In this document: piece after piece, positions 1 to 42,689 of the stretch
How the letters are laid out: each line of letters begins with the position of its first letter
Numbering within the stretch: the stretch's first letter is position 1
Source of the DNA: an uncultured Verrucomicrobiota bacterium
Lineage (GTDB): Bacteria; Verrucomicrobiota; Verrucomicrobiia; Limisphaerales; UBA9464
Assembly (NCBI GenBank): GCA_903939515.1
Contig: CAJAHH010000046.1
Span: forward strand, 1 to 42,689
Direction of reading: 5' to 3'
Length of the DNA: 42,689 nt
The notes under the pieces: generated by a model
Databases searched by the model: none
Seen by the model: only the letters and a program-made list of their open reading frames with translations
What the model was told of the DNA's origin: nothing
Program-made: the position numbers and the translations under genes

Positions 1-11
1 CGTAGTGTGCG

Positions 12-63
12 GGTGATCGCCTCCAAGGCTCGCTCCAGCCCGATCCCGCTGCCGCTGGTACGG
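12..63. repeat. 52-bp dispersed direct repeat, copy 1
   Basis: This segment recurs at 286-337 in the same orientation with 50 of 52 bases identical by eye. Between the copies lie 222 bp that include a different repeat (97-168). No convincing protein is encoded on either strand across 1-350, so I read the left edge as a composite of intergenic repeats. The family is not one I recognise. Confidence 0.75.
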
Positions 64-96
64 GCGAGTGGTGGGAGCCAACCTCACCCAAGCACT

Positions 97-168
97 TCCG
101 AGGTAGGGCGATTTCTCCGAAAGCGCCACGTCGGCAGACACGGACCGCTTTAGAGATGGGTCCCCACC
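97..168 (+). repeat. Dispersed hairpin repeat, inverted relative of the element at 29725-29930
   Basis: Two modules are visible. Positions 105-127 match the reverse complement of 29908-29930 at 22 of 23 bases. Positions 130-168 match the reverse complement of the 48-bp tandem unit (for example 29820-29857) at roughly 85%, with one single-base gap. The second module keeps an inverted repeat, GGACC at 142-146 and GGTCC at 159-163, which corresponds to the GGACCG/CGGTCC arms of the tandem unit. Same modules, same order, opposite strand: the two loci are copies of one element family. Confidence 0.7.
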
Positions 169-285
169 CAGAAGGTCCTCGGGCGGCCTCCGGGGAACCA
201 AAAACCAACTCCGCGGGACCGGGCCTCCGCTCGCTGAGTAGGCTCTGGCGAGGAAGGAGCTTTCGCGCGTTGCGCGAGGGGTGAT

Positions 286-337
286 GGTGATCGCCTCCAA
301 GGCTCGCTCCGGCCCGATCCCCCTGCCGCTGGTACGG
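286..337. repeat. 52-bp dispersed direct repeat, copy 2
   Basis: Second copy of the segment at 12-63, offset 274 bp, with two substitutions. It sits just beyond the 3' end of the leftward methyltransferase gene (stop at 351) and is preceded by a GC-rich self-complementary run around 264-278. No coding function is apparent. Confidence 0.75.
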
Positions 338-350
338 TCTTGTGTGGCCG

Positions 351-1016
351 TCAGTCCTTGCGTGTCAGCCAGCAGCAGCGTTCTTCCATTTCTTGGACTC
401 CCGCGGCCTGGAAGCGGGGGTTTCCCTCTTCGGCTCGCACGGCGAGGGTTTCGATGGCGAAGCGTTCACCGAAGAGGCTCTCGATGGTGGGGGCGTCGAT
501 GGACCAAGGGGGGCCGGCGATGCGGGATTGGTCGTAGGCAAAGGCGATGAGCAAGATGTGGCCGCCAGGTCGGAGCAATGAGTGCAGGCCATCGACGTAC
601 CGTTGGCGAGAGGTCGGATCGAGGGCTACTAAGGCAGCGCGATCGAAGATCACATCGATGGGACCGCCAGCGAGCTCCGGGTTGAGATTCAAGGCGTCGC
701 CTTGCAGGACGCTCAGGCCCGGTGTCCGGTGGCATTCGTAGGAGTCGCCGCCGGACTCCCGATGTTCGGTTTGGGCCGAGAGATCGTGCTCTCGGAAGAA
801 GTCTTGGATGGCGCTGGCCACAAATTCGCAGCCGATGACTTCGTGTCCCTGGTCTCGCAACCACACCAAATCCACGGTCTTTCCACACAAGGGGACATAA
901 ATGCGGGAGGCCGCAGGAATCCGCTCATGGGCCGCCACCAGCCAGTCGTGGGGCTGGCCCAGGTGGAATCCGATGTGTCGCTGTTGCCACCGTTCGTTCC
1001 AAAATTCGTGCTTCAT
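351..1016 (-). CDS. tpm: Thiopurine S-methyltransferase family protein
   Basis: A 221-aa SAM-dependent methyltransferase of the TPMT family. In characterised members it methylates thiol, selenium or tellurium compounds in the cytosol; the physiological substrate here is unknown. The N-terminus FWNERWQQRHIGFHLGQPH matches the family opening, followed by the SAM-binding segment VPLCGKTVDLVWLRDQGHEV. Later conserved blocks are VIFDRAALVALDP (about residue 120) and the GPPWSID / C-terminal FxxAGVQEMEERCCWL region. An upstream in-frame start at 1070 would add 18 residues that do not resemble the family, so I start at the ATG at 1016. Length is normal for bacterial TPMTs. It stands alone, with a decayed kinase fragment upstream on the other strand, so context says nothing about substrate. 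Confidence 0.85.
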   Translation of the reverse strand: MKHEFWNERWQQRHIGFHLGQPHDWLVAAHERIPAASRIYVPLCGKTVDLVWLRDQGHEVIGCEFVASAIQDFFREHDLSAQTEHRESGGDSYECHRTPGLSVLQGDALNLNPELAGGPIDVIFDRAALVALDPTSRQRYVDGLHSLLRPGGHILLIAFAYDQSRIAGPPWSIDAPTIESLFGERFAIETLAVRAEEGNPRFQAAGVQEMEERCCWLTRKD

Positions 1017-1073
1017 ATCGGTTCTCAGACAAAATCTTCCCACACGGGTCCAGTCCTGAACAGGCCCCAACTT

Positions 1074-1379
1074 TCAGGCAAGTTCACCGACAAGGGAACC
1101 ATCCTTCTTCGAGGGCGTCGTGACGCTAGCAATATCGTGTTCGATGTCATCGATAGTGGTATTGGCATGACTCCTGAACAATTGGGCCGCCTCTTTCAGG
1201 CCTTTTCTCAAGCCGATGTTTCGACCTCCAAGAAATAGGGCGGAACGGGTCTGGGATTGGCCTTGAGTCGGAAGTTCTGCCAACTCATGGGCGGAGATAT
1301 GACCGTCGCTAGCGAGTATGGAAAAGGGTCGACCTTTACGGCGACGATTCCAGCAGAAGTGCACGAGGCCAACGCGTAA
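1074..1379 (+). pseudogene. Relic of a histidine-kinase HATPase_c domain (nonsense-broken, N-terminally truncated)
   Basis: One continuous frame on the + strand reads as the C-terminal half of a sensor-kinase ATPase domain. It starts with KFTDKGTI (N-box end), then the G1 box DSGIGM, an F-box-like LFQAFSQAD, a TAG stop at 1236-1238, then the G2 box [22 protein letters not shown] and a natural TAA at 1377-1379. Intact kinases usually have an aromatic residue where the stop lies, so one base change (TAT or TAC to TAG) explains it. Everything N-terminal (dimerisation/phosphoacceptor domain, sensor domain) is absent, because the frame runs into the 5' region of the methyltransferase gene. No start codon or promoter is evident. 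I infer a non-functional remnant. Confidence 0.75.
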
Positions 1380-1412
1380 CATGCCTCTTGAAGCCTAGGT
1401 TTTCGAGGAGGC

Positions 1413-2435
1413 TCACGGACTCGGTTGCGCGGGACGCCAGCAGGGGATTCCGGTGGCAGCCACGGTGGCAGCCAGACGGAGGGCTGATTCCATACTGGCC
1501 GGGTCGGCCAGTCCCTGTCCGGCGATGTCATAGGCCGTGCCGTGGTCGGGAGACATCCGGACGAAGGGCAACCCGAGGGTCCAGTTCACCCCAGTATCAA
1601 AGGCAACCATCTTCAGCGGAACCAAACCCTGGTCATGGTACATCGCGACCACCGCGTCGTAGTCGCCCCGGAAGACCTGGTAAAAGAGCGTGTCTGCCGC
1701 TGCTGGACCGTGGGCATCGAACCCCCGAGCTCGTGCCTGGGCGACCGCCGGGGCCACCATCGTGATTTCTTCGCTTCCGAGGTGACCGCGTTCTCCGGCA
1801 TGGGGATTAAGCCCGCAAACCCCCACGCGCTGGCGGGGCAGGCCCAATAATCCGCAGGCTTCTGCGGTCAGGGCAATGACCTCGGCAATGCCGTGCTGCG
1901 TGAGGGCCGCCGATACCTGGGCCAAGGGCAGATGGGTCGTGGCCAGAGCCACCCGCAACCAGCGCCCTGCAGGGTCATGACCGAGCAACATCATGGCGAA
2001 GCGGGAAACCCCGGCCAAGTCGGCGAGGAATTCGGTTTGGCCGATGAACGGCACGCCGGCTTCGAGAATGGAGGCCTTGTTGACCGGGGCCGTAACGAGG
2101 CCAGCGAATTCGCCGCTCAGGCAACGCCGAGCGCCTTCTCGCAGCGCGGCGATGGCTTCCATGGCGGCCCGGGGATCTCCCGCTGGCAGGTTTTCGGGGA
2201 GTTCGCCTTCGGAGACCGGCAGCGCATAAACCCGTGAGGGCTCCGAATCCGCGCCACGCCACAGGGGCAGGTCGGCCTCCACGCCCATGAGTCCACAGAG
2301 GCGGCGCACCACACCGGTATCGCCGATGAGGACGTAATGCACATCGGTGTCCTCGGCGGTGAGCCGGGCGACGGCCCGTAAGGCGACCTCCGGACCAATG
2401 CCGGTAACGTCACCCAGGGTGATGCCGAGGATCAT
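1413..2435 (-). CDS. pdxA: 4-hydroxythreonine-4-phosphate dehydrogenase PdxA
   Basis: A 340-aa enzyme of the DXP-dependent pyridoxal-phosphate pathway. It oxidises 4-phosphohydroxy-L-threonine with NAD(P), giving after decarboxylation the substrate for PdxJ. All three metal-ligand histidines are visible: H168 (TTHLPL), H212 (GLNPHAGE) and H267 (MYHDQGLVPLKM). The C-terminal signature GLPFVRMSPDHGTAYDIAG is also present. Early motifs GDVTGIGPE and LVTAPVNKASI are intact; the usual TGHTE is IGQTE. Length is normal. It lies 49 bp downstream of a SurA-type chaperone gene on the same strand, the same order as surA-pdxA in proteobacteria, so cotranscription is likely. No Shine-Dalgarno sequence precedes the ATG. 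Confidence 0.95.
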   Translation of the reverse strand: MILGITLGDVTGIGPEVALRAVARLTAEDTDVHYVLIGDTGVVRRLCGLMGVEADLPLWRGADSEPSRVYALPVSEGELPENLPAGDPRAAMEAIAALREGARRCLSGEFAGLVTAPVNKASILEAGVPFIGQTEFLADLAGVSRFAMMLLGHDPAGRWLRVALATTHLPLAQVSAALTQHGIAEVIALTAEACGLLGLPRQRVGVCGLNPHAGERGHLGSEEITMVAPAVAQARARGFDAHGPAAADTLFYQVFRGDYDAVVAMYHDQGLVPLKMVAFDTGVNWTLGLPFVRMSPDHGTAYDIAGQGLADPASMESALRLAATVAATGIPCWRPAQPSP

Positions 2436-2484
2436 GCGGCGGCGGAGTTTTAGGTCAGTGGAAAGTCTGGGTCGAAGGGCGGCT

Positions 2485-3459
2485 TCAGAAGTAGCGAACG
2501 AAGCCCTTCTTGCGCAGCTTGGCCAACCACTGCTTTTGCAGACGCTGACGTTCGGAGTCCTTGAGGATGGTCACGATTTCTTGACGGGCCTCGGCCAGTG
2601 AACGCATTCCGGACTGCTGCTTCTCTTCCACTTTCAGGATGAAGCGCGAACCCTGGACCTCGATGATATCGCTGGTCTGGCCAATGGGCAGGTTGAAGGC
2701 GACCTGACGCAGGGCTTCGTTGAGGGCGCTTTCCTCGGTCCATCCGCGGTCGCCGCCCTTGTAGCGGCGGGCATCGTCGGACAACTCCGTGGCGACCTTG
2801 GCAAATTCAGTGCCTTCCTTGAGCTGGGCCAGAGCGCGTGAGGCGATGCGGGCTCCGTCTTCCGCGGAGTGCTTGGAGCGGTCGACCACGATCATCCGCA
2901 GCTTGACCCGGTTGCCGATGCGGAAGCGGGCCTGATTGGTCTGATAGTAATTCTGAATCTTCTTCGGGGAGATGATGATTTCGTCGCGGACGTAGCGAGA
3001 ACTCATCTGATAAATGATCATCCCCTCGCGCTCCTCCTTCTTGAACTGTTCGAAGGTGCGGTTTTCGGCCCGCAGGGTCTTGGTGAGGGCGACGCGGTCT
3101 CCACCGAATTGCCGCCGGATGCGCTCCCGAACTTGGTCATCGACGTAGGATTCCGGGAAGGAATACCCCTTCTCCTTAAACTCATCGAGGATGAGCTGCC
3201 GATCGATCAGCTGCTCGAGCTGGTCATCCAATATCTTCGCCCGCCGGGTGAGGTACTGCTGTTCGGAGGTGGCGGTGCGGCCGGCTATGGCCAACTCGCT
3301 CTGCGCGGCTCCCAGGACTTGGTCACGGCTAATGACCGTGTCATTAATAATGGCCTGGATGCCGTTGAAGGGCACCGGAACCTGGGCCGATGCGGGGAAT
3401 AAACCCACCGCAGCCACGGCCAGCAACCAAGCCCAACGGTACAGACGCTTGCCAATCAT
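2485..3459 (-). CDS. SurA-like periplasmic peptidyl-prolyl isomerase/chaperone
   Basis: A 324-aa exported protein. The signal peptide lies at residues 1 to about 25 (MIGKRLYRWAWLLAVAAVGL, with a likely cut after PASA). A SurA N-terminal helical domain follows (about 30-180: NGIQAIINDTVISRDQVL, LIDRQLILDEFKEKG). One parvulin domain occupies about 185-285 (LRMIVVDRS, GTEFAKVATELSDD, GGDRGW, IIEVQGSRFILKVEEK). E. coli SurA is longer (428 aa) with two parvulin domains, so this is a single-domain version. The family escorts unfolded outer-membrane proteins through the periplasm, fitting the many exported proteins nearby. The ATG at 3459 is preferred over an in-frame codon at 3513 because it puts the basic n-region and hydrophobic core at the N-terminus. 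Probably first gene of a transcript with pdxA. Confidence 0.85.
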   Translation of the reverse strand: MIGKRLYRWAWLLAVAAVGLFPASAQVPVPFNGIQAIINDTVISRDQVLGAAQSELAIAGRTATSEQQYLTRRAKILDDQLEQLIDRQLILDEFKEKGYSFPESYVDDQVRERIRRQFGGDRVALTKTLRAENRTFEQFKKEEREGMIIYQMSSRYVRDEIIISPKKIQNYYQTNQARFRIGNRVKLRMIVVDRSKHSAEDGARIASRALAQLKEGTEFAKVATELSDDARRYKGGDRGWTEESALNEALRQVAFNLPIGQTSDIIEVQGSRFILKVEEKQQSGMRSLAEARQEIVTILKDSERQRLQKQWLAKLRKKGFVRYF

Positions 3460-3499
3460 GCACACCAGACTAAGAACGGCATCCGGAAGGGTCAATGAG

Positions 3500-3527
3500 T
3501 CTGGAGGCCCCAAACGGAGCCTCCAGA
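3500..3527 (-). terminator. Hairpin downstream of the small exported protein gene
   Basis: A perfect 9-bp inverted repeat (3500-3508 with 3519-3527) around a 10-nt loop lies 27 bp past the stop of the leftward gene ending at 3554 and 41 bp before the SurA-like start. The T-tract on the minus strand is poor, so this may be a weak terminator or a processing hairpin. Confidence 0.5.
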
Positions 3528-3553
3528 GGGTTTGTTGAACGGCTTGATCCAGC

Positions 3554-4294
3554 TCAGGAACCCAGGTGTTTCTTGGCCTCGGCCGGGACTTCGACGGTGG
3601 TGGTACCCACGTCGCGAATTTCCCAGGTCGTCGTGCGGACCATATCGCGGTCTTCGCCGTTGACGGTCATGGTCGCGGAGACCTTGAGGCGGATCTTCTG
3701 GACTTGTCCCTCCTTCAGCCAGAACTGCACCGAACCCTTGGCGTTCTTCGGCTCCGGTGGGGTTTGGCCGCCCGGCCGTCCGCCGCGTCCCATCAGGGCG
3801 AATTCCTTGGCACCTTCGTCGGAGAGTTCTCCGGCAATCACTCCGGCCTCACCGGCCTTCAGATCTTTGGATTTCTCAGCCAGCTTGGTGAGCGAAGCGG
3901 CCGGCAAGGGGTTGCGCAAGAGGGCTCCGGCGCGCATGCCGCCGCGATTACCGCCCCCGCCCCCGGCCCCGGCTGCCGCGCGGAGTTCTTCGGCGGTCTT
4001 CCAGCCTTCATCGGTGCTGGCTACCCCGTTGGTTCCCTGCAGCACTGCGGTGGTCGTGGTTCCATCCCGCTCGCTGGTGATCACGGCCGCCCCTCCCTTG
4101 ATGGCCTTGCCCTTGACCGGAGCCGGCGTCCATTGGCCGCCCTCGATTTCGGTGGTGGCTGTCCACGAGTAGTTGGCGGCGTCGGCCAGTTTACTGGCGG
4201 CGCTCTTCACGTCTTCAGCGACATCGGCGAGGGCGCTCACAGAGCCCACCAGCAAGGTGGCGATGAGGAGGGATAGTGTCCGGAAAGGTTTCAT
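3554..4294 (-). CDS. Small exported protein of unknown function (LppX/LolA-like fold possible)
   Basis: A 246-aa protein that I do not recognise by name. It begins with a signal peptide (MKPFRTLSLLIATLLVGSVS, likely cut after ALA near residue 23). Next is a region with repeated Ala/Thr/Asp and a beta-rich stretch (YSWTATTEIEGG, KGKAIKGGAAVITSERDG). A glycine-rich linker follows around residues 107-125 (AGAGGGGGNRGG) and a second near 170 (GRGGRPGGQ). The C-terminal half has alternating strands (GSVQFWLKEGQVQKIRLKV, TWEIRDVGTTTVEVP). A beta-sheet carrier fold like LolA/LppX is my guess from this pattern, not a demonstrated match. The ATG at 4294 is chosen because a start at 4342 would bury the signal peptide. 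Confidence 0.7.
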   Translation of the reverse strand: MKPFRTLSLLIATLLVGSVSALADVAEDVKSAASKLADAANYSWTATTEIEGGQWTPAPVKGKAIKGGAAVITSERDGTTTTAVLQGTNGVASTDEGWKTAEELRAAAGAGGGGGNRGGMRAGALLRNPLPAASLTKLAEKSKDLKAGEAGVIAGELSDEGAKEFALMGRGGRPGGQTPPEPKNAKGSVQFWLKEGQVQKIRLKVSATMTVNGEDRDMVRTTTWEIRDVGTTTVEVPAEAKKHLGS

Positions 4295-4501
4295 AAAATG
4301 ATCGATAAATAGGGACCTTGGGTGGAGACCGGAGGGCTCCATGGCCGGTTACGGTGATGCTTTCTCATGGACAACGGGCACAGGACTCCCTTGTTTGAAA
4401 GCTGGGGTATTGAATCGGGTCAGGCCCGCTTCGAGTTCAACGGTCTCTGGTTCGACATCGAATTTGAGATCCTTCGCCGTTGATCGCCCCCGTTGCGGAG
4501 T

Positions 4502-4515
4502 GTCTAGGCCTAGAC
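4502..4515. promoter_or_regulatory. Perfect 14-bp palindrome in an intergenic region
   Basis: GTCTAGGCCTAGAC is its own reverse complement. It lies 34 bp past the stop of the leftward metallopeptidase gene and about 210 bp upstream of the next leftward gene start (4294). It could be an operator for a dimeric regulator or a small terminator stem; the sequence cannot separate these. Confidence 0.3.
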
Positions 4516-4549
4516 TCAGCCGGGAACGATCCCAGGACCTCGGTCTGGC

Positions 4550-5317
4550 TCAGAGAACGTGTCGCCCAGTTTCGCGCAGCCAGGTTTCGGCGGCTTCGTA
4601 GTTCGGGCAGAGGCGCTCGACCTCCTCCCAAAACCGGGTCGAGTGGTTCAGGTGCCGACGATGGGCCAACTCGTGCAAGATCACATAGTCGCGGACCCAT
4701 TCGGGCACTTGCACCAGGCGCCAATTCAGTGAGATCTCACCGCGCGGCGAACATGAGCCCCAGCGCGTGCGTTGGGCGCGGACCGAGATGGCATTCACTG
4801 CGATGCCATGGGTGGCCGAAAGGTGTTGTACCCGGGCGGGCAGTTCGCGTTGGGCCAGCCGTTGCAAGGCGGCCTGGGCCCTGGCCTGAAGGTCTCGGTC
4901 GTCGCGCAGGCGCGGCAGAGGCAGTAATTCTGGGCCGATTTGGACAGACTTCCCATCTTCTGGGGCGGAGACCGTTTCAAACTGCCCCCGGAAGCGGATT
5001 TGGACCGCTCCTTTGGACGGGTCGGTCGGGGCGCTGTTGGCTCGTTGGATGTGGGCCCGTTCGGCCAGCCACTGCACATGCTGGAGCAAGAAGTTCCGCG
5101 CACCGGGCATGGATCCAAAGCGGGGCAGGGTGACCCGGCCGGAGCCATCGCGGCACAGGGTGAGGCGAAACACTCGAGCCCGTGGATGACGGATGAAGTG
5201 CACCTCAATGGAGGAGTTTCCGACGACGATGGTTTCGGAGGCGACCCACTTGCCACCGCCGGGCACGGTGGCCGACGGTGCCTGGGGCTTCAGCCGTTGG
5301 AAGAGGTCCAGCTGCAC
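4550..5317 (-). CDS. YgjP/DUF45-type zinc metallopeptidase
   Basis: A 255-aa protein of the YgjP-like (M48-related, WLM) metallopeptidase family. The zinc site is visible near the C-terminus: VILHELAHRRHLNHSTRFW supplies HExxH plus the third histidine within the conserved NHSxxFW. Upstream is the family hallmark TRWGSCSPRGEISLNWRL. The N-terminal half is the beta-rich DUF45 region (VHFIRHPRARVFRLTL). No signal peptide, so cytosolic. The start is uncertain: a GTG at 5317 begins one base after the ferredoxin stop and gives VQLDLFQ, while an ATG at 5380 adds 21 residues but overlaps the conserved ferredoxin C-terminus by 62 bp. I prefer the GTG. Translational coupling with the ferredoxin is likely. 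Substrates of this family are unknown. Confidence 0.8.
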   Translation of the reverse strand: MQLDLFQRLKPQAPSATVPGGGKWVASETIVVGNSSIEVHFIRHPRARVFRLTLCRDGSGRVTLPRFGSMPGARNFLLQHVQWLAERAHIQRANSAPTDPSKGAVQIRFRGQFETVSAPEDGKSVQIGPELLPLPRLRDDRDLQARAQAALQRLAQRELPARVQHLSATHGIAVNAISVRAQRTRWGSCSPRGEISLNWRLVQVPEWVRDYVILHELAHRRHLNHSTRFWEEVERLCPNYEAAETWLRETGRHVL

Positions 5318-5318
5318 T

Positions 5319-5702
5319 TCAGCGGGAGCCAATACCGAGCGGATGAGTTGCAAAGGCGTTTTCCAACACGGGCCGGCCATGGATCAGGTGCTCCTGGATA
5401 ATGGTTTCAAGGACATCGGGGGTGCAGTGGTGATACCAAGTTCCCTCCGGATACACCACTCCGACGGGCCCCTGGGCGCAGCATTGCAGGCAATTGGCCT
5501 TGGTGCGGAAGACCGTGGCCTGCGGTCCGACAAGTCCCAACTCTTTGAGTCGACGTTTCAGAAATTCCCACGACGCGAGGCTTGCCTGGGGGTCGCAGCA
5601 CTTGGGCTTAGAGGCATCTACGCAGAGGAAGAGATGCCGCTGGAGCGTAGCGATGCCGAGGTTCTCGGCGATCGTGCACAACTCATCGGAGGGACTGGCC
5701 AC
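5319..5702 (-). CDS. Thioredoxin-fold (2Fe-2S) ferredoxin
   Basis: A protein of about 127 aa with the thioredoxin-like 2Fe-2S ferredoxin pattern. The first cysteine pair is in [13 protein letters not shown]. The second is in [11 protein letters not shown], followed by the family signature [13 protein letters not shown] and the C-terminal helix [16 protein letters not shown]. It is presumably a cytosolic electron carrier; the partner is unknown. The start is ambiguous: there is no ATG in a sensible place. I propose GTG at 5702 ([18 protein letters not shown]); TTG at 5684 is the main alternative. Longer frames reaching 5918 would run through the divergent ACT gene and look non-coding. It is coupled to the downstream metallopeptidase (stop and next start one base apart). 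Confidence 0.75.
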
Positions 5703-5795
5703 GCAGGCAATAATCCACAGCTTCGGTGCTTGGGTAAAGGCTCTCGCCGAGCCTCCTTGCCCTCGGCACGCGCTTGACGGACGATCTCTCACATA

Positions 5796-6254
5796 ATGGC
5801 TGTCGCGATCGCCCGTCAACCCCGGTCCGACCCGGTGCTCCAGTTCACCGTGTTCATCCCGAATCGTTTGGGACGTTTGCATGAAGTCACCCAAAGGCTC
5901 TTCGAACGGTCGGTGCACATCTTGGCGTTGACGGTGCTCGACACCACCGACAGCACCATCTTACGGATCATTGTTGATGATCCTGATTTGGCGCGGAGCC
6001 TTCTTCAGGAGCATGGGTTTGCGTTCACGGAAACCGCCGTCGTGGTGGTCGAAATCGCCGGCGAGCGTCAGTTGCAGGATGTTCTGGCCGCGTTGCTCGA
6101 GGCCGAACTAAATATCCACTACACCTATCCCTTTCTGAACCGGCCCGCCGGAAAGTCGGCCTTGGTGCTCAATGTCGAACACCCTGAAGTGGCGGTCGAC
6201 AGTCTGCGCCGCCACTACTTCACTGTCCTCTACCAGGGCGACGTCTCGCGCTGA
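5796..6254 (+). CDS. Tandem ACT-domain protein
   Basis: A 152-aa protein made almost entirely of two ACT-type regulatory domains. The first, about residues 15-80, reads [20 protein letters not shown] then [20 protein letters not shown]. The second, about 85-150, reads [20 protein letters not shown] then [12 protein letters not shown]-like strands and [22 protein letters not shown] domains bind amino acids or other small ligands and control enzymes; no catalytic domain is attached, so it is a free-standing sensor. No membrane segment. It is the only rightward intact gene in the first 9 kb, divergent from the ferredoxin gene (about 90 bp apart) and convergent with gntK. The ligand cannot be read from sequence. 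Confidence 0.8.
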
Positions 6255-6275
6255 GCCAGCGGGTGAGCGGCTCAG
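6251..6275. terminator. Hairpin between convergent ACT and gluconokinase genes
   Basis: CTGAGCC at 6251-6257 pairs with GGCTCAG at 6269-6275 around an 11-nt loop, overlapping the ACT stop codon. A second GGCTCAG at 6282-6288 offers an alternative pairing and overlaps the gntK stop. No strong T-run, so bidirectional termination is only plausible. Confidence 0.35.
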
Positions 6276-6284
6276 GCAAAAGGC

Positions 6285-6767
6285 TCAGACAATCCGGCGC
6301 AGGACTTCTTCCACCAGTGCTTCGGGAGGCTGAGAGATATCCAGAGTGATGGCGTCGGCCGGCGACTCGAGGGTGGCGAACTGGCTGTCGAGCAGGCTCA
6401 CCGGCATGAAGTGACCTTCGCGGGCCCGCATTCGTCCCTCGATGAGGTCCCGAGATCCGTTGAGGTGAACGAACCGTATCCAAGGCTCACCCCGGCCTAG
6501 GGTATCGCGGTAGATTTCTTTGAGGGCGGAGCAGGCGATGATCCCGCTGCGGCCGACCGCCTGTTCGGATTCCATGTGGCTGCGGATCGCCCGCAACCAC
6601 GGCCAGCGGTCTTCGTCTTGGAGCGGCGTGCCCGCCTTCATCTTGGCGATGTTGGCGGCCGGATGAAATCCGTCGGCATCGCGGAACTCCCAGCCCATGC
6701 GACGGCTCAGGGCCTGACCCAGCGTGGTCTTGCCGGAGCCGGCCACTCCCATGACGACGAGAAACAT
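6285..6767 (-). CDS. gntK: Gluconokinase (GntK/IdnK type)
   Basis: A 160-aa cytosolic kinase that phosphorylates D-gluconate to 6-phosphogluconate. The P-loop GVAGSGKTT is at residues 7-15. The family signature FRDADGFHPAANIAKM follows, then the GTPLQDEDRWPWL substrate region, ACSALKEIYRD, and the C-terminal block RAREGHFMPVSLLDSQFATLE. Length is typical. The neighbours (fabI, ACT protein) are not gluconate genes and no transporter is present, so it is probably an isolated feed into the pentose-phosphate pathway. The ATG at 6767 puts the P-loop at the usual distance from the N-terminus. It is 50 bp downstream of fabI and may be cotranscribed with it. Confidence 0.93.
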   Translation of the reverse strand: MFLVVMGVAGSGKTTLGQALSRRMGWEFRDADGFHPAANIAKMKAGTPLQDEDRWPWLRAIRSHMESEQAVGRSGIIACSALKEIYRDTLGRGEPWIRFVHLNGSRDLIEGRMRAREGHFMPVSLLDSQFATLESPADAITLDISQPPEALVEEVLRRIV

Positions 6768-6817
6768 GGTGTTCGAAGCCTGAAGTTCAAAGCCGTGGCC
6801 GGGAGGGCCGTCGACCC

Positions 6818-7588
6818 TTACATGCCCATGATTTGGTAACCGCTGTCCACGTACAGGACCTGACCGGTGATGGCCGCGGCCCCGTCGGACGCCAAGAACA
6901 CCCCGGTGTGACCCAACTCGGAGGGCTCCACGTTGCGTTTGAGCGGCGAGTGGGCCTCGTAGTGCTTGAGCATGTCGGTGAAGCCAGCGATGCCCCGGGC
7001 GGCCAGGGTGTTCATCGGTCCGGCGCTAATGCAGTTTACGCGGATCTTCTTCGGTCCGAGGCTGTAGGCTAGGTATCGGGTCGAAGACTCCAAGGAGGCC
7101 TTGGCCACGCCCATCACGTTGTAGTGGGGGATGACCTTCTCGGCTCCGTAATAGCTCATGGCCACGATGGATCCGCCTTGATCCATGAGCGGCGCCGCCT
7201 CGCGGGCCAGAGCGATGAGCGAATAGGCGCTGACGTCGTGGGACACCCGGAAGGCCTCGCGGCTGGTATTCAGGAAATCGCCCTCGAGGGCCTCTTTCGG
7301 AGCGAAGGCCACGGCGTGCAGCAGCAGGTCCAGACGACCGAACTTCTCCTTTACCGCGGTGAACACTGAGCGGATTTGGTCATCGCTGCTCACATCGCAG
7401 GGGAGGATGAGCGTGTCGGCTCCAAAGGTGCCGGCCAGTTCCTCCACGTTGTCCTTCAATCGCTCGCCTTGGTAGGTGAACGCCAGCGTTGCGCCCTCGC
7501 GGTGCCAGGCCTGAGCGATGGCCCAGGCGATGGAGCGCTTATTGGCGACGCCGAAAACGATGCCGAGTTTGCCGTCGAGAAGTCCCAT
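6818..7588 (-). CDS. fabI: Enoyl-[acyl-carrier-protein] reductase (NADH) FabI
   Basis: A 256-aa short-chain dehydrogenase that performs the last reduction of each fatty-acid elongation cycle. The N-terminal nucleotide-binding segment GIVFGVANKRSIAWAIA is characteristic of FabI rather than other SDR enzymes. Catalytic Y156 and K163 are in the spaced motif YNVMGVAK, with Y146 in SYYGAEK; these positions coincide with the E. coli numbering. The C-terminal ITGQVLYVDSGYQIMGM is also typical. It lies 140 bp from the upstream gene and 50 bp from downstream gntK. No other fatty-acid genes are in the window. Confidence 0.96.
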   Translation of the reverse strand: MGLLDGKLGIVFGVANKRSIAWAIAQAWHREGATLAFTYQGERLKDNVEELAGTFGADTLILPCDVSSDDQIRSVFTAVKEKFGRLDLLLHAVAFAPKEALEGDFLNTSREAFRVSHDVSAYSLIALAREAAPLMDQGGSIVAMSYYGAEKVIPHYNVMGVAKASLESSTRYLAYSLGPKKIRVNCISAGPMNTLAARGIAGFTDMLKHYEAHSPLKRNVEPSELGHTGVFLASDGAAAITGQVLYVDSGYQIMGM

Positions 7589-7728
7589 AAAGAATTCTCA
7601 GTGTGGGAAAATCCCGGCCCGGGGGCAAGACCGGCTCGTGGACTGTCCGAGGCTCATTTCCGGGCCTCACGTCGTTGAAGAAAGAAGAATTTGTCCCGCA
7701 TCTTCGGAAGATTTCCGGCCTTGGAGCG

Positions 7729-9111
7729 TCACCTTCCACGGTTGATTGCCGGCTGCCAGCCCACGGGTTGGGTCCAGGCCTGTTGGTGCTCGGTCTCGGT
7801 GCTCGGCACCTCCGGCTTCCGGGAGGAGACGACGACGGCCCGGACGTACAGTTCGTCGCCGCGTAGGTGATAAGAGGGTCGGGGGCCCTTCACCTCGGCA
7901 AGTATCTCCCCGATTTGCGGCCCGGTTTCAGCACGGTAGTCGAGGGTGGTCTCCACCACCGTTCCGGCAGCGTCCACCCGTGGCTTCCCTGCCAGCGAGA
8001 CGCCCCGTCGGGTGCCGATGAACCGCGTGGTGAAGCGCTCCCCAGGGCGGGCGTGGATTTGCAGCGACAGGCGTCGAGAGTCCGCGTCGAAGGCCACGTC
8101 GTCGAGCACCACGCCCGTCGACGCGTAGAAGTCGCCCTGCTCCACCGCGTGGATCAGTGATTCCGGGGTCAGACGACGCGCCCGAACTTGGATCCAGGCG
8201 CGGAATGGCGGCGATCGCCGTTCATTCCCTTGGTAATCGTGGGAGTCATCCGTCGCGATCCCGTAAAGCGGCGGTGCCCCGAGACCGGCGATGCGCAAAG
8301 TGTTGGCAATGTCCCAGATTTGGTCGGTCGATGGGTGCTGCGCGTCGCCCGGGTCGTTGTCGCCGTCCACGCCGTTCCAGACCTCGAAGAAGCGCTCGCC
8401 CACCACGGCGGCGAGGTCCTCGGCGGTGACTCCCCATTTGTAGTTAGGATGGTTCACGTGAACGAGGGTCGGTCGGCCGGAGCGCTGACGGGCCTCGGCC
8501 ACGCGGTCCAGAGCCTTTTGGATGATCTCCGGCACGGTGGCGCCTTTCAGCGACGGCAAGGCCTCATGTAGGTTGATGGCGCCGATGTGGATCTGGCGTT
8601 TATTTTCGGCGGCTTGGGTGATCTCTTCGGACTCGATGAGCAGGAATCGCCCGCGCTCCTCCACCAGCGCCCGGAATTCGTCGTAGGGCTTGAGACGCAC
8701 CTCGCGAATCCCGTTTGTTGGGTTCGTCCGGGTTTGAACCCAATCCGGGCCGTGCTGCCGCAGGTAGGCACCGAAGGCGTCCCTGGGTCGGATACCTGCG
8801 TGCCAGGGCTCCCCCTTGGCACGGTCTGCCACCGACTTCAGGGACATCCATCGCTCGCCCCGACTTAGGAGATTATGGTCAGACAGGGCCAGGAAGTGGT
8901 ATCCGCGCTGGCGGTACGACTCGGCGATCATTTCCGGGAAGTCGTCGCCGTCCGACCAGAGCGTGTGCGTGTGCAAGTTGCCCTTCCACCAGCGCAGAGT
9001 TTGCGCGGACGCCGACAGGCAGGATAGGTAGATGAGAAGACCGAGGATCCCCAAGCCGGATCGCCCCACTTTTGGTGGTTGCCGTTGAAATCGATCCGAG
9101 TGCGCGCGCAT
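7729..9111 (-). CDS. Exported PHP-domain metal-dependent phosphoesterase
   Basis: A 460-aa protein with an N-terminal export signal (hydrophobic GLGILGLLIYLSCLSASAQ, likely cut after ASA at residue 36) followed by a PHP domain. Metal-binding motifs seen are NLHTHTLWSDG (H47, H49, D54) and LALSDHN (D78, H79), with later HIGAINLHEA, LVHVNHPNY and GIATDDSHDYQG. PHP enzymes hydrolyse phosphate esters with a two- or three-metal centre; the substrate here is unknown. Beyond about residue 330 is a beta-rich C-terminal region (TRRLSLQIHARPGERFTTRFIG-like strands). It is divergent from a second exported phosphoesterase (start 9311), suggesting joint scavenging of phosphate esters outside the cytoplasm. 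No Pho box was evident between them. Confidence 0.85.
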   Translation of the reverse strand: MRAHSDRFQRQPPKVGRSGLGILGLLIYLSCLSASAQTLRWWKGNLHTHTLWSDGDDFPEMIAESYRQRGYHFLALSDHNLLSRGERWMSLKSVADRAKGEPWHAGIRPRDAFGAYLRQHGPDWVQTRTNPTNGIREVRLKPYDEFRALVEERGRFLLIESEEITQAAENKRQIHIGAINLHEALPSLKGATVPEIIQKALDRVAEARQRSGRPTLVHVNHPNYKWGVTAEDLAAVVGERFFEVWNGVDGDNDPGDAQHPSTDQIWDIANTLRIAGLGAPPLYGIATDDSHDYQGNERRSPPFRAWIQVRARRLTPESLIHAVEQGDFYASTGVVLDDVAFDADSRRLSLQIHARPGERFTTRFIGTRRGVSLAGKPRVDAAGTVVETTLDYRAETGPQIGEILAEVKGPRPSYHLRGDELYVRAVVVSSRKPEVPSTETEHQQAWTQPVGWQPAINRGR

Positions 9112-9125
9112 TGTGTTTCAGTGAG

Positions 9126-9154
9126 CTTTGGGATCCGGGGAATCAACCCCAAAG
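9126..9154. promoter_or_regulatory. Inverted repeat in the divergent promoter region of two phosphoesterase genes
   Basis: CTTTGGG at 9126-9132 pairs with CCCAAAG at 9148-9154, 15 bp upstream of the leftward PHP gene. It would form a hairpin in that gene's leader or act as an operator. Nothing else is recognisable in the 199-bp gap. Confidence 0.3.
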
Positions 9155-9310
9155 CGATTTGTTAGGCTGCAGTGCTTGGATTGTTGCAACGCTGTCACGA
9201 GACCACGGCCGTATCCGAGGGCAAGGAACGCAGTCCAAGCCGCCAATTGTTGGCAGATCGACCCTGTTTCGCCGTCAATCCGTCACTGAAACAGTCTTGG
9301 ATTGGGTGAA

Positions 9311-11761
9311 ATGATTCGGAGCTTGATCCTCGCCTGGTTGGCGACCTCCTGTGCCTTCGCCCAACTTCCCGGCCCCACCAATGGGACCACGTTGTTGCCC
9401 AATGGGTGGAGCATCTCGCCGGTCGGTCGCCACCTCTCGACTCCAGACTATGTGCTGGGCCTGTCCCCGTCACCCGATGGGCGTGTGTTGGTCGGCCTCC
9501 ACAGTGGTTTCAACCCGCATGGCCTCGTGGTGACCAAGCCCGACGGGTCGGCCATCCTCCAGAGAATCCCCCTGCGCTCCTCGTGGATGGGTTTGGCGTG
9601 GAGCCCGGAGGGGGGGCGTTTGTTCGTCTCGGGTGGCAATGCTGGTGGCGGTAAGAAGCCCGAGGTCGCACCGATTTACGTGTTTGATTACCGCGAGGGT
9701 CGGCTGAGCGAATCGCCCGTGGCCCAGTTTACCAATGGACTGCCTGCCACATCCATTTACTGGGCTGGCTTGGCGCACCATCCGTCCCGGCCGGTCTTGT
9801 ATGCTGCCAATCGGGGCACCGGAAGTGAGCCCGGCCATGTGGTGGCCTTTGATTCTCGCGATGGCAAGGTATTGGGTCAGGTCGAGGTGGAGGTCACTCC
9901 GTGCGACCTTCAATTGAGTTCGGATGGCGGCACGGTGTTCGTCTCCAATTGGTCCAGTCGCTCGGTGAGCGTCATCGACACGGCCACCCTGAAGGTCAAG
10001 GCCACCATCCAGGTCGGCACCAATCCCAACGATTTGCTGCGCGCCCGAGATGGTCGACTCTACGTGGCCTGCGGCAACGAGAACTCCGTCGTGGTGATCG
10101 ACACCCAGGAGATGCGGTCGATCGAGACACTCCGCACTTCCATCCATCCGCGTGCGCCTGTGGGCTCAACTCCCAATGCCTTGGCGCTGGATCCGTCGCA
10201 ACGCCTGTTGTTTGTGGCCAATGCCGACAATCACTGTGTGGCGGTCATCCATGTCGGTGAACGGGAGGAAAGCCACGTTCTCGGGTTCATTCCCACGACC
10301 TGGTATCCCTCGTCGCTCTCCATCTCCAAGGACGGGAAGTTTCTACACATCGGCTCCTCTAAGGGATTGGGTGGATATTCCAATATCCGTGGGCCCCTGT
10401 CGCCCTTGAACAAGGATGGCAACTCGGAAGGGTTGGGATCGGTCAAGTCGCTCCAGCAGGGCAGCATTACCGCGCTCCCGCTGGCCAATCTTCGCAGTAA
10501 GATCCGTGGGTACACCCGCAAGGTCATCGCCAACACTCCCTACCACGATGCGCTCCTGAGTGCGGCCAAGCCGCCCGCGGTCCGAGGAACCATCCTGCCC
10601 AATCGGGTAGGGGTGGGTTCTCCGATCAAGCATGTCATTTATATCATCAAGGAGAACCGCACTTACGATCAGGTTTTTGGGGACCTGCCACAGGGCAACG
10701 GCGATCCGCGACTCACCATTTTCGGACGTTCGGTGACGCCCAACCAGCACCGCCTGGCCGAAGAGTTTCTCCTGATCGATAATTTGTACTGCGATGCCGA
10801 GGTCAGTGTGGATGGTCACTCGTGGTCCAACGCGGGCTACGCCACCGATTTCAATGAAAAGCTGTGGCCGCCCAATTATGGCGGTATTAGCAAGGCCTCG
10901 TCGGCCCCGGCCCAAGTGCCTTCGTCGGGTCACATTTGGGATCTGGCTCGGCGCAAAGGACTCACCTATCGCTCCTATGGCGAATATGCCGCCCGCACTA
11001 GTGACGGTGGCCAGATGGACGCCGCCCCAGGGGTCGAAGGACTGGTGGGTCATGTCTGCCCGAACTTCCGAAAAACGGGCATGCGGGACACGGACAACGT
11101 GGCTGTCTTTAACGCTGAGTTCGATGGCTTCGTCGAGAACTACTCGTCGACCGATCCGAAGCGGCGTTTGCCCAACTTCATGGTGATGAGCCTGGGTGAA
11201 GACCACACCCAAGGAACCCGGGTGGGAGCACCCACGCCGGTGGCGGCTGTGGCCAACAACGACTGGGCCATCGGTCAATTGGTCGATCGCGTCAGCCATA
11301 GCCCCTACTGGAAAGAGACGGCGATCTTCATCATCGAAGACGATGCGCAAAATGGTTCCGACCACGTCGATGCCCGTCGCACCATTGGTCTGGTTTTGAG
11401 CCCGTACAGCCGGCGCCGTGTGGTCGACAGCACCCTGTACACCACGAGTTCCATGCTGCGCAGCATGGAGTTGTTGCTGGGTCTGCCGCCCATGACTCAG
11501 TTCGATGCGGCGGCCACTCCGATGTACGCGGCCTTCGAGGGCGGTTTGGACCTCACACCCTTCAGCCATTTGGCTCCGCAGGTCGATGTCAACGCCCGCA
11601 ACGTCAAGGGTGCCCCTGGCTCAGCCGAATCGGCTTTGATGGATTTTTCGGACTACGACCTCACGCCCATGCTGGCTCTCAATGAGATTCTCTGGAAGAG
11701 CGTGAAGGGTGAAGGGGTTCCGATGCCGCTGCCGATCCGGGCGTTCCACGTCCGTCCTTGA
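9311..11761 (+). CDS. YncE-type beta-propeller / phosphoesterase (PF04185-like) fusion, exported
   Basis: An 816-aa protein. A signal peptide covers residues 1-17 (MIRSLILAWLATSCAFA). Then comes a seven-bladed YncE-type propeller to about 380 (VFVSNWSSRSVSVIDTATL, KVKATIQVGTNPNDLL, YVACGNENSVVVID). The phosphoesterase domain covers about 430-790: VIYIIKENRTYDQVFGD near 448, the metal-site segment DAEVSVDGHSWSNAGY, and IIEDDAQNGSDHVDARRT near 675. This domain family includes phospholipase C and acid phosphatases related to alkaline phosphatase. The substrate is unknown. I start at the ATG at 9311; a TTG nine bases earlier is possible. It is divergent from the exported PHP phosphoesterase. Convergent with the FG-GAP protein downstream (78-bp gap). 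Confidence 0.9.
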   Translation: MIRSLILAWLATSCAFAQLPGPTNGTTLLPNGWSISPVGRHLSTPDYVLGLSPSPDGRVLVGLHSGFNPHGLVVTKPDGSAILQRIPLRSSWMGLAWSPEGGRLFVSGGNAGGGKKPEVAPIYVFDYREGRLSESPVAQFTNGLPATSIYWAGLAHHPSRPVLYAANRGTGSEPGHVVAFDSRDGKVLGQVEVEVTPCDLQLSSDGGTVFVSNWSSRSVSVIDTATLKVKATIQVGTNPNDLLRARDGRLYVACGNENSVVVIDTQEMRSIETLRTSIHPRAPVGSTPNALALDPSQRLLFVANADNHCVAVIHVGEREESHVLGFIPTTWYPSSLSISKDGKFLHIGSSKGLGGYSNIRGPLSPLNKDGNSEGLGSVKSLQQGSITALPLANLRSKIRGYTRKVIANTPYHDALLSAAKPPAVRGTILPNRVGVGSPIKHVIYIIKENRTYDQVFGDLPQGNGDPRLTIFGRSVTPNQHRLAEEFLLIDNLYCDAEVSVDGHSWSNAGYATDFNEKLWPPNYGGISKASSAPAQVPSSGHIWDLARRKGLTYRSYGEYAARTSDGGQMDAAPGVEGLVGHVCPNFRKTGMRDTDNVAVFNAEFDGFVENYSSTDPKRRLPNFMVMSLGEDHTQGTRVGAPTPVAAVANNDWAIGQLVDRVSHSPYWKETAIFIIEDDAQNGSDHVDARRTIGLVLSPYSRRRVVDSTLYTTSSMLRSMELLLGLPPMTQFDAAATPMYAAFEGGLDLTPFSHLAPQVDVNARNVKGAPGSAESALMDFSDYDLTPMLALNEILWKSVKGEGVPMPLPIRAFHVRP

Positions 11762-11839
11762 GCGGTCGGTCGGTCTGGGTCAGGAAAGCGTTTGCCGATC
11801 AGATCCAAGGTGCCCCGCAAATCGGTTCGAGTCGGGGGG

Positions 11840-14800
11840 TTATCGGTCTGGGCCGCCGTGCTTCAACCGAATCTCGCCGAGGTCGGGGGTGACCTCTTTG
11901 CGGGTGATCCGCCCACCCGGCCATCGGACCCAGACTTCTAAACAGGGCTCCGGGAGCGTCATCACCAAGGTGGTGGCGTTCTGGGAGTAGTGCCCGCTGC
12001 CGGCGTGGATCTCCGACATGGGGCCGAAGCCGCTGCGCCCCCGCAGTCGCACCTGAGCGCCCACCCCGTCGGGGTTTCCTGTCCCTCCTTCGAGGACGAC
12101 CCGTAAACCCGGTCGGGCTTGGTGGTTTCGAAATAGCAGCAGGGGTCCTTCACGCTGTCCAGCGGCCACGTCCCAGCGACCGTCGTGGTCGTAGTCCGCC
12201 AGGGCCAGGCCTCGTCCCTCGCCGGGAATCCGCAGCCCGCCCTCATCGGCGGACAGGACCCGGAAGGTGCCGCGACCCTCACCCAGGCAGAGCAACCCCA
12301 ACCCGGCATGGTGACCACCAATGTCCGAGTCGGTAGGCCAGGAACCGTGGTTGAGTAGCAAATCGATTCGGCCATCCCCATCCAGGTCGCCGGCTGCCAC
12401 TCCGTAAACCGCGGCGAATTGGGCTTCGATGGGCAATACATGAGCCTCCCACGAGGAACCTCGATTGAGGAAGACCATGGAATCAAGAGTCGTGATCTCG
12501 AGCGATTTCATGCTTTGGAAACTCTCGCCCAGGATGTCCTGAAGCCGGGCCCGGCCATAGTCCTCGGCCCGGCGGAATCGCTGCAGCACTGATGGAAAGG
12601 CCATGCCCAGTTCATCCAAAGTCAACCATGGCACCAAATGCCCCGACGCCGGGTCTCGATACGCCTCGATGGATTCCACCGAACCGTCTCCGCGAAGATC
12701 CCCAAAGAAGAGTTGGAGGGGATTCTCGGTCGAGGCGCTCCAGCGGTGGTTGCGTCCCCGGTTGCCCATGGCCAGATCCATGCGGCCGTCGCCATCGAAG
12801 TCTCCGGCGGCTATTCCGGTCCACAACCCGGAGAATGCATTGAGATTCCAGTCAGCCGAGTTGCTTTCGAGACGCCCGCGACGGTTTTTGAAGATCGCTG
12901 GGGCAGCCCACTCGCGGGCCAGCGACAGTTCCGGAAATCCATCGCCGTCGAGGTCGGACCACACGGCGCCATTCACCAAACCCACTCCCTTTAGCAGGCC
13001 GTCGTAACCCGTGGCGGGAGTCCACTGGCCGTTCTCATTAATAAAAAGGAGCGATGCGGTCGCCTCCGGATAACGGCCTGGGATCGCCGTACCGCCGACG
13101 AAAAGATCGAGATCGCCATCCCCATCCACATCGCCTCGGGCCATTGGGCCAGAATGGGCAGGCAATTTTGAAGGCCCCGTCGGCGTCGGCCAGCCCAACA
13201 GGCCGGGCGTCCTAGATCGCAATCCTTCGTCGTTGGGCGTGGAAACTGCCTGAAAACCACCTTTACCGAGGTTGCGGAAAAAGGCGGGTGCGCCCCGGTT
13301 TCCTGCCCCGATGATCAGGTCTTCCCAGCCATCTCGGTCCCAATCAAACCAACCGACCCCCGGTGCTGAGTTGCCCGAACGGCGGGGCATCAGCAACTGA
13401 GCGGATTCGCGTTCGGCCGCTTCAGCCGGATGGGTCCAACCCTGCGTCAGGTGCACTTCCCGAAGAAGGGGTTCTGGAGAGGTCTTAATCATGGGGCGTG
13501 CCGGTGCAGAGCCGACCGGTTCTTCGAGTTCAACGAGGGTATTGGGCTGCGCCTGATCGAATTGCGTGCGGTGCCCGCTGGGCCAATGGACCTCGAGCTT
13601 CATACGGTTGGTTGGGCTGCCAGCAGCGAAAACTAGTAATGCTTCGTCTGCGGAAAGGTATTTACCGCCGCAGGTGATGGACTGGCTCTGAGAGACGGGC
13701 CCTCCCAGGCAGAAGACCTTTGCGCCGATACCCTGGCTGTTGCCCTTCTGCCCTCTCAGCCGCACTGCTAGGCGAGTTGCGATTGAATCGTTGCGTAACA
13801 AGACAGCGGGTCCGTCGAGTTGGTTGAGCACCACATCGAGGTCGCCGTCGTTATCCAGGTCGGCCACCGCCATTCCAGGGCAGATTCCTGCAACATCGAA
13901 CCCCCAGGCTTGGCCCACCTCTTCGAATCCTAATCGGCCTGTGTTTCGGAATGCGCAGTTCGGTGTGTCCAATCGTGGAAATCGGGCCCTTAGTTGAAGT
14001 CTCTCCAGGCGGGAGAGGCGCCGATCGCTTTTGAGGTTTTCCACCTCTCGGATGAAGTCCACGTTCTGGGCATCCCGCAAATTGCCATTAGAGACCAGCA
14101 GGTCTTCGTAGCCGTCCAGATCCACGTCGAGAAACCGAGGCGTCCACGACCACTCTGAGGCGTGTATACCGGCCAGTTGGCCGATCTCGGCGTAGGATCC
14201 GTCGCCTCGGTTCAGCAGCAGGGTGTTGCGCATCACTTGGGCGCGCTCCGAATTGCCTTCGACCATCGGAGCCTTGCCACTGCCGGTTTGCACCTGACGC
14301 CGGCGGTGATCGCGGCTGAGCATGTCGAGGACGAGGATGTCGTCGTCGCCATCCCGGTCGATGTCCGCGACGTCGACGCCCATCGAGAATCGGCTCGTGG
14401 TCCGAATGGCCGCGTCTGGCATGGACCTGAAGCGTCCATCGCCACGGTTCATCCACACCCGATCCGGTGAGGCGAAGTCGTTGCAAACATAGAGATCGGG
14501 ACTGCCGTCCCCGTCGAGATCGCGCAAGAGACCGCAAAGTCCCCAATCAAAAGGAACTGCCGAGGGTCGGCCTTGCGTGTCGACGAAGTCGCCTTGGTTC
14601 CAGGGCACCCGGCTGAAGACCCCACGACCGTTGTTCCGGTACAACACATCGGGTTGGCCGTGCTCGACGATTCCAGTGGATGGATCAAAGCTGAATCGGC
14701 CCACCAAGTCGGGCTCGGTCACCGGGCGTTCGTTGACGGCGGTGATGATCGTAGCTGCGCCCTCGCGCTTCAGGCGGAAGCGGGTATCGGGTTCATCGCG

Positions 14801-15433
14801 CAGCGTGGTGCTTCGGTAATTGGCCACGTAGAGGTCTAGGTCGCCGTCCCGGTCGATGTCGCCTAGGGAGACCGACATGGCACCCGAGGCCCTGTCCAGT
14901 CCAGCCTGCTCGGTGGTGTCCTGGAATTGGCCGTGTCCGTCATTAACGAAGAGTCGAGTGCCGAAGCCGATCGTGTTGACCACTAGGTCCAGATCGCCGT
15001 CGCCGTCGACATCGGCGAGGACCACTCCGGTGGTTGGTAGCCCCCTGCAGCCCACGCCCGCGGTGGTCGTGATGTCTACGAATCGCCAATCCCCGAGGTT
15101 GCGATAGAGGCGATTGCCGCCCTCGATGTTTCCGAAGTAGAGATCGCAACGTCCGTCCCCGTCGATGTCGCCTGCTGCAACACCAGAGCCGTTGTGGAAA
15201 ATCTGGTTGGTGATGGCCCGCATCCCGTCGAGCGAGTTGGTGAACAGAATCCCGCTGCGTGCCGAGGGGACTGCTTTGAACCCTGTACCGCCTTCTTTAG
15301 GTACGACCAGTGGCCGTTGGCGCCCTCCGGGAATTGCTTGCCAAGTCTGAGCTTCCAGCCCGGACGTGCCCAGTATCCAAAACACCCAGAGCGTTTGCCG
15401 AATGAGCTGGTGAATGGTTCGAGGGCGTTTCAT
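11840..15433 (-). CDS. Giant FG-GAP/VCBS-repeat CRTAC1-like protein with two ASPIC/UnbV modules
   Basis: A 1197-aa exported protein; the signal peptide ends near residue 28 (LWVFWILGTSGLEAQ). About thirteen Ca-binding loops of the form DxDxDGxxDL are visible (for example DIDGDGRCDLYFG, DVDGDGDLDLVVN, DLDNDGDLDVVLN, DYDHDGRWDVAAG), each in a FG-GAP blade, so two consecutive seven-bladed propellers are likely. Each half ends in an ASPIC/UnbV module: about residues 585-670 (GIGAKVFCLGG, LEVHWPSGHRTQF) and the C-terminus (GVGAQVRLRGR, VWVRWPGGRITRKEV). The family is expanded in Verrucomicrobiota and Planctomycetota; its function is unclear, possibly surface adhesion or glycan binding. The ATG at 15433 is chosen over an upstream frame at 15535 that would run into the terminator hairpin. 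It reads as an internal duplication of a normal-length CRTAC1 protein. Confidence 0.9.
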   Translation of the reverse strand: MKRPRTIHQLIRQTLWVFWILGTSGLEAQTWQAIPGGRQRPLVVPKEGGTGFKAVPSARSGILFTNSLDGMRAITNQIFHNGSGVAAGDIDGDGRCDLYFGNIEGGNRLYRNLGDWRFVDITTTAGVGCRGLPTTGVVLADVDGDGDLDLVVNTIGFGTRLFVNDGHGQFQDTTEQAGLDRASGAMSVSLGDIDRDGDLDLYVANYRSTTLRDEPDTRFRLKREGAATIITAVNERPVTEPDLVGRFSFDPSTGIVEHGQPDVLYRNNGRGVFSRVPWNQGDFVDTQGRPSAVPFDWGLCGLLRDLDGDGSPDLYVCNDFASPDRVWMNRGDGRFRSMPDAAIRTTSRFSMGVDVADIDRDGDDDILVLDMLSRDHRRRQVQTGSGKAPMVEGNSERAQVMRNTLLLNRGDGSYAEIGQLAGIHASEWSWTPRFLDVDLDGYEDLLVSNGNLRDAQNVDFIREVENLKSDRRLSRLERLQLRARFPRLDTPNCAFRNTGRLGFEEVGQAWGFDVAGICPGMAVADLDNDGDLDVVLNQLDGPAVLLRNDSIATRLAVRLRGQKGNSQGIGAKVFCLGGPVSQSQSITCGGKYLSADEALLVFAAGSPTNRMKLEVHWPSGHRTQFDQAQPNTLVELEEPVGSAPARPMIKTSPEPLLREVHLTQGWTHPAEAAERESAQLLMPRRSGNSAPGVGWFDWDRDGWEDLIIGAGNRGAPAFFRNLGKGGFQAVSTPNDEGLRSRTPGLLGWPTPTGPSKLPAHSGPMARGDVDGDGDLDLFVGGTAIPGRYPEATASLLFINENGQWTPATGYDGLLKGVGLVNGAVWSDLDGDGFPELSLAREWAAPAIFKNRRGRLESNSADWNLNAFSGLWTGIAAGDFDGDGRMDLAMGNRGRNHRWSASTENPLQLFFGDLRGDGSVESIEAYRDPASGHLVPWLTLDELGMAFPSVLQRFRRAEDYGRARLQDILGESFQSMKSLEITTLDSMVFLNRGSSWEAHVLPIEAQFAAVYGVAAGDLDGDGRIDLLLNHGSWPTDSDIGGHHAGLGLLCLGEGRGTFRVLSADEGGLRIPGEGRGLALADYDHDGRWDVAAGQREGPLLLFRNHQARPGLRVVLEGGTGNPDGVGAQVRLRGRSGFGPMSEIHAGSGHYSQNATTLVMTLPEPCLEVWVRWPGGRITRKEVTPDLGEIRLKHGGPDR

Positions 15434-15493
15434 GGCACTGGGGTTGAATGGTGAATTTGGAATTCGCTGAAGTCGCAACCCTCGCGACGCAAG

Positions 15494-15521
15494 AAGGGCC
15501 GGGGTGGATGCCCCGGCCCTT
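15494..15521 (-). terminator. Intrinsic terminator after the 1381-aa exported protein
   Basis: A perfect 11-bp GC-rich stem (15494-15504 with 15511-15521) and a 6-nt loop lie 37 bp past the stop at 15558 of the upstream leftward gene. The minus strand continues with a short T-rich stretch. It separates that gene from the FG-GAP gene, so the two are probably separate transcripts. Confidence 0.8.
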
Positions 15522-15557
15522 GTACTAACGGACACCTTCTTGATTCAAAGGAACCAA

Positions 15558-18500
15558 TCAGGGTTTGCGCAATCGGAAGAACCGGCTGGCCGAATCAGCA
15601 GGGATGCTGACCGAGTTGCCGGAGACTCCAGTGACGGTCGACCACACCGACTGTGTGAGCGAGGTGGCCGATTCCAGCACATAGCCGGTGACCGAGCTCG
15701 GCCACGAGATGAGGTACTGGGCACCAGCGGTCTTGACCGAGAGGACCGGAGCGGTCGTGGGAACGACGGCCGTGGGGGTGAGCGGGGTGACGAAGTCAAC
15801 CCAGGCGAAGTAGAAGCTCGCGTCCCGCAGTGACACACTGCCGGGCGTGGCATCGGCAGCGGGATTCAAGGCACGGGCTTCGACTACGAAGCCATCGGCG
15901 GTCGCCTCATAGGCCAACGTGGTGTTATCCACGAGGCTGGCGTTGGAGGGGTGCTGTCCCACGGATTGCAGGATGAGCATGCCATCCTTGCCGCTCTTGC
16001 CCGGAATCTGGAGGCGGTACTTGCCGGCTGCCAGTCGGGTGGAGGTGAATTGACCGGCCTTGCGAGTGGTTGCGCCACTAGATCCGGCGATTTCGCCGCC
16101 AATCAGGTTGCCAGCACTCAAGGGGACATAGACGAAGGAGAACTCGCACTTGTCGGTGGCCGCGTAAGTTGCCGGATCTTGTTTGTTCTCTTCGACCGAG
16201 CGGACGGCCACGGTCCAGCCCTTGCCGTCAGCGGTGGGCAAGCAGTTGACCTGGGGACCTCTGGCGGTGCCGTCGTCGTTGCCGGTCAGGAACAGCAAGC
16301 CGTCGTTCTTCGAGTTCACCTCAGGCAAGGTGAGCGTGGCCAGACCACCGAAGGTCTCTCCGCCGAGGTCTTCCCAGCGGAGGAGTGCCGCGGAGATTTG
16401 ACGGTCGATGACGAACGAACCTTCGCCCGCAGCGGCGCTGTGCGAGAAGGCTCGGCTCCAGCGGCCCTTGGCACCTCCGGAAGCGTCGGCGAAATAACCC
16501 GCCTTCCATCCCTGCGAGTAGGGGAACCAGGCCACCGAGTTGTCGAAGGCCGCGCGCTGGAAACCGCCGGCGCTATTAGCCTGGGCGTTGGGGTGGGCGG
16601 CTGTGTCAGCCAACTTGGCCATACGCAGATAGAAGTCGCCGCCCCCGAAGGATCCGTCGTCCATGTTGAAATGGCGGGTGCTCGAGCCGTCCACCGCCAT
16701 GAAGGCGTGGGCGTAGAATGGAGCCGCACCGTCATTCCATTGAAGCGATCCCACCTTGCGGGTGGAGGTCACCAGAACGCCGTGTTTGGGCGAGGGGAAC
16801 CAAGATTGCGCCGAGGGCACGCTGGCTTCCGGTGCCCCATAACGTTGGCGGGTGGGGTTCGAATAAGGCCCGAGGTTCTCCTGGGCTGCTGTTGCATCGC
16901 GCACGCCGATACCGAAGTCCAGGGCGCCGGCCGCATAACGGGCGATGCCGAAGGGCAGGGGTCCTTGTTCTCCGTTGATGCTCAAGAGCAAGTCACGGGA
17001 AATGGTTCCGAAACCGCCCGTGTTCCAAACGATGGGGCCGCTCTGGGTCTTATCGGCGGTGTAGCCAACGCCGTCGGTCGGGAGGCTGATGTGCCAGTTC
17101 ACGGCCGTGACCGTGCGGTCCGGGTAGGTGCCGGGAGAATTGGTGCCGGCCGGTGCGCCTGACACCGTCGCCGCGGGGGGCAGAGGAGTGTTTCCAAAGC
17201 TCTTGAAGCTGGCTCTGACGCGGTTGGCCGCATCCTCGTTGGAGCCGATGTGTGCCACGGCGCCCAGACCGACATAGACATTGGTCGGGAAGCTGTCCAT
17301 TTGGTACTCGGCGACGACCTTCCATTGGATGCCGTTGGCGGAAACGAACGTCTGGAACAAATTGCGTTCGCGGCGGGCTCGGAGCCAGAGGGGGAACAAG
17401 TCGCCCTCATTCGGGCGGTAAGTACCCTCGTAGGGGCCACCATCCACCTTGACGGAGCCGCTCGGAGGATCATCAGTACCGCCGTCCTGGACGGGGCGGA
17501 AAATCGTCTCCACGTAATTGGCACCCGCGATGGGACTGGCGTTCAGCTGAATGTTCGGGCTGCCCGGGGTCAGATTGGCTCGGATGTGCAAGGCGCCCTT
17601 GGCGCTCTTTTGAGTCGATGCAGCATCGTCGGCTTCGACCGACAGTACTTGGACGCGCACGTCGAAGTCACCGCTCCGCAGCTGGTGCAAGTAGGAGAAG
17701 GAGTCGGCATTGTCCCAAGTATCACCGCCTCCAGCCGTGAGGGTGAACGATCCGTCGGCGTTGGTGACCACGGTCGAGACCACCTTGTTGTTGATGTCCA
17801 GCAAGGCGAACGGCTTGGCCGGTTCGGACGGAGTGTTGGTGGTCGAAGCAGCGCCGGCGTAGAGGCCGAAGTCGTCGATGCCCCAGTACCAGCTGTCGGT
17901 GCCGGCGTGGGTGAAGCGGAAGCGCACTTTGGCCTGGTTGTCGGCGCTGCTCACACGGAAGAGCTCGTAGCGCTTGGACTCGACGCGGTTGTCATTGACG
18001 CGGCCCTGGATGAACGGGGCCAAGCTGGCGGTGATCGGAACACCGACGAAGGCACCGTAAGTGCCGCCGATGATAGTTCCAGCGTCGTCGGTGTAGTTGG
18101 CCAGGTCGCCATGTTCCTTGTTGAGGGTGGCCTCGGCGTCCAAGGATCCGTCCTCCGCTTTGACCAGGTCCGCTTCATCCATGAGGTACACCAAGGGCAG
18201 CCACTGGGCTCCCCCATTGATGGAATATTCCACGGCTCCGATACTGTCTTGGTTCTGCTCCCAGAGACTCTTGAAGGCCAACTGCACGTTGGTGCGACCC
18301 GAGAGGTTGTAATCGGGCGTCGTAATGTGCATCACCTGGCTGCGGCCGATCGAATATCCCGAGGTGCTGAAGAGGAAACGACCCTTGGCCAGCGGTTCAT
18401 TCAGGATTTGTCCGTTCACCACGTTGGCCGGGTTGATCACGTTCACCCGTTGGTAGTCCGTCCCCCAGTCAGCGGGGTTTTCGGGATTGTTGTAGGTGAC

Positions 18501-19703
18501 GAAGCTGCCGTTGAACCGCGAGGCATCTACGCTGGTCCAATCGGCATACGCCGCGGAGCCGAGGTTGCCGAAGTCGAGCTCGGTATTGGCGATCTCGACG
18601 TAAGACTTGCGCGTCCAACCGGCGGGCACCTGTCCCTCGGGAATCGCATCGAAGTTCTCGAACACCAAAGGCGCGGGCAGTTCGATGTTGCGGTAGTTGG
18701 CCACCTGGAACGCATTGGTGAGGTTGAAGGTCTTGGCCGGGACACCGGTGTCCGAGAAGGACAGCACATAGACGTTCGACGAGGCGGGGGCCAGCAACAG
18801 TGCGTTGATGAAGGTCACCGAGGCTTGTTGGGCGGTGCCGGTCACGATGGCCGCTGCGGCTTTGCCGTTCAACGACAGGCGGATCGACTCGAGCGCGATG
18901 CCGTTGGTCAGTTCGGCCCGGTAAGGGGCGTTGGGCGCCACTCCGGTAGAGTCGGGGGCCGGGCTCGTGGAAACCACGCTCGCCCCGCTGATGATTGGGA
19001 CGGCCACGGTGATGGGCTCACTGGCGAGGATCGTGTATCCGTCGTTCTCCAGCAGGTAGGCGCGGTAGTTGCCGGCGGCGGTGAGGCCTTTTTGGAAGGT
19101 GATCAAACCGCTGGCCTTGCCTGCGTTGCCCGCCTGAGTTCCATCCACGTAGTTCCAAATAGTCGAGCCGGTCGAGCCCGGGGTCACGCCTTCGGGATAG
19201 ACGCCGATCCAGTCCTTCGGGTTGGCGGGACCGTTGGTGAACCCGACGTTGATGGTCTGCCCGGGGGCGTACCGGTTGGCGGAGGGGCGTACTGCCGGAG
19301 CCGTCGGCGCGATGACATTGAAGGAGACGTTGGTCACCACCGTGTATCCGTCGTTGACCAGAAGGTAGGCGGTCCAGACGCCGCCGAGGTTCAGGCCTGA
19401 GCCGAAGGTCATGGAGCCCTCGCGGAGACCGGCTCCCGCAGTGCGTGTGCCGTTGACGTAGTTCCAAATGGTCGAGCCGGTCGAGCCCGGGGTCACGCCT
19501 TCGGGATAGACGCCGATCCAGTCCTTGGAATTGCCAGGACCTCCAGCGAAGGACACCGAGATGGCCTCGCCCGGGAAGTAGTTCTCAAGGCTGGTGACGA
19601 CGGATTGCGCTGTGAGGGCTTGGCTGCCGAGCAGGCAGGCCAGGAGCGCGGCCTTCGGGAGTCGCCCAGGTTGCGGGCACCGGGAGGATGGGGATGGTTT
19701 CAT
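15558..19703 (-). CDS. 1381-aa exported multidomain surface protein
   Basis: No family name covers the whole protein. The signal peptide ends near residue 33 (LPKAALLACLLGSQALTAQ). Two tandem domains of about 103 residues follow (about 35-240), each containing KDWIGVYPEGVTPGSTGST. Next is an Ig-like domain near 245-335, then a carbohydrate-binding or MAM-like beta-sandwich near 345-620 (VFENFDAIPEGQVPAGW, WYWGIDDFGLY). A concanavalin-like domain around 650-870 follows (WDNADSFSYLHQLRSGDFDV). The last third is unrecognised. The final 65 residues (YLISWPSSVTGYVLESA to FFRLRKP) resemble the end of the PhoD mosaic at 33257-37870. The N-terminal repeats look like those called calcium-binding or phosphodiesterase-associated, but that is inference. 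A role in surface attachment or polymer binding is likely. Terminator at 15494-15521. Confidence 0.85.
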   Translation of the reverse strand: MKPSPSSRCPQPGRLPKAALLACLLGSQALTAQSVVTSLENYFPGEAISVSFAGGPGNSKDWIGVYPEGVTPGSTGSTIWNYVNGTRTAGAGLREGSMTFGSGLNLGGVWTAYLLVNDGYTVVTNVSFNVIAPTAPAVRPSANRYAPGQTINVGFTNGPANPKDWIGVYPEGVTPGSTGSTIWNYVDGTQAGNAGKASGLITFQKGLTAAGNYRAYLLENDGYTILASEPITVAVPIISGASVVSTSPAPDSTGVAPNAPYRAELTNGIALESIRLSLNGKAAAAIVTGTAQQASVTFINALLLAPASSNVYVLSFSDTGVPAKTFNLTNAFQVANYRNIELPAPLVFENFDAIPEGQVPAGWTRKSYVEIANTELDFGNLGSAAYADWTSVDASRFNGSFVTYNNPENPADWGTDYQRVNVINPANVVNGQILNEPLAKGRFLFSTSGYSIGRSQVMHITTPDYNLSGRTNVQLAFKSLWEQNQDSIGAVEYSINGGAQWLPLVYLMDEADLVKAEDGSLDAEATLNKEHGDLANYTDDAGTIIGGTYGAFVGVPITASLAPFIQGRVNDNRVESKRYELFRVSSADNQAKVRFRFTHAGTDSWYWGIDDFGLYAGAASTTNTPSEPAKPFALLDINNKVVSTVVTNADGSFTLTAGGGDTWDNADSFSYLHQLRSGDFDVRVQVLSVEADDAASTQKSAKGALHIRANLTPGSPNIQLNASPIAGANYVETIFRPVQDGGTDDPPSGSVKVDGGPYEGTYRPNEGDLFPLWLRARRERNLFQTFVSANGIQWKVVAEYQMDSFPTNVYVGLGAVAHIGSNEDAANRVRASFKSFGNTPLPPAATVSGAPAGTNSPGTYPDRTVTAVNWHISLPTDGVGYTADKTQSGPIVWNTGGFGTISRDLLLSINGEQGPLPFGIARYAAGALDFGIGVRDATAAQENLGPYSNPTRQRYGAPEASVPSAQSWFPSPKHGVLVTSTRKVGSLQWNDGAAPFYAHAFMAVDGSSTRHFNMDDGSFGGGDFYLRMAKLADTAAHPNAQANSAGGFQRAAFDNSVAWFPYSQGWKAGYFADASGGAKGRWSRAFSHSAAAGEGSFVIDRQISAALLRWEDLGGETFGGLATLTLPEVNSKNDGLLFLTGNDDGTARGPQVNCLPTADGKGWTVAVRSVEENKQDPATYAATDKCEFSFVYVPLSAGNLIGGEIAGSSGATTRKAGQFTSTRLAAGKYRLQIPGKSGKDGMLILQSVGQHPSNASLVDNTTLAYEATADGFVVEARALNPAADATPGSVSLRDASFYFAWVDFVTPLTPTAVVPTTAPVLSVKTAGAQYLISWPSSVTGYVLESATSLTQSVWSTVTGVSGNSVSIPADSASRFFRLRKP
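19147..19526 (-). repeat. Intragenic 71-bp near-identical duplication (309-bp period)
   Basis: Positions 19147-19217 and 19456-19526 differ at one base of 71. They encode the shared NYV / STGSTI / KDWIGVYPEG core of two neighbouring domains whose remaining sequence is clearly more divergent. The period is exactly 103 codons, so reading frame is kept. Confidence 0.8.
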
Positions 19704-19711
19704 GGGTTCAA

Positions 19712-19740
19712 TTCAGGTTCAGGAGTTCAGGAGTTCAGGG
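19712..19740 (-). repeat. Short tandem repeat in the 5' leader of the 1381-aa protein
   Basis: TTCAGG, TTCAGGAG, TTCAGGAG and TTCAGGG follow one another from 19712 to 19740, ending 9 bp upstream of the start codon at 19703. On the transcribed strand this is a run of CTCCTGAA octamers, which does not give a Shine-Dalgarno site. Confidence 0.7.
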
Positions 19741-19798
19741 TGAGGTTGGTTCACAGGGAAGATGGGGGGTGAGGTCGGGAGTTCGTGATCGCGGAACC

Positions 19799-20293
19799 CT
19801 ATGGGGTGCAGACCACCGGCGTGATGCCGTCGGGCCCGGGTTGGGCCCATTCGGTGACGATCCGCAGGCCGGCCTCGGAGGCGATGGCAACCCATTCGGT
19901 GTCGTTGGTCCGGCGCACCCAGCGGTGGGCCTGGGCTTCCGAGCGCGGGATTGTGGGGGAGGGTCCTCCCTGCCGGGCCTGCTCCATCTGCCGCTGCAAC
20001 TCGGGCGAGTAGCGCTCGATGTAGGCCACGCGCCACGAGGACCGTTCCTCGGGCTTGCCGCTCACCGAGACGATCACCGCGCGGTAGCCGTCGGCATCGG
20101 GACCATCGACACCGGCGACCGGGGGGATGGCATCGATGGGGCCCTCGAAGAGCCGTCCGGCGCTCAGGTCGTAGAAGAATCCCCGGGGTCCGCCGGTGTC
20201 GGACGACCAGGTCCGGAACAGCAGTGCCAGGGCCGCGGCCGCTGCCACAGCGGCTCCGATGAGCCGGAGATTTTTCGGAGTGGCCATGGGCAT
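19799..20293 (-). CDS. Small membrane-anchored protein of unknown function, coupled to a pilin-like gene
   Basis: A 164-aa protein that I do not recognise. One N-terminal membrane segment is visible (LRLIGAAVAAAAALALLF, about residues 9-26), followed by an external domain of about 135 residues with YDLSAGRLFEGPIDAIPP, VSVSGKPEERSSWRVAYIER and HRWVRRTNDTEWVAIASEAG. The ATG at 20293 lies one base after the stop (TGA at 20297-20295) of the upstream pilin-like gene, so the two are almost certainly translationally coupled; a second ATG at 20287 is possible. Similar small proteins follow H-X9-DG pilin-like genes in related bacteria (general impression, not verified here). It may be an accessory of the pseudopilin. 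Confidence 0.7.
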   Translation of the reverse strand: MPMATPKNLRLIGAAVAAAAALALLFRTWSSDTGGPRGFFYDLSAGRLFEGPIDAIPPVAGVDGPDADGYRAVIVSVSGKPEERSSWRVAYIERYSPELQRQMEQARQGGPSPTIPRSEAQAHRWVRRTNDTEWVAIASEAGLRIVTEWAQPGPDGITPVVCTP

Positions 20294-20294
20294 G

Positions 20295-21098
20295 TCAGTG
20301 GGGATCGGCCTTGGCCGACCACCAGCACTCGTTGGTGTTGCAGGGAATGCGGCCTGGATCGAGTGAGCGCGCGCTTCCGTCGGCGAAGGCGTAGTTGGAA
20401 CGGCGCTGATGCCGCACCGCACCCTTGTCGCCTTGGGCCAGCCGGTTGAAGCCCGGTTGGTTGGCGTCGCCCAGTTCCTTCCAGATCCACCAACGGTCTG
20501 AGGGCCACACCCCGTACACGTCGCTGTGGCCGTCCCCGAACAGGATTAACTGCGAGGCCGCCTCCACCATTCCCCACCGGCACAGGTTGTTTTCATACCC
20601 GGCCGGCCGGCCGAAGGGCGGTTGGGCCCCTCCCGAGAGCCAGTGGACATTGACGGCCGCTAGGCCGCTGGGGATCTCGATCTCGCCGGGCGTCAATTGG
20701 CCGATCACCCAGGGACTGGGCCGCGAATTCGGCCGGGTTTTGGCGCTGGCGTAGACATCGTTCTTTTCGGCTGGGCAGTCGTAGACCCTCGGGTTCTGGC
20801 CGACATTGGGGTAAAGGTAAGCGCGCCAGCTGGATTCGCCGTTGGGGATGCGCGCCTGAATGGGAGGGAAACCGTCGGAGTTGTCGTTGGTGTACAGGTG
20901 GAGGGCCACCCCCAACTGGCGCAAGTGGTTCAGACAGGCGATGCCTTGGGCCTTGGACTTCGCCCCCGACAAGGCCGGAAGCAGCATGGAGGCCAGCACT
21001 GCGATGATGGCGATCACCACCAGCAACTCGATCAGCGTGAACCCGACGATCCGGGCTCGTTTTCTAGTCGGTTTGGAAGGTTTTTGAGGACGCCACAC
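20295..21098 (-). CDS. Type II secretion/pilin-like protein, N-methylation motif and H-X9-DG
   Basis: A 267-aa protein with the prepilin signature [20 protein letters not shown] at about residues 19-38: a short basic leader, cleavage before F, E at mature position 5, then the hydrophobic helix. The C-terminus has the H-X9-DG motif ([12 protein letters not shown]). Proteins of this kind occur in many copies in Verrucomicrobiota and Planctomycetota; they are processed by prepilin peptidase and are thought to be pseudopilin-like exported proteins of unknown role. The start is GTG at 21098, needed to keep the basic leader, since no ATG precedes the motif. The following gene is coupled. No pilus or secretion assembly genes are in the window. 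Confidence 0.85.
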
Positions 21099-21201
21099 TT
21101 AAGGACTCTATTCGGCGGTCGTCTGCAGTTCATCCAACAGTCTGGTGATGAATAGGTGACGCGGAGGTTGCGACCGAGAAGGGGATGCCCGAGCACGAAA
21201 A

Positions 21202-21244
21202 AGGCCGGGAAGCGTTGATCACTGTGGATCACACTTCCCGGCCT
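21202..21244 (-). terminator. Intrinsic terminator of nrdJ
   Basis: An 11-bp stem (21202-21212 with 21234-21244) with a smaller inner TGATC/GATCA stem, followed on the minus strand by a run of five T. It lies 38 bp past the nrdJ stop at 21283, the right place and polarity for Rho-independent termination. Confidence 0.85.
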
Positions 21245-21282
21245 GTCAGGCCTGTCAGGCTCTTAGCCCCGTGTAGGGCCGA

Positions 21283-24200
21283 CTACGAGCAACCGAGGCT
21301 CTCACCACAGTTGAGGCACTTGTAGCAGGCGCCGTTGCGCACCGCGATGTGCCCGCACTTCGGACACGGCGGCGCGTCCTTCTGGTTCTGGATCGTCGCT
21401 GTCAGGGACGCGGCGATCATGTGGCCGGCCGCCGCTGCCGAGGCGATACCCTCACTGGTGGTCGTGGTGGCGCTGACCTTGAGCATCAGCGACCCCTCGG
21501 CCTCGTCGGCTAAGGCCAAATCACTGACCGGGCGGTTTATCTTTTTTTTTAGTTCCGCTGCCATGGTGGGCATGGGCAGTTCGGCTTGGCCGGCATTGGG
21601 CGAATTGGCTTCGCGATAACCGGGAATGAACTGGCAGGCCATCCAACGGAACACGTAGTCGATGATGGAGCTGGCCTGACGGATGTCCGGGTTGCGGGTG
21701 AAGCCACTGGGTTCGAAGCGCTGGTGGGCGAACTTCTTGACCAAGGCCTCCAGCGGCACGCCGTACTGGAGCGACATGCTGGTCAGGGCGCCGACCGAAT
21801 CCATGAGGCCACCGATGGTCGAACCTTCTTTGGCCATGGTGACGAACAACTCGCCGGGTTGAGCGTTGTCGAAGAGACCCACCGTCAGGTAGCCCTCGTG
21901 GCCGGCCACGTCGAACTTGTGGTTCACGGCCATGCGGGTGTCGGGCAGACGGCGACGGATCGGGTGCCTTGCACTTTCGCGCAGCGAGCCCAACTCAGTC
22001 TCCAGCTCGGCGATGCGGGCTTCGAGGGTTTTTGTCTGCTCAGAAGCGTTTTCGCCACCGGCGGCGTCGGTTTTGTCGCCACCTTCGCTGGTGCGCTTGG
22101 TGTTGAGCGGTTGCGAGCGCTTGGAGCCGTCGCGATAGATGGCGACGCACTTCAGGCCCATCTTCCAGGCATCCACGTAGGCGCTCCGGATTTCGGACGT
22201 GGTGGCGTTATTGGGCATGTTCACCGTCTTGGAGATGGCTCCGGAGATGAACGGTTGGGCTGCACCCATCATGCTCAAGTGCGCCTTGTAGTGAATGCTT
22301 CGCTGGCCCTTGAAGGGCTTGAAGGCGCAGTCGAAGACTGACAAATGTTCGGCCTTGAGGCCCGAGGCGATCACAACCCCGTCGTCACTGACCACGTCCT
22401 CGATGGTGTCTTGAATCTCGATGTGCTTCTCGATGGCGGAGATGGCGCTGGGCGAGTAACCCAGGCGCTGGAGGGCCTCCGGCACGGTGCGGTTGACGAT
22501 CTTGAGCATGCCGCCGCCCGCCAGAAGCTTGTACTTCACGAGGGCGATATCGGGTTCCACGCCGGTGGTGTCGCAATCCATGAGGAAGGCGATGGTTCCG
22601 GTGGGGGCGAGCACAGTGACTTGCGCATTGCGGTAGCCCACGTCACGGCCCCGGGCGATGGCGCGGTCCCAGGTGCGGCGGGCCTCGTCCTTCAGGTAGG
22701 CGAATTCGCGGCTGGCTTGGATGCCTTCCACGGCGTCGCGGTGCTGTTGAACCACCTCGAGGGTGCTGGCCACGTTGTCTTTAGCCGTCGTCTTGGCGAC
22801 GCCTCCGCAAGAGGAGTCATGGTAGCCCGGAAAGGCGCCTTGGATGGCCGACATGTCGGCGCTCTGCTCGTAGGCATGTCCGGTCATGATGGCCGTGAGG
22901 GCACCAGCCAGTGCCCGACCCTCGTCGGAGTCGTAGGCCAGGCCGTAGCTCATGATGAGGGAACCGAGGTTCGCATAGCCCAGACCCAGTGTGCGGAACA
23001 CGTGGGAGTTCTCGGCGATCATCTGGGTCGGATAGCTGGCGTTGTCCACCAGGATCTCCTGAGCCGTGATGTAAATGCGGACTGCGGCCTTGAAGCGTTC
23101 GATGTCGAACTGCCCGTCGGTCTTCTTGAACTTCATCAAGTTCAGGGAAGCGAGGTTGCACGCCGTGTTGTTGAGGAACACGTACTCGGAGCAGGGGTTG
23201 GTCGAGTGAATCGGCTCAGTGCCCTTGCAAGTGTGCCACTTCTGGATCGCGCCGTCGTATTGCAGACCCGGGTCGCCGCAAACCCAGGTGCCTTCGGCGA
23301 TCTGGTCGAGCAACCGGGAGGCGTCTTTCTTCTCGAGGGGCTTGCCGGTCACGGTGGAGAGCGTCCACCACTCCTTACCGTCGATCGCCGCCTGCATGAA
23401 CGAGTCGGAAACACGCACCGAGAGGTTCTCGTTCTGGTACATCACCGAACCGTAGGCCTCGCCGTTGAACGAGCCATCATAGCCCTGCTCAATGAGGGCC
23501 CAGGCCTTCTTTTCTTCTTTGGCCTTGGCCGTGATAAACTCCTCCACGTCACCATGGGTGTCGCGGATGGTGTTCATCTTGGCGGCACGACGGGTCTTGC
23601 CGCCGGACTTCACCACGTTGGCTACCTGGTCATAGACCTTGAGGAAGCTCATTGGACCGGACGGACGTCCGCCGCCGGAAAGCTTCTCGCGGCTGGAGCG
23701 AATCGGGGTCAGGTCGGTGCCGGTGCCAGAGCCGTACTTGAAGAGCATGGCCTCTGAGTAGGCCAGTTCCATAATGCTCTCCATGTTGTCTTGGACCGAC
23801 TGAATGAAGCACGCGCTGGCCTGCGGGTACTCGTACTGGGTGGGGGCGCGGCGGGCCACCTTGGCCTTGCGGTCCCAGAACCAGTTGCCCCGATCGCTGT
23901 CCTTACCGACCTCGTACTGGTGATAAAGCCCTACGTTGAACCAGACGGGCGAATTGAAGGCCCCGTATTGGTTGACGCACAGCCAGGTCAACTCGTCGTA
24001 GAACACCTCTCCGTCTTCTTTGCTGAAGTAGCCGTCGGCCACACCCCAGTCCGCGATAGTCCGGGTCACCCGATGGATGAGCTGCTTGACCGACTTTTCC
24101 CGCTCCGCCTTGGCCGGATCTCCATAGAAATACTTGGAGCACACCACCTTGGTGGCCAAAACGGACCAATTCTTCGGAACCTCAACCCCTTCTTGTTTGA

Positions 24201-24453
24201 ATATTGTCTTACCTGAATCATCAGTGATCTCTGCGGTGCGGCGGTCCCATTCGATTTGGTCGAATGGCTTGATCTTTGCGTCGCTGAAGACCCTCTGAAT
24301 GGGCAACTTGCCCGAAGAGGACTTGGAAGCCTTGGGCGCGGACGCCTTAGACGACGAGCCTCGGAGGTTGGCCTTAACGGTAGCCTTGTTCTTTGCCGAC
24401 CGGCGGGAGGAAGCCGGGGCCGATGAAACGACGGAATCGCGGGCGTCGAGCAT
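21283..24453 (-). CDS. nrdJ: Adenosylcobalamin-dependent (class II) ribonucleoside-diphosphate reductase
   Basis: A 1056-aa enzyme that reduces ribonucleotides to deoxyribonucleotides using a B12-generated thiyl radical. The catalytic triad N419-C421-E423 is in STNPCSEYVFL. The redox cysteines are C215 (QASACFIQS) and C432 (NTACNLASLNL). Conserved CVAIYRDGSKRSQPL follows the barrel, then a TSCPD domain near 835-960 (LPDTRMAVNHKFD, GGLMDSVGALTSMSLQYGVP). The end is a Cys-rich CPKCGH...CYKCLNCGESLGCS tail (about 1030-1056), the usual zinc-finger-like thiol-exchange tail. The first 50 residues are a low-complexity Ser/Ala/Lys extension. No nrdAB or nrdD is in the window. Terminator at 21202-21244; a possible NrdR box pair lies upstream. 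No cobalamin riboswitch was found. Confidence 0.95.
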   Translation of the reverse strand: MLDARDSVVSSAPASSRRSAKNKATVKANLRGSSSKASAPKASKSSSGKLPIQRVFSDAKIKPFDQIEWDRRTAEITDDSGKTIFKQEGVEVPKNWSVLATKVVCSKYFYGDPAKAEREKSVKQLIHRVTRTIADWGVADGYFSKEDGEVFYDELTWLCVNQYGAFNSPVWFNVGLYHQYEVGKDSDRGNWFWDRKAKVARRAPTQYEYPQASACFIQSVQDNMESIMELAYSEAMLFKYGSGTGTDLTPIRSSREKLSGGGRPSGPMSFLKVYDQVANVVKSGGKTRRAAKMNTIRDTHGDVEEFITAKAKEEKKAWALIEQGYDGSFNGEAYGSVMYQNENLSVRVSDSFMQAAIDGKEWWTLSTVTGKPLEKKDASRLLDQIAEGTWVCGDPGLQYDGAIQKWHTCKGTEPIHSTNPCSEYVFLNNTACNLASLNLMKFKKTDGQFDIERFKAAVRIYITAQEILVDNASYPTQMIAENSHVFRTLGLGYANLGSLIMSYGLAYDSDEGRALAGALTAIMTGHAYEQSADMSAIQGAFPGYHDSSCGGVAKTTAKDNVASTLEVVQQHRDAVEGIQASREFAYLKDEARRTWDRAIARGRDVGYRNAQVTVLAPTGTIAFLMDCDTTGVEPDIALVKYKLLAGGGMLKIVNRTVPEALQRLGYSPSAISAIEKHIEIQDTIEDVVSDDGVVIASGLKAEHLSVFDCAFKPFKGQRSIHYKAHLSMMGAAQPFISGAISKTVNMPNNATTSEIRSAYVDAWKMGLKCVAIYRDGSKRSQPLNTKRTSEGGDKTDAAGGENASEQTKTLEARIAELETELGSLRESARHPIRRRLPDTRMAVNHKFDVAGHEGYLTVGLFDNAQPGELFVTMAKEGSTIGGLMDSVGALTSMSLQYGVPLEALVKKFAHQRFEPSGFTRNPDIRQASSIIDYVFRWMACQFIPGYREANSPNAGQAELPMPTMAAELKKKINRPVSDLALADEAEGSLMLKVSATTTTSEGIASAAAAGHMIAASLTATIQNQKDAPPCPKCGHIAVRNGACYKCLNCGESLGCS

Positions 24454-24989
24454 AGCCAGGATAGGGGATTCTAGGATTAAATATTGGGTTGAATGTCTTG
24501 GACGGATCAGGCCACTCCCACTTGGGTTTCCACTTGGGGTAAACTGATTCGCTGAAAACGTCTGATTTCAGCCGAAAAAACGGGTTTTAATTCGTTTTCT
24601 TTGGCTTCGCTTCAGTTGTTCCCGGCCCAACGGGTTGGGGCGGAGGAAGAACTTACCCCCATATCTTGTGGTTACAAGCCGCTTCTCCACAAAAAACTAC
24701 GTTCTCGTTAAACCCAAAGAAACTCGCGTTTGTTACGATTGTAAACGTGCGGAAGTCAGCCCTTGTAAAGTCGTTTTTCAACGATCAAATCGAGGGGCTG
24801 AAATCTTGCTGCGGTGCGCTCTCGGCGACGCCCCTTCCAGTCGCCTCGAAAAAAGGCATAAAATACCGTTGTCTGAGGCCTGAAATTCATTGCGCAGCCC
24901 GGTTAGATTGAAGCGAGGCTCGGGCTCAAAGGCCGTGTTTCCCCGCTTTGCCGCCGGCTTCCGACACAGTAGCTTTGCAGTCGACCGAT
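24454..24989. promoter_or_regulatory. 536-bp divergent intergenic region between nrdJ and corA, candidate NrdR box pair
   Basis: More AT-rich than its surroundings and without a convincing gene. CCCCCATATCTTGTGG at 24656-24671 resembles NrdR boxes (consensus near ACACTATATATAGTGT). A weaker partner, CCACAAAAAACTACGT, lies at 24687-24702, 31 bp from start to start, which is the helical spacing usual for NrdR pairs. A small CTGAAA/TTTCAG hairpin lies near 24553-24572. Short open frames at 24635-24911 overlap each other, lack any recognisable motif, and are not called. No B12-box was seen. Confidence 0.35.
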
Positions 24990-25988
24990 ATGATCCGCTC
25001 GTTCGCCTTCACCACCGCCGGACGGCTCCATTCACGGGACATCGATTTGTTCCTGATGCCGACCCTCTTGGCGGACACCAATCTCTTCCTTTGGGTGGAT
25101 CTGGAGGACGCGTCCCCGGAAGACACCCGTAAGTTGTTGGAGGGTGTGTTCCACTTCCATCCACTCTCAGTGGAGGACTGCATCAACGTGAGCCCTTCGC
25201 CGAAGGTCGAGACTTACGAACCCAAGGAGGACGACCGTTTTAATCCCTACTTGTTCATGGTCATCCACGCCGTGGACTACAGCCGCAAGGACGGGGCCTT
25301 CGCGACCAGTGAGTTGAACTTCTTCCTCGGGAAGAACTTCCTGGTCACCTACCACACGGTGCCGCTGCGAAGCATTGCCGTCATCGAGGAGCGTTGCTTG
25401 CGCAGCACGGTCCACGTGGCGCGTGCGCCCGATCGTGTGGCCCATGCGCTGCTCGATTCGCTGGTCGACAACTACAAACCAGCCCTGGAGGAGCTCAGCA
25501 TGGAAATCGCCGACCTCGAGACCGAGGTGCTCGAACGACCCGATCCGGCCACGTTGCAGCAAATCCTCAAGGTGAAGAAAGAAGTGCTGCATCTCATCCA
25601 AATTATCGGCCCGCAGCGCGAGGTGCTGCAGCGCTTTGCTCGGGGTGAGTTTAAGCTGATTCGAGCCCATTTGGTGCCCTACTACCGCGACGTGTACGAC
25701 GGGCTTTTTCATATCGGCGAACTGGCCCACGGGTACATGGATTCTCTCTCGGGCATCCTCCAGATTTACCTCAACATGTCGGCCAATCGGACCAGCGAGA
25801 TCGTGAAGGTGCTCACCATGATCACCATTATTACGACGCCGATGACCCTCATCGCCTCGTGGTACGGCATGAACTTCAAGGGCATGCCCGAGATCGATCA
25901 ACCCCATGGCTACGTCTTCGCCATCGTGCTGACCCTCATCACCACCGGGTTCACCTTTATCTACTTCCGGCAAAAGCGATGGCTCTGA
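24990..25988 (+). CDS. corA: CorA-family magnesium/divalent-cation transporter
   Basis: A 332-aa inner-membrane channel of the CorA family. The large N-terminal cytoplasmic domain (about 1-265) carries the WVDLEDASPEDTRKL and FHPLSVEDCINVSPSPKVETYE blocks, then the long stalk helix (LEELSMEIADLETEVLERPD). Two membrane segments close the protein: TM1 about 272-292 ending in the signature YGMNF (G293-M294-N295), and TM2 about 307-326 (YVFAIVLTLITTGFTFIYF), with the basic C-terminal RQKRWL. Length is normal. The ATG at 24990 is preferred over a TTG at 24948 because MIRSFAF gives the expected short N-terminus. The stop overlaps the start of the histidine-kinase gene by 10 bases. Confidence 0.9.
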   Translation: MIRSFAFTTAGRLHSRDIDLFLMPTLLADTNLFLWVDLEDASPEDTRKLLEGVFHFHPLSVEDCINVSPSPKVETYEPKEDDRFNPYLFMVIHAVDYSRKDGAFATSELNFFLGKNFLVTYHTVPLRSIAVIEERCLRSTVHVARAPDRVAHALLDSLVDNYKPALEELSMEIADLETEVLERPDPATLQQILKVKKEVLHLIQIIGPQREVLQRFARGEFKLIRAHLVPYYRDVYDGLFHIGELAHGYMDSLSGILQIYLNMSANRTSEIVKVLTMITIITTPMTLIASWYGMNFKGMPEIDQPHGYVFAIVLTLITTGFTFIYFRQKRWL

Positions 25989-27199
25989 ATAGGCGCAACC
26001 GGGTCAAATCCGGCTTCCTCGACAAGGCCCTGGGGCATCTCGGACGCTTCGATCCCAGTGGTCTTCAGAGTGTCGTGCAACGGTTGGCCAAGGAGAGGGA
26101 GTTCCTCGAGAGCCTCTTCAACACCATCGACTCTGGAATCATCGTCACCGACGACCAGGGACGCATGGTGTACTTCAACCTCATGGCCACCCGCATGCTG
26201 GGCATTCCGCCGGAGACCGCCGAAGAAGAACCGGTCACGCGTTACCTGCCCGATTTGGACTGGGCCCACATCTCCGCCCTCGACCGAGCCGGTGGCCACG
26301 GAATGTTTCGGACCGAGTTCGAGGTGGAATACCCCCGGCATCGGTTGATCCGCCTGAACGTCCGACCCCTCGACGGTGCGGCGCCGGGGAGTTCTGGACT
26401 CGTCCTCGTGCTCAATGATGCCACCGAAGCTCGGCAGGCCACTTCTGAGGCGGTCGAGGCCGAACGGGTTCATGCGCTGACCCTCTTGGCCGGCAGCCTG
26501 GCCCACGAGATCGGCAATCCCCTCAATGCGCTGCACATTCATCTTCAACTCATGGCCCGCGAAGTGCGCAAGCTTCAGCGCATCGACGGCGTGCCGGATT
26601 TGAAGGAGGCGGTCGATCGGCTCGGGGGTTTCCTGGGTGTGGCGACCGGCGAGATCGATCGGCTCGACTACATCATCACCGAGTTCCTCCAGGCGCTTCG
26701 TCCGTCGGTGCCCAAGCTTCAGGCCGGCTCCCTCAATGACACGGGGCAGGAGACCCTGGCCCTACTTCGGCCAGAGCTCGAAGATCGAGGACTGAAAGTG
26801 GTCAGCGAACTGGCCTCTAGCCTACCACCGGTCCTCTTCGACCCGGCCCAGCTCAAGCAGGTGCTCGTCAACCTCATCAAGAACGCCATGCAGGCCATGC
26901 CGCCGCAGGGAACCCTCACCGTGCGCAGTGGTTCTACGCAGGAGGCAGTGTGGATGACGGTCAGCGACACAGGTCCAGGCATCCCACCCGAGCAGTTGAA
27001 CCGTATTTTCGAGCCGTTCTACACCACCAAGAATAAGGGGACGGGCCTGGGCTTGCTCATCGTCCAGCGCATCATCCGTGACCATGGCGGCCGCATCGAA
27101 CTGGAAAGCACCGTGGGCAAGGGCACCACCTTCAAGCTCTGGCTGCCTCTGCGGGATCGTCGCCCACGCATGATTGCTTCGAGCACGTCGGAGGCCTGA
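25979..27199 (+). CDS. PAS-domain sensor histidine kinase
   Basis: A 406-aa cytosolic histidine kinase. A PAS domain lies at about 38-150 (FLESLFNTIDSGIIVTDDQG, VYFNLMATRMLGIP). The phosphoacceptor H176 is in LAGSLAHEIGNPLNALHIHL. The ATPase boxes are N (NLIKNAMQAM, about 298-307), G1 (DTGPGI, 330-335), F (IFEPFYTT) and G2 (GTGLGL, 354-359). No transmembrane segment, so the signal is intracellular. The ATG at 25979 overlaps the end of corA by 10 bases, which implies translational coupling. No response regulator is adjacent; the next gene is convergent after a terminator. The NtrB/AtoS-like H-box suggests an NtrC-type partner elsewhere, which is inference. Confidence 0.9.
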   Translation: MALNRRNRVKSGFLDKALGHLGRFDPSGLQSVVQRLAKEREFLESLFNTIDSGIIVTDDQGRMVYFNLMATRMLGIPPETAEEEPVTRYLPDLDWAHISALDRAGGHGMFRTEFEVEYPRHRLIRLNVRPLDGAAPGSSGLVLVLNDATEARQATSEAVEAERVHALTLLAGSLAHEIGNPLNALHIHLQLMAREVRKLQRIDGVPDLKEAVDRLGGFLGVATGEIDRLDYIITEFLQALRPSVPKLQAGSLNDTGQETLALLRPELEDRGLKVVSELASSLPPVLFDPAQLKQVLVNLIKNAMQAMPPQGTLTVRSGSTQEAVWMTVSDTGPGIPPEQLNRIFEPFYTTKNKGTGLGLLIVQRIIRDHGGRIELESTVGKGTTFKLWLPLRDRRPRMIASSTSEA

Positions 27200-27246
27200 A
27201 TCGACCCGACCTCAGTGCTTACAGGGCGAGGGTGTTGTACACGAAA

Positions 27247-27281
27247 AAGCCGGCAAGCCCCGGTGAGGGCATTGCCGGCTT
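27247..27281. terminator. Bidirectional intrinsic terminator between convergent genes
   Basis: AAGCCGGCAA (27247-27256) pairs perfectly with TTGCCGGCTT (27272-27281); inner GCCC (27257-27260) pairs with GGGC (27267-27270). A-rich sequence precedes and T follows the stem, so it can serve the kinase gene ending at 27199 and the leftward gene ending at 27300. Confidence 0.8.
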
Positions 27282-27299
27282 CGATTCCGACGCTGCTGG

Positions 27300-29657
27300 T
27301 CAGTGGAACGCGATGATCGAATCCCCCAGTTTGTGAATGGTTCCGATAATCTCTGAGCGCATCTCCGCGCCGTCGGCCGCATTGAGCGTGAACTTCACGC
27401 TGTACTGATCGGCCTTGGTGAGACCGTCGATAGCCAGGAAGACGCTCTTGCCGTCCACGGACAAGGTCGCTGACTTCACTTCTAGCTTGTCGTGCCCGTC
27501 CTTGCCGGGGTTCTTGACCGACAGTTCCGGGGAGCCGTAGCCGCCGCTATAGCGGTAGTTCCAGAGTTCCACGGAGTAGTTGGCCGCATCCTGGGCCACT
27601 TCGGTTTTGAGTGGGGTGCTGAAGGTGATCTTCAGCCCGTTCTTGGCCGCGTGGGCCTTGAGGGCCGTGTGGACCGGGTGACCTGTGTAGCGGACGCGGA
27701 AGAACCCGCCATCGCGGGTGGCCGCATTCTGCCAGCCCTTGAGGCCGGACAGATAGAGTTGGCCGTCCTTGGGGCTGAAGCGCCCGCGCATGATGCCGCT
27801 CTGGAACTTGAGCCCGAAGGGCACCAGCGAGGCCTGGGTGGTACCGCCAACGGTGTCCATGCCCACGCCGTACAGCAGGCACTTGCCGTAGCTCATGAAC
27901 AGCGGCGAACCCTTCCAGGGCCCCCACTTGTCGCTGGTGACATACACCTGACCACCGCTGGAGTTGTCCCAGCGCATGGGTAACCACGCGATGGGCTCGT
28001 CATAACCCGTGGGAACGGGCATGGCGCTGTCCCAGCCCTTGAGCTTGTTGGCCTTGCGGGCCTCGGGATCGCTCGGATTGACGCGAATCTCGCGGCCATC
28101 CGGGTACTTGAGCGTGAGCTCGCGCTGGGCGGCCGGAACCATGCCCATGAAGGAACCGGGGCGGACCAAGTTCAGCTTCGAGGAGGGCATCCAATGGCCC
28201 TGGTTGTCGCCCACCAGCACCGTATCGTCGGGTCCGACGGTCATGCCGTTCGGGGCCCGCAAGCCGGTTGCGAAGACTTCCATGTGCTTTCCATCGGGCG
28301 ACACCTTGAGAATGGTGCCCTGATGGGGTGAAGTCACACTGGGTTCCCACGGCGCGCCCTTGGCGTAGTAGAAGTTGCCCTTCGAGTCGGTGTGCAAATC
28401 GAGGACGAACTCGTGGTAGTTGGGCGTGACGACCGTGTCGTTGTTGAAGTTCTCGTACAAGTCGGCCTCGCCGTCCCGGTTCAAGTCCTTGAGCCGGGTG
28501 ATTTGGTCACGGCCGGCCACATAAATCTCACCCTTCACGACCTTGAGTCCGAGCGGTTGAAACAGACCCGAGGCGAAGCGTTTCCAGGTGAGCTTCTCGA
28601 GCTTCTCATCGATGCCCGAGACGATCCACACGTCGCCGTGAAAGGTGCAAACCGCCGCCCGTCCGTCGGGCAAGAAGTCGAAGCCCCCGAGGAAGGTGCT
28701 CACCCGATAGGGATTCGGGAACGGCTCGGTGATGGTGTCCACCACGTAGCTGCCATCGCCGCCGCCGGTGTTGAGCTTGCCCTGAGTCGACACGGTCTCG
28801 GTCCAGTGGGCCGGACCGCCTTGGGTCAGCTTGCGGAGGTCAGCGGCCTTGCCGGCCAGCGGGGGCAGGGCATCTCCGGAAGCGATGGCGATGCGGAAGG
28901 CCGATCCGGCACGGGCCTTGGCCAGCGTGAAGACCACCTGGCCGTCACGGACTTGCAAGGCACCCTGGACGTCGGAGTCGACCGAGATTGCCAGCGACGT
29001 GCCCTTGGCGGCATCGCGCAGCACCAGGTGGTTGTTCCCGGTGTTGCTCGCGACCGCACCAACTGGAGCCGAAGCGATGACGATCTGACCGCCGCGGATT
29101 GATCCGAGCGGCTGGATTGTGCGCACGATGACTGGCTTATCGGTGGAGCCCTCAAGCGAGGGGCTTTCCAGCACCTCGATACCGCCCACGGTGTACTTCA
29201 GCACCACTTGGTTACCGTGCAGGTAGAGACCTTCGTAGTGGGCCCAGTCCTTGGGCAGCGGTCCTTGGTGGTCTTTGCGCGCATCGGTGATGCTGCCGTG
29301 GGAGTCCGACCAACCCGGACCCATCGCGGTGTCGAACACGATGTTCGTGCCCTTCACCGAGGGGGGCGGCGGCCACTCGATCTTGGTCAGGGTATTGCCG
29401 AATTCGAGGAATTCGCCGGTCCAGGCAACCGACAAGCGCAGCGTGTCGAGGTCATAGACCACGTGGCTGCGTTGATCGGTGCCGAGGTTAATGGCCAGGC
29501 CTTTCATGGCCGCGGCGACGCCTTTGCCGCGCATGACGGTGCCGGACCAGAACGGCCCGCGAATGGGCCCGGTGGCCGGGGCCTGCGCTACGAGGCTCGA
29601 GGGCAGGAGCGGCAACGCCGCGGCCGCCACAAGGCTCCAAAATGCAGATGACTTCAT
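27300..29657 (-). CDS. Exported sorbosone/glucose-dehydrogenase-like beta-propeller protein
   Basis: A 785-aa exported protein. The signal peptide ends near residue 25 (WSLVAAAALPLLPSSLVAQ). An N-terminal beta-sandwich (about 30-270; AWTGEFLEFGNTLTKIEWP) is followed by a six-bladed propeller at about 310-670 (FDFLPDGRAAVCTFHGDVW, GLFQPLGLKVVKGEIYV, GLRAPNGMTVGPDDTVLVGD) resembling the dehydrogenase-like domains of PVC bacteria. A C-terminal Ig-like domain occupies about 680-780. There is no CxxCH, so no heme domain is attached, unlike many PVC relatives. The role is probably oxidation or binding of sugar-derived compounds in the periplasm; this is inference from fold similarity. It has its own bidirectional terminator downstream. 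It is divergent from the repeat element and the DUF455 gene. Confidence 0.8.
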   Translation of the reverse strand: MKSSAFWSLVAAAALPLLPSSLVAQAPATGPIRGPFWSGTVMRGKGVAAAMKGLAINLGTDQRSHVVYDLDTLRLSVAWTGEFLEFGNTLTKIEWPPPPSVKGTNIVFDTAMGPGWSDSHGSITDARKDHQGPLPKDWAHYEGLYLHGNQVVLKYTVGGIEVLESPSLEGSTDKPVIVRTIQPLGSIRGGQIVIASAPVGAVASNTGNNHLVLRDAAKGTSLAISVDSDVQGALQVRDGQVVFTLAKARAGSAFRIAIASGDALPPLAGKAADLRKLTQGGPAHWTETVSTQGKLNTGGGDGSYVVDTITEPFPNPYRVSTFLGGFDFLPDGRAAVCTFHGDVWIVSGIDEKLEKLTWKRFASGLFQPLGLKVVKGEIYVAGRDQITRLKDLNRDGEADLYENFNNDTVVTPNYHEFVLDLHTDSKGNFYYAKGAPWEPSVTSPHQGTILKVSPDGKHMEVFATGLRAPNGMTVGPDDTVLVGDNQGHWMPSSKLNLVRPGSFMGMVPAAQRELTLKYPDGREIRVNPSDPEARKANKLKGWDSAMPVPTGYDEPIAWLPMRWDNSSGGQVYVTSDKWGPWKGSPLFMSYGKCLLYGVGMDTVGGTTQASLVPFGLKFQSGIMRGRFSPKDGQLYLSGLKGWQNAATRDGGFFRVRYTGHPVHTALKAHAAKNGLKITFSTPLKTEVAQDAANYSVELWNYRYSGGYGSPELSVKNPGKDGHDKLEVKSATLSVDGKSVFLAIDGLTKADQYSVKFTLNAADGAEMRSEIIGTIHKLGDSIIAFH

Positions 29658-29724
29658 GGATGAGGAATAGTTGAGAACTCCCGAAAATGTCCGTCACCCC
29701 TCCCCACAACGCAAGGGCTACTAG

Positions 29725-29930
29725 GTAGGGACCGATCTCCGAGCGGTCCGCGTGTGCCGACCCTGCTCCGAGGTAGGGACCGATCTCCGAGCGGTCCGTG
29801 TGTGCCGACCCTGCTCCGAGGTAGGGACCGATCTCCGAGCGGTCCGTGTGTGCCGACCCTGCTCCGAGGTAGGGACCGATCTCCGAGCGGTCCGTCCCCA
29901 CCGACGCGGCGCTTTCGGAGAAATCTCCCT
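29725..29930. repeat. 48-bp tandem repeat plus flanking module (dispersed hairpin element)
   Basis: Units start at 29725, 29773, 29821 and 29869; three are complete and nearly identical (one C/T difference at unit position 27) and the fourth stops after about 27 bases. Each contains GGACCG and CGGTCC arms (unit positions 5-10 and 20-25) separated by 9 nt, so each could form a hairpin. Positions 29908-29930 then match the reverse complement of 105-127. It fills most of the 404-bp gap between the leftward propeller gene and the DUF455-ATP-grasp gene. Frames through it give repetitive translations, an artefact of the 48-bp period. Confidence 0.85.
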
Positions 29931-30061
29931 GAGACAGCGAGGTTCCCTATTCCCTCAATCGTGTCTCCAATGTTCCGGCGTCGGCGGCTCCATTACCGTC
30001 GTTCCGAACCTCCCTCGGCTATCCGTTGGACAGGAAGGCCAGTTCGGCCGACAACTGGGGG

Positions 30062-32230
30062 GTGGAATTGCGCGAGTTTGCCGAGCGGATCCTCTGCGCG
30101 ACGACGCTGGAGGAGAAGCTCATCGACCCGCCCGGAGAACGGCTCACCGACGAGCGTCCCGGGCCCGCGTGGGATTTTTCCGCCGAACCGGGCCGACCGG
30201 CCGAATTGCGCTTCAAGCCATCGGGCTCCGACAAGGCGGGCACCGCGGGCAAGGCCGAGTTTCCGGGCCTGCACGGACTGGATAATGAGACGGGGCGCGG
30301 CAAGGTCCTGCACTTCTTCGCCAATCACGAACTCCTGGCCACCGAATTGATGGCTTTGGCGCTCCTGCGTTTCCCCGACGCGCCCCCGGCCTTTCGTCGA
30401 GGCGTCCTGCACACCTTGCGCGAGGAGCAGGAACACGTACGCCTGTACCTCGACCGCATGAAGGCCTGCGGCATCCGGTTCGGCGAACTGCCTGTTAGCG
30501 GCTATTTTTGGCGTTCGGTGGCCCCGATGCGCCAGCCGATGGACTTCGTCACCGGCCTGAGCCTCACCTTCGAGCAGGCCAATCTCGATTTTGCCCGTGT
30601 CTTTTCTCGGGGGTTCGCCGAGGCGGGCGACCTAGAGACAGCCGCCTTGCTGCAGCGCATCTTGCACGATGAGATCGGGCACGTAGCCCACGGATTGAAG
30701 TGGTTCCGCCAGTGGAAGGATCCGAGCTCCAGCGATTGGGACGCGTTCTGCGGCTCCCTGCGCTTTCCGCTGTCGCCGCAACGGGCCAAAGGCGTGGAGT
30801 TCAACCTAGAAGCCCGCCGCGCAGCGGGTCTTGAGCCCGAGTTCATCGCCCAGTTGGAACTCTTCGCCCGCTCCAAAGGGCGCACGCCGCAAGTCTTCCT
30901 CTTCAATCCGCTGGCCGAGGGATACATCGCCCGCGGCCTCGGATTCACTCCCGCCGCCCCGGCCCGTCAATTGGCCCGCGATCTGGCCCACCTGCCGCAG
31001 TTCTTGGCCCGCCGCGACGACGTGGTAGTGGTGCCCGAGGCTCCGGCCCCGGACTTTCTGGCGACCCTGAAATCAGCCGGCTTCGAACTGCCCGAGTTCG
31101 TGGTGGCCCCGGAGGGCGTTCGATTGGGCAATGGGCACGGCAACGGCCATGGCCATGGGCTCACCGATTTGCTCGGCCAACGCAAACTCGGCGGCCTGCG
31201 CCCCTGGGCCTGGGCCCCGGATAGCTTGGAACGCTTAGGCCCGCTGTTCCTGCAAGTAACCGGCGATGACCGGGGCCCGGACGACTGCTTCAACTCCCGC
31301 ATCGCCGAGCTGTATTCCAAGGCCTGGAGTGCGCGGTTTTTGGGGGAAATCCATTCGGAACTCGCGGCGGTCTTTCCGGCGCTATGCTCGGTCGAGACAA
31401 TCGGGCTTCCCGTCACTGAGTTGCCCTCAGCCCTAGCAGCCATCAGTGATTTCCGGGCTCGTGGATTCCACCGCTTGGTCGTCAAGCAAGCCCTCGGATT
31501 GGCCGGGGCCAATGCCATCCGGCTTTGGGAACCCGAACTCCTCGACACCCAGCGCCGCTGGATGGCCGACGCTCTGGAGGCCGGTCAAGTCCTGGTGGTG
31601 GAACCTTGGCTCGAACGCCTGGCCGATTTTTCGGTGCAATTAGAGCGGACGGACGGGGGCTTGAAACGCATCGGCTTCACCGATCTCTTCAACGACCACC
31701 GCGGACAGTTCCTCGCCAATGGGGCGAGCCCGGGCTTTGAGCGACGTCCGCCGGCGCGGGTGGTGCGGGCCTTCAACTCCTGGCCGGATGCACCTGGACT
31801 CCTGCGGCGGGTGTACGACGTCATCGCCTCGGCGCTCGAAACACGGTTGGCCGCAATCGGTTTTTGTGGGCCCGTCGGCATCGATGCCCTGGTGTGCCAA
31901 ACACCCGAAGGCCCCCGGCTCAAGCCCGTGGTGGAGATTAATCCGCGCTACACCATGGGCCGCCTCACCCTCGAGCTCATGCGGGTCGTGGCTCCCGGCA
32001 GCCATGGACTTTTCCGACTCGTTAATCGATCCCAGCTCAAGGCCTCCGGGTTCGCTACCTTCGCCGACTACGCCCAAGACGCGGTGCGCCGGCACCCCCT
32101 TCACTTGGCTGGTTCGCCACAGCCTCGCCTCCGCGAGGGCGCAGTCTGCCTCAACGATCCCTCTCGGGTTCAAGTTTGCCTGGCCGTGTGGGTTGTGGGT
32201 CGAAACGAAACAATCTTGTCAACAACCTGA
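30062..32230 (+). CDS. DUF455 ferritin-like / ATP-grasp fusion protein
   Basis: A 722-aa cytosolic protein with two enzymatic halves. Residues 1 to about 260 are DUF455, a ferritin-like four-helix fold; probable di-metal ligands are E95, E122, H125 (REEQEH), E171 (FEQAN), E204 and H207 (HDEIGH). Residues about 270-440 look like a pre-ATP-grasp domain and contain a Gly/His linker near 356-367 (GNGHGNGHGHG). Residues about 440-700 form an ATP-grasp core: K475 (VVKQALGLAGAN), D608 (GPVGIDALV) and E625/N627 (VVEINPRYTMG). ATP-grasp enzymes ligate carboxylates to amines or thiols. I infer an amide-forming oxygenase-ligase; the substrate is unknown. The start is GTG at 30062 (VELREFAERIL, as in DUF455 relatives); TTG at 30026 is the alternative. 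No operon partner. Confidence 0.85.
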   Translation: MELREFAERILCATTLEEKLIDPPGERLTDERPGPAWDFSAEPGRPAELRFKPSGSDKAGTAGKAEFPGLHGLDNETGRGKVLHFFANHELLATELMALALLRFPDAPPAFRRGVLHTLREEQEHVRLYLDRMKACGIRFGELPVSGYFWRSVAPMRQPMDFVTGLSLTFEQANLDFARVFSRGFAEAGDLETAALLQRILHDEIGHVAHGLKWFRQWKDPSSSDWDAFCGSLRFPLSPQRAKGVEFNLEARRAAGLEPEFIAQLELFARSKGRTPQVFLFNPLAEGYIARGLGFTPAAPARQLARDLAHLPQFLARRDDVVVVPEAPAPDFLATLKSAGFELPEFVVAPEGVRLGNGHGNGHGHGLTDLLGQRKLGGLRPWAWAPDSLERLGPLFLQVTGDDRGPDDCFNSRIAELYSKAWSARFLGEIHSELAAVFPALCSVETIGLPVTELPSALAAISDFRARGFHRLVVKQALGLAGANAIRLWEPELLDTQRRWMADALEAGQVLVVEPWLERLADFSVQLERTDGGLKRIGFTDLFNDHRGQFLANGASPGFERRPPARVVRAFNSWPDAPGLLRRVYDVIASALETRLAAIGFCGPVGIDALVCQTPEGPRLKPVVEINPRYTMGRLTLELMRVVAPGSHGLFRLVNRSQLKASGFATFADYAQDAVRRHPLHLAGSPQPRLREGAVCLNDPSRVQVCLAVWVVGRNETILSTT

Positions 32231-32267
32231 AATCCATCGGCCACAAACTGGGTTAAATAATTCAATC

Positions 32268-32295
32268 CCGTGACAGACGGATGACCCTGTCACGG
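32268..32295. promoter_or_regulatory. Inverted repeat between the fusion gene and the pilin-like gene
   Basis: CCGTGACAG (32268-32276) and CTGTCACGG (32287-32295) are perfect 9-bp arms around a 10-nt loop, 38 bp past the stop at 32230. A T-run (TTTTTT) follows only 13 nt later. It may be a terminator of the fusion gene or an operator for the gene at 32371. Confidence 0.4.
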
Positions 32296-32370
32296 AATGT
32301 AATCTGGATTTTTTAACGCTGTGACCTGATGGCGTTTTGTTCGTCACTTCAGCGTGAATAGTCTGAAGTA

Positions 32371-33222
32371 GTGCCCCGAACTTCATGGAATTCAGCTCGT
32401 TGTCTGCCTCTCCAGAAGCAATCTGGCGGATTTACCCTCATTGAGTTGCTGGTAGTCATTGCGATCATCGCGATCCTAGCCGGTTTGCTCCTGCCCGCCC
32501 TTGCGAGTGCCAAGCAGAAGGGAAATCAGGCCGTCTGTTTGAGCAATCTGCGCCAAGTCTCCTTGGGCACGACGATGTATGCTCAGGACAATGCAGACTC
32601 GATGCATTACTACATCGATTCGGACGGAAAACCGCAGGTCCCCAACCATGGGCAGTGGACGCTGACTCCGAGTCACAACGCGCTGCTAGATCTTCAAAAT
32701 CCCAATCAGCGGGTTATCTCTTATTGGGGCGTAGCCTATGTCAGTTACTTTGGTGGGGCACGCCGCGCCTTCCGCTGCCCGAGCGCCAAGATTGTCGACG
32801 AGTGGCGGGAAACCGGTTTGGCCTATCCGAGCGAGTTTTGGCGCAATTCGACCTACGGCATTAATCGCTACGTGGCCCTGAACCCAGGGACGGTCTACAC
32901 GGCCGATCCGACGCTTCCTCGAAAAATTAGCGAAATCCCAAGCCCCCAGACGACCGTGTTTGCTCAGGACTCGGCCGAGCAGCGGATGGAGGGACATGAC
33001 GACAGTCTTGGGATCTTTCCGGGTTATAAGGAGGGCCTCATCCAATGGAAAGTTCGGTTGGCCAGTCTCTATCCCGGAGTCCGGATGGAGTTCGAGTGGT
33101 TCCGCCACAATCGCCAGTGCTCCACACTTTGGCTACCCGGCAACGTGTCCACCATCCGCTACAGCAAGGGGGTGGATTATCGCTGGTACACCGGCGAACT
33201 CCCGCAGGAAAGCCCTCGATGA
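32371..33222 (+). CDS. Type II secretion/pilin-like protein with degenerate H-X9-DG motif
   Basis: A 283-aa pilin-like protein. The prepilin site [20 protein letters not shown] is at about residues 20-39, with F at the cleavage position and E at mature position 5, and a basic leader (RTSWNSARCLPLQKQ). The usual C-terminal H-X9-DG is altered: HNRQCSTLWLPG has PG where DG is expected. Cysteines at the C-terminus of the helix region (QAVCLSNLRQV) and in FRCPSAK are typical of the family. The start is GTG at 32371. The next gene starts 34 bp downstream, so they are probably cotranscribed. Function unknown; no secretion apparatus in the window. Confidence 0.8.
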   Translation: MPRTSWNSARCLPLQKQSGGFTLIELLVVIAIIAILAGLLLPALASAKQKGNQAVCLSNLRQVSLGTTMYAQDNADSMHYYIDSDGKPQVPNHGQWTLTPSHNALLDLQNPNQRVISYWGVAYVSYFGGARRAFRCPSAKIVDEWRETGLAYPSEFWRNSTYGINRYVALNPGTVYTADPTLPRKISEIPSPQTTVFAQDSAEQRMEGHDDSLGIFPGYKEGLIQWKVRLASLYPGVRMEFEWFRHNRQCSTLWLPGNVSTIRYSKGVDYRWYTGELPQESPR

Positions 33223-33256
33223 TTTGTTCTCCGTATTCCAACTCAACCTCCACTCC

Positions 33257-36200
33257 ATGAACCCGAAAACCACCCCCATCGCATTGGCGGTCCTGCTGTC
33301 GGTTCCTGTCCTGCAGGCAGGCATCACCGACCAATTGGTGACTCACCTCACCTTTGATTCCAACTTGCTGGATATCTCCGGCAAAAGCCATCACGGCACC
33401 GCCGTAGGTAACATCCAGTACGGCCCCGGGCAGGTCGGAACGGGCGCTGTTCAACTCTCATTCAAGAAGGACGGCACCAGCTTCAACTACGTCACGTTGG
33501 GGGCTCCTGCCGACCTCAACTTCGGCACCTCGACGGATTTTTCACTGAGCTTCTGGACCAAGTTCCAACAGTTCATCTTTGACCCGCCGTTCATCGGCAA
33601 CAAGGACTGGCTCAGCGGTCAGTATCAGGGATGGATGGTGGCCACGGGAACCGATGGACGTCTTCAGTGGAACTACGGTGGTTCACCGGGTCAGCGCAAA
33701 GACTACGATGGCCCGGGAAGCACCCTGAACGATGGTCGTTGGCACCACGTGGTGGTCACCTTTCTGCGCGCGGGCGAAGTGATGACCTATTTGGATGGGG
33801 CGCTGGTTGATGAGCGCGATGTCTCCGCAAGCCTCAACACTGTGGACACCGTGGTCGGACAGGCCGTCAATCTGGGTCAAGATGGCACCGGTCGGTACAC
33901 CGATGGCAACAGCGTAGAGATCAGCGATTTAATGATGGATGATCTGGGAATCTGGCGACGGGTGTTGACGGCCGAAGAGTCCAAGGCCATTTACGAAGCT
34001 GGGTTGGCTGGCAAGGCGCTTGAGACGGTTGTTTCGACTCCGACGGCTCCCGTTCTGGTTCGCCAACCGTCGGCCGCAACGGTCGTGGCCGGTGAAAGCC
34101 TCACCTTGCGAGTGCTCCCCCGCGGAACCTCCCCCTTCACCTTCCAGTGGCGTCGTGGTTCGGTGAATCTCCCTTTAGCGACCAATGCCGTGCTCAATCT
34201 GAGCAATGTTCAGGCCTCGGATGCAGGCCAGTACACCTGCGTCGTCGGCAACAGTGTCGCGAGTGTAGCGACGGACTCGGCTGAGATCACCGTCGACGCC
34301 CAACAGGCACCGACGATCGCCGAACAACCCCTGAACGTCGCTGTGGGACCCAACGGCCGCGCCCAGTTTCAGGTGCGTGCGGCCGGCGTCAACCCCATCG
34401 CTTACCAATGGTTCCGCAACGGATCTCTCATTGCCGGGGCCACACAACCGACCTTGGTGCTGGCCCGAGTTCAATCGGGTGATGCCGGGCGCTACACCGT
34501 GCAAATCCGTGCCGCCAACGGACAGACTATCTCAAGCCAGGAGGCGACGCTGACCATTGTGGACGACATTCGCCAGGGCTTGGTCACCCACCTGACCTTC
34601 GACACCGATTTCAGCGATGCGTCCGGTCGCAACAACCATGGAACCCCGGTCGGATTGCCGACCTTGGTTGAGGGCCGTGTGGGCAAGGGCGCCTTGCGGT
34701 TTTCCCAGAAAGCCGACGGTTCAGAGTTCAACTACGTGACGCTCGGAACGGCGGCCGATTTGGAATTCAGCGTGGATGCCGATTTCTCGTTCTCCATGTG
34801 GGTGAAGTTCAGCAATTGGCAGCGCGACCCGGTGTTTATCGCCAACAAGAATTGGAACAGTGGCGGCAATGTCGGCTATGCGCTGGCCACCGGTGCCGAC
34901 GGGCGTTTCCAATGGAATTATGCCGAGCAGGTGGGTGAGCGCCGCGACTACGACAGTGGTCCCGGATTGGTGGGTGACGGCAGTTGGCATCATGTCGCAG
35001 TGACCTTCCAACGTGGCGGGCAAGCGGTGACCTTTGTGGATGGCAAAGAAATCAATCGCCAACCGTTGCCGACGACCGGAACGACCGTCAGCCCGGGCCT
35101 GCCGACCAACATCGGTCAGGATGGCCGCGGCAACTACACCGACAACAGCACGGTGAGCATGGTAGATGGCACCATTGACGATGTGGCTATCTGGCGTCGT
35201 TCGATCACTTCCGACGAAATTCTGGGCATTTACCGCAAGGGTCAGTTTGGGGCCAACGTCCAGGAAAAGGCCCTCAGTGAGTCACTCGTCGCGTGGCTGC
35301 CCCTAGATTACGACACGTCCGATCGTTCCGGCCGCGGCAATCATGGTGTCCGCGCGGGCAATCCCCGATTTGTCGAGGGTCGTTCGGGTGGTGCGATCGC
35401 GGTGACCTCGATCACCAACGGTTCGTCCTTCAACTACGTTTCCCTGGGTGCCCCTGCCGATCTTCAGTTCGGCAAGGACATCAGCTTCTCGGTCTCGCTT
35501 TGGACTTCGTTCACCAACTGGACCGGTGACCCGGCCTTCATTGGTAACAAGGACTGGCGCAGTGGCGGCAATCAGGGCTGGGCGGTCGCCACGGCGGGCA
35601 ACGGTCGCCTTCAGTGGAACCTGGGCGACGGCGATGCCGGTGGCCGCAGCCGCCGCGACTACGATGGTCCGGGTGGCACGTTGAACAATGGGGCGTGGCA
35701 TCACATCGCCACCGTCTTCGATCGTCTTCAAGGCGTCGCCATCACCTATCTCGATGGCGCTGCGGTGAGCACCAACTCGATCTCCGGCGACCTCGATTCT
35801 ATCGACACGGCCGCGGGTCTGGCCGTCAACATTGGTCAGGATGGTTTGGGGGCCTACACCGACAATGGTGCGGTGGGCCTTCGGGATGGCCGAATCGACG
35901 ATGTCGCTGTCTGGCGACGATCGCTCGGGGCTGCCGAGGTTCAGACCATCTTCCAACGGGGCCAACAAGGGTTGAACCTCTTCGGGATGGCTGCTCGCAC
36001 CAATTCGTTGCCCAATGGTGTGGCATCCGGAGACGTGACGTCTGATTCAGTGGTTTTGTGGACCCGTTCACTCGTGCCGGGTGTCCTTCGTTTCGGAGTC
36101 TCGACCAACAGTTCTTTGGATCCGTTGGTTTTTTCGAGTGCCGTCACCAATTTGCAGCCGGAGGTTCCGGTCAAGGTGTCCGTCACGGGACTCAATCCGG

Positions 36201-37870
36201 GCGTCCGCTACTTCTATCGGGTTTTGGATGGGCTTGAGAACAGTGCCTTTGGAACCTTCAAGACTGCGCCCGCTCCCCAAGCCTCGGTCGGGCTCCGCTT
36301 CGGAGTCAGTGGCGATTCCCGCGGTGAATTGGCGCCGTATCCGTCGATTGGCAACGTGGCCAGCCGCCGCCTCGATTTCTTTGTTAATCTGGGTGATACC
36401 ATTTATGCCGATGTGCCGTCGCCGGCGGTGACCAATTCCCAGGTCCGCACGTTGGAGCAGTTTCGTCGCAAGCACGCCGAAGTGCTCGGCAATCAGCGAG
36501 GCGTCCCGTCGATGGCGGACCTTCGGGCAAGCACGGTGCTCTTCACCACGATTGACGACCATGAGGTGATCAACGATTTCGCGGGCGGTGCGGCTGTGTC
36601 GTCGGATTCCCGCTTCGACACCACCGGTAAGCTCATCAACGAGACCCAACTTTATCGAGACGGTCTTAAAGCCTTCTCCGAGTTCAATCCGCTCAAGGAT
36701 GTGACTTACCAGACTCCGGGGGTCGCCCGCACCGATGGCAAACCCAAGCTGTATCGCGCCGCTCGATACGGTCTGGATGCCAGCCTCTTCCTGCTCGACG
36801 CGCGATCGTTCCGGGATGCCGAGTTGACCGCTCCCGAGGATCCCAACAACGCCTTGCAGGTGGGTGCTTTCCTCTCGCAGTCGATGGATCTCAATCCGTT
36901 GACCGGACAAGCGCTTCCGCGCCGCACGATGCTCGGACAAGCTCAACTCAGTGACCTGAAGAGCGATCTATTGGCCGCGGAAAAAGCCGGAGTAATTTGG
37001 AAATTCATTGGTGTCCCTGAACCCATCCAGAACCTCGGTGTGTTGGCTGCCAGCGACCGGTTTGAGGGGTATGCCGCCGAGCGTTCGGATATTCTCGGGT
37101 TCATCCACACCAACCGCATCCGCAACGTGGTGTTCATCGCGGCGGACATCCACGGGACATTGATTAACAATCTGACTTATCAGCCCGGCAGCCCGGCCGC
37201 GCCTCAGATTCCGGTGCGCTCCTGGGAGATCACCACCGGTGCCATCGCGTATGATGCGCCGTTTGGCCCTACCGTGTTGGATTTGGCTGCAGGAGTGCCG
37301 TCGGGATCCGGGACGTTGTTGAGCCAGTTCCTCGCGTCCTTGAAGCTTCCCAATCGGACCGCCTTCGATGCCTTGCTGACACCGGTTCAGAAGGACCAAG
37401 CCATCACCGGATTGGTCAATTCTCAGATCCAACCCTTGGGATACACCCCGCTTGGGCTCGAGGATTCAGGTCTGGATTTCCGGGTTGAGACCGGAGGGTC
37501 GGTTGCGACCTTCACCTATGGTTGGACGGAGTTTGAGATTGATTCAGCCACCCGTGCGTTGCGGGTGACCACCTACGGTCTCCCTAGCTATGCGGCCAAC
37601 CAGATCAATGATCAGCTGCTGTTGGCGCAACCGGCCGTGGTCAATCGTTTCACGGTCTCCGCTGAGAAACCGGCATTGCAACTGAGGCGCTTGGCCACCG
37701 GTTTTCGGGTGGTCTGGCCGAAGTCTGAGGAAGGGTATCGTCTGGAACGAACCGTCAATTTGGGTGCCTCAGCCAATTGGACCCCAGTCGAATCGACGGT
37801 GGTCGGCGATGAAAACTCGGCGGCCGTCACCGACGAGGCAGCCGCATTTTATCGCCTCCGCAAACCCTGA
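33257..37870 (+). CDS. LamG-Ig-Ig-LamG-LamG-PhoD exported phosphoesterase mosaic
   Basis: A 1537-aa exported protein. The signal peptide ends near residue 22 (IALAVLLSVPVLQAG). LamG-like domains occupy about 25-250, 440-670 and 680-910; each has the LVTHLTFD / NYVTLGxxADL / WHHVxVxFxR pattern. Between the first two lie two Ig-like domains (about 255-440; FQWRRGSVNLPL, YQWFRNGSLIAG). A PhoD-like alkaline phosphatase/phosphodiesterase follows from about 920: GVASGDVTSDSVVLWTRS, metal-site segments SGDSRGE (about 1018), LGDTIYADV (about 1046), TIDDHEVINDF (about 1100) and IAADIHGTL (about 1292). The last 65 residues resemble those of the 1381-aa protein, ending FYRLRKP. The LamG parts probably bind surface polymers and deliver the phosphatase; this is inference. 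The ATG at 33257 is chosen because an upstream extension lacks a signal peptide. Confidence 0.9.
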   Translation: MNPKTTPIALAVLLSVPVLQAGITDQLVTHLTFDSNLLDISGKSHHGTAVGNIQYGPGQVGTGAVQLSFKKDGTSFNYVTLGAPADLNFGTSTDFSLSFWTKFQQFIFDPPFIGNKDWLSGQYQGWMVATGTDGRLQWNYGGSPGQRKDYDGPGSTLNDGRWHHVVVTFLRAGEVMTYLDGALVDERDVSASLNTVDTVVGQAVNLGQDGTGRYTDGNSVEISDLMMDDLGIWRRVLTAEESKAIYEAGLAGKALETVVSTPTAPVLVRQPSAATVVAGESLTLRVLPRGTSPFTFQWRRGSVNLPLATNAVLNLSNVQASDAGQYTCVVGNSVASVATDSAEITVDAQQAPTIAEQPLNVAVGPNGRAQFQVRAAGVNPIAYQWFRNGSLIAGATQPTLVLARVQSGDAGRYTVQIRAANGQTISSQEATLTIVDDIRQGLVTHLTFDTDFSDASGRNNHGTPVGLPTLVEGRVGKGALRFSQKADGSEFNYVTLGTAADLEFSVDADFSFSMWVKFSNWQRDPVFIANKNWNSGGNVGYALATGADGRFQWNYAEQVGERRDYDSGPGLVGDGSWHHVAVTFQRGGQAVTFVDGKEINRQPLPTTGTTVSPGLPTNIGQDGRGNYTDNSTVSMVDGTIDDVAIWRRSITSDEILGIYRKGQFGANVQEKALSESLVAWLPLDYDTSDRSGRGNHGVRAGNPRFVEGRSGGAIAVTSITNGSSFNYVSLGAPADLQFGKDISFSVSLWTSFTNWTGDPAFIGNKDWRSGGNQGWAVATAGNGRLQWNLGDGDAGGRSRRDYDGPGGTLNNGAWHHIATVFDRLQGVAITYLDGAAVSTNSISGDLDSIDTAAGLAVNIGQDGLGAYTDNGAVGLRDGRIDDVAVWRRSLGAAEVQTIFQRGQQGLNLFGMAARTNSLPNGVASGDVTSDSVVLWTRSLVPGVLRFGVSTNSSLDPLVFSSAVTNLQPEVPVKVSVTGLNPGVRYFYRVLDGLENSAFGTFKTAPAPQASVGLRFGVSGDSRGELAPYPSIGNVASRRLDFFVNLGDTIYADVPSPAVTNSQVRTLEQFRRKHAEVLGNQRGVPSMADLRASTVLFTTIDDHEVINDFAGGAAVSSDSRFDTTGKLINETQLYRDGLKAFSEFNPLKDVTYQTPGVARTDGKPKLYRAARYGLDASLFLLDARSFRDAELTAPEDPNNALQVGAFLSQSMDLNPLTGQALPRRTMLGQAQLSDLKSDLLAAEKAGVIWKFIGVPEPIQNLGVLAASDRFEGYAAERSDILGFIHTNRIRNVVFIAADIHGTLINNLTYQPGSPAAPQIPVRSWEITTGAIAYDAPFGPTVLDLAAGVPSGSGTLLSQFLASLKLPNRTAFDALLTPVQKDQAITGLVNSQIQPLGYTPLGLEDSGLDFRVETGGSVATFTYGWTEFEIDSATRALRVTTYGLPSYAANQINDQLLLAQPAVVNRFTVSAEKPALQLRRLATGFRVVWPKSEEGYRLERTVNLGASANWTPVESTVVGDENSAAVTDEAAAFYRLRKP

Positions 37871-37908
37871 TCGGGCCGCCTGATCGGGCCGCTAGATTCA
37901 CTCCTCAT

Positions 37909-37947
37909 GCAGCAGCGGTCGGAACCTAAACGTCTGACCGCTGCTGC
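37909..37947 (+). terminator. Intrinsic terminator after the PhoD mosaic
   Basis: A perfect 12-bp stem (37909-37920 with 37936-37947) with a 15-nt loop, followed by TTATAT. It lies 38 bp past the stop at 37870. Just upstream, a 13-bp direct repeat starts at the stop codon itself (37868-37880 and 37881-37893; 12 of 13 identical). Confidence 0.75.
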
Positions 37948-37994
37948 TTATATCCCCCCGAGGGGATCTCTGAGCCTGGCCTACCATTGCCATT

Positions 37995-38012
37995 TGATAC
38001 GTACCCGTATCA
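37995..38012. promoter_or_regulatory. Inverted repeat upstream of the first PQQ-like propeller gene
   Basis: TGATACG (37995-38001) and CGTATCA (38006-38012) form perfect 7-bp arms with a 4-bp centre, 63 bp upstream of the start at 38076. The size and position fit an operator for a dimeric repressor; no regulator gene is nearby. Confidence 0.4.
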
Positions 38013-38075
38013 TTTGGTTTGCCAGTCTGGGGGAGGACCGCCAAGTTTGATCCTCTTCGGAAACGCCTCTCCGTC

Positions 38076-40448
38076 ATGAACGCTTTCTCAGTTGCTGCTT
38101 TGTTTTCCGGTGTTGTCGCCCTGTCCCTGCAATTGTCGGCCGCCGATGGCTGGCTCACCTGGCGTGGTCCCTTAGGGACCTCGGTGTCTACCGAAAAGGG
38201 ATTGCCGCAAAAGCTCGATGCCAAGGCTCCCCTCTGGAGCGTGGATTTCCCGGGCCAGAGCACGCCGGTCATCGCTGACGGCCGCCTCTACATCAACGGC
38301 TATCAAGGCGACGGCCAGGACCTCCAAGAGTTCCTCGCCTGCTTCGACGCCGAGACTGGCCAAGAACTGTGGCGTCACGGCGAGAGCGACTTCCTGAGCG
38401 ACACCATTTACCTGCGGTATGCGACCTCGTCGCCGACCGTCGATCCCGAGACCGGCAACATCTACGCCCAGCACACGCAGGGCTTGCTCATGGCCTTTTC
38501 GCCCGAGGGCAAATTGCTGTGGAAGCATTCCATGATGGAGGAGTTCGGCCGGCTTACCTTCCCCAATTCTCGTACGGCCACCCCGGTCATCGACCATGAA
38601 CTGGTAATCGTGCGCGGTATCACCAGTTCATGGGGTGCTCATGGAGCCGCCGGCGACCGCTTCTACGCCTTCGATAAAAAGACCGGCGAACTGGTGTGGT
38701 CGAGCGCTCCCGGCGACCGCCCGCAAGACAACACCTTCTCCCAACCGTGGCTCGACCTCTGGGGCGGCAAGCGCGTGCTCTACAGCGCCGGTGGCGACAG
38801 TTCTATTTTGGCCATCAACGCCCGGACCGGCGAGCCGCTCTGGCGATTCCCCTTTGCCAAGGCCGGCGCCAAGGGCGGCATCAATGCCTCGCTAGTGCGC
38901 TGGAAAGACAACCTGGTGGCCTTGCACGAGTCCGAGAATCTGGATTCGTCGGAAATCGGCCGCATGGCCCTCTTCCGTATCCCGGCTCCCTCGGAAGTTC
39001 AGCCCACCAACGCCACCACCCCACACGTCTTCGGACCCAAAGCGTTCGAGCAATGGCGCAACAGTGTTGGTTCGCTGGCCAGCTCGCCCGTTGTGGTGGG
39101 CGACACGCTGTATGAAGTGACCGGCACCGGAGACTTGGCCGCCGTCGAGGCAGGCACTGGCAAGGTGCTGTGGAAGAAGAAGGTCGGCATCGAGCAGCGC
39201 CAAAGCACGCCCTTCTACGCCGATGGCCTGTTGTATGTGGGTATGTACGTGACCCTGAAGGATGCCACCGCGGCCGCCTCGTCCGACGCCGACAGTGTCG
39301 CCAATGGCGATTTGCTCGTGTTGCGACCCGGAGCCGACGGTGCCGAGGAAGTGAGCCGCACTCAGGTCACCGGCCGCGTCTTCGGCTCGCCCGTGGGCTA
39401 CAACGCCAAGGTGTACTTGCAAACGGACAAGAAGCTCTACGCCTTCGGCCAGAAGGGTCGCAATGCCGGCCTGACGGCGAACCCCGCCCCGGTCGCCTGG
39501 CCCAAGCCCGGACCGGCCGCCCAATTGCAGGCCATTCCCTACGAGGTGCTGCTGCGCCCCGGCCAGACCCAGTCGTTCCGCGTGCGCGTGCTCGATGCCA
39601 ACGGCTTCACCGTGACCGAGAGCGTTGATCCGAAGTCCCTCAAGTGGGAGCCGTTCATCCCGCCCACTGCGCTCGTCAAGGCCACCCTCAAGGGATCCTT
39701 CAACGCGGCGGGCCAATTGGTCGCCGAAATGGCCCCGGCCGGCAGCGCTGGCCAGTTCAAGGCCACTCTGCAAGGTCCCGACGGCAAGGCGATCTCGGGC
39801 TTTATCAAGGGCCGCGTGCTGCCTGGGTTGCCGCTGGTGCAGAACTTCCAGACCTTCGCCCTGACCAACATCACCACCAACACGGTGGAGTCGCCCACGC
39901 CCTTCGCGTATCCGCCACTGCCGTGGAACTCCGCCCGTTTCCGCTTCGAAGTGCGCGGCAAAGATGCGGCCGGCGGCACCAACCAGGCCCTCGTTAAAAC
40001 CATCGACAACAAGCTCTTCCAGCGCGGCCAGGTCTTCTTCGGCTTCCCTGACATGAAGAACTACACGGTCGAGGCCGAGGTCTTGAGCGAAGGCAACAAG
40101 CGCAAGATGTCTGAAGTGGGAGTCATCAATCAGCGCTACGCCATCATCTTGAAGGGCAATTCCCAACAGTTGGAGGTCAACTCCAACCAAGAGCGCATTA
40201 AGGTGGCCGTGCCCTTCAAGTGGGCCCCGGAGACATGGTACCACCTCAAGACCCGCGTTGACGTTGCTGCCGACGGTTCCGGCATCGTGCGCGGCAAGGC
40301 TTGGAAGAAGGGTGACCCGGAGCCCGAGACCTGGACCATCGAAGTGCCCCACAAAAAGGCCCACGCCAATGGTTCTCCGGGCCTTTACGGATTCTCGCCC
40401 CAAGAGATGCGCGTGGCCGTCGACAACATCCGCGTCACCGCCAACTGA
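38076..40448 (+). CDS. Exported PQQ-like beta-propeller protein (790 aa)
   Basis: A 790-aa exported protein. A signal peptide (AALFSGVVALSLQLSAAD) precedes WLTWRGP, the usual first blade of PQQ-like propellers. Repeats of the ACFDAETGQELWRH, YAFDKKTGELVWSS, LAINARTGEPLWRF and AAVEAGTGKVLWKK type give most of an eight-bladed propeller up to about residue 475. The C-terminal 300 residues hold an Ig-like segment (YEVLLRPGQTQSFRVRVLD) and a concanavalin-like beta-sandwich (RFRFEVRGKD, TWYHLKTRVDVAADG, RVAVDNIRV-like end). I see no cytochrome motif and no clear catalytic Asp of quinoprotein dehydrogenases, so redox activity is doubtful. The related gene at 40519 follows 70 bp downstream on the same strand, probably in one transcript. 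Function unknown. Confidence 0.8.
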   Translation: MNAFSVAALFSGVVALSLQLSAADGWLTWRGPLGTSVSTEKGLPQKLDAKAPLWSVDFPGQSTPVIADGRLYINGYQGDGQDLQEFLACFDAETGQELWRHGESDFLSDTIYLRYATSSPTVDPETGNIYAQHTQGLLMAFSPEGKLLWKHSMMEEFGRLTFPNSRTATPVIDHELVIVRGITSSWGAHGAAGDRFYAFDKKTGELVWSSAPGDRPQDNTFSQPWLDLWGGKRVLYSAGGDSSILAINARTGEPLWRFPFAKAGAKGGINASLVRWKDNLVALHESENLDSSEIGRMALFRIPAPSEVQPTNATTPHVFGPKAFEQWRNSVGSLASSPVVVGDTLYEVTGTGDLAAVEAGTGKVLWKKKVGIEQRQSTPFYADGLLYVGMYVTLKDATAAASSDADSVANGDLLVLRPGADGAEEVSRTQVTGRVFGSPVGYNAKVYLQTDKKLYAFGQKGRNAGLTANPAPVAWPKPGPAAQLQAIPYEVLLRPGQTQSFRVRVLDANGFTVTESVDPKSLKWEPFIPPTALVKATLKGSFNAAGQLVAEMAPAGSAGQFKATLQGPDGKAISGFIKGRVLPGLPLVQNFQTFALTNITTNTVESPTPFAYPPLPWNSARFRFEVRGKDAAGGTNQALVKTIDNKLFQRGQVFFGFPDMKNYTVEAEVLSEGNKRKMSEVGVINQRYAIILKGNSQQLEVNSNQERIKVAVPFKWAPETWYHLKTRVDVAADGSGIVRGKAWKKGDPEPETWTIEVPHKKAHANGSPGLYGFSPQEMRVAVDNIRVTAN

Positions 40449-40518
40449 GCGACCCTTGCTCAACCCTCTCCGACACTCTTTGCCTGACTGAACGAAATTC
40501 CGTTTCATTTCCCCATCC

Positions 40519-42180
40519 ATGAACGCACTTCCGCTTCTCACCGCCGCACTGCTGAGTGCCGGCCTTTTGGCGCGCGCCGAAGATTGGCCCCAATGGGGCG
40601 GCAACGATCCGGGCCGCAACTTCTACTCGCCGGCCAAGGGCCTGCCCGATCGCTTCGAGCCGGGCAAGCTGAAGACCGGCACTGAGGAGATCGACCTGGC
40701 CACCACCAAGGGAGTGAAGTGGGCCGTGAAGCTGGGCTCGCAGAGCTACGGCAATCCAGTGGTCGCCGGCGGCAAGGTGTACGTGGGCACCAACAACGAG
40801 TCGCCCCGCGACAAGAAGCAGGTGGGTGACCGCTCGATCTTGTATTGCTTCGACGAAAAGACCGGCGCCTTCCTGTGGCAGTTGGTGGTCCCCAAGCTCA
40901 AGTCGGGCAAGGTCAACGACTGGGAGAGCCTGGGCCTCCTGGCCTCGCCGCTGGTGGTGGGCAACCGGCTATGGATCGTCACCAGTCGCTGCGAGGTGCT
41001 GTGCCTCGACACCGAAGGCATGGCCAATGGCAACGAAGGCCCGTACACCGACGAGGCCAAGTACATGGCCAAGGACACACCGAAGGAGTCCGCGCCGGTC
41101 GATCCCTCCAAGCAGGACGCCGACCTCATTTGGCGCTACGACATGATGGATGAGCTGGGTGTGTTTCCGCACAACGCCTCCAACAGCTCGGTGATCATGG
41201 TCGACGGCATCCTCTACGTTTGCACTTCCAACGGTCAGGACTGGACCCACGTCAACATCCCGTCGCCGACTTCCCCGAGCTTCATCGCGCTCGATGCCAA
41301 GACCGGCAAGCTCGTCGGCGAAGACAACGTGGGCGTTGGCCCGCGGATTTTCCACGGCCAGTGGACCTCGCCCTCGACCGGCAAGGTGGGTGGCCAGAAC
41401 CTCGTTTTCTTCGGCGGTGGCGACGGTGTGGTATACGCCCTCGACGCCAAGCCGCAGAAGGGCAGTGGATCCAAGATCGTCCCCATTTTGCCAGGCGCAC
41501 CGCTCGACCGTGACGAAGACAAGGACACCGACTACCTCAAGAAAGTGTTCTGGGCCGACCTCAACCCGCCCGAGTACAAGGCCGACAAGTCGGGCAAGGC
41601 CTATAAGTACCCCGCCGCCGAAGGTCCCAGCGAAATCAACTCCACGCCGGTTTTTTACAAGAACCGCGTGTACGTGGCCACGGGCCAAGATCCCGAGCAC
41701 GGTGAAGGCGTGGGCCGCTTGGTTTGCCTCGACGCCACCAAGAAGGGCGACCTGACCCAGACCGGTATTTTGTGGGACTACAAGGGCATCAAGCGATCGA
41801 TCTCCAGCGTGAGCATCGATCCGGCCACGGGACTGCTCTTCATTGGCGACTTCTCCGGCTTCGTGCACTGCCTCGATGCCGAGACCGGCAAGCTGCACTG
41901 GGTGTATGACATGAAGGCCCACATGTGGGGCTCGACTCTGGTGGCCGACGGCAAGGTGTATGTCGGCGATGAGGACGGCGACTTCGTGGTATTGGCCGCC
42001 AAGGGTGGGGCCAAGGCGCAAGTCTTGAGCGAGACCAACCTCGGAGCTCCCGTATACAGCACCCCCATCGTGGCCAACGGCACCATGTACGTGGCCAGCC
42101 AGACCCACCTCTTCGCCATCGGCGCCGAAGCCAAGCCCGCGGCCACCGACGCCCCCAAGGGCATCCAGCCGAAGAACTAA
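40519..42180 (+). CDS. Exported PQQ-like beta-propeller protein (553 aa)
   Basis: A 553-aa exported protein with signal peptide (MNALPLLTAALLSAGLLARA, cut near residue 21) and the propeller opening DWPQWGGNDPGRNFYSP. Blades are visible as YCFDEKTGAFLWQL, FIALDAKTGKLVGED, YALDAKPQKGSGS and HCLDAETGKLHWVYD; the last blade closes with LVADGKVYVGDEDGDFVVLA. There is no C-terminal sandwich domain. It is shorter than the preceding gene's product and probably a paralogue of its propeller part; cotranscription is likely (70-bp gap). PQQ binding is suggested by fold only; a WD40-like scaffold role is an equally good reading. Conserved SSPVVVG/ASPLVVG-type strands are shared by both proteins. Confidence 0.85.
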   Translation: MNALPLLTAALLSAGLLARAEDWPQWGGNDPGRNFYSPAKGLPDRFEPGKLKTGTEEIDLATTKGVKWAVKLGSQSYGNPVVAGGKVYVGTNNESPRDKKQVGDRSILYCFDEKTGAFLWQLVVPKLKSGKVNDWESLGLLASPLVVGNRLWIVTSRCEVLCLDTEGMANGNEGPYTDEAKYMAKDTPKESAPVDPSKQDADLIWRYDMMDELGVFPHNASNSSVIMVDGILYVCTSNGQDWTHVNIPSPTSPSFIALDAKTGKLVGEDNVGVGPRIFHGQWTSPSTGKVGGQNLVFFGGGDGVVYALDAKPQKGSGSKIVPILPGAPLDRDEDKDTDYLKKVFWADLNPPEYKADKSGKAYKYPAAEGPSEINSTPVFYKNRVYVATGQDPEHGEGVGRLVCLDATKKGDLTQTGILWDYKGIKRSISSVSIDPATGLLFIGDFSGFVHCLDAETGKLHWVYDMKAHMWGSTLVADGKVYVGDEDGDFVVLAAKGGAKAQVLSETNLGAPVYSTPIVANGTMYVASQTHLFAIGAEAKPAATDAPKGIQPKN

Positions 42181-42506
42181 AGGGTTGGTCGGCAGGCAGG
42201 CTCGCGAAAAGCGATCGTCTGCGGATGTGAGGCGTTCCATGCCCGCATCCGCAGAACCCGTGGCACCACTGCGGCGGAACCCGGTTTGTCTTAATTGGAT
42301 CCGACCGCCAGGATCCGAACGCTAGGATCTGAACGGCGGGGCAGGCCGGCCCCTTGTTCCTCTTTCGCATCAAGGATCGTCCTCATGAGGCTTTGACTTC
42401 GGACTCGACCGTCCACCAAAGACCGGGGGACCGGGATTGCCCCGCAACTCCGCCGTTGCTTCCCAACCGTCCTATGGCTAAGTTTTGGGTGTTGGTCCTT
42501 CCAAAC
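42181..42506. other. Intergenic region upstream of tRNA-Gly: hairpin, small tandem repeat, tRNA promoter
   Basis: A perfect 10-bp inverted repeat (42218-42227 with 42246-42255) lies 37 bp past the stop of the propeller gene and lacks a U-tract. Three degenerate 14-bp tandem units begin GGATCCGA or GGATCTGA at 42297, 42311 and 42325. No protein is encoded: the leftward frame across 42291-42623 that reads VKGIEPSSQAWEAHILPLNH is the familiar artefact of a translated tRNA antisense strand. Confidence 0.5.
42456..42484 (+). promoter_or_regulatory. Probable promoter of tRNA-Gly
   Basis: TTGCTT (42456-42461) and TAAGTT (42479-42484) are separated by 17 bp, placing a start site near 42491, about 16 nt before the tRNA. 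Match to sigma-70 is moderate, so this is a prediction from spacing and position. Confidence 0.4.
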
Positions 42507-42580
42507 GCGGGTGTGGTTCAATGGTAGAATGTGGGCTTCCCAAGCCTGAGACGAGGGTTCGATTCCCTTCACCCGCTCCA
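42507..42580 (+). tRNA. tRNA-Gly (anticodon CCC), CCA encoded
   Basis: The cloverleaf can be drawn by eye. The acceptor stem is GCGGGTG (42507-42513) with CACCCGC (42570-42576). The D-loop contains AATGGTA with stem GTTC/GAAT. The anticodon loop TTCCCAA (42537-42543) has anticodon CCC at 42539-42541, which reads GGG glycine codons. The T-arm is AGGG-TTCGATT-CCCT. Discriminator T at 42577 and genomically encoded CCA at 42578-42580. It stands alone, with an uncertain frame running off the right edge downstream. Confidence 0.95.
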
Positions 42581-42689
42581 CTCTTTTCCTCAGCAAATTC
42601 GCAGTTTTCCAGGCCACTGTCATACGAGTGTCATACGAAGCCGCCCGGATCAGCCCCGTTTCCTTGGGTTTTCACAGCCGGAATCGAAA

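What the first reader, a model, noticed from the sequence alone, without database searches (positions are those of the whole stretch)
30062..32230. DUF455 ferritin-like domain fused to a complete ATP-grasp ligase
One frame joins a di-metal ferritin-like domain (E95, E122, H125, E171, E204, H207) to a pre-ATP-grasp and ATP-grasp core (K475, D608, E625, N627), bridged by a Gly/His-rich linker. DUF455 is related to MiaE-like non-heme di-iron hydroxylases, while ATP-grasp enzymes form amide, thioester or ester bonds. Joining them suggests a single enzyme that hydroxylates or desaturates a substrate and then conjugates it, a combination I do not know as a characterised system. No gene on either side explains the substrate.
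Basis: partly seen in the sequence, partly recalled or inferred. Interest (0 to 1): 0.65.

Follow-up and report, generated by a model that had tools for sequence, protein, structure and literature searches.

The report
Iron-type oxidase fused to ATP-grasp ligase
A single protein found in many Verrucomicrobiota bacteria carries what look like two intact active sites, an iron-type oxidase (DUF455) and an ATP-driven amide-bond ligase, and one branch of relatives has lost the oxidase but kept the ligase, which suggests that the enzyme first joins two small molecules and then oxidises the product.

Summary
The fusion is real. One GTG-started frame (30062-32230, 722 aa) joins DUF455 (PF04305, E=1.9e-45) to a pre-ATP-grasp plus ATP-grasp ligase. 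No Pfam ATP-grasp core model matches, but the predicted structure (pLDDT 88) has the fold: best matches are ATP-grasp peptide/amino-acid ligases (VIA Z 23.9-27.1; next tier below 20). Fused forms occur in 22 of 387 sampled genomes of the phylum, in two classes, and about 125 of 320 of the order. The six metal ligands and K475, D608, E625, N627 are invariant in the scorable rows of 119 distinct fused frames.

Corrections: the helix-1 ligand is more likely E90 than E95. The Gly/His stretch is a genus-level loop inside the pre-ATP-grasp domain; the domains meet at residues 263-275. New: six genomes, one clade (support 0.993), have lost DUF455 and kept the ligase residues, with no DUF455 above cut-off elsewhere. 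No conserved neighbour names a substrate and no activity is shown. New variant of a known kind.

The parts
30062..32230 (+). Whole fused gene, 722 aa, GTG start, stop at 32228-32230
30215..30847 (+). DUF455 ferritin-like di-metal domain (residues 52-262); predicted ligands E90, E122, H125, E171, E204, H207
   Evidence: PF04305; fold; conservation
30848..30886 (+). Junction between the two domains (residues 263-275), ending in the GRTP motif before the first strand of the pre-ATP-grasp domain
   Evidence: best PDB matches start at residue 274-276; standalone Bacteroidota ATP-grasp proteins begin here
30887..31318 (+). Pre-ATP-grasp domain (residues 276-419; end approximate)
   Evidence: (PF18604, sub-threshold)
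31127..31159 (+). Gly/His-rich loop (residues 356-366), a genus-level insert inside the pre-ATP-grasp domain, not the domain bridge
   Evidence: (low pLDDT at 351-370)
31319..32227 (+). ATP-grasp catalytic part (residues 420-722): K420, K475, E514, R519, D608, E625-x-N627, R629

Best explanation
It is a two-active-site enzyme. The C-terminal ATP-grasp unit activates the carboxylate of an amino acid or other small acid as an acyl phosphate and joins it to an amine (amide or peptide bond). The N-terminal DUF455 four-helix bundle binds two metal ions, most likely iron, with E90/E122/H125/E171/E204/H207 and uses O2 to oxidise (hydroxylate, desaturate or cleave) the same substrate line. Most likely order: ligate first, oxidise the conjugate second. 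Shown: the fusion, both sets of conserved residues, both folds as predictions, selection on both halves, and a clade without DUF455 that retains the ligase. Inferred: metal identity, O2 use, bond type, order, substrate and product.
For: ATP-grasp half: VIA Z 27.1 (3wvr), 25.8 (8ynd, 'ATP-grasp peptide ligase'), 24.1 (7r8p), 23.9 (8yi6 BesA), then PurK and GAR synthetases below 20; sequence profiles touch 7r8p at E=0.0044 and 8ynd at 0.026. The four catalytic features listed in PMC4431377 section 5 are met by K420 (K in 108 of 119), K475 (119 of 119), D608 and E625/N627 (117 of 117 scorable). DUF455 half: the 2-His/4-carboxylate set is invariant in 115-117 scorable of 119 and kept in four standalone DUF455 proteins; the fold matches ferritin-like proteins, among them aldehyde-deformylating oxygenases (Z about 14, 182-188 residues). 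Order: six genomes in one clade lack the DUF455 bundle and keep all ten ligase positions checked, with no DUF455 above cut-off elsewhere in them; mangotoxin ligases build the peptide before the diiron oxidase acts (PMC13185094 section 8). The two halves diverge in step (Mantel r 0.92, 0 of 999 permutations as high, 106 representatives).
Against: No activity, metal, substrate or product is known. Bacterioferritins and Dps-like proteins match the DUF455 half about as well (Z 13-14.6), so oxidase chemistry is not forced; Foldseek E-values for that half are weak (best 0.097). No redox partner or other pathway gene is conserved nearby: no neighbour family is in more than 14 of 101 loci (mechanical ORF calls). 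The clade without DUF455 could also mean the two activities were never sequential, and its ligase dN/dS (0.16-0.21, dS above 1) is slightly higher than two fused control pairs (about 0.09 and 0.17). The relative placement of the two active sites was not available (pTM 0.68, no PAE).
Confidence: 0.45

Rival explanations
1. Oxidise first, then ligate: DUF455 oxidises a free small molecule and the ATP-grasp half conjugates the product.
For: Same anatomy; DUF455 is N-terminal and the slower-evolving half (mean pairwise distance 0.33 against 0.53).
Against: The ligase persists in six genomes without a DUF455 above cut-off; the mangotoxin precedent runs the other way. Domain order in a chain says little about reaction order.
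Confidence: 0.25
2. The ligase is the enzyme and DUF455 is an accessory: metal storage or ferroxidase, O2/redox sensor, or oligomerisation module. Its loss in one clade is then simple loss of an accessory.
For: Loss with the ligase residues kept; ligase dN/dS about 0.16-0.21 between three members of that clade; bacterioferritin-like and Dps-like fold matches.
Against: All six ligands are invariant and the N half has lower dN/dS than the C half in all six pairs compared, more constraint than expected of a spacer or oligomerisation module.
Confidence: 0.25
3. Artefact or pseudogene: a chance frame or mis-assembly.
For: None found for the window; six of the full-span rows in relatives carry one in-frame stop.
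Against: Full-length relatives in many genomes; low dN/dS in both halves.
Confidence: 0.01

Closest known systems
Standalone DUF455 (PF04305) proteins of Alphaproteobacteria
   Same: Same domain and same six ligands; 27-31% identity to the window's N half
   Different: End where the fused protein runs on into the pre-ATP-grasp domain; no function known to me; E95 is D
Standalone ATP-grasp 'hypothetical proteins' of Bacteroidota (Prevotella, Parabacteroides, Bacteroides)
   Same: Align over the C half and start at the strand where the fusion joint lies; K475, D608, E625, N627, R629 kept
   Different: No DUF455; 20-22% identity; linker lysine is R
ATP-grasp peptide/amino-acid ligases 3wvq/3wvr (PGM1, recalled), 8ynd, 7r8p (SAOUHSC_02373; LdmS recalled), BesA 8yi6
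   Same: Closest solved folds, VIA Z 23.9-27.1 over 335-379 residues
   Different: 14-18% identity; the aligned chains (364-458 residues) leave no room for a fused ferritin-like domain; different substrates (recalled)
Mangotoxin pathway MboA with MboC/MboD (PMC13185094)
   Same: Diiron oxidase working with ATP-grasp amino-acid ligases
   Different: Separate genes; the oxidase is a heme-oxygenase-like HDO, not ferritin-like DUF455; a dedicated reductase (MboB) is encoded with it
Aldehyde-deformylating oxygenase (ADO)
   Same: Ferritin-like fold; most ADO rows align 182-188 residues at Z about 13-14, against 135-158 for bacterioferritin, Dps and rubrerythrin rows; like ligand pattern (recalled)
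   Different: No ligase; 10-17% identity, so fold kinship only. A toluene monooxygenase chain aligns more residues (201) at lower Z (13.3)

Membership tests
DUF455 (PF04305) | Match above Pfam gathering score | tested here: met
   155.8 bits against 34.3
DUF455 (PF04305) | E + ExxH + E + ExxH metal-ligand set | tested here: met
   E90, E122/H125, E171, E204/H207 invariant in scorable fused rows and in four standalone members
ATP-grasp superfamily | Match to a Pfam ATP-grasp core model | tested here: not met
   No core model on the window protein at E<=1; ATP-grasp_3 touches 2 of 24 relatives, best 0.077. Divergent sequence; the fold and residue rows decide
ATP-grasp superfamily | ATP-grasp fold with pre-ATP-grasp domain | tested here: met
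   Foldseek best 2.3e-14; VIA Z up to 27.1 over residues 276-722
ATP-grasp superfamily | Linker K/R, strand-2 K, D in the fourth strand of the second domain, ExN motif (PMC4431377 section 5) | tested here: met
   K420 (108 of 119), K475, D608, E625-x-N627; placement in the strands is and my reading
PGM1-type peptide ligases | PreAtp-grasp PF18604 above its cut-off | tested here: not met
   21.2 bits against 27.5; 8 of 24 relatives match at E<=1, best 7e-05
PGM1-type peptide ligases | Peptide-bond formation | not testable with these tools
   No assay; fold kinship only
LdmS (NF047900) | NCBIfam equivalog match | tested here: not met
   No match to the window protein at E<=1; one of three Bacteroidota relatives reaches 31.4 of 475 bits, the other two none
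MiaE-like tRNA hydroxylases | Match to a MiaE model | tested here: not met
   None at E<=1 for the window protein
MiaE-like tRNA hydroxylases | Specific structural kinship to MiaE | tested here: inconclusive
   Only the fold matches were seen, which do not settle it
Ferritin-like diiron oxygenases | O2-dependent substrate oxidation | not testable with these tools
   Ligands and fold agree, but bacterioferritins and Dps-like proteins match about equally

The most novel reading that the evidence does not exclude
A self-contained, single-protein pathway: one gene, with no conserved helper genes nearby, ligates two common metabolites and then oxidises the peptide-like product on its own diiron site, giving many Verrucomicrobiota a shared, still unknown small molecule. 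The clade without DUF455 makes the unoxidised form. As far as my searches show, it would be the first fused DUF455/ATP-grasp oxidase-ligase and the first function proposed for DUF455.
Probability: 0.3. Interest if true: 0.75.

Novelty: new variant of a known kind. Interest (0 to 1): 0.5.

Why it matters
I found no paper centred on DUF455: 15 papers hold the word, none in title or abstract (listing only). Fusion to a ligase whose chemistry can be guessed gives a handle on its substrate: find what the ligase joins, and the oxidase substrate may follow. The clade without DUF455 is a natural control that makes the order of steps testable. If the reading is right, diiron/ATP-grasp peptide chemistry, known from gene clusters, also exists as one portable gene in a phylum with few characterised metabolites (last point recalled).

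Tried and rejected
Conserved operon partner: 101 loci compared (some from the same genome through two collections), 96 with the target recognised after a crude overlap filter; commonest close neighbours (ABC-F-like ATPase, DEAD helicase with a small partner, Xaa-Pro-peptidase-like) occur in a handful each and look like housekeeping; these names are my reading of the sequences. Standalone verrucomicrobial ATP-grasp relatives: the weak hits with 389-406 aa frames (L074, L076, L077) read as PurK (my recognition), so apart from the deletion clade I found no unfused relative in the phylum sample. Anti-phage defence: no PADLOC match at E<=0.01. MiaE membership: no sequence match, and no MiaE row among the listed fold matches, which excludes nothing. 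Other phyla: the genome tool could not be centred on a Bacteroidota plasmid locus, and the one genome-contig scan kept only 80 of 299 confirmed loci, so fused forms outside Verrucomicrobiota are not excluded. Some of those 80 records are titled Akkermansia, Klebsiella or Proteobacteria; I take these as mislabelled bins, untested. Deletion candidates: of nine genomes checked, G737 and G645 were cut by contig ends (G645 carries DUF455 on another contig) and G840 was not read, leaving six (G837, G825, G823, G046, G285, G836). In one search L088 and L149 were searched as G625 and G626; their contig lengths equal those of G837 and G825, so I count them once. An IQ-TREE run did not finish; the clade supports are FastTree's.

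Full report
Observation. The frame 30062-32230 (+) encodes 722 aa from a GTG; the family alignment starts at the same residue. Pfam gives DUF455 at residues 52-262 (155.8 bits, cut-off 34.3) and a sub-threshold PreAtp-grasp stretch (21.2 bits, cut-off 27.5); no ATP-grasp core model appears at E<=1. The genome holds one copy of the protein and one DUF455.

Structure. AlphaFold2 on an alignment of 24 relatives gives pLDDT 88, pTM 0.68. Residues 274-722 match ATP-grasp peptide and amino-acid ligases best: 3wvr Z 27.1 (rmsd 3.4, 379 aligned), 8ynd 25.8, 7r8p 24.1, 8yi6 BesA 23.9; N5-CAIR and GAR synthetases follow below Z 20. Foldseek's top 21 rows are chains of 8ynd, 8ynq, 3wvq, 3wvr, 7r8p and 7r8q (best E 2.3e-14; 50 rows shown). 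That 3wvq/3wvr is PGM1 and 7r8p is LdmS is recalled. The DUF455 half alone (pLDDT 88.9) matches ferritin-like proteins: Dps-like PA4880 Z 14.6, aldehyde-deformylating oxygenases Z about 14 over 182-188 residues, bacterioferritins Z about 13-14. Foldseek E-values for this half are weak (best 0.097, none at 0.001), and by the tool's own note Z near 13-14 for a helical bundle is not strong. This supports a ferritin-like bundle, not a reaction.

Residues. From all loci then held I took 3805 stop-to-stop frames; 195 matched both halves, 119 of them distinct (some are truncated by contig ends). E90, E95, E122 and H125 are invariant in 115 scorable rows, E171 in 116, E204 and H207 in 117; K475 in 119 of 119; D608, E625, N627, R629 in 117 of 117 scorable; K420 is K in 108 of 119. 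The ATP-grasp residues fit the four superfamily features listed in PMC4431377 section 5 (read).

Joint. The best PDB matches begin at model residues 274-276 (8ynq at 303), and standalone Bacteroidota ATP-grasp proteins start at the same strand. DUF455 therefore sits at the native N-terminus of the ligase, joined by residues 263-275; the GRTP-x4-FN spacing was found in 111 of 119 frames. The Gly/His run (356-366) is a loop inside the pre-ATP-grasp domain. A loose pattern for it hits 7 of 103 scorable frames, all from the window's own genus, and L008 of the same genus lacks it.

Distribution. 37 of 59 near relatives match, and 152 of 320 genomes of the order. By my count of that listing, 126 rows in 125 genomes span the model from positions 1-4 to 693 or beyond; six of these rows carry one in-frame stop; the rest of the listed rows are cut at contig ends, partial, or deletion forms (below), and the weakest matches were not listed. 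In the class, 44 of 286 genomes match the C half (these include G154, a PurK-like chance hit by my reading, and G285, a deletion form). In the phylum, 23 of 387 match the C-half profile. DUF455 searched in the same 387 genomes gives 22 matches at E<1e-40, all in frames of 648-776 aa, and these are exactly the 22 genomes with a strong C-half match (the 23rd is G154). A second class has 6 of 118, including four of the 22. The distribution is patchy. A genome-contig scan confirmed 299 loci and kept the best 80, most titled Verrucomicrobia, Limisphaerales or the like.

Selection and co-inheritance. Over five same-genus pairs and one same-family pair, dN/dS is 0.015-0.159 for the DUF455 half and 0.143-0.239 for the ligase half, lower for DUF455 in each pair. 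Distances of the two halves correlate at r=0.92 (106 representatives of 113 full-length rows, 0 of 999 permutations as high).

Natural deletion. Six genomes (G837, G825, G823, G046, G285, G836; families f8, f165, f165, f12, f11, f8) carry the ligase without the four-helix bundle. In G837 the first 23 or so residues of the DUF455 N-terminus remain and run straight into the ligase strand (tblastn 1-23, E 0.005); G836 shows the same kind of junction but is open at a contig edge; in the other four the remnant is decayed and is my reading by eye. All ten ligase positions checked are kept in all six. They form one clade (FastTree support 0.993, 121 tips) nested among fused forms, 65-84% identical to each other. 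Between three of them ligase dN/dS is 0.16-0.21, with dS above 1; two fused control pairs gave about 0.09 and 0.17, so a slight relaxation is possible. None has a DUF455 match above cut-off elsewhere; G836 has one weak hit (E 7.6e-5) below it. Completeness of these genomes is 86-98%, so absence is not certain in each. The simplest reading is one old loss, after which the ligase stayed useful.

Surroundings. Window neighbours are a CorA-type transporter, a PAS/histidine kinase, a DUF6797 protein, a pseudopilin-like protein and a LamG/Ig/PhoD protein; none suggests a substrate. Across 101 loci no neighbour family occurs in more than 14.

Mechanism. ATP-grasp enzymes make acyl phosphates and pass them to an amine or other nucleophile (established, recalled). 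The nearest folds are amino-acid and peptide ligases, so an amide or peptide bond is the best guess. A 2-His/4-carboxylate bundle usually binds two iron ions and reacts with O2 (recalled for the fold class), but storage-type ferroxidases share such ligands. The pairing of diiron oxidases with ATP-grasp amino-acid ligases is a known kind: PMC13185094 reports 1447 HDO sequences near an ATP-grasp ligase and at least 25 unique clusters, and shows for mangotoxin that the ligases build a tripeptide which the diiron oxidase then desaturates (passages and section 8 seen). Those oxidases have the heme-oxygenase-like fold and are separate genes. Together with the deletion clade this favours ligate-then-oxidise. 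From recall only: BesA and BtrJ also conjugate before an oxygenase acts; passages on BtrJ in PMC11405602 and a search of PMC12123629 for BesE (nothing found) did not document this.

Literature. No paper held both DUF455 and ATP-grasp; 15 hold DUF455, none in title or abstract (listing only); no paper held ATP-grasp, ferritin-like and fusion together; a five-term search (at least four terms) gave only the mangotoxin paper and a phage survey. [quoted passage not shown] The library lacks most subscription journals.

Verdict. Function remains inferred.

Noticed in passing
29723-29895: A 48-bp unit repeated 3.6 times (99% matches) just upstream of the gene; this stretch has 62 matches in the genome, itself included, so the unit is a dispersed element; it looks partly palindromic by eye.
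   Followed up: partly
L179-L186; other places: A second, weaker DUF455-like group in Verrucomicrobiota, mostly 390-620 aa frames, E 2e-14 and weaker; in the one member scanned the DUF455 match lies in the C-terminal half and a weak ferritin-like hit in the N-terminal half: perhaps a tandem ferritin-like protein.
   Followed up: partly
L207, L221: In Prevotella nigrescens and Bacteroides finegoldii the standalone ATP-grasp relative lies beside an AAA-family ATPase gene and nifJ in both.
   Followed up: no
L209: A Streptomyces plasmid relative of the ligase half sits with an acyl carrier protein, a radical SAM protein, Gfo/Idh oxidoreductases and an aminoglycoside phosphotransferase-family gene, like a small biosynthetic cluster.
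   Followed up: no
L222, 4922-5566: Genome G484, which carries the fused gene, also has a standalone 215-aa DUF455-like protein (37.8 bits, weak MiaE_2 hit at E 0.037).
   Followed up: partly
G677:C205 and G677:C446: One genome of the order shows two full-span fused copies; its contamination is given as 5, so the second may be foreign.
   Followed up: no
32960-37870: A very long frame with three LamG stretches, Ig-like and PhoD phosphatase domains next to the gene.
   Followed up: no
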